A program made the position numbers and the translations under genes. Below the pieces are notes generated by a model. It was not told the DNA's origin. It made no database searches and saw nothing but the letters and a program-made list of their open reading frames with translations. From Geobacteraceae bacterium (GTDB taxonomy: Bacteria > Desulfobacterota > Desulfuromonadia > Geobacterales > Geobacteraceae), in assembly GCA_024281055.1 (NCBI GenBank), contig JAMXLF010000029.1:1-35958 (forward strand): 35,958 bases of DNA, written 5' to 3'. The stretch's first letter is position 1. Every line of letters starts with the position of its first letter. Shown piece by piece: positions 1 through 35,958 of this stretch.

Positions 1-76
1 GCCTGTATTTTGCAGGAAAAACCAAATGGTACAGCAACACCGTTACGTTGTGGCTTTTATGGATGTACTCGCTCAT
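1..76 (-). CDS. tnpA: IS200/IS605-type transposase TnpA, N-terminal fragment
   Basis: Read on the minus strand from the ATG at 76, the 25 codons before the window edge give MSEYIHKSHNVTVLLYHLVF followed by PAKYR. I recognise this as the usual N-terminus of IS200-type Y1 transposases, single-strand HUH enzymes that move IS200/IS605 elements. Only the first strands of the fold are present; the HUH motif and the catalytic tyrosine lie outside the window, so it cannot be judged whether the gene is intact. A short hairpin just upstream (89-102) fits the subterminal palindrome these elements carry at their ends. No inverted terminal repeats are expected for this family. Confidence 0.72.
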   Translation of the reverse strand, partial: MSEYIHKSHNVTVLLYHLVFPAKYR

Positions 77-88
77 CCAAACATTTTA

Positions 89-102
89 CGCCGCAAGCGG
101 CG
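89..102. repeat. Hairpin next to tnpA, possible IS200-type left end
   Basis: A perfect 6-bp stem with a 2-nt loop (CGCCGC-AA-GCGGCG) lies 12 nt upstream of the tnpA start. IS200/IS605 elements carry imperfect subterminal hairpins recognised by TnpA, so this may mark the element end. The exact boundary cannot be set from one copy. Between here and 315 I see no gene, only the 20-bp repeat at 206-245. Confidence 0.4.
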
Positions 103-205
103 GGGAATTCAACCCGAAGAGATTAAACAAATAACTTGCCCGATTTTGCCCCAGCGAGGGGGCTTAGCTGCTCAATCGGTGAGTTTTTCAAGGCCCTGGT
201 ATACA

Positions 206-245
206 CTTGCATCTACATTTATATGCTTGTATCTACATTTATATA
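206..245. repeat. Two tandem 20-bp repeats
   Basis: The unit CTTGCATCTACATTTATATG occurs twice head to tail with two mismatches. It is AT-rich, in contrast to the surrounding GC-rich coding DNA, and lies between the transposase fragment and the first host gene. Confidence 0.75.
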
Positions 246-315
246 CCGAGCAGATATATAGATGTATTAACTTTTCCCTTTGCTGGACTATTCTTCAAAT
301 CTAACTTTTCGTCGT

Positions 316-594
316 CTATTTCTTCACATACCGCCGCTCACCAGAAACCGGGTCATACTCCACCTCCACCGTATTCCCCGTTTCAGGATCTTCAAACCTT
401 TCGCCTGTTCTGTGCCAGCGACCGTCATCGCCGTGCTCTTTACGTTGATAGCGCCAACGCTCGAACAGTACCGCGATTGTCAAAACGCATCCCCAGATCA
501 GAAACGGCAGGTAAGCGCATTTGCCCTGAATTCGCAATACCAGGCCGGTCACCGCCAGCGCCAGACCGACAATCAGCAATACCAAGCGCAGCAT
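316..594 (-). CDS. Small membrane protein of unknown function
   Basis: The product has 92 residues. Two hydrophobic segments (about 2-20 and 27-45) are separated by a short Gln-Gly-Lys-Cys linker, and a charged soluble tail (about 47-92) includes an RYQRKEHGDDGRWHRTGERF-type stretch. I do not recognise a named family. The topology is that of a two-span inner-membrane protein with a C-terminal cytoplasmic tail. It starts 5 nt after the stop of the upstream YbjQ-family gene, so the two are almost certainly cotranscribed. A GGGG run about 9 nt before the ATG is a modest ribosome site. Function is not assignable from sequence. Confidence 0.7.
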   Translation of the reverse strand: MLRLVLLIVGLALAVTGLVLRIQGKCAYLPFLIWGCVLTIAVLFERWRYQRKEHGDDGRWHRTGERFEDPETGNTVEVEYDPVSGERRYVKK

Positions 595-599
595 AAGGT

Positions 600-923
600 T
601 TACCCCTGCTTTTCCAGTACCACAGCGGTACCGTAGGCTACAATTTCACTCATCGTCTGTCCGATCTCCGACGAGTCGAAGCGCATCATCACGATGGCGT
701 TAGCATTCATCATGGTGGCATTCTTGACCATGCGATCGATGGCATGACGGCGTGCCTCTTCGAGCAGCTGCGTATATTCCGTAATTTCGCCGCCGAATAT
801 CGAGCGAAGCCCGGCAAGGATATTTCCGGCCAACCCCCTGCTGCGGACGACCACGCCAAAGACCTGCCCCTTTACATCGACAACACGATAGCCTGAAACA
901 TTTTCCGTCGTAGTAACGATCAT
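600..923 (-). CDS. YbjQ/UPF0145 family protein
   Basis: The product has 107 residues, the usual length of the YbjQ/UPF0145 family. Visible hallmarks are the N-terminal Val-Thr-Thr-Thr-Glu start, the GVVVRSR strand, the GGEITEYTQLLEEAR helix and the NANAIVMMRFDSSEI core with a closing VAYGTAVVLE strand. These proteins form oligomeric ferredoxin-like barrels; a metal-binding role has been suggested but biochemical function is not established. An in-frame ATG exists further upstream (1010), but the ATG at 923 has a GGAGG seven bases before it and matches the family start, so I chose it. It is the first gene of a two-gene operon with the small membrane protein. Confidence 0.85.
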   Translation of the reverse strand: MIVTTTENVSGYRVVDVKGQVFGVVVRSRGLAGNILAGLRSIFGGEITEYTQLLEEARRHAIDRMVKNATMMNANAIVMMRFDSSEIGQTMSEIVAYGTAVVLEKQG

Positions 924-1102
924 CACATCCTCCTTCGATTCGATCATTTCTTCATGCGCCAAGACGCAACAACATTCCAATGAAAACCGCTCAACATGAT
1001 ACATAACCATCTACCGACAAGCAATGTAAAAAACGGACAGACAAATGACTCAAAATAGGCAGTAATCCACGTCGATATATGCGAGAAAGTTACAGGAAGG
1101 GC

Positions 1103-1138
1103 AGACCTACACCTTCATTCAGACCTACACCTTCATTC
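1103..1138. repeat. 18-bp exact tandem duplication
   Basis: The unit AGACCTACACCTTCATTC is present twice without mismatch and overlaps the stop codon of the broken exbD reading frame. It looks like a recent slippage duplication. The rest of the 924-1132 intergenic region shows no gene. Confidence 0.9.
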
Positions 1139-1545
1139 ACTTCTCATCGGAATAGTACGTAAGCAGCACCCTGCTCGCCCTGTTTTCCGGATCTCCGCCA
1201 TGATCTGGATGAACTGCTCGTAGAGCAGCTTCTTGTCGGCTCGCAGCAGCACGGTAAGTTCCTTCGAGCTCCGGAGCAAGAGGCGCAAATCGGCTTGCAG
1301 TCTCTCCCTGGGTATCGGGCGGTTGTCCAGGTAGATCCGGCTGCCCGCATCGATCGTGACGACCACCACGCGGGAAACCTCCCCATTCGCAGCGTTAACG
1401 CTCTTTGCCCGCGGCAGGTCGATGTCGATGGTCGAAGTGGCAATGGTGGTCCCGACCATGAAGATGAGGAAGAGCTGCAGAAGGGTGTCGATCATTTGGC
1501 CTCGTACTTTTTGACCCCACCCCCTTCTCCGCTGAAAGCCTTCAC
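1133..1545 (-). pseudogene. exbD: Frameshifted exbD/tolR-like gene
   Basis: The open stretch from the ATG at 1495 encodes the ExbD membrane anchor (MIDTLLQLFLIFMVGTT) and periplasmic domain, but both ends are wrong for the family. Upstream in another frame, a GTG at 1545 opens MKAFSGEGGGVKKYEAK, a typical ExbD cytoplasmic N-terminus; one missing A in the AAA before 1495 separates it from the anchor. Near 1178 one extra G switches the end from TGEQGAAYVLFR-stop (ExbD-like, stop at 1144) to an unrelated tail. Repairing both gives about 133 residues, normal for ExbD, which couples the proton motive force to TonB-type transport together with ExbB. No exbB is adjacent. It is either an inactivated gene or carries two sequencing errors. 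Confidence 0.75.
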
Positions 1546-1578
1546 TTTCCCCGTTGTACGTGTCAGCTAGTCAACGCC

Positions 1579-1606
1579 TTGCAGACCGCCATAACGAGGA
1601 TATACT
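1579..1606 (+). promoter_or_regulatory. Sigma-70 promoter of the RND efflux operon
   Basis: TTGCAG at 1579-1584, 16 bp, then TATACT at 1601-1606, about 50 bp before the adaptor start codon. It is a good match by eye and well placed for the efflux genes. Confidence 0.6.
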
Positions 1607-1657
1607 GATTTTCGGATAGCCGTATTTCTGATGCCGCCAGCCGAGAGGAATGAGGCC

Positions 1658-2830
1658 ATGCGTACGACGCTTATCGCCCTTGCCTGCCTGTCAGCGTTGA
1701 TGATGTGTGCGTGCCACAGGGAAAAACCGGCCGTCCAGCAGGCGCCGGACGTCGCGGTCGTGCAGGTTCTCCAGAAGGACGTCCCGATCATTCACGAGTG
1801 GGTCGGTACCGCCGACGGGCTGGTCAATGCCACCATCCGGGCGCAGGTCACCGGTTACCTCATCCGGCAGGATTATACGGAAGGCGAGCTGGTGAAGAAG
1901 GGGCAGCTCCTGTTCGAGATCGACCCCCGGCCGTTCAAGGCAACACTGGACCAGACCCAGGGTACTCTCGCCCAGCTGGAAGCGGTCTACGACAACGCCC
2001 GGGCCAACCTCGCCCGGGTCCAGCCCCTGGTGGCGCAGAACGCGCTCAGCAAGAAGGACCTGGACGATGCCGTCGCCGCGGAAAAATCCGCCCGGGCGCA
2101 GGTACTCTCGGCCAGGGCCGCGGTGGAGAATGCCAGGCTCAACCTCGGCTTCACGCGAATCACCTCCCTCATCGACGGTGTTGCCGGGATTGCCCGGGCA
2201 CAGGTCGGCGACCTGGTCGGCCCCGCCGTCCAGGGGGGCGAGCTCACAACGGTCTCCACCATCGATCCGATCAAGATCTACTACACCATCAACGAGCAGG
2301 CCTACATCACCTTCATGCGACGCTTCTCGACCGAGGCCGAAGGTCTCGCGGAGGCGAAAAGACTCCGGATCGAGCTCATCCTGGGGGACGGGTCGGTCTA
2401 TCCCAATACCGGGAAATTCTACGCCATCGCCCGGCACGTAGACGTGCGGACCGGCACGTTCCGGGTGGCGGCGCTCTTTCCCAATCCGACCGGCCTTCTC
2501 CGCCCCGGGCAGTTCGTAAGGGTGCGAGTACGGATCGGCACGACGAAGGGAGCGCTCCTCGTGCCGCAGCGGGCCGTGATTGAGCTCCAGGGGAACTACC
2601 AGGTGGCCGTGGTGGGGAGCGACGACCTGGTGGAGATACGGCCCGTGAAGCCGGGCGAGCGCCTCGGCACCCTCTGGGTGATCGACGAAGGGCTCAAACC
2701 CGGAGAACGGGTGGTCGCGGAGGGGCTCCAGAAGGTGAGACAGGGACTGCTCGTGAAACCGCAGCCGTTTACCGCCGTGTCCACGGCCGTTCCCGGGAAG
2801 AGCGCCAAACCCGCAAGCGGCGGGAGGTAA
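1658..2830 (+). CDS. RND efflux periplasmic adaptor (AcrA/MexA type lipoprotein)
   Basis: The product has 390 residues and is the membrane-fusion protein linking an inner-membrane RND pump to an outer-membrane channel. An N-terminal lipoprotein signal ends at Cys19. The barrel-sandwich (lipoyl-like) halves flank a coiled-coil hairpin rich in Ala, Gln and Arg (about residues 90-165). The conserved half-motifs VTGYLIRQDYTEGELVKKGQ, LLFEIDPRPF and LNLGFTRI are all visible, followed by the beta-barrel and membrane-proximal domains. The start at 1658 is preferred over an ATG nine codons earlier because it begins the signal peptide directly and has a GAGG upstream. It lies 6 nt before the pump gene. 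Substrates cannot be told from sequence. Confidence 0.93.
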   Translation: MRTTLIALACLSALMMCACHREKPAVQQAPDVAVVQVLQKDVPIIHEWVGTADGLVNATIRAQVTGYLIRQDYTEGELVKKGQLLFEIDPRPFKATLDQTQGTLAQLEAVYDNARANLARVQPLVAQNALSKKDLDDAVAAEKSARAQVLSARAAVENARLNLGFTRITSLIDGVAGIARAQVGDLVGPAVQGGELTTVSTIDPIKIYYTINEQAYITFMRRFSTEAEGLAEAKRLRIELILGDGSVYPNTGKFYAIARHVDVRTGTFRVAALFPNPTGLLRPGQFVRVRVRIGTTKGALLVPQRAVIELQGNYQVAVVGSDDLVEIRPVKPGERLGTLWVIDEGLKPGERVVAEGLQKVRQGLLVKPQPFTAVSTAVPGKSAKPASGGR

Positions 2831-2836
2831 CCGCCC

Positions 2837-5800
2837 ATGTACCGTTTCTTCATCAACCGCCCCATCGTGGCGATCGTCATCGCGATCATCATGGTCATCA
2901 TCGGCATGGTCTCCATGGTGGGGCTCCCGGTAGCCCAGTACCCCAACATCGTCCCCCCCGAGATCCTCATCCAGACCACCTACGTGGGGGCGGACGCCCT
3001 CACCATCGAGCAGGCGGTCGCCACGCCCCTGGAGCAGCAGATGAGCGGCGTGGACAACATGAATTACATGTTCTCCCTGAACCCCAACAACGGCCTGATG
3101 CGGATGACGGTGAACTTCGACGTAAAGACCGACCCGAACACTGACCAGGTGCTCGCCCAGCTGCGCGAGTCCCAGGCCGAGAGCCAGCTGCCGCTCGACG
3201 TGCGCAACTACGGGGTCACGGTCCAGAAAGCCCTCTCCGCCCCCCTCATGATCATTGCCCTCTATTCGCCCAAGGGGAGCTACGACGCCACCTTCCTCGC
3301 CAATTACGCCTATATCAACATCGTCGACCAGCTCACCAGGGTGAAGGGAATCGCCAGTGTCGCGGTTTTCGGCGCGGGCCAGTACGCCATGCGCTGCTGG
3401 GTACGCCCGGATATCCTGGCCAAGCTCGACATCACCATCCCCGATATCGTCACCGCGCTGCAACAGCAGAACACGGTGAACCCCGCCGGTCAGGTGGGGG
3501 GCGCGCCAAGCCCCCCCGGCCAGGAGTTCACCTACGCGATCCGTGCCCAGGGGCGCCTCGCCACCCCCGAGGAGTTCGGCCAGATCGTCCTGCGGGCCAA
3601 CCCGGGCGCATCCATCGTCCGTCTGAAGGAGGTGGCCCGCCTTGAACTGGGTGCCCAGGACTATAACATCATCGGGCGCTTCAACGGCAAGCCCTCGGGG
3701 ATCCTGGCGCTCTACCAGCTCCCCGGCACGAATGCCCTGGAAGCGGTCGACAGAGTCACGAGGGTGATGGCCTCCATCAAGGGCTCCTTCCCCGCCGACC
3801 TCGACTACGGCATCGGGCTCGACACCACCAGGTCGGTTACCGCCGGGCTGCACGAGATCATCGTCACCCTCCTCATCGCGGTCGTTCTGGTCATCATCGT
3901 GGTCTTCGTCTTCCTCCAGGGGTGGCGGGCGACCCTCATACCCATCATCGCCGTGCCGGTGTCGCTCATCGGCACCTTCGCCTTCTTCCCCCTGCTCGGG
4001 TTTTCCATAAACCCCATCGCCCTCATGGGGATGGTCGTGGCCATCGGCCTCGTGGTGGACGACGCCATCGTGGTGGTCGAGGCGGTGGAGCGCCACATCG
4101 AAGAGGGGCTGGCACCGAAGGAGGCCTCGCTCCAGGCCATGAGCGAGGTCGCCGGCCCGGTCGTGGCCATCGCCCTGGTGCTCGCCTCCGTGTTTCTTCC
4201 GACCGTCTTCATCCCCGGGATCACGGGCCGGCTCTACACCCAGTTCGCGGTCACCATCGCCATATCGGTGATCCTCTCCGCCTTCAACGCCCTCACCCTT
4301 TCCCCCGCCCTCTGCACGATCCTCCTTAAGCCGAAAAGGGAAGCGCGCGGGCCTCTGGGGTGGTTTTACCGCAGCTTCAACCGTATTTTCAGACAGGGAA
4401 CCGATGTCTACGTCGCCGTATCGCGCGCCGTCATCCGCAAAGCGGCGATCGGCATCGTCATCCTCGCCGTGGCGAGCGCGGGGATCGTCCTGCTGGGGAA
4501 GCGGATCCCCGGCGGCTTTCTCCCCGAGGAGGACCAGGGGTATGTCTACGCCGTCATCCAGCTGCCCAACGCCGCCTCCCTGCAGCGGACCTCGGAGGCC
4601 TGCCGCCGGGCGGAGCGGATCATCATGGCTACCCCGGGGGTGGAGCACTGCACCACGGTCGTGGGCTTCAACCTCATGAGCTACGTCCGCAACACCTACA
4701 GCGGCTTTTTCTTCATCCGGCTCAAGGAGTGGAACGAACGGCAGCGCCCCGGCGAAAACGCCGCAGGGATCATCGCGCGACTCAACCGCGAGCTCGGGCA
4801 ACTTCCCGAGGGGAACGCCTTCGCCTTCTCCCCGCCGGCCATCCAGGGGATCGGCACCGCGGGGGGCGTCACGTTCATCCTGGAAGACCGGGCCGGCAAG
4901 GATGTCCCCTTCCTGGCGCAGAATACCGACAAGTTCATCGCGGCCGCCCGGAAGCGCCCGGAACTGCCGCGGGTGACCACGACGCTGCTGCCCAGTGTCC
5001 CCCAGTATTTCGTGGACGTGGACCGGGACAAGGCCCTGATCGAGGGGGTGGACCTGAGGCAGGTCTACGGCACGCTCCAGGCATTCATGGGTGGACAGTT
5101 CGTGAACTACTTCAACCGCTTCGGCAGGCAGTGGCAGGTCTATGTGGAGGCCGAGGGGGACTTCCGGCGGGACGTCAAGCAACTGGGGCAGTTCTACGTG
5201 CGCAATTCCAATGGCGACCCGGTGCCGCTCGCCGCGGTGACGCGGGCAGAGCACCGCTTCGGCCCCGAGTTCACCATGCGGTACAACGAGTACCGGTCGG
5301 CGCAGATCAACGCCACGGCGGCTCCCGGCTACAGCTCGGCCCAGGCGATGCGGGCACTGGAGGAGGTCTTCCACGAAACCATGCCCGGCGAAATGGGGTT
5401 CGACTACCTGGGCATGTCGTTCCAGGAGCAGAAGGCGCAGCAGGGGGTCCCGCCGGCGGCCGTCTTCGGGCTCTCGCTCCTGTTCGTGTTCCTGATCCTT
5501 GCCGCGCTCTACGAGAGCTGGTCGCTGCCGTTCAGCGTGCTCCTCAGCACCCCCATCGCCGTATGCGGCGCATTCATCGCCATCTGGCTGCGGGCGATGC
5601 CGTTCAACATCTACGCCCAGATCGGCCTCATCGTCCTCATCGGCCTCGCGGCGAAGAACGCCATCCTGATCGTCGAATTCGCCAAGGACGAACACGAGAA
5701 AGGTGCAGGCCTGATGGACGCGGCGCTCGCCGGGGCGAGGCTGCGGTTGCGGCCCATCCTCATGACCTCCTTCGCCTTCATCCTCGGCTGCCTGCCGCTC

Positions 5801-5956
5801 GCCATCGCCAGCGGTGCCGGGGCCCTCGCCCGGGAGGTGATGGGAACCGGCGTCATCGGCGGCATGGTCGCGGCCACGCTGATAGCGATCGTTCTCGTCC
5901 CGATGATGTTCTATGTCATCGAGAAGCTGGCAGGGGGGGAAAAATCAGAAAGGTAG
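2837..5956 (+). CDS. RND multidrug efflux pump, AcrB/MexF-type (HAE1)
   Basis: The product has 1039 residues, full length for a hydrophobe/amphiphile RND transporter. It has twelve expected membrane spans and two large periplasmic loops. TM4 carries the paired aspartates of the proton relay ([17 protein letters not shown], near residue 405) and TM10 the matching lysine ([19 protein letters not shown], near 940). The N-terminus [10 protein letters not shown] is typical. It would export drugs, solvents or other amphiphiles from the periplasm and outer leaflet using proton influx. It is cotranscribed with the adaptor. No TolC-like channel gene follows, so it probably borrows one encoded elsewhere. 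Confidence 0.95.
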
Positions 5957-6019
5957 GGAGTTGTAGAGTTTTGGAGTTATCCTTTTGACTTCCATCATGG
6001 AAGGGAAATCCCCTCATTT

Positions 6020-6271
6020 TCACCTTCTTTTCTTGCCCAGTTCTGCCAACGGCGCAAGGTCGACATGCTGCCGGCGCTTGACCACCCTGACCCCCTCCGT
6101 AGCGGAGAACTGCTCGACCAGCTCGGGAAACTCCTTTTTCAGCGCCTTCCTCACCGCGTCATGATCTATCGACAGCAGGTCGTCCGCGAGGAGCCCGCCG
6201 CGGCCCTTCAGAAACCGATCCAGAAGATCGTCGAACTTCCGCAGAAATTGGATCATGTCCAGAATGAACAT
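6020..6271 (-). CDS. Small protein of unknown function, possibly N-terminally incomplete
   Basis: From the ATG at 6271 the product is 83 residues, mostly helical and charged, with a basic end (GKKRR). I do not recognise a family. The ATG has no ribosome site. The frame stays open upstream for 61 more codons to a TAG at 6455-6457, and this stretch reads like real protein: FSCDCLKWIRHLAGKKLKLD, then ELRSIHNGKFPPSK leads straight into the ATG. An AAGGAG lies at about 6437-6442, followed by GTC/GTA codons but no ATG, GTG or TTG. The true product may therefore be about 137 residues, with a rare or lost start codon. Confidence 0.5.
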   Translation of the reverse strand: MFILDMIQFLRKFDDLLDRFLKGRGGLLADDLLSIDHDAVRKALKKEFPELVEQFSATEGVRVVKRRQHVDLAPLAELGKKRR

Positions 6272-6541
6272 CTTGCTGGGGGGGAATTTGCCGTTGTGGA
6301 TGCTTCTCAGCTCATCGAGTTTCAGTTTCTTCCCTGCCAGGTGACGGATCCATTTGAGGCAGTCACAGCTAAAGGCTGTTTCAACGTTCCCGCTCGATAT
6401 GGTGAATCGTATCCGGTTATTTGCTACGACGGTATCTCCTTCTTCTTGTAAGCTCTATCATACCCTTCCCGCCGGCGCCCCGATAGCGGTCACAGCAGAA
6501 TCAGAGCGTGGCAAAGAAGGAAGGAGACTGAAAAAAAATTT

Positions 6542-6630
6542 CACACGGATAAAATCTGATAAGAATCTGATTATTCTCTCAAATCGACTTTACCGAGTTT
6601 ATCCGAAATTATCAGATTTTTATCCGCGTG
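6542..6630. repeat. Imperfect inverted repeat (CGGATAAAATCTGAT type)
   Basis: Arms at 6542-6562 and 6609-6630 (CACACGGATAAAATCTGATAA against the complement of TTATCAGATTTTTATCCGCG) are about 90% complementary across a 46-nt AT-rich spacer. It sits in the gap between two minus-strand genes, 20 nt beyond the cytochrome stop, and may act as a terminator. A related sequence is at 13171-13279. Confidence 0.7.
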
Positions 6631-6649
6631 CTTTCTCCGTACCCCATCC

Positions 6650-8173
6650 CTACTGGTGAAGCGAGGGCATCGGCATATAGTCGTTGTGGCAGACGTAGCA
6701 GTTCCAGATCCAGTAGTTGTCTCCCTGGAGCTGCTGAGGGATGGTGTTGTCCGCCGGGTTCGTGGAGGTATATTCGGCATGGGTGCTGTTGTGGCACCCT
6801 TCGCAATAGAGCTGCCCGTTCATCTTGGGATCGGGTGAATTGGTCATGACGGAATTGCGGTAGAGGGTGTTGCTATTTTCCTGGTGCTTCGCGTCGTGGC
6901 AGTCACCGCATCGCGGCTCCTGCAGCCACGGCTGGCGGCCGGCCGCAAGTGAGCTTGCCATCCCGGACATGTCCCCATGGCAGTCCGCGCAGCTCTTCCC
7001 GGCGTGCGACATGATGCCCCGCAGGCAATTGGTCTTCGGCCCCGGGTGGCAGTTGTAGCAGTCGGGATCCTTAGGGTCGGCGCTGACATTAACCTTGTCC
7101 TTGTGAAAGCCGTGCATCGCCAGGGAAAGGTTCTTGATACCCGGCTTGCCGGGAAGCCCGAGGGCATTGTCGGCATGGCATTCGGCACAGAGGTGAAGGA
7201 CGCCCCTGGCTCGGTCGGCCACCAGTGTCGTGCCACTGTTCTTGTCGTGGGCCTGGAGGATATTGAGAAACGGATTGGCGGTGCCGTGGCAGTTGCTGCA
7301 GTTAATCTCCGAGGAAACGGGAGCCACCACGCTGGTGGTGGCAAGAACCGCACTGGTAGTGCTATCGGTAACGGTGATCGTGGCGCTGCCGAACGGGTCC
7401 CACGTCCCGTCATCGTCGTACGGGGTGAGGGGAATCCCCGTGGCAACGAAACCGAGGCCATTAGCGTCGACAGCCATGGTGCCGGCCAGGGGAGTTCCGG
7501 TGATGCCGACATTGGGCGTGGTTTTCCAGCCATACTTGGCATAGTTGTACTGCGAGGCATAGTTCCAGAAATTCGTGTGGGACGCAGAATCGGTCTTTTT
7601 CGGAAAGGAGTAGCTCACGGTGATACCGCTCGTCACGATCCCCACCCCCCTTTGTACAACCTGGACGTGAAGGGTGTTGTACGGCGGGAGGATCAGGAGA
7701 GCGGAGTAGTCGTCCTGCATGCAGTGCATCCCGAGGTCGTTCCAGGCGAGAATTACGTAATCCATAGACGCGGCGGGTATCATCTGTGAGGGGGGAAGGT
7801 TGGTGTAGTCCACGTAGGGTGCATGGGCGGTGGTCAGTGCCCAGTCGACGCGGGTAATTGCCCCGAAACTGACGGTGCAGACCCGGGAGGTCGTCTCGTA
7901 GCCGGTCGCCGACGCGGTAAGGGTGTATCGGCCGGAAGGCCGCGATAGAGTGAATGTGCCACTGGCGTCCGTGGTGATCGATGCGGAGCCATCGCTAATG
8001 GTAACGCCTGCCAAGGGTTTGCCGGTGTTGATATCCTTTGCCACCCCAGTGATGGCACCGGCCCCGGTTGCCAAGAAGACACCGCCGCCGTCACCGCCAC
8101 AGCCGGACATACCAGCTATAAGCAGAGCCAGGAGAATCCCCCGCGATATTGTAGCCCAGCCGATTACGCGCAT
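6650..8173 (-). CDS. Seven-haem c-type cytochrome lipoprotein with carboxypeptidase-regulatory-like domain
   Basis: The product has 507 residues. A lipoprotein signal ends in AGMSGC (about residue 23), followed by a Gly-rich linker. A carboxypeptidase-regulatory-like beta sandwich follows (about 40-115, GVAKDINTGKPLAGVTISDG), then a middle region without a known domain. Seven CXXCH haem sites lie in the C-terminal 40%: CSNCH, CAECH, CYNCH, CADCH, CGDCH, CEGCH, CYVCH, with further His residues available as second axial ligands. It probably acts as a periplasmic or outer-membrane electron carrier in extracellular or metal respiration. GTG at 8179 is also in frame, but ATG at 8173 has GGAGG at the right distance. 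It is transcribed alone. Confidence 0.92.
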   Translation of the reverse strand: MRVIGWATISRGILLALLIAGMSGCGGDGGGVFLATGAGAITGVAKDINTGKPLAGVTISDGSASITTDASGTFTLSRPSGRYTLTASATGYETTSRVCTVSFGAITRVDWALTTAHAPYVDYTNLPPSQMIPAASMDYVILAWNDLGMHCMQDDYSALLILPPYNTLHVQVVQRGVGIVTSGITVSYSFPKKTDSASHTNFWNYASQYNYAKYGWKTTPNVGITGTPLAGTMAVDANGLGFVATGIPLTPYDDDGTWDPFGSATITVTDSTTSAVLATTSVVAPVSSEINCSNCHGTANPFLNILQAHDKNSGTTLVADRARGVLHLCAECHADNALGLPGKPGIKNLSLAMHGFHKDKVNVSADPKDPDCYNCHPGPKTNCLRGIMSHAGKSCADCHGDMSGMASSLAAGRQPWLQEPRCGDCHDAKHQENSNTLYRNSVMTNSPDPKMNGQLYCEGCHNSTHAEYTSTNPADNTIPQQLQGDNYWIWNCYVCHNDYMPMPSLHQ

Positions 8174-8252
8174 ACACACTCCTCCCAGTCGATTGCTCCC
8201 CGTATTCCGGTGAAAGCCGGCTTCTCATGAAAGCAGATGATATTTTCATAAG

Positions 8253-8280
8253 AGTTTATCCGCGCAAAGCTTACTGTCAA
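8253..8280 (-). promoter_or_regulatory. Sigma-70 promoter of the cytochrome gene
   Basis: On the minus strand, TTGACA (8275-8280), 16 bp, then TAAACT (8253-8258), about 80 bp before the cytochrome start. The -35 box is perfect. The rest of the 8174-8420 gap shows no gene. Confidence 0.6.
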
Positions 8281-8420
8281 CGGCGGCTGCACATTAAAAT
8301 CTTTCGAACAGCCTGCGCAGGGGACCTCACCCGACGCTTAGTGCCATCCTCTCCCAAAGGGCAAGGATTGAGGGTTAACCCATAACCACCCTCCTCGTGG
8401 AACAGCGTCTGACTTATCGC

Positions 8421-9341
8421 CTATTCCGCGGTAACCATCTGGCGCAGTTTCGCGATGTCCCGCAACGGCGGTGCCCCGAACAGACGGCCGTATTCGCGGC
8501 TGAACTGCGAAGGGCTCTCGTAGCCAACCTGGAACGCCGCGGTTGCGGCATCCAGGTGTTCCGCCAGCATGAGGCGCCTCGCCTCCTGCAGGCGGAGCTG
8601 CTTCTGGTACTGCAGCGGGCTCAAGGCGGTCATGGACCGGAAGTGGTGATGAAACGTTGAACTGCTCATGCGGGCCTGCGCAGCGAGGTCGTCAATGCGC
8701 AACGGCCGGGTGAAGTTACCCTTCAGCCATTCGATGGCCCGGGCGATCTGCTGGCTCTGACTTCCCGCCGATGCAATCTGGCGCAACCGAGCGCCCTGGT
8801 CCCCCACGAGCAAGCGGTAGATGATCTCGCGCTGGATGATCGGCGCAAGGATCGGGATATCCTCCTGCTGACCAAGCAGGTCAATCAGCCGTTGGAAGGC
8901 GGTGACGAGCGGCAAAGTCACCTCGCCGGTCGCCATTCCCCTGCTCGACTGCTGCGTACGGGGCGGGGGGAGATTACTGTCCGCCATCAACTGGGCAATC
9001 TCCCGCTGGTCGAATGTCAACCGGAGCCCCAGGTAGGGCCTCTCCCGGCTTGCCTCGATGACCTGCACGACGGTGGGGAGATGAACCGACGTGATCAGGT
9101 AGTGGCGCGCATCGTACACATACGGCTCGTCACCCAACAGCACCCGTTTCGCCCCCTGCGCCACAAGGCAGATGCTCGGTTCGTACATGCCGGTCATTGG
9201 CTCGGTCGGTTCCTCCCGCCGAAACAGTGACAAGCCCGGGACCGCAGTGTCGAAGCGGTCCGATTTGTCGGTCCATCGGGCAATGCTCTTTTTCAAAGCT
9301 TCGAGCGCAACTTCCATTCTGTTGTTCTCAATATCCTGCAC
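8421..9341 (-). CDS. AraC-family transcriptional regulator, YqhC-like
   Basis: The product has 306 residues. An N-terminal AraC_N cupin-like sensor (about 25-190, MYEPSICLVAQGAKRVLLGD) is followed by a double helix-turn-helix AraC domain (about 200-300, with FNRPLRIDDLAAQARMSSS-type first HTH and AFQVGYESPSQFSREYGRLF second HTH). Overall layout matches the YqhC group, whose E. coli member activates the aldehyde reductase genes yqhD and dkgA in response to reactive aldehydes. It is divergent from a flavodoxin and two aldo/keto reductases, exactly the target types expected, so I infer that it senses aldehyde or electrophile stress and activates the 9.5-14.4 kb cluster. Confidence 0.85.
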   Translation of the reverse strand: MQDIENNRMEVALEALKKSIARWTDKSDRFDTAVPGLSLFRREEPTEPMTGMYEPSICLVAQGAKRVLLGDEPYVYDARHYLITSVHLPTVVQVIEASRERPYLGLRLTFDQREIAQLMADSNLPPPRTQQSSRGMATGEVTLPLVTAFQRLIDLLGQQEDIPILAPIIQREIIYRLLVGDQGARLRQIASAGSQSQQIARAIEWLKGNFTRPLRIDDLAAQARMSSSTFHHHFRSMTALSPLQYQKQLRLQEARRLMLAEHLDAATAAFQVGYESPSQFSREYGRLFGAPPLRDIAKLRQMVTAE

Positions 9342-9485
9342 AACGGCCTCTTTTCACGTAGACATATCCTGATTCAATACTACCCCCACCCCTCATCGCG
9401 TTACAACAATTATCTACCGTCTCATAGAATCGGGCAAGAATTAAGCAGGATTGGTCTACCTCCCTTTGCTCATTCAGGAGTACGG

Positions 9486-9491
9486 TATAAT
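9486..9491 (+). promoter_or_regulatory. -10 box of the flavodoxin / reductase cluster
   Basis: A perfect TATAAT 28 bp before the flavodoxin start, with no recognisable -35 at 16-18 bp. A strong -10 with a poor -35 is typical of activator-dependent promoters and fits control by the divergent AraC-family regulator, whose site would lie in 9342-9480. Confidence 0.5.
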
Positions 9492-9519
9492 CAATCAAGG
9501 TGTCAGAAAGGGAATCGTT

Positions 9520-11075
<1,556 letters not shown>

Positions 11076-11251
11076 GCACAGGAGTCCGCAACTCATGGCA
11101 ACGTAACCTAAACAGGAGAGACGCAAGCCCCCCTATTCCTGACACAAGATCCTGCACGCGGGGCGGCGCCAATGTCTCGTTTGAGCCAGGCACCCGTATT
11201 CCAGGCAGATGATCGACAAGCGACAGCCAACCTGTCCCAAGAGGAGACCCC

Positions 11252-11908
11252 ATGAACGTTATCGGAATCAACGGCAGTCCGCGGAAACAATGGAACACGG
11301 CCACACTGGTGGCCAAAGCCCTGGAAGGGGCCGCAGCACAAGGAGCTACAACGGAACTGGTTCATCTCTATGACCTCGATTTCAAGGGGTGCAAGAGCTG
11401 TTTCGCCTGCAAGACCCGAGGGGAAAATTACGGGAAATGTGTCATGAAGGACGATCTGGCGCCAGTGCTGGAAAAGATTGCCGCAGCCGATGCCCTCGTC
11501 ATCGGTTCACCGATCTACTTTGGCACGGTCACCGGCGAAACGCAAAGTTTTCTTGAACGCCTGCTGTTTCCGTATTTCACTTATACGGTACCTTTTGGCA
11601 CCCTGTTCCCGAGGCAGATCAAGACAGGTTTCATCTACACCATGAATGTTTCGGAAGAGTTGAGCAAAGAATTCGGGTACGAACAAGTCTACAATGCCAA
11701 TGAGCGCTTTATGCAGCTGCTCCTTGGTTCTGGCGAGTCACTGTGTGCTTTTGACACCTGTCAGGTGGACGATTATTCGAAGGTGGTGATGGAAAGCTTC
11801 GATCCTGTTCACAAAGCTAAACGCCGTGAGGAGGCATTGCCCCTGGAGTGCCAACGCGCTTTTGAGCTGGGACGACGGTTGGTCGCGGTCGAAAGCATCA
11901 CGGGCTAA
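11252..11908 (+). CDS. NADPH-dependent FMN reductase / iron-sulfur flavoprotein-like
   Basis: The product has 218 residues. A flavodoxin-like fold starts with GINGSPRKQWNTATLV, the FMN phosphate loop of this superfamily. A compact cysteine set, GCKSCFACKTRGENYGKC (about residues 49-66), resembles the CX2CX2C...C cluster motif of archaeal-type iron-sulfur flavoproteins, so an Fe-S cluster beside FMN is possible. SPIYFGTVTGETQSFLERL is the conserved flavin/dimer segment. It is placed between the two aldo/keto reductases with GAGGAG six bases before the ATG. It probably supplies reduced flavin or reduces quinones or electrophiles. The 176-nt gap before it (11076-11251) holds no gene. Confidence 0.85.
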   Translation: MNVIGINGSPRKQWNTATLVAKALEGAAAQGATTELVHLYDLDFKGCKSCFACKTRGENYGKCVMKDDLAPVLEKIAAADALVIGSPIYFGTVTGETQSFLERLLFPYFTYTVPFGTLFPRQIKTGFIYTMNVSEELSKEFGYEQVYNANERFMQLLLGSGESLCAFDTCQVDDYSKVVMESFDPVHKAKRREEALPLECQRAFELGRRLVAVESITG

Positions 11909-11987
11909 AACAACTGCACCTTTTGCAGAGAATCGGGATCGGCTGGTACCACACGAACTTAGTTATCTCAACGAGTAAAGGAGATAG

Positions 11988-12974
<987 letters not shown>

Positions 12975-12988
12975 CCCTAGGAAAGGTC

Positions 12989-13132
12989 GACCACGAAGCT
13001 CGCGCGTCTGGACGAGAACATCGGCGCGGTTACCGCGGCGATGTTCTCCGCGAGATCGACGCGGCTGCTGCGCAGATCACCGTACAAGGGAATCGGTACC
13101 CGGAAAAGCTGGAGCAGATGACCGGGAGGTAA
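12989..13132 (+). pseudogene. Remnant 3' end of a third aldo/keto reductase
   Basis: These 144 bp match 10922-11075, the last 154 bp of aldo/keto reductase copy 1, with only a handful of substitutions plus a 10-bp deletion (TCGAACTTAC missing after GTTACCG) that breaks the frame. The end carries the same ATGACCGGG followed by a stop. The similarity is far higher than between copies 1 and 2, so this is a scar of a duplication or recombination involving copy 1. Confidence 0.92.
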
Positions 13133-13170
13133 TTTTATAAACCTGGGGAAGCAAACAACAAATCAAAGGC

Positions 13171-13279
13171 AATGGAACGCGGATCAAATCTGATGTAAGC
13201 GGATCACCGCGGATGTTAGAAAAACTACCGGCTTGAAATCTGCGTAAATCCGCTCAATCCGCGTCATCCGCGTTCTATT
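13171..13279. repeat. Long imperfect inverted repeat (ACGCGGATCA type)
   Basis: A left arm at 13171-13215 (AATGGAACGCGGATCA...) is largely complementary to 13236-13279 (...CATCCGCGTTCTATT), with several internal GCGGAT/ATCCGC words. It is related to the element at 6542-6630. This is a mobile-looking intergenic palindrome without coding capacity, in the gap before the alcohol dehydrogenase. Confidence 0.7.
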
Positions 13280-13343
13280 GCAGTTGAGGTTTACTCGAAA
13301 CGCAAGACTCAAGTCGTAAGAACCCAAACAGGAGGACAAAACC

Positions 13344-14402
13344 ATGTACAACGCCAAAGCCTATTCCGCCGCAAGCGCCACAGCGCCGTTGGCCTCCACC
13401 ACGATCCCGCGCCGCGACACGACCGACCGCGACGTGCAGATCGAGATTCTCTACTGCGGCATCTGCCACTCAGACCTCCACACGGTGCGCAACGAGTGGG
13501 AGAGCGTCATGCCCACGGTCTACCCCTGCGTGCCGGGGCACGAGATCGTCGGCCGGGTCGTCAAGGTCGGCTCCGCAGTGACGAAGTTCAAGCCGGGGGA
13601 CCTGGCGGGGGTCGGCTGCCTGGTCGATTCGGACCACACCTGCCCCAATTGCCGGGCTGACGTCGAGCAGTTGTGCCCGAACGCGACCTTCACCTACAAC
13701 TCCCCGGACAAACACCTGGAAGGCATCACCTACGGCGGCTACTCCGACAGCATCGTCGTCGATGAACACTTCGTGCTGCGCGTCCCAGCCAACCTGGATC
13801 TTGCCGGGGTCGCACCGCTCCTCTGCGCCGGGATCACGACCTACTCCCCCATGCGCCGTTGGGGCGTCACCACGGGGACGAAGGTCGGCGTAGTCGGTCT
13901 CGGCGGACTGGGGCACATGGGAGTGAAGCTCGCCCGTGCCTTCGGCGCCCACGTCGCGGTCTTCACCACCTCACCCGGCAAGAAAGAGGATGCGCTCCGT
14001 CTGGGTGCCCATGAGGTCATCATTTCCACCAACGCCGAGGAGATGCAGCAGCACGCCGGCTCGTTCGACTTCATCCTCGATACCATCGCCGCCGAGCACG
14101 ACATCAACGCCTACATCACCATGCTTGGCCGCGACGGCAACCTCACCCTGGTCGGGGCGCCGGAGAAACCGCTCGCGGTCTCTGCCTTCGGCCTTCTGTT
14201 CGGACGCCGCAGCCTCTCCGGCTCGCTCATCGGCGGCCTCAAAGAGACCCAGGAGATGCTCGACTTTTGCGGTGCACACAACATCACCGCCGACGTGGAG
14301 GTCATCCCCATCCAGAAGGTCAACGAAGCATACGAGAGACTGCTCAAATCCGATGTGAAGTACCGCTTCTCCATCGACATGGCGTCTCTCAAATCCGAGT
14401 AA
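13344..14402 (+). CDS. Zinc-dependent alcohol dehydrogenase, YahK/cinnamyl-alcohol type
   Basis: The product has 352 residues and is an NADP(H)-dependent medium-chain dehydrogenase that reduces aldehydes. Catalytic zinc ligands are Cys41 (CGICHSD), His66/Glu67 (PGHEIVG) and the Cys of LLCAGITTYSP; the Rossmann motif is GLGGLGHMG. The structural-zinc lobe reads SDHTCPNCRADVEQLC, in which the first of four expected cysteines is Asp97 while Cys100, 103 and 111 remain, so that site is altered (three Cys plus Asp could still hold zinc). AGGAGG precedes the ATG. It is the last gene of the aldehyde-detoxification cluster, followed by a terminator. Confidence 0.93.
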   Translation: MYNAKAYSAASATAPLASTTIPRRDTTDRDVQIEILYCGICHSDLHTVRNEWESVMPTVYPCVPGHEIVGRVVKVGSAVTKFKPGDLAGVGCLVDSDHTCPNCRADVEQLCPNATFTYNSPDKHLEGITYGGYSDSIVVDEHFVLRVPANLDLAGVAPLLCAGITTYSPMRRWGVTTGTKVGVVGLGGLGHMGVKLARAFGAHVAVFTTSPGKKEDALRLGAHEVIISTNAEEMQQHAGSFDFILDTIAAEHDINAYITMLGRDGNLTLVGAPEKPLAVSAFGLLFGRRSLSGSLIGGLKETQEMLDFCGAHNITADVEVIPIQKVNEAYERLLKSDVKYRFSIDMASLKSE

Positions 14403-14431
14403 ACAAGGGATGTTCATGTGAATCGTTGGAA

Positions 14432-14460
14432 GCCACTGATTTCGGTCAGTGGCTTTTTCC
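14432..14460 (+). terminator. Rho-independent terminator after the alcohol dehydrogenase
   Basis: AGCCACTGA - TTTCGG - TCAGTGGCT stem loop followed by TTTTC, 30 nt after the stop. Confidence 0.9.
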
Positions 14461-14498
14461 GTGTGACCAACTTTTACCGCTCACGCAAACCTTTGGGC

Positions 14499-14538
14499 AA
14501 AAAAATGCCCGGCTTTAGGAGGGATAAACAAGCCGGGC
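14499..14538 (-). terminator. Terminator of the L,D-transpeptidase / Lpp-like operon
   Basis: Read on the minus strand: GCCCGGCTT, 14-nt loop, AAGCCGGGC, then a T-run (14499-14505). It lies about 105 nt past the stop of the last gene of the operon. Confidence 0.75.
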
Positions 14539-14642
14539 CAAAAGTGCCATTTATTTTTATCGTATAGCTATAAACTTTCAAGTCCCGGATGCCAGCTTAA
14601 CCGCTCAAGCAAGCCGTCAATTCCAAACCGGGACACTACCTT

Positions 14643-15575
14643 CTATGGCCGTATCTCGACAACCGTCCCATTGGGCACCGTCTTTGCGATTTCCTCTATT
14701 TCTTCGTCCGTTACGGCAATGCACCCTTTCGTCCAGTCAACCTGTGCGTGAGAGTCGCCAACCTGCGTGAAACCATTTTTAAGCCCGTGGATCATGATGT
14801 TTCCGCCCGGTAAAACACCCAGTTCTCTTGCCCGTTTTTTGTCCCTCTCATTTGGATAGGAAATGTGAAGAGACAGATGATAGCGGCTGTCCTTGTTTCT
14901 TGAATCGATGCAGTAGGTTCCCTCCGGGGTCTTGTTATCGCCCTGCCTCTCTTTGGGGCCGTTCGGATTTCCCCCCAGGGCTATCCTGTAGGTCTTGAGC
15001 ACCTCACCCTTTGAGAGCAACATCAGGCGCCGTTCTTTTTTTTCTATCAGAATCCTGTCTACCGGTCCCTTCTGGGTTGCCAGGGCAAAAACCCTCTGTT
15101 CGAGCGCTCTTATCTTTTCCTGCAGGGCACCAATCTCGCCCTCCCGGCTTCCAATCTCTTGCCGGAGAGCCTCGATTTGTGTCTGCTGCGTGGCAATCGT
15201 CTTATCCTTGAGAGCGACATTATTGATGTAGAATATCATCATCTCGCTGTCCTGCCTGTATCCGCTCCCCGGGTAATCCTTTAGGAGTTTCTGAAAACAT
15301 TCCAGGGATTTCTGATAATCCTTCTGCTCATTCTTCGGATAGGCATAAATAATACCCATCTCGAAGAGAACCTTGTCTGCCGTCGCGGGATATTTCCCGA
15401 TAATCTCCTCGTATTTGTTCAGAGAGGCGTTGTAGTTTCCCTTGTAAAACAAATCATTCGCCTCTTCGAAGGTTGACTTGACCTTGAAGCCACTGCATCC
15501 GCATATCAGAATCGGCGCCATCATGATGCAGATAACGAAAAGATGTGCACCCCTGCTGCTTTGTTTTCCAGCCAT
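14643..15575 (-). CDS. Lipoprotein L,D-transpeptidase with TPR and coiled coil (YkuD domain)
   Basis: The product has 310 residues. A lipoprotein signal ends at Cys27 (ILICGC). A tetratricopeptide-like helical region follows (about 35-110, ANDLFYKGNYNASLNKYEEI), then a coiled coil (about 125-170) and a C-terminal YkuD catalytic domain (about 172-309) with His263 (MIHGLKNG) and nucleophile Cys285 (WTKGCIAV). YkuD enzymes make 3-3 peptidoglycan cross-links or attach lipoproteins to peptidoglycan in the periplasm. GAGG precedes the ATG. It is the third gene behind the tandem riboswitches, 141 nt after the Lpp-like gene. The TPR/coiled coil suggests a partner-binding arm. Confidence 0.9.
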   Translation of the reverse strand: MAGKQSSRGAHLFVICIMMAPILICGCSGFKVKSTFEEANDLFYKGNYNASLNKYEEIIGKYPATADKVLFEMGIIYAYPKNEQKDYQKSLECFQKLLKDYPGSGYRQDSEMMIFYINNVALKDKTIATQQTQIEALRQEIGSREGEIGALQEKIRALEQRVFALATQKGPVDRILIEKKERRLMLLSKGEVLKTYRIALGGNPNGPKERQGDNKTPEGTYCIDSRNKDSRYHLSLHISYPNERDKKRARELGVLPGGNIMIHGLKNGFTQVGDSHAQVDWTKGCIAVTDEEIEEIAKTVPNGTVVEIRP

Positions 15576-15716
15576 ATATACCCTCGCCCCCTGGCAGAAG
15601 AATCAGGAATATCTTGTGCTGAGAGCCTGACATCCTGGCATGACAAGCAAATGATGGATAGTGAAGCGGCAGAGCCTCAAGACCCTGCCACTCCAGTATC
15701 CGGAGCTCCCAACGGC

Positions 15717-15998
15717 TTATTTCCTCATCGATTTCTGGAAAGCGGCGTCAGCCTTTGCCGCCTTTTCATCGGCGATTCTTTCCCTCTCCGCTGCCTGTTT
15801 TTCAGCTTCGTCGGCGCGGGCTTTGGCCGCATTGGCGTCCGCCTTGGCAGCTTGCGCATCCTGCAACGCCTGATCGGCTTTCGCATCAATCAGTTTTTGC
15901 TGCGCCTGCACTTTCTCGAGATCACCGGATGTTGCACAACCAGCCAACGCACTACCAAGAACAAGCATCATCGAAATCGCCAAAAGATTTGTTCGCAT
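15717..15998 (-). CDS. Lpp-like alanine-rich coiled-coil lipoprotein
   Basis: The product has 93 residues. A signal peptide with lipobox LAGC gives a mature protein starting at Cys21. The rest is one continuous Ala/Lys/Asp/Glu helix with a heptad pattern (KADANAAKARADEAEKQAA), ending QKSMRK. The layout is lipidated N-terminus, trimer-type alanine-rich coiled coil and C-terminal Arg-Lys, that of Braun's lipoprotein, whose terminal Lys is joined to peptidoglycan by YkuD L,D-transpeptidases. It lies between two such enzymes in one operon, which supports that role by context; no experiment is implied. ATG at 15998 has AAAGGAGG; an upstream GTG (16070) has its ribosome site too close. Confidence 0.85.
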   Translation of the reverse strand: MRTNLLAISMMLVLGSALAGCATSGDLEKVQAQQKLIDAKADQALQDAQAAKADANAAKARADEAEKQAAERERIADEKAAKADAAFQKSMRK

Positions 15999-16092
15999 CT
16001 CTACTACCTCCTTTGTGTTCGGTTTATTTTGTATGGGAATTACCGAGAGACGTTTCTTCGCTCCCGTCACCTCCTTTCTGTTTGGTTTGCCT

Positions 16093-17412
16093 CTATATCT
16101 TCTTGACCGGATCGATCACGATGCCCTCTATTTCCAGATCGATTTTCAGGCGTTTGACCGCATCCCTGGCTTCGCCGACATCTCTGAAAGGACCGGCGAT
16201 GACGCGGTAGCCATCGTTCTTCGACTTCGACACCACCCGTGCCGGGATTGGCGGCCCCTGGTGATTGATGATGGCGGCCATCCTCCGGGCATCGATCTCG
16301 TCACGCACATCGGCTGCCAGGACATACCAGGCGTCCATTTTCAGCTCCGGAATTTCCGGTCTGCCGTACAATTTGTCCGGGTGCTCGACTTCTATGGTTT
16401 CCGCAGCATCTTTTTCGGTTCCCTGACTCATCTCTACGATGGGAACGGGAATCCCCCGGGCCTCGACCTGCACTTCCCTGACTTTTTTCCAGTCGAGCGT
16501 GCGCCCCGATTTCTTTTCGATAACCCTCAATTTTGCGTATGCCTTCTCCAGCTCGACAGCGCCCGCGCCCGGGTCTTCCAGGGGCGTATGGGCTTCCAGG
16601 TAGAGTACGCCATTGCGTTGACCTACGAGATACGGCTGGTTGACGATGACCACGGGTGTATTGACGGGCGTGTCGTTGTAGAGCAGCTTCACGTTTTCCG
16701 GATAGAGCCTCATGCAGCCATTGGTTGCCTTAAGGCCGATGCTGGCCGGTTTGTTGGTGCCATGGATCAGATAACCCGACTTGCTCAAATAGAGCGCGTA
16801 TTCCCCCAGGGGATTCTCAGGTCCCGGCGGAACTTCCGCGGGGAGAATATCTCCCTTTTTTCGGTGGTCCGCGGCAATGGAAGCGGGCACATGCCAAGTC
16901 GGCAAGGCTGTCTTGCGCGCCACGCGCATTTGCCCCATGGGCGAAGGGCGCTCTTTGGTCCCGACACCGACCGGGTAGGTCGACACCACCAGAGACTTGC
17001 CGTCCCCCTTGAACTCGAAGAGCCTCATGGTGGCCAGGTTGATCACGATGCCTTTTCTGGGAGCGTCCGGGAGGATGAAACTCAGGGGCAACACGATACG
17101 GTCTCCGGCCTCGGGCACCCACACATCCACCCCGGGATTGGCCGCACTGACGGCATTGATCCCCAGGCTGAAGTGTCGTGCGATATCCGGAAGCGTATCC
17201 CCCTTTTCAAGCCTGACGGTCGCCAGCCGGCCTATGACGTCATCTCCCTTTTCGACCGGGAACTGATTTCGTTCGATCTCCTTTTCGGGATGGCCCTGGA
17301 AAAGCCAGACACTTCTCGTAGCGGCACATCCGTTGAGAACCAGGATTGATAGACAGAGGGCCGCAAGACGAAGCCAACTGGACAAGAGTGACGGGTCAAC
17401 GATTCGGCGCAT
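16093..17412 (-). CDS. Lipoprotein L,D-transpeptidase with LysM-like and SPOR-like domains
   Basis: The product has 439 residues. A lipoprotein signal ends at Cys29 (LVLNGC). A LysM-like peptidoglycan-binding segment follows (about 63-110, VRLEKGDTLPDIARHFSLGINAVSAANP in part), then the YkuD domain (about 120-255) with His217 (YLIHGTNK) and Cys233 (ATNGCMRL), and a C-terminal SPOR-like repeat (about 365-435, DAWYVLAADV... GYRVIAGPF). It would act in the periplasm on peptidoglycan, as ErfK/YbiS-type enzymes do when attaching Lpp. It is the first gene after two tandem riboswitches. The ATG follows an in-frame stop directly and has only a distant AAAGG, so translation initiation may be weak. Confidence 0.92.
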   Translation of the reverse strand: MRRIVDPSLLSSWLRLAALCLSILVLNGCAATRSVWLFQGHPEKEIERNQFPVEKGDDVIGRLATVRLEKGDTLPDIARHFSLGINAVSAANPGVDVWVPEAGDRIVLPLSFILPDAPRKGIVINLATMRLFEFKGDGKSLVVSTYPVGVGTKERPSPMGQMRVARKTALPTWHVPASIAADHRKKGDILPAEVPPGPENPLGEYALYLSKSGYLIHGTNKPASIGLKATNGCMRLYPENVKLLYNDTPVNTPVVIVNQPYLVGQRNGVLYLEAHTPLEDPGAGAVELEKAYAKLRVIEKKSGRTLDWKKVREVQVEARGIPVPIVEMSQGTEKDAAETIEVEHPDKLYGRPEIPELKMDAWYVLAADVRDEIDARRMAAIINHQGPPIPARVVSKSKNDGYRVIAGPFRDVGEARDAVKRLKIDLEIEGIVIDPVKKI

Positions 17413-17446
17413 GGGTCAAATACGGTACCTTTCTCAGTGATGAAAA

Positions 17447-17552
17447 ATAAAAAGCCGGGACCGAAAATCGTGTGATATTTCGGCAACCCGGCTGTCTCAG
17501 TGAGACCCTGTAGGCTTTCCGCCCCATCCTCGCGGATGGTTGAGTATTATCG
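17447..17552 (-). promoter_or_regulatory. GEMM-I cyclic-dinucleotide riboswitch, promoter-distal copy of a tandem (predicted GEMM-Ib)
   Basis: Minus-strand RNA: a P2 stem capped by a GCGA tetraloop (ATCC-GCGA-GGAT), the signature GGGGCGGAAAGCC, a P3 stem GGGTCTCACTGAGAC, then AGCCGGGTTGCCG, all in GEMM-I order. Aligned to the Vibrio Vc2 aptamer, the base at Vc2 position 20 is A (17545), and the 21-46 pair is C-G in place of G-C. A20 marks the cGAMP-preferring GEMM-Ib subtype. The 3' part can instead form a terminator (GCCGGG/CCCGGC then TTTTTATTTTT), so ligand binding should allow read-through. It lies 35 nt before the transpeptidase start. Confidence 0.9.
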
Positions 17553-17584
17553 TGTACCACTAACCAGTTGTAATGATTTGACAA

Positions 17585-17690
17585 CAAAAAAGCCGGGACC
17601 GAAAATCGTGTGATATTTCGGCAACCCGGCTGTCTCAGTAAGACCCTGTAGGCTTTCCGCCCCATTCTCGCGAATGGTTGAGTATTATCG
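17585..17690 (-). promoter_or_regulatory. GEMM-I cyclic-dinucleotide riboswitch, promoter-proximal copy of a tandem (predicted GEMM-Ib)
   Basis: This is nearly identical to the downstream copy. Differences are mainly compensatory: P2 is ATTC-GCGA-GAAT here and ATCC-GCGA-GGAT there, supporting a conserved RNA structure. Position 20 is again A (17683) and the 21-46 pair C-G. It has its own terminator (CCCGGC followed by TTTTTT at 17585-17590). Two complete aptamer-terminator units in series would give a steeper response than one, because a transcript must pass both terminators. Confidence 0.9.
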
Positions 17691-17718
17691 TCTATCCTTC
17701 AATCAATTATTGGTTTGC

Positions 17719-17746
17719 ATTGTACATCTCTACGAGGGTTTGTCAA
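17719..17746 (-). promoter_or_regulatory. Sigma-70 promoter of the riboswitch operon
   Basis: Minus strand: TTGACA (17741-17746), 16 bp, TACAAT (17719-17724). The start site would be about 20 nt before the first aptamer. It is the only promoter I see in front of the tandem riboswitches and the three-gene operon. Confidence 0.8.
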
Positions 17747-17786
17747 CATCTTTCCGGAGTCCGGTTGGCAGCCATCTTCGTCCGTG

Positions 17787-18416
17787 TCAGAATTTGTAGG
17801 CCACGAGGACCCCGTCACGGAGCGGCACGATCGTGGTGAAAAACTCCTCATGGCTGAACATGTACTCGTTGAAGCGGCGGACAGTTTCGGTTTCCCGGTC
17901 CGTCTCCCCTTCCTCGGCAACCCTGCCGTGCCAGAGGGCGTTATCGGCAACGACGAGGGCATTTTTGGCGAGCCGCGGGAGCATCGCCTCGATGGCATCC
18001 ACGTACTGGTACTTGTCGATGTCGATGAAGAGGAGATCGATATTCTCGTATTCCCTGCCGGCCTGCAGCGCATCCCCCACCCGGAACTCGGCCCGCTCTA
18101 CGAGCCCGGACTCTGACAGGACCTGGCGGGCGTAGGCCATGTTATCCTCCGAATAGTCGGTCATGACCACCTTGCCACGCAGGCTCAGTGCCCGGGCGAA
18201 CCAGTAGCCGGAGTAGCCGAACCCCGAACCGAGCTCGACGATGAGCGCCGGCTGTTTCAGGCGCGTGAGGAGATAGAGGAGCCTTCCCACGAGGGGACCG
18301 ACGATGGGAAGCCCGGTTTCCAGCGCTTTCTCTTCCATGGCAACGAGATGGGGGTCCTCGTCCGGAGCCATCCCCAGGAGGTACGATTCGATGCGCGGGT
18401 CGGTAATGGTTATCAT
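17787..18416 (-). CDS. SAM-dependent O-methyltransferase
   Basis: The product has 209 residues, class I methyltransferase of the O-methyltransferase family 3 type (catechol/caffeoyl-CoA-like). Motif I is IVELGSGFGYSGYWFARAL; motif DLLFIDIDKYQYVDAI carries the metal-binding Asp residues typical of this family; NALWHGRVAEEGETD follows the usual ADNxLWxG pattern. Substrate is unknown. A TTG eight codons upstream is open but lacks a ribosome site; ATG at 18416 with AGGA about 12 bases before is preferred. It is transcribed towards the riboswitch promoter, which lies 40 nt beyond its stop. Confidence 0.88.
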   Translation of the reverse strand: MITITDPRIESYLLGMAPDEDPHLVAMEEKALETGLPIVGPLVGRLLYLLTRLKQPALIVELGSGFGYSGYWFARALSLRGKVVMTDYSEDNMAYARQVLSESGLVERAEFRVGDALQAGREYENIDLLFIDIDKYQYVDAIEAMLPRLAKNALVVADNALWHGRVAEEGETDRETETVRRFNEYMFSHEEFFTTIVPLRDGVLVAYKF

Positions 18417-18512
18417 GGCGTGACCGTATCCTGCTCGCAAAAGCTTGACAACATCTAAAAAATAGCTTACGTCTCTCCACTGTCAAGGGGCAAAACAGCA
18501 TGAGGGACGGAT

Positions 18513-18965
18513 ATGATCATACTGCAGGCTGAAACGGAAATTGCGGCACCGGCGGAACGGATATGGGAGCTCCTGGCCGACGGGGCGTCCTATGCCCACT
18601 GGAACCCCATGCTGCAGTGGGGTGCCGGCACCTTGACGGCCGGAAGCCGGCTGGAACTGACGGTTACCCTGCCCCACATGCCCCCATTCGTCCAGCATCC
18701 CGTGCTCCTTGCCCTCGAACCGCAGAAGGAGCTCAGCTGGCGCCACCGCCTGCCGGTTCCCGGCCTGCTGAGCTGGACGCAGTCGATCACCCTGGAGCAG
18801 CTCTCCCCCGAGGTACGGCGGGTAACCCAACGGGTTTCCCTCGGCGGGCTGCTGGCATCCCTGTACAAGTTCGCCCTCGGCAGAATGATCCAGCACGGGC
18901 TTGACGAGTCGAACGCGGCACTGCAGCGATTGGCACAGAAGGAGTTTCCGTGCCACCGCTGCTGA
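18513..18965 (+). CDS. SRPBCC-family (polyketide cyclase / START-like) protein
   Basis: The product has 150 residues. The pattern TEIAAPAERIWELLADGASY followed by HWNPML is the typical opening of Polyketide_cyc2/SRPBCC proteins, which form a helix-grip fold with a deep hydrophobic ligand cavity. The remaining strands and the long C-terminal helix (MIQHGLDESNAALQRLAQ) also fit. The ligand is unknown. GAGGGACGG precedes the ATG. Its end overlaps the start of the next gene by 16 nt, so both are translated together. Confidence 0.82.
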   Translation: MIILQAETEIAAPAERIWELLADGASYAHWNPMLQWGAGTLTAGSRLELTVTLPHMPPFVQHPVLLALEPQKELSWRHRLPVPGLLSWTQSITLEQLSPEVRRVTQRVSLGGLLASLYKFALGRMIQHGLDESNAALQRLAQKEFPCHRC

Positions 18966-19789
18966 CGACTGCCAAGCCATCGGCCTTCCCCTTGTGGAGA
19001 CTGCTGCTCCTCGCCGGTTTCCTCCCCGTTCTCCTGGGCATCCCTTCCCGCGGAAAAGCCGAGACGGAGAAGATCACATCGCTCTGCTCCATTCACTATC
19101 CGAGCGACGACCGCATCCCGTGGGAATGCCGCGAGCTGAAATGGGGCGACACCCCGTACAGGCTTTTCGGCAAACATTGGCAGGACGTGCTCCGCTTCAA
19201 CCGGATAGACCGGCGCCATTTCCTCGGCGATGTGTCCATCAAGGTGCCGAAGCGGCTGGAGGATATCGAGAGGTTCACGCCGATGCCGCCGACCTGGCCG
19301 GAGGCCGAGGCGGAGGAGAAATTCATCGTGGTGGACCAGTCCGAGATGTTCCTGGGGGCCTATGAACACGGCAAGCTTGCCTTCTCTTCCCCCATTGCGG
19401 TCGGCAGCGAGGGACACCGGGTGCCGAACGGCGAATTCCGGATCGATGCCGTCGATCTCCGCCATGAATCGACCCTCTACAAGGTCGAGAACACAAAACG
19501 ACCCTACCCGATGCACTACGGCCTCAGGTTCTACATCCAGAAGGGGGAGGACAAGTGGATATCCTACTGGCTCCACGGCCGCGACCTGCCCGGCTACCCG
19601 GCCTCCCACGGCTGCATCGGCCTCTACGACGAGGAGATGCAGAAGAAGTACTACCACGAGCCGCGGCGCCCGATCCTCGAAGATGCGAAGAAGCTCTACG
19701 AATGGGTGCTCGGCTCCCGGCACGATCCGGGAACATTTCATAACATCAAGGGCCCCCGGGTGCTGATCATCGGCACGCCACCACTGTGA
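18950..19789 (+). CDS. Secreted L,D-transpeptidase (YkuD domain)
   Basis: The product has 279 residues, starting at a GTG with AAGGAG five bases before it. A signal peptide covers about residues 1-38. A short LysM-like segment (WGDTPYRLFGKHWQDVLRFN) follows, then the YkuD domain (about 125-275) with His209 (WLHGRDLPG) and Cys222 in SHGCIGL. It is the third L,D-transpeptidase in 5 kb and is not lipidated. It would cross-link peptidoglycan or anchor proteins to it in the periplasm. It overlaps the SRPBCC gene. Confidence 0.92.
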   Translation: MPPLLTTAKPSAFPLWRLLLLAGFLPVLLGIPSRGKAETEKITSLCSIHYPSDDRIPWECRELKWGDTPYRLFGKHWQDVLRFNRIDRRHFLGDVSIKVPKRLEDIERFTPMPPTWPEAEAEEKFIVVDQSEMFLGAYEHGKLAFSSPIAVGSEGHRVPNGEFRIDAVDLRHESTLYKVENTKRPYPMHYGLRFYIQKGEDKWISYWLHGRDLPGYPASHGCIGLYDEEMQKKYYHEPRRPILEDAKKLYEWVLGSRHDPGTFHNIKGPRVLIIGTPPL

Positions 19790-19800
19790 CACCCCCTCGC

Positions 19801-19828
19801 TTGCAGGGTGTGAAATTTTTGCTACAAT
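19801..19828 (+). promoter_or_regulatory. Sigma-70 promoter of the FKBP gene
   Basis: TTGCAG (19801-19806), 16 bp, TACAAT (19823-19828), 40 bp before the start codon. Same -35 box and spacing as the efflux-operon promoter. Confidence 0.65.
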
Positions 19829-19868
19829 CAAAAAATATATTTACAACTCACCCAAGGAAAGGACGACC

Positions 19869-20534
19869 ATGCACAGAATCATCATTGCCCTCCTCGTGAC
19901 CCTCATCGCCATCCCGGCATTCGCGGCAGACGAGCCGAAAACCGAAGAGCAGAAAACCCTCTACGTCATCGGCCTGGTCGTGGCCCGCGAGCTTTCCGTC
20001 TTCAACCTCACCCCCGAGGAACTGGAGTTCGTGAAGCAGGGGATTACCGACGCGGTAACCGGCAAGAAGCCGCTTGTCAAGGCCGAGGATTATAATCAGA
20101 AGGTCCAGGAACTGGCCACCGCCCGACGTAAGGTTCAGGGAGAAAAACTCGCCGCAGCGGGCAAGGAGTACATCGAAAAGGCGGCCAAGGAGAAGGGGGC
20201 CGTGAAGACCGCCTCGGGGCTGGTCTACCTGTCGCTGAAGGACGGGAACGGCGCGAGCCCGGGCGCCACCGACGTGGTAAAGGTACAGTATCGCGGCACC
20301 TTCATCGACGGGCAGGAGTTCGACAGCTCGTATAAGCGCAATCAACCGGCCGAGTTTGCACTGAACAGCGTCATCAAATGCTGGACCGAGGGAGTGCAGA
20401 TGATGAAGGTCGGCGGCAAGGCCAGGTTGGTCTGCCCGCCGCAGATCGCCTATGGCGAGAACGGCGCCGGTGCCGTCATTCCCCCCAACGCCACGCTGGT
20501 GTTCGAGGTGGAGCTGCTCGATGTGAAGAAATAA
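19869..20534 (+). CDS. FKBP-type peptidyl-prolyl cis-trans isomerase (FkpA/Mip-like)
   Basis: The product has 221 residues. A signal peptide is cleaved after AFA (about residue 19). An N-terminal helical dimerisation region (about 25-110) is followed by the FKBP domain (about 115-219) with VKVQYRGTFIDGQEFDSSY and the LVCPPQIAYGENGAGAVIPPNATLVFEVELL end, which line the active site. It assists folding of periplasmic and outer-membrane proteins. It has AAGGAAAGGA before the ATG and its own promoter and terminator, so it is monocistronic. Confidence 0.95.
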   Translation: MHRIIIALLVTLIAIPAFAADEPKTEEQKTLYVIGLVVARELSVFNLTPEELEFVKQGITDAVTGKKPLVKAEDYNQKVQELATARRKVQGEKLAAAGKEYIEKAAKEKGAVKTASGLVYLSLKDGNGASPGATDVVKVQYRGTFIDGQEFDSSYKRNQPAEFALNSVIKCWTEGVQMMKVGGKARLVCPPQIAYGENGAGAVIPPNATLVFEVELLDVKK

Positions 20535-20566
20535 CACACACACCCTCTGTCACGAACACAAACGTG

Positions 20567-20596
20567 AAAGCCCGCTCGATGCGGGCTTTTTCGTTT
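20567..20596 (+). terminator. Rho-independent terminator after the FKBP gene
   Basis: AAAGCCCGC - TCGAT - GCGGGCTTTTT stem loop with T-run. Confidence 0.93.
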
Positions 20597-20677
20597 TTTG
20601 ACACTGCCTGATCTCCTCGATGATTACCAACGACTCCGAATCGTGCGGAGCCACCAGGCATTACGCCTGGCAAAATA

Positions 20678-20687
20678 GTGGTACAAT
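20678..20687 (+). promoter_or_regulatory. Extended -10 promoter of the beta-barrel gene
   Basis: TGGTACAAT is an extended -10 (TG-N-TACAAT) with no clear -35; an 18-nt hairpin (CCAGGC-ATTAC-GCCTGG, 20654-20670) lies where a -35 would be. The start site would be near 20694. Confidence 0.45.
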
Positions 20688-20702
20688 AAATGGAAACGAT
20701 AA

Positions 20703-20745
20703 CCGTCAGCCGGTCGGCTAGGCCTGGAACCGGTCCAGCCAACGG
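20703..20745 (+). promoter_or_regulatory. Possible three-way-junction leader RNA
   Basis: The 5' leader can fold as a closing stem CCGT/ACGG (20703-20706 with 20742-20745) around two hairpins: AGCC-GGTC-GGCT (20708-20719) and CTGGA...TCCAG extended by GG/CC (20721-20740). The closing stem ends where the ribosome site (GGAAGGAGG) begins, so folding could affect translation. I do not recognise it as a known riboswitch class. Confidence 0.35.
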
Positions 20746-20758
20746 AAGGAGGAGTATC

Positions 20759-21448
20759 ATGAAACGGAGCCTCTTGGTCGGCGTTGTTCTCGTAACCTCC
20801 CTCATCCCCGCCATCTGCTCGGCGGATCCTCCCCACCCGGGCCCGTATGTGGCCGGCTTCGTCGGCGTGAGCATCCCCCGGGATTCCGACGTGACAGGCT
20901 TTGACTTCCTTGCCAACACTCCCTTCAGCGACCGGGTGGAGTTCGACCCCGGCATAAACGTAGGAGGAGCAGTCGGCTACGACTTCGGTTACGTCCGCCT
21001 GGAAGGAGAGCTTGCCTACAAGTACTCGGAAATGAAATCCATCAACGAAAAGCTGCCCGTACCCACCTCGTTTTTCAATGTAGATGGCAACCTCGGTGTG
21101 TTCTCCGGCATGGTTAACCTCTTCATCGACCTGCACAACAACTCCCCCATCACCCCCTACTTTGGCGGGGGAGCGGGGTTTGCGGCCCTGAGCTTGAGCG
21201 ACACATACGGTTTCAATCCACTGACCGGTGCGGGTCCCATCATTTACGCCGGAGACAACGACACGGTCTTTGCCTACCAGGCGGCTGCGGGCATCGGCAT
21301 CGCCCTCAACCGGATCACCACCCTGGACCTTGGCTATCGCTATTTCGGCACCGCCACAGCCAGGTTCGGTTCGGATCTCCCGGTCACGACCGACCTGAAA
21401 TTCGAAAGCCACAACGCGATAGTCGGTGTCCGGGTGAAATTTTATTAA
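20759..21448 (+). CDS. Small outer-membrane beta-barrel protein
   Basis: The product has 229 residues. Signal peptide is about 1-21 (ends CSA). Alternating amphipathic strands and turns fit an eight-stranded barrel of the OmpA-N/opacity type, opening YVAGFVGVSIPRDSD and closing with a C-terminal strand ending VRVKFY; the terminal aromatic residue is the usual BAM recognition signal. TLDLGYRYFGTA is the typical penultimate strand. The function of these small barrels varies. The start is set by AAGGAGGAG, seven bases before the ATG, within a longer open frame. It is followed 20 nt later by the NlpC/P60 gene. Confidence 0.85.
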   Translation: MKRSLLVGVVLVTSLIPAICSADPPHPGPYVAGFVGVSIPRDSDVTGFDFLANTPFSDRVEFDPGINVGGAVGYDFGYVRLEGELAYKYSEMKSINEKLPVPTSFFNVDGNLGVFSGMVNLFIDLHNNSPITPYFGGGAGFAALSLSDTYGFNPLTGAGPIIYAGDNDTVFAYQAAAGIGIALNRITTLDLGYRYFGTATARFGSDLPVTTDLKFESHNAIVGVRVKFY

Positions 21449-21468
21449 GGATAAGGAAGGAATCGGCC

Positions 21469-22989
21469 ATGCACCGTCGATCTGCCATGGCATGGCATTC
21501 GGCAACATTCGTTATCGCCCTTTTCATGGTCTCACTCGGGGGCTGCACCCTTCCGGCGGGAAGGGTGCAGCCGTGCCCCCCGGCAGCGGTGCCTGCGTGC
21601 CCACCTCCGGTGGTAATACAGCAACACCCGCAGGAAGTGCCGGCCAGCGGCGGAAAACAGGAACCCGTCCCGCTCCGCCAGCCCGCTCCGCCGACAACCA
21701 CCCCACCGCCGGCCCGCGACGCCGAAATTGGCGATGTGCTCCGGCTTCCGCAGAAGATTGAGCCGTACGCAGCGGCTGCCGGGGAGCGATTGAAGATCGG
21801 CGACAACTGTCATGATTCCCTGTTGGGGGAGTTCATGGCGCGCTGTTTCGCTCCCTGGACCCGGACGGCGCCATTCTTCGACCTCGCCGAAGAAAAAGAG
21901 CTCATGACGAAGGTGGCCCATGGGACCTGGTACGGAGAGAACCGGCGTCTCGTACCGTCGAAGTTTCTGCAGGAGCTTCTCGACAACTGCTCCCTGGAGA
22001 CCTTTCCATCGCTCAACGAGGCGGCCATTGCCGTCGCGCCGGCCCATCTGCGGGGTCTGCCGACCCGTCTTCCATTTTTCGAGCGTCGGGATGGCTATCC
22101 GTTCGACATGCTCCAGTACCCGAACGTCAAACTGAACGAACCGCTCCGGGTACTCCACGCCTCCCGGGACGGGATCTGGCTGTACGTTGAGACCGCGTAC
22201 ACCTGCGGCTGGATCGAAGCCCGTGACGTGGCCCTTGCCGATGCCGGCTTCGTCACATCGTGGATGGAACGTCAGCAGATGGTGATTGTCCGGGATTACA
22301 CCACAATCACCGATGACAGGGGAGGGATAACCTACCGGGCCAAGATCGGCACCATCCTTCCCCTTGTCTCCGAAGGTGAAGCGGAGTGGACAGTGCAGAT
22401 AGCCGCACCGGGAGAGGCCCGCAAGGCAGCAGGCAGCACGGCCCGCATTCCCCGTGCGGCCGCGGCCCGTTTCCCCCTGGCGTTCAACCGGGATAACGTG
22501 GCCCTGATCGGCGACCAGTTGGTCGGCCAGCCCTACGGGTGGGGAGAGATGTACGGCATGCGGGACTGCTCGGCAACACTCAGGGATTTCTTCCTCCCCT
22601 TCGGGATATGGCTGCCGCGCACGGCAGCCGACCAGATCGCCTCGGTCCCTAACCAGGCAGACCTGGCAAGTCTCACGCCGACGGAAAAGGACGAGGCGAT
22701 CAGGTGGCTGGGAGTGCCCTTTCACACCCTCTTGTACAAACCGGGACACATCATGCTCTATGTGGGTACTGACCAGGAAGGCCGACCGCTGGTGTTTCAC
22801 AGCACCTGGTCGGTCCGGGTGAAGGAAGCGACGGGAGAGCGGCAGCATTTCATCGGCAAGGCGGTCATCACCACCCTGGAGCCGGGAAAGGAAATGGGCC
22901 TGGTCAAGGGGACAACGATCCTGGATAAGGCAACCTCCCTGGCGACCATAACCGACCGCTGCGCAACCTCGCCGCCACCGGCGAAGTAG
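21469..22989 (+). CDS. NlpC/P60-family peptidoglycan endopeptidase lipoprotein with SH3 domains
   Basis: The product has 506 residues. A lipoprotein signal ends LGGC (about residue 26), followed by a Pro-rich linker to about 80. An N-terminal stabilising domain and two SH3-like domains follow (about 150-340, LPFFERRDGYPFDMLQY; GIWLYVETAYTCGWI), then the NlpC/P60 papain-like domain with Cys367 (GMRDCSATLRDFF) and His427 (KPGHIMLYVG). Such enzymes cut the D-Glu-diaminopimelate bond of peptidoglycan stems. The RBS is AAGGAAGGA. It probably remodels the cell wall and is cotranscribed with the barrel protein. Confidence 0.9.
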   Translation: MHRRSAMAWHSATFVIALFMVSLGGCTLPAGRVQPCPPAAVPACPPPVVIQQHPQEVPASGGKQEPVPLRQPAPPTTTPPPARDAEIGDVLRLPQKIEPYAAAAGERLKIGDNCHDSLLGEFMARCFAPWTRTAPFFDLAEEKELMTKVAHGTWYGENRRLVPSKFLQELLDNCSLETFPSLNEAAIAVAPAHLRGLPTRLPFFERRDGYPFDMLQYPNVKLNEPLRVLHASRDGIWLYVETAYTCGWIEARDVALADAGFVTSWMERQQMVIVRDYTTITDDRGGITYRAKIGTILPLVSEGEAEWTVQIAAPGEARKAAGSTARIPRAAAARFPLAFNRDNVALIGDQLVGQPYGWGEMYGMRDCSATLRDFFLPFGIWLPRTAADQIASVPNQADLASLTPTEKDEAIRWLGVPFHTLLYKPGHIMLYVGTDQEGRPLVFHSTWSVRVKEATGERQHFIGKAVITTLEPGKEMGLVKGTTILDKATSLATITDRCATSPPPAK

Positions 22990-23009
22990 ACAGTATACGG
23001 AGATCGACC

Positions 23010-23537
23010 ATGGCCCTCTACGAATTCGAAGGGAAACGCCCCGTCATCGGCGCCGGCTCCTTCGTCAACGAATCGGCCGACGTGATCGGCGGCGTCTTCA
23101 TCGGCGAGCAGTGTTTTATCGGCGTCGGCGCCCGCCTGCGCGGCGACTACGGCACCATCGTCATCGGTAACCGCACCTCGGTGCAGGAGAACGTGGTGAT
23201 CCATGCCCGGGACGGCGAGCGGACCGTGGTGGGGAACAATGTGCAGCTCGGGCACGGCTCCATCCTCCACAACTGCACGGTGAAGGACAACGCGGTGATC
23301 GGCGTGGGGGCGATCATCTCCGACTACGCCGTGGTGGGGGACTGGGCGATCATCGGCGAGGGGGCGGTGGTGCGGGGGGATATCCCCGACGGCGCCGTCG
23401 CCGTGGGTGTGCCCGCCCGGGTGATCGGCAGGGTGACCGACGAGCAGAAGCGGGAGTGGCTCTACTACAAGGAGAAGTACGCCGAGCTCGCCAGCGTCCG
23501 CTACCCCCGCGGCCTGAAACGGATAGATGCCGGATGA
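23010..23537 (+). CDS. Gamma-class carbonic anhydrase-like / PaaY-type hexapeptide protein
   Basis: The product has 175 residues, a left-handed beta helix made of hexapeptide repeats. The three zinc histidines of the gamma-CA family are in place: His65 (VVIHARDG), His82 and His87 (LGHGSILHN). A C-terminal helix follows. Proteins of this group are carbonic anhydrases or, as in PaaY, act with CoA-thioester pathways. The gene overlaps the start of icmF by 4 nt (ATGA), so I infer a role in, or at least coexpression with, acyl-CoA mutase metabolism. Confidence 0.9.
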   Translation: MALYEFEGKRPVIGAGSFVNESADVIGGVFIGEQCFIGVGARLRGDYGTIVIGNRTSVQENVVIHARDGERTVVGNNVQLGHGSILHNCTVKDNAVIGVGAIISDYAVVGDWAIIGEGAVVRGDIPDGAVAVGVPARVIGRVTDEQKREWLYYKEKYAELASVRYPRGLKRIDAG

Positions 23538-26500
23538 ACGGGAGGCCCTTCAGGATAGTGACCGCCGTAGCCGCGTACGACGGCCACGACGCGTCGGTAC
23601 TCGCCCTTAACCGGGCGCTCCTGGCCGGATCGCAGCCGGTTGAGGTGATCTACCTCGGCTTCAACATGACCGGCGGGGACATCGCCACTGCGGCGATTCA
23701 GGAAGGGGCCGATGCGGTGGCGGTGAGCTCGTACAACGGCGGCCACCTCCAGTTCTACCCTCACCTGGTACGGTGTCTGGCCGAGAATGGCATGGGCGAG
23801 ACTCTCGTGTTCGGCGGAGGGGGTGGGACCATCCTCCCCGCGGATGCCGTCGCCATCGAGGCGGCCGGGGTGGCAAAGGTCTACGGCCCCGGCTGGCCCC
23901 TGGACGCCATCGCCGCGGACCTGCTCGAACGGATCGCCGCCCGTCCCGCTAAGGAAACCGACTTTACCGACCAGGCCGAGTGGAAAGAGGGAATTCCGCC
24001 CCCCGCCCAATTCAGCCGTCTCCTCACCCTGGCCGGACGCGGAGAAATCCCCGAAAGCCTGAGAGACTGGCTTGCCCGCAGCGAACGCAACGCTGCCAGG
24101 GTCGTCGCCATCTCCGGCGACGGCGGCAGCGGCAAGAGCACCCTGATCGACGAACTGGTCCGACGGCTCCTCGACGCCTTCCCGGAGAAACGGATCGTCA
24201 TCCTCGCCAACGATCCCACGACGACCTCCGGCCGGACCGCCACCGCCTTCCTTGCAGACCGGGTACGGATGAACCACATCTACAACGGGCGGGTCTGGCT
24301 CAGGAGCGTCGCCACGGGGAGCCCCTACGCCCCCGTCAGCCCCGCCCTCCCCCGCCTCATCGATGTCTGCCGGGGCGCCGGCTTCGACCTCGTCCTCGTG
24401 GAGACGCCGGGGACCGGTCAGGCAGGCCTTGACTTGGCGCCTCTTGGGGCAGACCTTGCCATCTGCGTGAAGACCCGCGCCTACGGAAGCGCCCTGCAGC
24501 TGCAGAAGGACCAGTTGTTGCGCGATGCCGGCGTGGTGGTCCTCAACAAGGCCGACCTGGAAGGGTCAGAGGCGGCCTTCGGCGAGATGCGGGAGATACT
24601 GACGGAGCTGGGAAAGGAGGAAGCGCTCTTTCCCACCATCGCCAAGGCGGCCCGCGATCCGGGGATCGACAACCTCTTCGCCGCGCTCTGCCGTCGGCTT
24701 GACTGGCCCTCCCCGGCAACCGGCGAGCCCATGGACATCTTCGGCTACGCCAAGAAGAACGTCCTCGTGCCGCACCGTCGGCGTGCCTACCTGGCAGAGA
24801 TCGCCGACAAGGTCCGGACCTATGACCGCTGGGCAGCGGGTGAAATCGCAAAGATGCGGGAGAACCCCACCGCCACCGACCGCTTCGACCCGCTCTGTGC
24901 GCGGCTTCTGGCGGAGTGGCCGAAACAGTGGGAGGAGCTCTCCATTCAGGCTGCCCGCCAGATGGGGATCGAGCCCCACGTGGAGACCCCCAACGGCCTG
25001 AGGCTCCCGCGGGTGGCCCTCCCCCACCCGGCGGACCGGGCCGAATCCCTCCGCTTTCTCCTGGAGGAGGGGCTGCCCGGGAGCTTCCCCTTCGCCACCG
25101 GCATCTACCCCTACCGCCCCGTCTCCCAGGGGGAAACCACCCGGCAGTTCGCGGGTCTCAGAGGTCCCGAGGAGACCAACCGCCGCCTCCATCTCCTGGC
25201 ACGCGGGGTGGCGAAGCCGCGCCTCTCCATCGCCTTCGACGGGATCACCCTCTACGGAGCCGACAGCGACGAGGACCCGGGGAGCATCGGGAAGATCGGC
25301 GAAGGCGGGGTCTCCATCGACTCCTGGGAGGACATGCGCATGGTCCTCTCGGGGTTCGCCATCCCCGACATCAGCACCTCCATGACCATCAACGGCCCGG
25401 CACCGACGGTCCTCGCCATGTACTTCGTCGCCGCCCAGGAACTGGAGGTGGAACGGGCGGAACAGGAAAAGGGAGCGGCCCTGTCCCCGGAGGAACGGAA
25501 GGAGATCTGCCGGCGAACCCTGGAGATTCTGCGGGGAACGGTGCAGGCCGACATCCTCAAAGAGGTCCAGGCCCAGAACGAGAGCATTTTCCAGCCCGAT
25601 TTCGCCATCAGGCTCCTGGGCGACGTGCAGGAGTGGTTCATCGCCAACGGGGTGAAGCGGTTCTACTCCCTGAGCGTCTCCGGCTACCACATCGGCGAAG
25701 CGGGGGCAAGCCCGGTCCAGGAGCTCGCCTTCACCCTGGCCAACGGCTTCACCTACGTGGAGAACTTCCTTGCCCGTGGGATGCGGGTGGACGACTTCGC
25801 CCCGAGCCTCTCCTTCTTCTTCAAGGTCTCCCACGAGGCTGAATGGCTCGCCTATGGCGCAGTCTGCCGCAAGATCTGGGCGATAGCCCTGCGCGACGTC
25901 TACGGAGCGGGCGAGCGCGCTCAGCGCTTCAAGTTCCACACCCAGACCTCGGGGCGGGCACTCCAGGCCGAGGAGTGGGACACCCTCAATCCGGTGCGCC
26001 TCACCTATCACGCCATGCTGGGGCTTCTGGCCAACACCAATTCCCTCCACGTCGACTCGGCCGACGAACCGATGACCACCCCGGGGGAAAAGTGGGTGCG
26101 CCAGGCGACCATGATCCCCAACTACCTGCGGGAGGAGGCGGAGGGATTCGTCGTCCAGAACCTCCTCTCCGGCTCATACGCCTTCCGCAATCTCGTGCGG
26201 GAAGTACAGACCCGGGTCCTCGACGAGTTCGACCGCCTCGACCAGCTGGGTGGAGTGGGCCCGGCCACCGAGATGGGGTACCAGCGGCGCTGCATCGCCG
26301 AGCAGAGCGCCCGGTACGAACGGCAGCGCCACCGGTCGACGCCGGAACACCCCGTGACGCCGGTGCGCCCGATCATCGGCTACAACACCTATGAGCTCCC
26401 TGACGGCCACCCCGCCAAGTACCCGCCGGTGGCCGAAGTGGTCCGCCCCGACCCGACCGACTGTGAACGGCAGCTGGCCCGGGTGCACGATTTCCGGGAG

Positions 26501-26665
26501 CGCCACCGGGAGGATGCGCCCATCTTCCTGGCACGGCTCAGGGACGTGGCCCTCGGCGGCGGAAACGTTTTCGGCGAGCTCCTGGAGACGGTGCGGCACG
26601 CCACGCTGGGGCAGATCACGCGGACGTTGGCGGAGGTGGGAGGAAGGTACCGGAAGATGGTCTAA
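23534..26665 (+). CDS. icmF: Fused isobutyryl-CoA mutase IcmF (B12-dependent)
   Basis: The product has 1043 residues in the IcmF order: an N-terminal cobalamin-binding domain (1-140, YDGHDAS with the base-off His), a MeaI-type GTPase chaperone (Walker A GDGGSGKS at about 195-202, then NKAD), a linker, and the mutase barrel (about 470-1043). The barrel has Gln in KEVQAQNESIF where methylmalonyl-CoA mutase has the carboxylate-binding Arg, so the substrate is isobutyryl/butyryl-CoA type, not methylmalonyl-CoA. It interconverts isobutyryl-CoA and n-butyryl-CoA with adenosylcobalamin; some members also act on isovaleryl/pivalyl-CoA. ATG at 23534 overlaps the preceding stop. A cobalamin adenosyltransferase follows. 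Confidence 0.96.
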   Translation: MNGRPFRIVTAVAAYDGHDASVLALNRALLAGSQPVEVIYLGFNMTGGDIATAAIQEGADAVAVSSYNGGHLQFYPHLVRCLAENGMGETLVFGGGGGTILPADAVAIEAAGVAKVYGPGWPLDAIAADLLERIAARPAKETDFTDQAEWKEGIPPPAQFSRLLTLAGRGEIPESLRDWLARSERNAARVVAISGDGGSGKSTLIDELVRRLLDAFPEKRIVILANDPTTTSGRTATAFLADRVRMNHIYNGRVWLRSVATGSPYAPVSPALPRLIDVCRGAGFDLVLVETPGTGQAGLDLAPLGADLAICVKTRAYGSALQLQKDQLLRDAGVVVLNKADLEGSEAAFGEMREILTELGKEEALFPTIAKAARDPGIDNLFAALCRRLDWPSPATGEPMDIFGYAKKNVLVPHRRRAYLAEIADKVRTYDRWAAGEIAKMRENPTATDRFDPLCARLLAEWPKQWEELSIQAARQMGIEPHVETPNGLRLPRVALPHPADRAESLRFLLEEGLPGSFPFATGIYPYRPVSQGETTRQFAGLRGPEETNRRLHLLARGVAKPRLSIAFDGITLYGADSDEDPGSIGKIGEGGVSIDSWEDMRMVLSGFAIPDISTSMTINGPAPTVLAMYFVAAQELEVERAEQEKGAALSPEERKEICRRTLEILRGTVQADILKEVQAQNESIFQPDFAIRLLGDVQEWFIANGVKRFYSLSVSGYHIGEAGASPVQELAFTLANGFTYVENFLARGMRVDDFAPSLSFFFKVSHEAEWLAYGAVCRKIWAIALRDVYGAGERAQRFKFHTQTSGRALQAEEWDTLNPVRLTYHAMLGLLANTNSLHVDSADEPMTTPGEKWVRQATMIPNYLREEAEGFVVQNLLSGSYAFRNLVREVQTRVLDEFDRLDQLGGVGPATEMGYQRRCIAEQSARYERQRHRSTPEHPVTPVRPIIGYNTYELPDGHPAKYPPVAEVVRPDPTDCERQLARVHDFRERHREDAPIFLARLRDVALGGGNVFGELLETVRHATLGQITRTLAEVGGRYRKMV

Positions 26666-26709
26666 GGCGGTGAATGGTGAATAGTGAAAAGGGCAAAGGA
26701 CGAACAGCC

Positions 26710-27291
26710 ATGAACAAGCGGGGCACACCGCCCGATAAAATCGAGCGGCTGGAGCCGAAGGAGCGGCGGGGGCTCGTGGTGGTCATCACCGGCTACGGCA
26801 AGGGGAAGACCACCGCGGCGCTGGGGCTGGCGCTGCGTGCCTGCGGCCACGGCATGCGGGTCTGCATCATCCAGTTCATGAAAGGTGACCTCTACGCCGG
26901 CGAGTGGGACGGCATCCGGAAGATGGCGTGCGCCATCGAGCTCCATACCACCGGCAAGGGGTTCTGCGGCATCCAAGGGAACCCCTATCCATGGAAAGAG
27001 CACCGGGCCAACGCCCAGGACGCCATAGACCTCGTCCGCGAGAAGATGGCCTCGGGCGCGTTCGACCTGCTGATCCTCGACGAGATCAATAACGCCCTCA
27101 AGCTGAAGCTGGTCGACCTGGAGCAGGTGCTCGACATCATCCGGGCCAGGCCTCCCCTCATGCACCTCGTTCTTACCGGCCGCGACGCCCATCCGCAGGT
27201 AATCGAGCTGGCCGACACGGCGAGTGAGATCACCGAGATCAAGCATGCGTACCGGAAGGGGATAGAGCCCCAGCCAGGGATCGACTACTAG
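26710..27291 (+). CDS. cobO: Corrinoid adenosyltransferase (CobA/BtuR/CobO type)
   Basis: The product has 193 residues. The P-loop GYGKGKTTAALG (about 28-39) and the CIIQFMKG, DLLILDEINNALKLKLVD and HLVLTGRDAHPQVIELADT motifs are those of ATP:cob(I)alamin adenosyltransferase of the CobA family. It makes the adenosylcobalamin that IcmF needs, and its position 44 nt after icmF supports dedicated cofactor supply or repair. An in-frame ATG at 26674 lies within low-complexity GTGAA-type sequence; I prefer 26710, preceded by AAAGGA at a somewhat long distance. Confidence 0.93.
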   Translation: MNKRGTPPDKIERLEPKERRGLVVVITGYGKGKTTAALGLALRACGHGMRVCIIQFMKGDLYAGEWDGIRKMACAIELHTTGKGFCGIQGNPYPWKEHRANAQDAIDLVREKMASGAFDLLILDEINNALKLKLVDLEQVLDIIRARPPLMHLVLTGRDAHPQVIELADTASEITEIKHAYRKGIEPQPGIDY

Positions 27292-27294
27292 CAG

Positions 27295-27337
27295 CACGTG
27301 AGACGTGAGGGGTGAAGCGTGAGGAATGAGGCGAGAG
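27295..27337. repeat. Degenerate heptamer repeat (ACGTGAG-like)
   Basis: Six successive 7-bp units (CGTGAGA, CGTGAGG, GGTGAAG, CGTGAGG and variants) fill the gap after the adenosyltransferase gene. A similar GGTGAAT/GGTGAATAG run occurs at 26668-26690 before that gene. Slippage-type intergenic DNA with no coding potential. Confidence 0.7.
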
Positions 27338-27417
27338 AACCCGACATTCTGCTGGAATAATTTTCGCTTTTCGCTATGATTCTCCGTCAGGAACGGGGAA
27401 GGAAGAGGAGAGCACCG

Positions 27418-28020
27418 TTGTCTTCCGTACAGCACGACATAACCGGCGTCATCCTTGTGGGCGGCAAAAGCCGCCGCATGGGCCGGGACAAGGCGCTGCT
27501 GGAAATCGGGGGGAGGCCCCTCGTCGAAAGGGTGCTTACTGTCTTCAGGGAATACTTCGGGCGGGTCGTACTGGTGGGTGACCGGGAGGAGCGCTTTGCC
27601 GCGTACGGCTTGCCGGTCCTGCCGGACATCTATCCCGGCAGCGCCCTCGGCGGGCTGTACACGGGGCTCATTCACGCCGTCACGGACCATGTCTTCGTGT
27701 CGTCGTGCGACATCCCCTACCCGAACGCTGCGGTGGTTCATTACCTCTGCCGGCTCCGGGAGGGCTACGACGCCGTCGTGCCGCTGACCGGGGACAGCTT
27801 CGAACCGCTCTTCGCACTCTACACGAAGAGTTGCCTCGTTCCTATACTGAAGCTTCTGGAGAGGAGAAATTTCTGTGTGTACGACTTCTACCCGGACATC
27901 CGGGTGAGGTACGTGGCCGGGACAGAGCTGGCGCATCTGGACCCCGGCGGCAGGTGCTTCCTCAACGTCAACACCCCCGAGGAACTGGCACGGGTGATAG
28001 AAGAGGAACTTGGCAATTAA
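27418..28020 (+). CDS. mobA: Molybdenum cofactor guanylyltransferase MobA
   Basis: The product has 200 residues. The nucleotide-binding signature VILVGGKSRRMGRDKALLEI is at the N-terminus, followed by LVGDREERF, DIYPGSALGGLYTGL, the metal-binding SSCDIPYPN and PEELARV. It transfers GMP from GTP to molybdopterin to form the MGD cofactor of molybdo- and tungstoenzymes. I choose the TTG start at 27418 because GAGGAG lies seven bases upstream; the ATG at 27376 has no ribosome site and adds a basic tail not expected for the family. It is convergent with a radical SAM gene. Confidence 0.92.
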   Translation: MSSVQHDITGVILVGGKSRRMGRDKALLEIGGRPLVERVLTVFREYFGRVVLVGDREERFAAYGLPVLPDIYPGSALGGLYTGLIHAVTDHVFVSSCDIPYPNAAVVHYLCRLREGYDAVVPLTGDSFEPLFALYTKSCLVPILKLLERRNFCVYDFYPDIRVRYVAGTELAHLDPGGRCFLNVNTPEELARVIEEELGN

Positions 28021-28026
28021 TGACTC

Positions 28027-28168
28027 AATTTCCGATTCGGAAACGAGGAGTTTTTAGTCCTGGCAAGGAAATCAAGAGATTGCGCGGAGGCGTACATCAG
28101 TACGCCGCACAAGCAAGCTCGCAGACTGACGCCGCCAGGGCGAAAAAGAACCGTTTCCGGACGGAAAT
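28027..28168. repeat. Nested palindromic element between convergent genes
   Basis: Three inverted repeats are nested one inside another: outer arms 28027-28045 and 28152-28168 (ATTTCCGATTCGGAAACG against CGTTTCCGGACGGAAAT), middle arms CCTGGC 28059-28064 and GCCAGG 28134-28139, and a core hairpin GGCGTAC-ATCA-GTACGCC at 28089-28106. It fills the whole gap between mobA and the radical SAM gene and may terminate both. The GGCGTACATCAGTACGCC core resembles repeats I associate with Geobacter genomes. Confidence 0.75.
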
Positions 28169-29499
28169 CAGCTGAGGCACTGAAAAACGCCCATGCACCA
28201 CAGGCATGCGCCGCACGGGACGTTCTTGATGTGGCAGTCCTGCTCGAACTCCCCGCTCTGCACGTAGTCGCAGGGGGCCAGGCTGCAGCTGGCGCAGGCC
28301 GGGTAATCGTAGGCGAGCACCCCTTCGCGGAACGAGCGGTAGGCCGGATCGTTCCAGATGTCCAGGATCCCCCGCTCCACCAGGTTGCCGAAGACCCGCG
28401 GCTCCACCTGCTGCTCCCAGCCGCTGGCGAAACAGCGGTAGCGGTGCCAGAGGAAATAGCAGGGGGAGACGTTACCGTCCCAGGAGACGAAGACACCCCC
28501 CTCTTCCACGAACCCGCAGTGCCGCCTTTCCCGCGGCAGAATATCGGGAAGCCGCAATTCAAGCCCTGTTTCCGCAGCCACCTCGCGGGCTTCTTCCAGG
28601 ACCGCTGCCACGTCGTCGAGGCCCTGACGATCCATACCGAGAAGTTTCTTCACGTCGAGGAGGATACCGCGCCGCCCCGCCTCCTCCTTCATCGCCTCGA
28701 CCGCCGCTATGATCCGTTTTTCGTCCGGGCTCCGGGCGGTGGCGTATTTCCTGCGCGCCTCGAAATAGCCGCGGATATCCACCCCCTCGCGGCGCGCCAG
28801 CCTCTCCCGTTCGGCGAAGAGCGCGACCGCCTCATCGGAGCAGAGCCCGTAGACCGCCTCCCGGGCATGGCGCGCGTCGTAGGGGAGCATGTGGGTGACG
28901 ATGGCAAAACTCGCCCCCCGCTCGGCTGCCCAGCGGAGCGCGGCGGGGAGCTCCCGGAGATTGCTCCGCATCAGCACGAACTCCACCCCCACACGGAGGT
29001 CCGGCCTGCCGCAGAGGTCCTTTGCGGCGACAAGGGCCGCAAGCGCCCGCTCCACACCCTCCAGCTCCCCCCCTTCGCGCACCTTCATGAAGGTCTCGGG
29101 AGAAACCCCGTCGATGGAGAGGCAGATACGGTCAAGCCCGGCGTTGACCAGGGAGATGGCGTGGAGGTTGGTGAGGAGGAGGCCGTTGGACTGGAACCCC
29201 ACCCAGCCGCCGGCCGGCATGGCCTTTTTGGCCCGGCGGATGAGCTCCTCCAACCCCGGATGGAGGAGCGGCTCGCCGACCCCGTTGAGGACGAGGGACT
29301 CAAGCCGGGGAAAAGCGGGCTCCAGGGCGGCGAACAGCTTCGGGGACAGGTTCCCCTCGGCAACGGCGCTCCCCTGCGCCTGCTTGACGCACATCACGCA
29401 GCCGAGATTGCAGCGCGTGGTGGTCTCGACGAACAGCTTCGAGGGAGCGCCCCGCAAGGACGGGATGAGTGTCCCGCTAGGTAGTGATTGACGAGGCAT
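28168..29499 (-). CDS. Radical SAM protein with SPASM-like C-terminus
   Basis: The product has 443 residues. The 4Fe-4S/SAM motif is CNLGCVMC (about residues 30-37). The GVGEPLLHPGLEELI and LSIDGVSPETF strands of the SAM barrel follow. The C-terminal 100 residues are Cys-rich, with a CASCSLAPC set and the ending CHIKNVPCGACLWCMGVFQC, consistent with auxiliary Fe-S clusters of SPASM type. Proteins of this shape include the cofactor-modifying partners of tungsten aldehyde oxidoreductases, and mobA next door hints at Mo/W cofactor biology, but the substrate is not known. Its start overlaps the RHH gene by 23 nt, suggesting translational coupling. Confidence 0.85.
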   Translation of the reverse strand: MPRQSLPSGTLIPSLRGAPSKLFVETTTRCNLGCVMCVKQAQGSAVAEGNLSPKLFAALEPAFPRLESLVLNGVGEPLLHPGLEELIRRAKKAMPAGGWVGFQSNGLLLTNLHAISLVNAGLDRICLSIDGVSPETFMKVREGGELEGVERALAALVAAKDLCGRPDLRVGVEFVLMRSNLRELPAALRWAAERGASFAIVTHMLPYDARHAREAVYGLCSDEAVALFAERERLARREGVDIRGYFEARRKYATARSPDEKRIIAAVEAMKEEAGRRGILLDVKKLLGMDRQGLDDVAAVLEEAREVAAETGLELRLPDILPRERRHCGFVEEGGVFVSWDGNVSPCYFLWHRYRCFASGWEQQVEPRVFGNLVERGILDIWNDPAYRSFREGVLAYDYPACASCSLAPCDYVQSGEFEQDCHIKNVPCGACLWCMGVFQCLS

Positions 29500-29638
29500 A
29501 AAGCCGGAGCGCCTCTCTCATCAGCTCCGTGACGCTTTTCCGGGTCCGTTTCATGATCTTCTGGAGCGACTCCATCTCCGTCTCACTGACCCGCATGCAT
29601 ACCACGTTGTAGCGCGCATCATCCTTTTTTCTTCTCAT
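29477..29638 (-). CDS. Ribbon-helix-helix (Arc/CopG-type) DNA-binding protein, 53 aa
   Basis: This short gene encodes MRRKKDDARYNVVCMRVSET and 33 further residues. It has a basic N-terminus, one beta strand (YNVVCMRVS), helix 1 (ETEMESLQKIMKRT), a short turn (RKS) and helix 2 (VTELMREALRLYAS), the layout of an RHH dimer that contacts DNA through the strand. AGGTGA lies six bases before the ATG. The gene overlaps the radical SAM gene by 23 nt and lies behind a sigma-54 promoter match. It could be an autorepressor or local regulator of the radical SAM gene. No toxin gene is adjacent. Confidence 0.82.
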   Translation of the reverse strand: MRRKKDDARYNVVCMRVSETEMESLQKIMKRTRKSVTELMREALRLYASSITT

Positions 29639-29696
29639 TCTCCGTCACCTGTCGATGCAATGGAATTAGTCGGTTCGTTCACGTATACGGTTATTC

Positions 29697-29711
29697 GCAA
29701 AAGCTGCGCCA
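29697..29711 (-). promoter_or_regulatory. Sigma-54 promoter of the RHH / radical SAM operon
   Basis: Minus strand TGGCGC-AGCTT-TTGC: the -24 GG and -12 GC are 10 bp apart, as sigma-54 requires. The start site would be near 29685, about 45 nt before the RHH start codon. Confidence 0.65.
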
Positions 29712-29877
29712 AATTGGCATCGTATTGATTTACAAAGAATAATCTAAAGGCGGGCAGTTGGTGGGATATAAATAGTCACGGGATTTTGGAGAATATTTCC
29801 ACATAACAACACAATGTGTGGAGTTATTCTTCAAACCCCACAACATGCACTTCGTGTTGCTTGGGTGACCAGGTGCC

Positions 29878-29905
29878 GCAGGGGTGCAACGAACTGCGCC
29901 CCTGC
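29878..29905. repeat. Strong hairpin after the aldehyde dehydrogenase gene
   Basis: GCAGGGGTGCA - ACGAAC - TGCGCCCCTGC, an 11-bp stem with one G-T pair and a 6-nt loop. There is no T-run on either side, so it is not a classic terminator, but it lies about 30 nt past the stop and may stabilise the mRNA end. The remainder of the 29712-29935 gap holds no gene that I can see. Confidence 0.6.
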
Positions 29906-29935
29906 GACAGGTCGGTTTGCTTGGTTTGAGAATGG

Positions 29936-31276
29936 TCAGGCGGCCTTTCTTCTGGCAACCCGCTTGATGTTCAGGAGGTTCTTGTAGCCGACGTTCTCGG
30001 TGGTGATGTTGCCACCCATGGCACCGCAGCCGAGGGTGAGAGAGGGAACCAGGGTGTTGTACAGGGCGCCGATGGTGCCGTGCACGGACGGATGGTTCCA
30101 GACGACCCGGTTGGCCGGGACGCGGAGGGCGAACTCCTTGGCCACCTCCTCGTCCTCGGTGAAGACGACCGCCGAGTGACCGGCGCCGCCGAACTCAAGC
30201 TGGCTGACGGCGGCGGCAATCGCCTTTTCCTTACTGTTGACGATGTACCAGCCGAGGACCGGGGAGAGCTTCTCGTGGCTCATCCAGTCTTCCGGGCCGG
30301 TGGTGGTGAGCCCCACCATAAGGAGCTTCGTTTCGGCCGGCACGGTGAAACCGGCCAGCTCGGCGATAAACTGGGGTTTCTTGCCGACGATCTGCATGGA
30401 CGGGACGCCCCGCTCCTTGTCGAACATCACCGCTTCCAGTTGGGCCTTCTCCTTGTCGCTGCAGAGATAGGCGCCCTTTGCCTCGAAGAGCTGGAGGGCC
30501 CGGTCGGCAACGATCAGATCGTCGAAGATGACCGACTGGTCCGAGGAGCAGATGGTGCCGTTGTCGAAGGTCTTGGAGGCGATGACGTCCTCGACGGCCA
30601 TCTCCAGGTTGGCGGTCTTTTCGATGAATACCGGCACGTTGCCCGGTCCGACGCCGAGGGCGGGGTGGCCCGAGCTGTAGGCGGCCTTGACCATGGCGCC
30701 GCCGCCGGTGGCGATGACGATGGCGACGTCGGGGTGCTTCATCAACGCGTCGGTAGCCTCGATGGACGGCTCGGTGACCCACTGGATGCAGTTCGCAGGA
30801 GCCCCGGCGGCCACAGCTGCGTCGAGCATGATCCGGGCTGCGGCCTCGCTGCATTTCTGGGCGCGGGGGTGGAAGGCGAGGATGATGACGTTGCGCCCCT
30901 TGAGCGCGATCAGGGACTTGAACATGGTGGTGGAGGTGGGATTGGTGGTGGGGGTCACCGCTGCCACGATGCCGAAGGGCTCGGCGATGGAGATGATGCC
31001 GTCCTCTTCGTCGATGATGCCGACCGATTTCCCGTCCTTCATGTAGTCGTAGACCACCTGGGTCCCGAAGTGGTTCTTGATGACCTTGTCTTCCACGTTG
31101 CCGATGCCGGTCTCCTCGACCGCCATTTCCGCCAGCTTCCGCTCGTTGGCAACGCCGGCCCGGGTCATGGCCTCGGTGATCCTGTCCACCTGCTCCTGGG
31201 TAAAGCCGTTGAACTCCTCCAGTGCCTTGAGCGCCTTTGCCGCCATCTGATCGATTGCCTGTGCCGCTGTTGTCAT
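29936..31276 (-). CDS. CoA-acylating aldehyde dehydrogenase (acetaldehyde dehydrogenase type)
   Basis: The product has 446 residues, equivalent to the aldehyde-dehydrogenase half of AdhE or to PduP/EutE-like enzymes, without the alcohol dehydrogenase half. The catalytic Cys243 lies in [28 protein letters not shown] and the [12 protein letters not shown] nucleotide segment fit. It converts an aldehyde plus CoA and NAD+ to an acyl-CoA (acetaldehyde to acetyl-CoA most likely), or the reverse. AAGGAGATG precedes the ATG. It has a sigma-54 promoter match and is divergent from a sigma-54 activator of AcoR type, so induction by its substrate is likely. Confidence 0.92.
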
Positions 31277-31350
31277 GGTTCATCTCCTTAGAGTGTGATG
31301 GGGATTCGAGTACCCTCGTGCAAACCTGTACGGTTACATGTGGGATGAGA

Positions 31351-31365
31351 GCAGCGACCATGCCA
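31351..31365 (-). promoter_or_regulatory. Sigma-54 promoter of the aldehyde dehydrogenase gene
   Basis: Minus strand TGGCAT-GGTCG-CTGC: GG and GC 10 bp apart, one mismatch in the -12 box (CTGC for TTGC). Start near 31340, 63 nt before the start codon. The stretch up to 31665 otherwise holds no convincing gene and probably contains the activator's binding sites. Confidence 0.6.
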
Positions 31366-31665
31366 GCAGATAGAACAATTTTTTAAATATGCCTTTCGGC
31401 TTTGGTTTATTTACAAAAATGCGATGACTTTACAACGAGTTGGCGTCGCAGTTCAATCGGCCCGCACTAAAACGTTCAGCCGGCCGAGGCGCATGTAGAG
31501 GATTTTTGATGTGTGCGGGATGTTGCAGAATGTGACATGGAACAAGCGGAGTGTGTCAGAAATGAACAGGTAACACTGTTTTATGGCACAGAAATGGCAT
31601 TCAATTCCGAGGATTTGCTCCCGGAAGATGTCCCTGAATTTAATGCATGCCTAGCGGAGGAACGA

Positions 31666-33636
31666 ATGGGAAGCCAAGGCGTCGATCATCTCAATTGCGT
31701 GAGGAAGGCCCGCGAGGATTTCCTCACCCATGGCATCGTCCCGGCCGGGGTCGTGAACGAAACCGTCATCAGGTCATGGCGGCGCTCGGCTGAGCGCGGG
31801 ATCGGGATGGATCGGGGGGAAACCCGCTGCACGCCCCGCTACGACCTGCTGCGCCGCCGGGATCTGAACGAGACCCTCCTCATCCGCTCGCAGCCGGTCA
31901 TGGAAAGCCTCTACCACGAGATATCCGGGACTTCCAGCATGGTGCTTCTCGCGGACCGCGAGGGGGTCGTTCTCCAAGCCATCGGCGACCCCGATTTCGT
32001 GGACCAGGCCCAGAAGGTCTACCTCAAGCCGGGCGGAATCTGGTCGGAGAGTGTCAACGGCACCAACGCCATCGGCACCGCCCTGGAAGAGCAGTCGGCC
32101 GTGCAGATCCACAGCAGCGAGCATTTTATCGACAAAAACCGCTTCCTGAGCTGCTCGGCAACCCCCATCTTCGACCCGCGGGGCGCGATACTGGGGGCAC
32201 TGGACGTCTCCGGCGACTACCGGATGCACCAGCGCCACACCACGGCACTGGTGCGCATGTCGGCGCAGATCATCGAAAACCAGATGTTCGCCCCGGAGTT
32301 CCCCGACGATATCGTCATCTGCTTCCACCTCAGGCCGGAGTTCATCGGCACGCTCTACGAAGGGATCGCGGTCTTCTCCCCCGACGGCCGCTTCATCGCC
32401 GCGAACCGCAGCGCCCTGCTGCAGCTCGGGCTGGACAGGTTCAGGATGCAGGGGGAGACATTCGCCTCGCTTTTCAGGCTTTCACTGTCGAAACTGCTGG
32501 AAACGGTCCGCTTCCAGCCACAGCAGGTCATGAAGCTGCCGCTCGCATCGGGACCGGAGATCTTCGGCCGGGTCTGGCCGGGGGCGTCCATCTCTCCGGT
32601 CACGTTCCTCCCCCTCCATTCACCAGAAAAGAAAGCGCACCCGCAGACGGCCGGGAAAACCGAGGGCGTCCTGCTGGAGGAACTGGAACTGGGCGACCGG
32701 AAGATGCAGTCCCTGATCGCAAAGGCCCTCAAGGTCCTGGCCCACGACATTCCGATCATGATCGAAGGGGAATCCGGCACCGGCAAGGAAATGCTCGCGC
32801 GGGCACTGCACACGACCGGGCCCAGGGGAAACGGCCCCTTCGTTCCGGTCAACTGTGCCGCCATCCCCGAGGGGCTCATCGAGTCGGAGCTGTTCGGTTA
32901 CCAGGAGGGCGCATTTACCGGGGCCCGGCGAAAGGGACATATCGGCAGGATATGCGAGGCCGACAAGGGGACGCTGTTCCTGGACGAGATCGGCGAGATG
33001 CCACCCCAGCTCCAGGCCCGCCTGCTGCGGGTGCTGCAGGACCGCACGGTTACGCCGCTGGGGGGTACGGGTGGGAGGCGCGTCGATATCGCCGTCATTT
33101 GTGCCACGAACCGCAGGGTACGCGAGGCCGTGGCGGCCGGGAACTTCAGGGAGGATCTCTACTACCGCCTCAACGGGCTGCTATTGCCCCTGCCGGGGCT
33201 GCGGGAGCGCGAGGACCGGGTCGAGCTGGCCAGGAAGATTCTCTCGGACCTTGCCGGCAATGAACGCCGGATCACCATCAGCCGGGAAGTTCTGGGACTG
33301 TTCGAGCGGCACCCCTGGCCGGGCAATATCCGCCAGATGCACAACGTATTGCGCACCGCGGTAGCGCTCCTCGGGGACAGTTGCGAGATAACCGTCGACG
33401 ATCTCTCCGAGGAGTTTCTGGAGCAATACGAGGAAAGCGCTCCGGCTCACACGGGCGAATCGGCCACTGCCGATACCGTTATTGTTGCAGCGCCGCTCAA
33501 CCTGGAAAAGATGGAAATGACCGTGATCATGAAGGCGCTGGAAGAATGCGGCGACAATATCTCCGCCGCGTCCCGCCGGCTGGGGATCAGCAGGAATACC
33601 CTCTATCGGAGACTGCGGGAAAACGCCCCCGACTGA
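31666..33636 (+). CDS. Sigma-54-dependent transcriptional activator, AcoR-like
   Basis: The product has 656 residues. An N-terminal AcoR-type sensor includes a GAF domain (about 70-200, VIRSWRRSAERGI then MVLLADREGVVLQ). A PAS-like region follows (about 225-290). The AAA+ domain (about 340-570) has Walker A GESGTGKE (about 368-375) and GAFTGA (about 415-420), the loop that contacts sigma-54. A Fis-type HTH (about 620-650, ISAASRRLGISRNTLYRRL) ends the protein. It activates sigma-54 promoters on ligand binding. GGAGG six bases before ATG 31666 sets the start; the open frame upstream has no ribosome site. Divergent from the acylating aldehyde dehydrogenase, its most likely target. Confidence 0.94.
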   Translation: MGSQGVDHLNCVRKAREDFLTHGIVPAGVVNETVIRSWRRSAERGIGMDRGETRCTPRYDLLRRRDLNETLLIRSQPVMESLYHEISGTSSMVLLADREGVVLQAIGDPDFVDQAQKVYLKPGGIWSESVNGTNAIGTALEEQSAVQIHSSEHFIDKNRFLSCSATPIFDPRGAILGALDVSGDYRMHQRHTTALVRMSAQIIENQMFAPEFPDDIVICFHLRPEFIGTLYEGIAVFSPDGRFIAANRSALLQLGLDRFRMQGETFASLFRLSLSKLLETVRFQPQQVMKLPLASGPEIFGRVWPGASISPVTFLPLHSPEKKAHPQTAGKTEGVLLEELELGDRKMQSLIAKALKVLAHDIPIMIEGESGTGKEMLARALHTTGPRGNGPFVPVNCAAIPEGLIESELFGYQEGAFTGARRKGHIGRICEADKGTLFLDEIGEMPPQLQARLLRVLQDRTVTPLGGTGGRRVDIAVICATNRRVREAVAAGNFREDLYYRLNGLLLPLPGLREREDRVELARKILSDLAGNERRITISREVLGLFERHPWPGNIRQMHNVLRTAVALLGDSCEITVDDLSEEFLEQYEESAPAHTGESATADTVIVAAPLNLEKMEMTVIMKALEECGDNISAASRRLGISRNTLYRRLRENAPD

Positions 33637-33813
33637 GACGGGCAAAGCGCTCAAACCCTCTTTATTTCTCAGGACGGCAATTTGTTGCGTGGACATCCTC
33701 CCCAGTGAAGCGAAAATCCCCACGAAACAAACGGACAATGGTCATCGTTCCCCTGGCCTGCCGGTCGTTGCAGAATGGGAATTTACGGCGGTCTTTCGCA
33801 AAGCAAGTACTAT

Positions 33814-33829
33814 TGGCATCGGCGTTGCA
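33814..33829 (+). promoter_or_regulatory. Strong sigma-54 promoter without a downstream ORF
   Basis: TGGCAT-CGGCG-TTGCA matches the sigma-54 consensus (TGGCAC-N5-TTGCA) at nearly every position with exact GG-N10-GC spacing. Start near 33840. Confidence 0.75.
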
Positions 33830-33839
33830 AAACAATCAC

Positions 33840-33940
33840 AGTGGAACGGAAAAGATTTGTCCGTCCATAGAGTCATTAAGGAAGCACATCATGCCATGTG
33901 TGCTCCTTTCTCGAGCCGGGGGACGCCCCGGCTTTTCTTT
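33840..33940 (+). ncRNA. Candidate sigma-54-dependent small RNA
   Basis: About 100 nt lie between the predicted sigma-54 start site and an excellent terminator ending at 33940. No credible ORF is present. A second hairpin (AAGGA-AG-CACAT / ATGTG-TGC-TCCTT, 33878-33908) lies before the terminator stem. The whole unit stands alone between the AcoR-like gene and convergent minus-strand genes, so the promoter has no protein gene to serve. The RNA is predicted only; its targets are unknown. Confidence 0.5.
33914..33940 (+). terminator. Rho-independent terminator of the candidate sRNA
   Basis: AGCCGGGG - GACG - CCCCGGCT followed by TTTCTTT: 8-bp GC-rich stem and T-run. Confidence 0.92.
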
Positions 33941-33980
33941 GCCTCCCGTTTCCTGCGGGACAGAGGAAGTCTTGGTGCAG

Positions 33981-34017
33981 GAAAACAAAAAACCGCTTCC
34001 CGTGGGGAGAAGCGGTT
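33981..34017 (-). terminator. Terminator of the free zinc-ribbon gene
   Basis: Minus strand AACCGCTTC - 9-nt loop - GAAGCGGTT followed by TTTTGTTTTC; 43 nt past the stop. Confidence 0.85.
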
Positions 34018-34059
34018 TGCAAAGCCGGCTGGGCATCTGCGGACACGTGTCGAATGGCG

Positions 34060-34233
34060 TCACGCCGCCCATTCTGCCGACACGCTGTGCTCGATAAAAC
34101 TCTCAGTATCGTTGTTCAGACACCTGGGGCACTCCAGGGCTGCGAAATTCGCACTTACCGTGATGGGGGTAAAGTCCCGCGCCATTCCCTGAAAGTAACA
34201 GATCCCGCATTCGTACATTTTCTGGTTGTCCAT
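34060..34233 (-). CDS. Free-standing rubredoxin-like zinc-ribbon protein, 57 aa
   Basis: The product has 57 residues with two CXXC knuckles, ECGIC and ECPRC, separated by 22 residues, forming a zinc- or iron-binding ribbon of rubredoxin type. It ends in an acidic tail. The same domain (identical CX2C-X22-CX2C spacing, shared CGIC, FTP and ECPRCLNND words) is fused to the TetR domain encoded at 34975-35445. ATG at 34233 has AAAGGAG; the longer open frame upstream lacks support. A CAAACGTTTG operator about 105 bp upstream is shared with the TetR operon, so it is probably in the same regulon. It may bind metal or carry electrons; role unknown. Confidence 0.82.
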   Translation of the reverse strand: MDNQKMYECGICYFQGMARDFTPITVSANFAALECPRCLNNDTESFIEHSVSAEWAA

Positions 34234-34337
34234 AACATTCTCCTTTCCCATGGTGATTTGCCGATGCTTTCCTGACAGCCGATGTTCCACCATTCCGGTC
34301 CCACGTCGCTACACCACACATTAGCAACGGTTATAGC

Positions 34338-34352
34338 TCAAACGTTTGTTTA
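34338..34352. promoter_or_regulatory. TetR-type operator (copy 1)
   Basis: TCAAACGTTTGTTTA contains the 10-bp palindrome CAAACGTTTG and matches 14 of 15 bases of the copy at 35457-35472. It lies between the end of the TetR gene and the free zinc-ribbon gene, beside a possible -10 (TATAAC on the minus strand), so a bound repressor would block that promoter. Confidence 0.75.
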
Positions 34353-34391
34353 GTTAACAACCAAAAAATATATGGGCACTTACTCACCTGC

Positions 34392-34982
34392 TTACCTAAG
34401 GACTCCCGTGGTGAATATGTCCATAATATGCCGTATCAGCTCTTCATCCCGCTCCGGCGCGTGGTCCACCAGTTCCCCCGTGGCCGGCTCCAGGAGGAAA
34501 TAGAAATTGATCATGCCCGCCAGCGCCAGGGCCGTATCGGTCGGATCGAGGTCGTCGCGGAACTTCTCGTGGGAAAGCCCGTCTCTGAGGGTTTCGATGA
34601 GGATCTGGACCACTCCCTTGATGGCCGGCTTGACGATGGTGTCGAAACATGGGGTCGGGTTGGTCAGCTCACTGGTGTAGAACCGGAGCAGGTAGGGGTT
34701 CTTCCGGTAGCGGGCCACCGTGGCACGGACGTAAAGCTCGAATTTCATCAAGGGATCGGTATCCATCAGTTGTATCTCCGCGACCCGCTGCAGCGGCGCG
34801 AACTGCTCGGTGAGCACCGCAGCATAGAGCTTTTCCTTACCGCCGAAGTAGTAGGAAATCATGGAGAGGTTCACGCCGGCGGCGGCGGCCACCTCCCGCA
34901 CGCTTACCCCGTTGAATCCCTTCGCGGCAAAGAGCGGCGTCGCCGCGGCGATCAGGGCGCTCCGGGCGTCGTTATCAGCCAT
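34392..34982 (-). CDS. TetR/AcrR-family transcriptional regulator
   Basis: The product has 196 residues. The N-terminal HTH (about 8-55, FNGVSVREVAAAAGVNLSMI followed by SYYFGGKEKLY) is typical of TetR, and a full C-terminal ligand and dimerisation domain follows (about 70-195). Its DNA-binding part is closely related to the fusion protein encoded just upstream, so the pair arose by duplication. GGAGG precedes the ATG, inside the end of the fusion gene (8-nt overlap), so they are translated together. It probably binds the CAAACGTTTG operators; inducer unknown. Confidence 0.93.
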   Translation of the reverse strand: MADNDARSALIAAATPLFAAKGFNGVSVREVAAAAGVNLSMISYYFGGKEKLYAAVLTEQFAPLQRVAEIQLMDTDPLMKFELYVRATVARYRKNPYLLRFYTSELTNPTPCFDTIVKPAIKGVVQILIETLRDGLSHEKFRDDLDPTDTALALAGMINFYFLLEPATGELVDHAPERDEELIRHIMDIFTTGVLR

Positions 34983-35445
34983 GCACTACCTCCGCCATCT
35001 TCCGACGGCCTCTCCGGCCCGACCTGCGCAGCGGCTCAGACTGTGCCGGTTCTTCCACCGCGATTTCGGTGAAGAGCGCACCGTCGTTGTTCAGACACCG
35101 GGGGCACTCGGGGGCGCCATGGTCGGCACCGGCGGTAAATGGCGTAAACTCCCCCTTTCCTCCCTCATGAAAGCAGATTCCGCACTGGTATATGTAGGTC
35201 CGGAATTTCTCCCAGGGGGAGATCGCCATCCCCGCCACACGGGCTACCTGGCGAAGGCTGGCGAACTGCTCCTCCAGAACGGCCGCGTAGAGGCCGTTCT
35301 TGCCGCCGAAGTGGTAAGAGATCATCGAGAAATTGACCCCGGCGGCCCGGGCCAGTTCCCGGACGTTCGTCCCGTGCAGCCCCTTCCAAGCGAAGAGCGG
35401 CGTGGCGGCGGCGATCAATTTTTTTCGGCAGTCGAGCCCTTCCAT
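34975..35445 (-). CDS. TetR DNA-binding domain fused to a rubredoxin-like zinc ribbon
   Basis: The product has 156 residues. Residues 1-60 are a TetR HTH domain (LHGTNVRELARAAGVNFSMI, then SYHFGGKNGLYAAVL). The ligand-binding domain stops after its first helix (SPWEKFRTYIYQ, aligned with DPLMKFELYVRA of the neighbouring TetR). A zinc ribbon replaces the rest: Cys88, 91, 114 and 117 (QCGIC...ECPRC), then a basic tail. So the usual dimer and ligand domain is absent and a metal-binding module takes its place, suggesting metal, redox or protein-partner sensing. ATG 35445 has GAAGGA; it follows its own promoter and a CAAACGTTTG operator. The open frame extends upstream but without family similarity. 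Confidence 0.88.
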   Translation of the reverse strand: MEGLDCRKKLIAAATPLFAWKGLHGTNVRELARAAGVNFSMISYHFGGKNGLYAAVLEEQFASLRQVARVAGMAISPWEKFRTYIYQCGICFHEGGKGEFTPFTAGADHGAPECPRCLNNDGALFTEIAVEEPAQSEPLRRSGRRGRRKMAEVVHG

Positions 35446-35456
35446 CAAAAAATCCT

Positions 35457-35472
35457 TCAAACGTTTGTTTGA
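35457..35472. promoter_or_regulatory. TetR-type operator (copy 2)
   Basis: TCAAACGTTTGTTTGA with the same CAAACGTTTG core as the copy at 34338-34352. It lies just downstream of the -10 box of the fusion-gene promoter, covering the start site, a classic autorepression position. Confidence 0.8.
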
Positions 35473-35476
35473 TTCA

Positions 35477-35504
35477 ATTTTACTAATGCCGGGAGAAAAA
35501 GCAA
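35477..35504 (-). promoter_or_regulatory. Sigma-70 promoter of the TetR operon
   Basis: Minus strand TTGCTT (35499-35504), 16 bp, TAAAAT (35477-35482), about 32 bp before the start codon. Confidence 0.6.
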
Positions 35505-35633
35505 GTAAAATTTTTGCGTAGTTTTCGAGTCGCATTCCATAATGAAGAAGGTCCCATTGATCGCCAGCTTTCAAGCTAACCGGCCTCCATGGGGCAACAC
35601 ATTGACAGGATTGAAAATTTTGCCTCAAAAGCG

Positions 35634-35658
35634 AAAAACCCGCGCAAGGCGGGTTTTT
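35634..35658. terminator. Bidirectional terminator
   Basis: AAAAACCCGC - GCAAG - GCGGGTTTTT, symmetric with A- and T-runs on both sides. It separates the porin-like gene from the TetR operon. No gene is visible between 35505 and 35764. Confidence 0.85.
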
Positions 35659-35666
35659 CAGCAAGG

Positions 35667-35719
35667 AAAAAAGGGGGAGCCGCAGCTCCCCATGAAGGAG
35701 GCTCAAGGGAATTGAGCCT
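35667..35719 (-). terminator. Two hairpins after the porin-like gene
   Basis: Minus strand: AGGCTCAA-TTCCC-TTGAGCCT (35699-35719), then GGGGAGC-TGCG-GCTCCCC (35674-35691) followed by CTTTTTTCC. The second is a good intrinsic terminator. Confidence 0.8.
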
Positions 35720-35764
35720 GGCAAAATTTGTGCTGATCTGCTCCCGGATGCCGACGCAAGGAGG

Positions 35765-35958
35765 TTATTGCCAGTAGTAGCGAAGGCTGGTAAACACCAT
35801 GTGGTCGTTTGCCGTGGGAGCTCCGCTGCCATTGAGGGCATCGAAGTACTTGTTCTGGGTGTAGGAATACTGCAGACCGGCCTGCATCTTCCCGAACTTG
35901 CCCTGGTAGAACTTCCACCACCCGCCGGCGGTCGCCTGCGAGACCCTCTTGACGTTGG
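35765..35958 (-). CDS. Outer-membrane porin-like protein, C-terminal part
   Basis: The last 63 codons of a gene that runs off the right edge. The sequence has amphipathic strands typical of a beta barrel (WWKFYQGKFGKMQAGLQYSY; then HMVFTSLRYYWQ at the end), with an aromatic-rich last strand. It resembles the C-terminus of Geobacter putative porins, but the main part is outside the window, so the family is not certain. Confidence 0.7.
   Translation of the reverse strand, partial: NVKRVSQATAGGWWKFYQGKFGKMQAGLQYSYTQNKYFDALNGSGAPTANDHMVFTSLRYYWQ

Follow-up and report, generated by a model that had tools for sequence, protein, structure and literature searches.

Does this locus encode the means both to fasten the outer membrane to peptidoglycan and to release it again, and is it governed by a second messenger? 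The window, that is, the whole stretch of 35,958 nt that was analysed, comes from a Geobacteraceae bacterium (GCA_024281055.1, contig JAMXLF010000029.1). On its minus strand, two tandem GEMM-I aptamers are followed in the 5' to 3' direction by gene 1, gene 2 and gene 3; the original prediction gave the correct coordinates (14643-17412) and gene content for the three genes. We lean slightly towards reading the locus as a reversible outer-membrane tether operon, with an attaching enzyme, a Braun-type tether and a candidate detaching enzyme, switched by cGAMP. Its features are:

17719..17746, minus strand: promoter-like site that matches 11 of 12 consensus bases (TTGACA-16-TACAAT; consensus match only)
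17617..17693, minus strand: first GEMM-I aptamer (RF01051, 42.7 bits), A at the Vc2 G20 position
17591..17631, minus strand: terminator hairpin that takes in the first aptamer's 3' strand, then a T run (folding versus shuffles)
17479..17555, minus strand: second GEMM-I aptamer (RF01051, 43.3 bits), A at the Vc2 G20 position
17453..17493, minus strand: terminator hairpin that takes in the second aptamer's 3' strand (folding versus shuffles)
16093..17412, minus strand: gene 1, lipoprotein and LD-transpeptidase from the LdtA/B/C/E lineage, TNGCMR, C-terminal SPOR; candidate attaching enzyme
15717..15998, minus strand: gene 2, Lpp/OprI-family alanine-zipper lipoprotein, C-terminal Arg-Lys; candidate tether
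14643..15575, minus strand: gene 3, DpaA-like YkuD lipoprotein that also has a BamD-like TPR and a coiled coil, TKGCIA; candidate detaching amidase
14499..14538, minus strand: hairpin GCCCGGCTT...AAAGCCGGGC plus T run, 3' of gene 3 (read in the sequence; absent from the promoter/terminator scan list)

The last hairpin probably marks the end of the operon. In lipoprotein sorting, the residue after the lipobox Cys, Asp or not, bears on outer-membrane destination. Since none of the three lipoproteins has Asp there, all three would be destined for the outer membrane.

Gene 2 starts with ATG at 15998 and encodes 93 aa. Its mature form of 73 residues, counted from the Cys, begins with Cys-Ala and ends with SMRK, and its profile scores lie above the curated cut-offs of PF11839 (39.2 versus 23.1 bits) and NF040598 (80.6 versus 43 bits), which bears out the 73-residue lipoprotein ending in Arg-Lys that had been predicted. 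The original prediction also held that loss of the C-terminal Lys would speak against a tether. Across 102 distinct operons, the Lys was kept in all 94 complete copies while coil length varied, mature lipoproteins ranging from 73 to 108 residues across species in heptad steps (94 is the mature length of L149, where the lipobox rule begins seven residues early and would give 101). From the automatic Lpp list we removed L142, which has a frameshifted Lpp, and L171, in which a spurious first call was replaced by hand. L062 and L225 comprise the Lpp end only, with Lys in both, and three loci are located at contig ends (L164, L187 and L233). No Lpp match was obtained in L218 and L231, which contained gene 3 and enough flanking sequence. 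Gene 2 is thus a candidate tether, whose C-terminal Lys would be joined to peptidoglycan.

Gene order was conserved as well, a point that the original prediction had proposed to check: of the 95 operons with both enzymes in the stretch, gene 1 is the upstream one in 89 and gene 3 in 6. Chance adjacency of the three genes was rejected, as order and Lys are conserved across operons. Among 141 genomes of the bacterium's order, 57 encode an Lpp above cut-off, all of them together with a full-length gene 3. The latter occurs in 59 genomes, the extra two copies adjoining a cut or frameshifted Lpp, and both genes are missing from the other 82. The bacterium's own genome contains a second trio of writer, Lys-ended Ala-rich lipoprotein and GC-x-A enzyme.

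Gene 1 encodes 439 aa with the lipobox LNGC, a YkuD domain (74.2 bits), a SPOR domain (44.6 bits) and a LysM match (16.2 bits) that stays under the LysM cut-off. The GC-x-R motif was present in 91/95 copies, the remainder being three without a motif in the frame read and one with a spurious motif (L208 was removed from the gene-1 alignment for an in-frame stop). Gene 1 therefore is the L,D-transpeptidase lipoprotein it was predicted to be. SPOR domains have a role in septal placement; one was found in 31/31 gene 1 copies, which suggests that gene 1 is placed at the septum. With the gene-1 family profile we obtained 131 bits for LdtA, 124 for LdtB, 121 for LdtE, 107 for LdtC, 22 for LdtD and 2 for DpaA, and gene 1 is positioned between the Lpp-attaching LdtA/B/C and the cross-linking LdtE. 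LdtE was its best NCBIfam match (176.2 bits), below the equivalog cut-off of 480, so gene 1 is a lineage relative rather than an LdtE equivalog. Gene 1 could instead be a 3-3 cross-linker in the role of LdtE or LdtPae1, with the lipoprotein as a free, non-covalent coiled-coil spacer and the operon strengthening the wall for surface life. The LdtE match and the suggested septal placement fit this, and YkuD lineage fails to separate Lpp-attaching from cross-linking enzymes, such that activity is not predictable from it (PMC10434034). It is nevertheless quite improbable, given that the Lys end is retained in 94/94 copies despite the changes in coil length and that the linked DpaA-like gene is best explained if a protein is attached or if there is some other Dap-linked substrate. 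We thus regard gene 1 as the candidate attaching enzyme.

Gene 3 (310 aa, lipobox ICGC) combines a BamD/YfiO-like TPR (31.8 bits), a coil and a YkuD domain (70.9 bits). The TPR- and coil-containing YkuD lipoprotein of the original prediction was therefore recovered, although not as a second attaching enzyme. Instead of the transpeptidase motif GC-x-R, gene 3 carries GC-x-A, with Ala in 100/102 copies and no motif in the frame read in the other two. This difference is a discriminator of transpeptidases and DpaA (PMC8263019, PMC10434034), and a DpaA (NF040599) is expected to have Ala or Asn at the second position past the catalytic Cys. The gene-3 family profile gave 51 bits for DpaA, 5.3 for LdtC, 4.7 for LdtA, 2.8 for LdtB and -0.3 for LdtE (LdtD was not reported), and the best sequence match among solved structures was 8IKR, E. 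coli DpaA, the enzyme that detaches Lpp. On these three grounds a second attaching transpeptidase is not supported. NF040599 was matched at 0.001 by 43/43 aligned gene 3 copies. Because the window's gene 3 scored 46.6 bits against this equivalog, below the cut-off of 365, we class it as DpaA-like rather than DpaA. As its motif, its profile scores and its closest sequence relative with a solved structure all point to DpaA, a detaching role appears likelier than an attaching one.

Individual DpaA residues were kept to different degrees. The equivalents of Lys83 and Met133 (Trp in LD-carboxypeptidases) are Lys and Met in 100/100 gene 3 copies, that of Tyr109 is Tyr in 89 and Phe in 9, and Arg108 is kept in only 59/100. 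Two residues of loop L3 are not kept: Lys130 is Gly in 99/100 copies, and Tyr131 is Asp in 77 and Asn in 22 (99/100). The Tyr131 to Ala mutant of DpaA has 4% activity left. Gene 3 also has 14 more residues than DpaA in the loop that leads to the catalytic Cys. The loss of Tyr131 would suit an LD-carboxypeptidase of the Csd6/Pgp2/Bd1075 type that trims tetrapeptides, in which case gene 1 would attach the lipoprotein, gene 3 would not detach it and the operon would remodel peptidoglycan. LD-carboxypeptidases are also published to lack the transpeptidase Arg; the gene-3 profile matched Pgp2 (1.9e-5), Bd1075 (7o21, 1.6e-5) and Csd6 (0.0085), and 3/43 gene 3 copies gave weak matches to the LD-carboxypeptidase family ElsL. 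Against this stand the DpaA-style Met in place of the D-Ala pocket Trp in 100/100 copies, the scores on the gene-3 profile (DpaA 52 bits versus 27 for Pgp2, 27 for Bd1075 and 18.5 for Csd6) and the linkage of gene 3 to a Lys-ended Lpp in 57/57 order genomes with an Lpp above cut-off. We consider such a carboxypeptidase decidedly unlikely and gene 3 a candidate detaching enzyme.

AlphaFold modelling of mature gene 3 from a 43-row alignment gave a mean pLDDT of 79.7 and a pTM of 0.48, with block means of 47-62 at residues 231 to 260, around the catalytic Cys. A Foldseek comparison of this low-confidence model with the PDB listed 50 matches, namely B. subtilis YkuD, transpeptidases of mycobacteria and further transpeptidases, with query TM values of 0.27-0.30; DpaA 8IKR was absent among the 50 listed. 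Because the model is too poor to read, the case for detachment over attachment rests on sequence. In a gene-3 tree of 80 rows, Nitrospirota were intermixed with Thermodesulfobacteriota, with at least two changes forced by starred branches and five on the tree, in which the bootstrap is unsettled and many forks are open; its label 'Myxococcota' apparently stems from titles saying only 'Deltaproteobacteria'. Transfer of gene 3 between phyla is likely, as judged from this tree.

The predicted riboswitches were recovered too, as two RF01051 matches that lie beyond the coordinates originally given (17479-17555 and 17617-17693), both above the gathering score of 35 bits. The second aptamer copy of 111 nt is identical to the first at 104/111 positions. 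For promoter-like sites, seven were found in the stretch versus 2.5 expected from shuffles. The 59-nt terminator pieces both fold at -25 kcal/mol (z -5.47 for the first, -5.27 for the second), and 0/200 shuffles were equally stable in either case. Each terminator hairpin is predicted to take the 3' strand of its aptamer. Both aptamers carry A20 and the cGAMP-contact bases listed in PMC6274999, with numbering fitted to the helices given in that paper. A20G changes selectivity from cGAMP to c-di-GMP. Across the compared operons, A20 is present in 97/102 aptamers (the first aptamer of L111 is cut at a contig end, and the G read at its position 20 is unreliable). Because of A20 and the contact bases, 3',3'-cGAMP is the most likely ligand and would turn the operon on, and c-di-GMP as main ligand was rejected on the same bases; one departure is a C in both window aptamers where the alignment consensus is A (A1 column 16). 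The own genome encodes two GGDEF domains with the Hypr serine by a strict pattern (20/26 loci were read) and two further GGDDF domains with this serine by a looser reading.

The riboswitch search covered 100/102 operons (L062 and L233 were omitted), and aptamer scoring did not extend to the six operons in which gene 3 precedes gene 1. At least one aptamer was found in 57/57 order operons with upstream sequence, and two in 39; in two order operons the upstream sequence was unusable: L172 (G092) abuts a contig end and L062 (G062) lacks gene 1. Outside the order, 26 operons had 500 nt or more before gene 1; of these, 22 had no aptamer and two had a weak altered match only. Riboswitch conservation, which was likewise proposed for checking, thus held within the order but not beyond it, and because of those operons cGAMP control does not belong to the core unit. 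That the unit occurs without aptamers in other lineages would suit ordinary envelope maintenance within a surface-contact regulon, cGAMP control having no specific bearing on tethering. The own genome contains 40 GEMM-I aptamers over the cut-off, and in G. sulfurreducens the named members of the cGAMP regulon are otherwise cytochromes, pili and hypothetical genes (PMC6456294). On the other side, every order operon with upstream sequence keeps an aptamer, and GSU0181-0183 of G. sulfurreducens, termed 'uncharacterized lipoprotein transpeptidases', are 16-fold lower without the cGAMP synthase GacA, a response equal in strength to that of omcAHG (eLife 2019, PMC6456294). Mere maintenance therefore seems rather unlikely.

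We favour tethering, and infer how it could proceed in the organism itself from what was obtained directly: the genes present, their conservation and motifs, the bases in the aptamers and the predicted aptamer/terminator overlap. High 3',3'-cGAMP would bind both tandem aptamers, and these would then hold their 3' strands away from the terminators, allowing read-through into the three lipoprotein genes; the two switches may have an AND-like effect. The Braun-type gene 2 product would insert its lipid into the outer membrane, span the periplasm with its alanine-zipper coil and offer its C-terminal Lys to peptidoglycan. Gene 1 (YkuD, GC-x-R, SPOR) would link this Lys to meso-Dap, and the DpaA-like gene 3 (GC-x-A) would sever the Lys-Dap bond again. 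If one attaches and the other cuts, the cell would have a tether plus the means of its turnover. Simultaneous expression of both enzymes could be futile unless they differ in time or place of action. More tentatively, and with somewhat less than even confidence, we propose that attacher, Lys-ended coil and detacher form a self-contained module that moved between phyla and was put under 3',3'-cGAMP in the bacterium's order, where the messenger would set the number and turnover of links during mineral respiration, and heptad steps of the coil would set the distance between wall and membrane in each species.

If true, 3',3'-cGAMP, until now linked with extracellular electron transfer, would also set the hold on the outer membrane, which may be relevant to vesiculation and to cytochromes spanning a periplasm of set width. 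The paper on DpaA found Lpp (PF04728) in some Gammaproteobacteria only, and suggested another purpose for the DpaA-like enzymes of species that lack it, including Deltaproteobacteria. In the window operon a DpaA-like gene adjoins an Lpp of the PF11839 type and an enzyme of the attaching kind, which suggests an answer as to that purpose.

The closest known system is GSU0181-0183, very probably the orthologue of the window operon, set alongside it here by its published description. Its control by cGAMP and GacA is published (PMC6456294), and two RNA-seq tables list GSU0182 as 'Murein lipoprotein', so the system is not undescribed as the original prediction had it. That prediction is supported as regards an Lpp-type Lys substrate, an LdtA/B/C/E-type enzyme, gene order and riboswitches, but not as regards two attaching enzymes. 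Unlike our reading, the account in PMC6456294, as far as its transpeptidase passages go, names no tether or detachment role, and a tether reading of GSU0181-0183 was not found in the literature searched. Control of the operon is thus already published for a related species, and the fasten/unfasten reading is new. E. coli distributes the same roles over Lpp, LdtA/B/C and DpaA, with a GC-x-R attacher, a Lys-ended coiled-coil lipoprotein and a GC-x-A detacher. However, its Lpp belongs to PF04728 rather than to PF11839/NF040598, the enzymes of the window operon are lipoproteins with SPOR or TPR domains, and in K-12 the genes are scattered, only ldtE of the six ykuD-domain genes adjoining lpp. In P. 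aeruginosa, the alanine-zipper lipoprotein OprI, which also ends in Arg-Lys, is attached by LdtPae2, and LdtPae3 (GC-x-A) was proposed to release it; OprI anchoring is greater in biofilm (PMC10434034). Unlike here, PMC10434034 never uses the word 'operon', and its sections on these proteins describe no second-messenger leader. The leader itself resembles the Geobacter pilM cGAMP ON riboswitch (PMC9262584), in which the aptamer 3' strand and the terminator are mutually exclusive and ligand means on. In contrast to pilM, the window holds two near-identical switches in tandem, an arrangement for which G. sulfurreducens already provides GEMM-Ib examples (PMC6456294).

The three genes lie where the original prediction had placed them, all on the minus strand, behind a leader with two aptamers:

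17746-17719, minus strand: promoter-like site upstream of the operon (11 of 12 consensus bases)
17617-17693, minus strand: first RF01051 aptamer, leader
17479-17555, minus strand: second RF01051 aptamer, leader
16093-17412, minus strand: gene 1, 439 aa, with lipobox, weak LysM, YkuD and C-terminal SPOR domains
15717-15998, minus strand: gene 2, 93 aa, lipobox lipoprotein of 73 mature residues ending in SMRK
14643-15575, minus strand: gene 3, 310 aa, with lipobox, BamD-like TPR, coil and YkuD domain

Gene 2 exceeds the cut-off of the Lpp/OprI alanine-zipper family (80.6 versus 43 bits), and SPOR was present in all 31 gene 1 copies scanned, that of the window among them. The genes are separated by 94 and 141 nt. 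Since the promoter-like site lies upstream and a hairpin followed by a T run lies 3' of gene 3, the three genes are likely on one transcript. A terminator scan found no minus-strand site between them, a weak result because the same scan also misses the leader hairpins. Elsewhere in the window, a third YkuD gene lies at 18950-19789 on the plus strand; its 279-aa product has the motif SHGCIGL, unlike both GC-x-R and GC-x-A, and shares 50% identity with a YkuD protein encoded on contig C9 of this genome. The product of a minus-strand gene at 6650-8179 combines carboxypeptidase-regulatory-like with cytochrome c7/c3 domains.

Gene 3 had been proposed as a second attaching enzyme. Its motif, profile and closest solved structure instead indicate, at the sequence level, that it is DpaA-like, DpaA being the E. 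coli enzyme that detaches Lpp. Transpeptidases carry GC-x-R and DpaA carries GC-x-A (PMC8263019, PMC10434034); we found GC-x-R in 91 of 95 gene 1 copies and GC-x-A in 100 of 102 gene 3 copies, with the motif missing or spurious in the rest. The gene 1 YkuD profile scored 107-131 bits with E. coli LdtA, LdtB, LdtE and LdtC, 22 with LdtD and 2 with DpaA; the gene 3 profile scored 51 bits with DpaA, and four others were reported at 5.3 bits or less. Among solved structures, the top sequence match of gene 3 was 8IKR, E. coli DpaA (2.2e-9 alone, 3.9e-13 as a profile), and the LD-carboxypeptidases Pgp2, Bd1075 and Csd6 matched less well. The score of gene 3 is far below the DpaA equivalog cut-off, and DpaA was absent among the 50 matches listed in a fold search.

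We then compared 100 gene 3 relatives at residue level, with functions as assigned in PMC10653827, where Lys83 is required for DpaA activity and the Met133 position is occupied by the Trp of the D-Ala pocket in carboxypeptidases. Lys83 and Met133 were each present in 100/100 relatives, Gln86 in 91 and Tyr109 in 89 (Phe in 9). Contrary to DpaA, only 59 of the 100 have Arg108, Tyr131 is replaced by Asp or Asn in 99 and Lys130 by Gly in 99; the loop leading up to the catalytic Cys has 14 more residues than that of DpaA. For gene 3, detachment appears more likely than trimming. Gene 1 is read as a putative attacher because of its neighbour; its lineage does not tell, as lineage cannot separate Lpp attachment from stem cross-linking (PMC10434034).

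The leader contains two 111-nt copies of aptamer plus terminator, identical at 104 of 111 positions. Both terminator hairpins reach -25 kcal/mol, with z scores of -5.5 and -5.3, and none of 200 shuffles matched their stability. Each predicted hairpin draws in the 3' strand of the aptamer before it, together with the C expected to pair with the ligand; the pilM cGAMP ON switch described in PMC9262584 is arranged in the same way. In both aptamers A occupies the position of Vc2 G20, and all ten 3',3'-cGAMP contact bases listed in PMC6274999 are present, with the numbering fitted to the helices given there and one extra base before C75. An A20G exchange gave a Geobacter aptamer selectivity for c-di-GMP instead of cGAMP (PMC6456294). 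In the window's own genome, 30 of 41 aptamer matches were aligned (position 20: A in 21, G in 9), and 20 of the 26 GGDEF matches were readable by a strict pattern, two of them (L254, L260) with the serine of Hypr cGAMP synthases; among the remaining six, a looser reading gave Ser in two GGDDF domains and Asp in two other domains, with two unread. Because of A20, the contact bases, the terminator arrangement, the A20G precedent and the Hypr-type serines, 3',3'-cGAMP is the most likely ligand, with an ON sense for the switch.

This genome (4.4 Mb) holds 40 GEMM-I aptamers above the cut-off, three of them in a run (C26:76341-76910), and A20 and G20 types occur side by side. The loosely read GGDDF domains in which Ser takes the Hypr position (L268, C35:184871-185164; L269, C37:22251-22556) resemble the variant GGDDF enzyme of PMC8835794, which is reported to be an active cGAMP synthase.

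For conservation, 59 regions from Geobacterales genomes (the window's included) and 80 of 87 matching named loci were combined, giving 102 distinct operons after copy removal. Gene 1 lies upstream of gene 3 in 89 of the 102, with the reverse in 6 and gene 1 outside the stretch in 7. The C-terminal Lys is retained in 94/94 complete lipoproteins (88 scored automatically, 6 by eye) and in two further copies known by their end alone; among the other lipoprotein loci one is frameshifted and three are at contig ends, and two of the 102 loci had no Lpp match. In 92 of 94 copies the mature length increases from 73 in steps of seven residues (73, 80, 87, 94, 101, 108), as expected if coil heptads were gained or lost. 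Across 141 genomes of the order, all 57 with over-cut-off Lpp have full-length gene 3. Two further genomes, making 59, carry gene 3 next to a truncated or frameshifted Lpp, and 82 have neither. As these genomes are kin, a Fisher value for this co-occurrence is no fair probability. Two weak Lpp/OprI-family matches lie elsewhere in the window's genome (C82:3883-4044 and C90:58859-59140; 30.9 and 27.2 bits, under the cut-off).

Conservation of the riboswitch held within the order and failed in most other loci. Using a model from 30 aptamers of the window's genome, we covered 100 of 102 loci. Each of the 57 order operons for which upstream sequence is available, that of the window among them, carries an aptamer in the 900 nt preceding gene 1, and 39 carry two. 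Of the other loci, which may include some of the same order, 26 begin with gene 1 and have 500 nt or more of sequence before it: 22 of these had no aptamer there, L214 has one and L196 two. The last two of the 26, L179 (823-913, 27.5 bits) and L185 (2928-3019, 30.2 bits), have a weak GEMM-like leader ahead of the operon, with a 3' half close to GEMM-Ib sequence and an altered 5' half; by this pattern these are decayed or altered switches. L157, which has 353 nt of upstream sequence, also carries one aptamer. A20 was found in 97 of 102 aptamers and G in 3 (one cut by a contig end), with 2 untypable. Thus the protein unit is more widespread than its cGAMP control.

A second trio lies within 2.2 kb on contig C80 of the same genome (L244:2753-4910), with the lipoprotein on the opposite strand. 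Its members are a gene of the LdtA/B/C/E lineage (GCIR), a lipoprotein rich in alanine with a QKK end (PF11839, 29.9 versus 23.1 bits; NF040598, 24.9, under its cut-off of 43) and a short DpaA-like gene (GCIA) that shares 55% identity with gene 3. We examined 21 short DpaA-like loci, this one and 20 of 28 others, some cut by contig ends: five have all three functions, a sixth lacks the lipoprotein and 15 have neither partner. The QKK end is found in 5/5 lipoproteins, and three of six attachers have GC-x-H. The grouping therefore recurs, in a minority of loci.

The observation is real and conserved, and the tether reading of the operon is well supported by inference. The system is not undescribed, as had been thought, since cGAMP control of the very probably orthologous G. 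sulfurreducens operon GSU0181-0183, which drops 16-fold when the cGAMP synthase GacA is missing, is published (PMC6456294), and GSU0182 is listed as a murein lipoprotein in tables of PMC11934962 and PMC7962754. Searches of open-access literature, with few subscription journals, yielded no tether, detachment or Lpp account of GSU0181-0183, and a 2025 LD-transpeptidase review contains neither 'riboswitch' nor 'Geobacter'. What is new is a putative attach, tether and detach set in a single operon under 3',3'-cGAMP, and it occurs in bacteria counted as without Lpp in the survey of the DpaA paper (PMC8263019). An Lpp gene stands beside an Ldt gene in E. coli K-12 too, where lpp and ldtE (L240:5422-6726) are convergent neighbours 63 nt apart.
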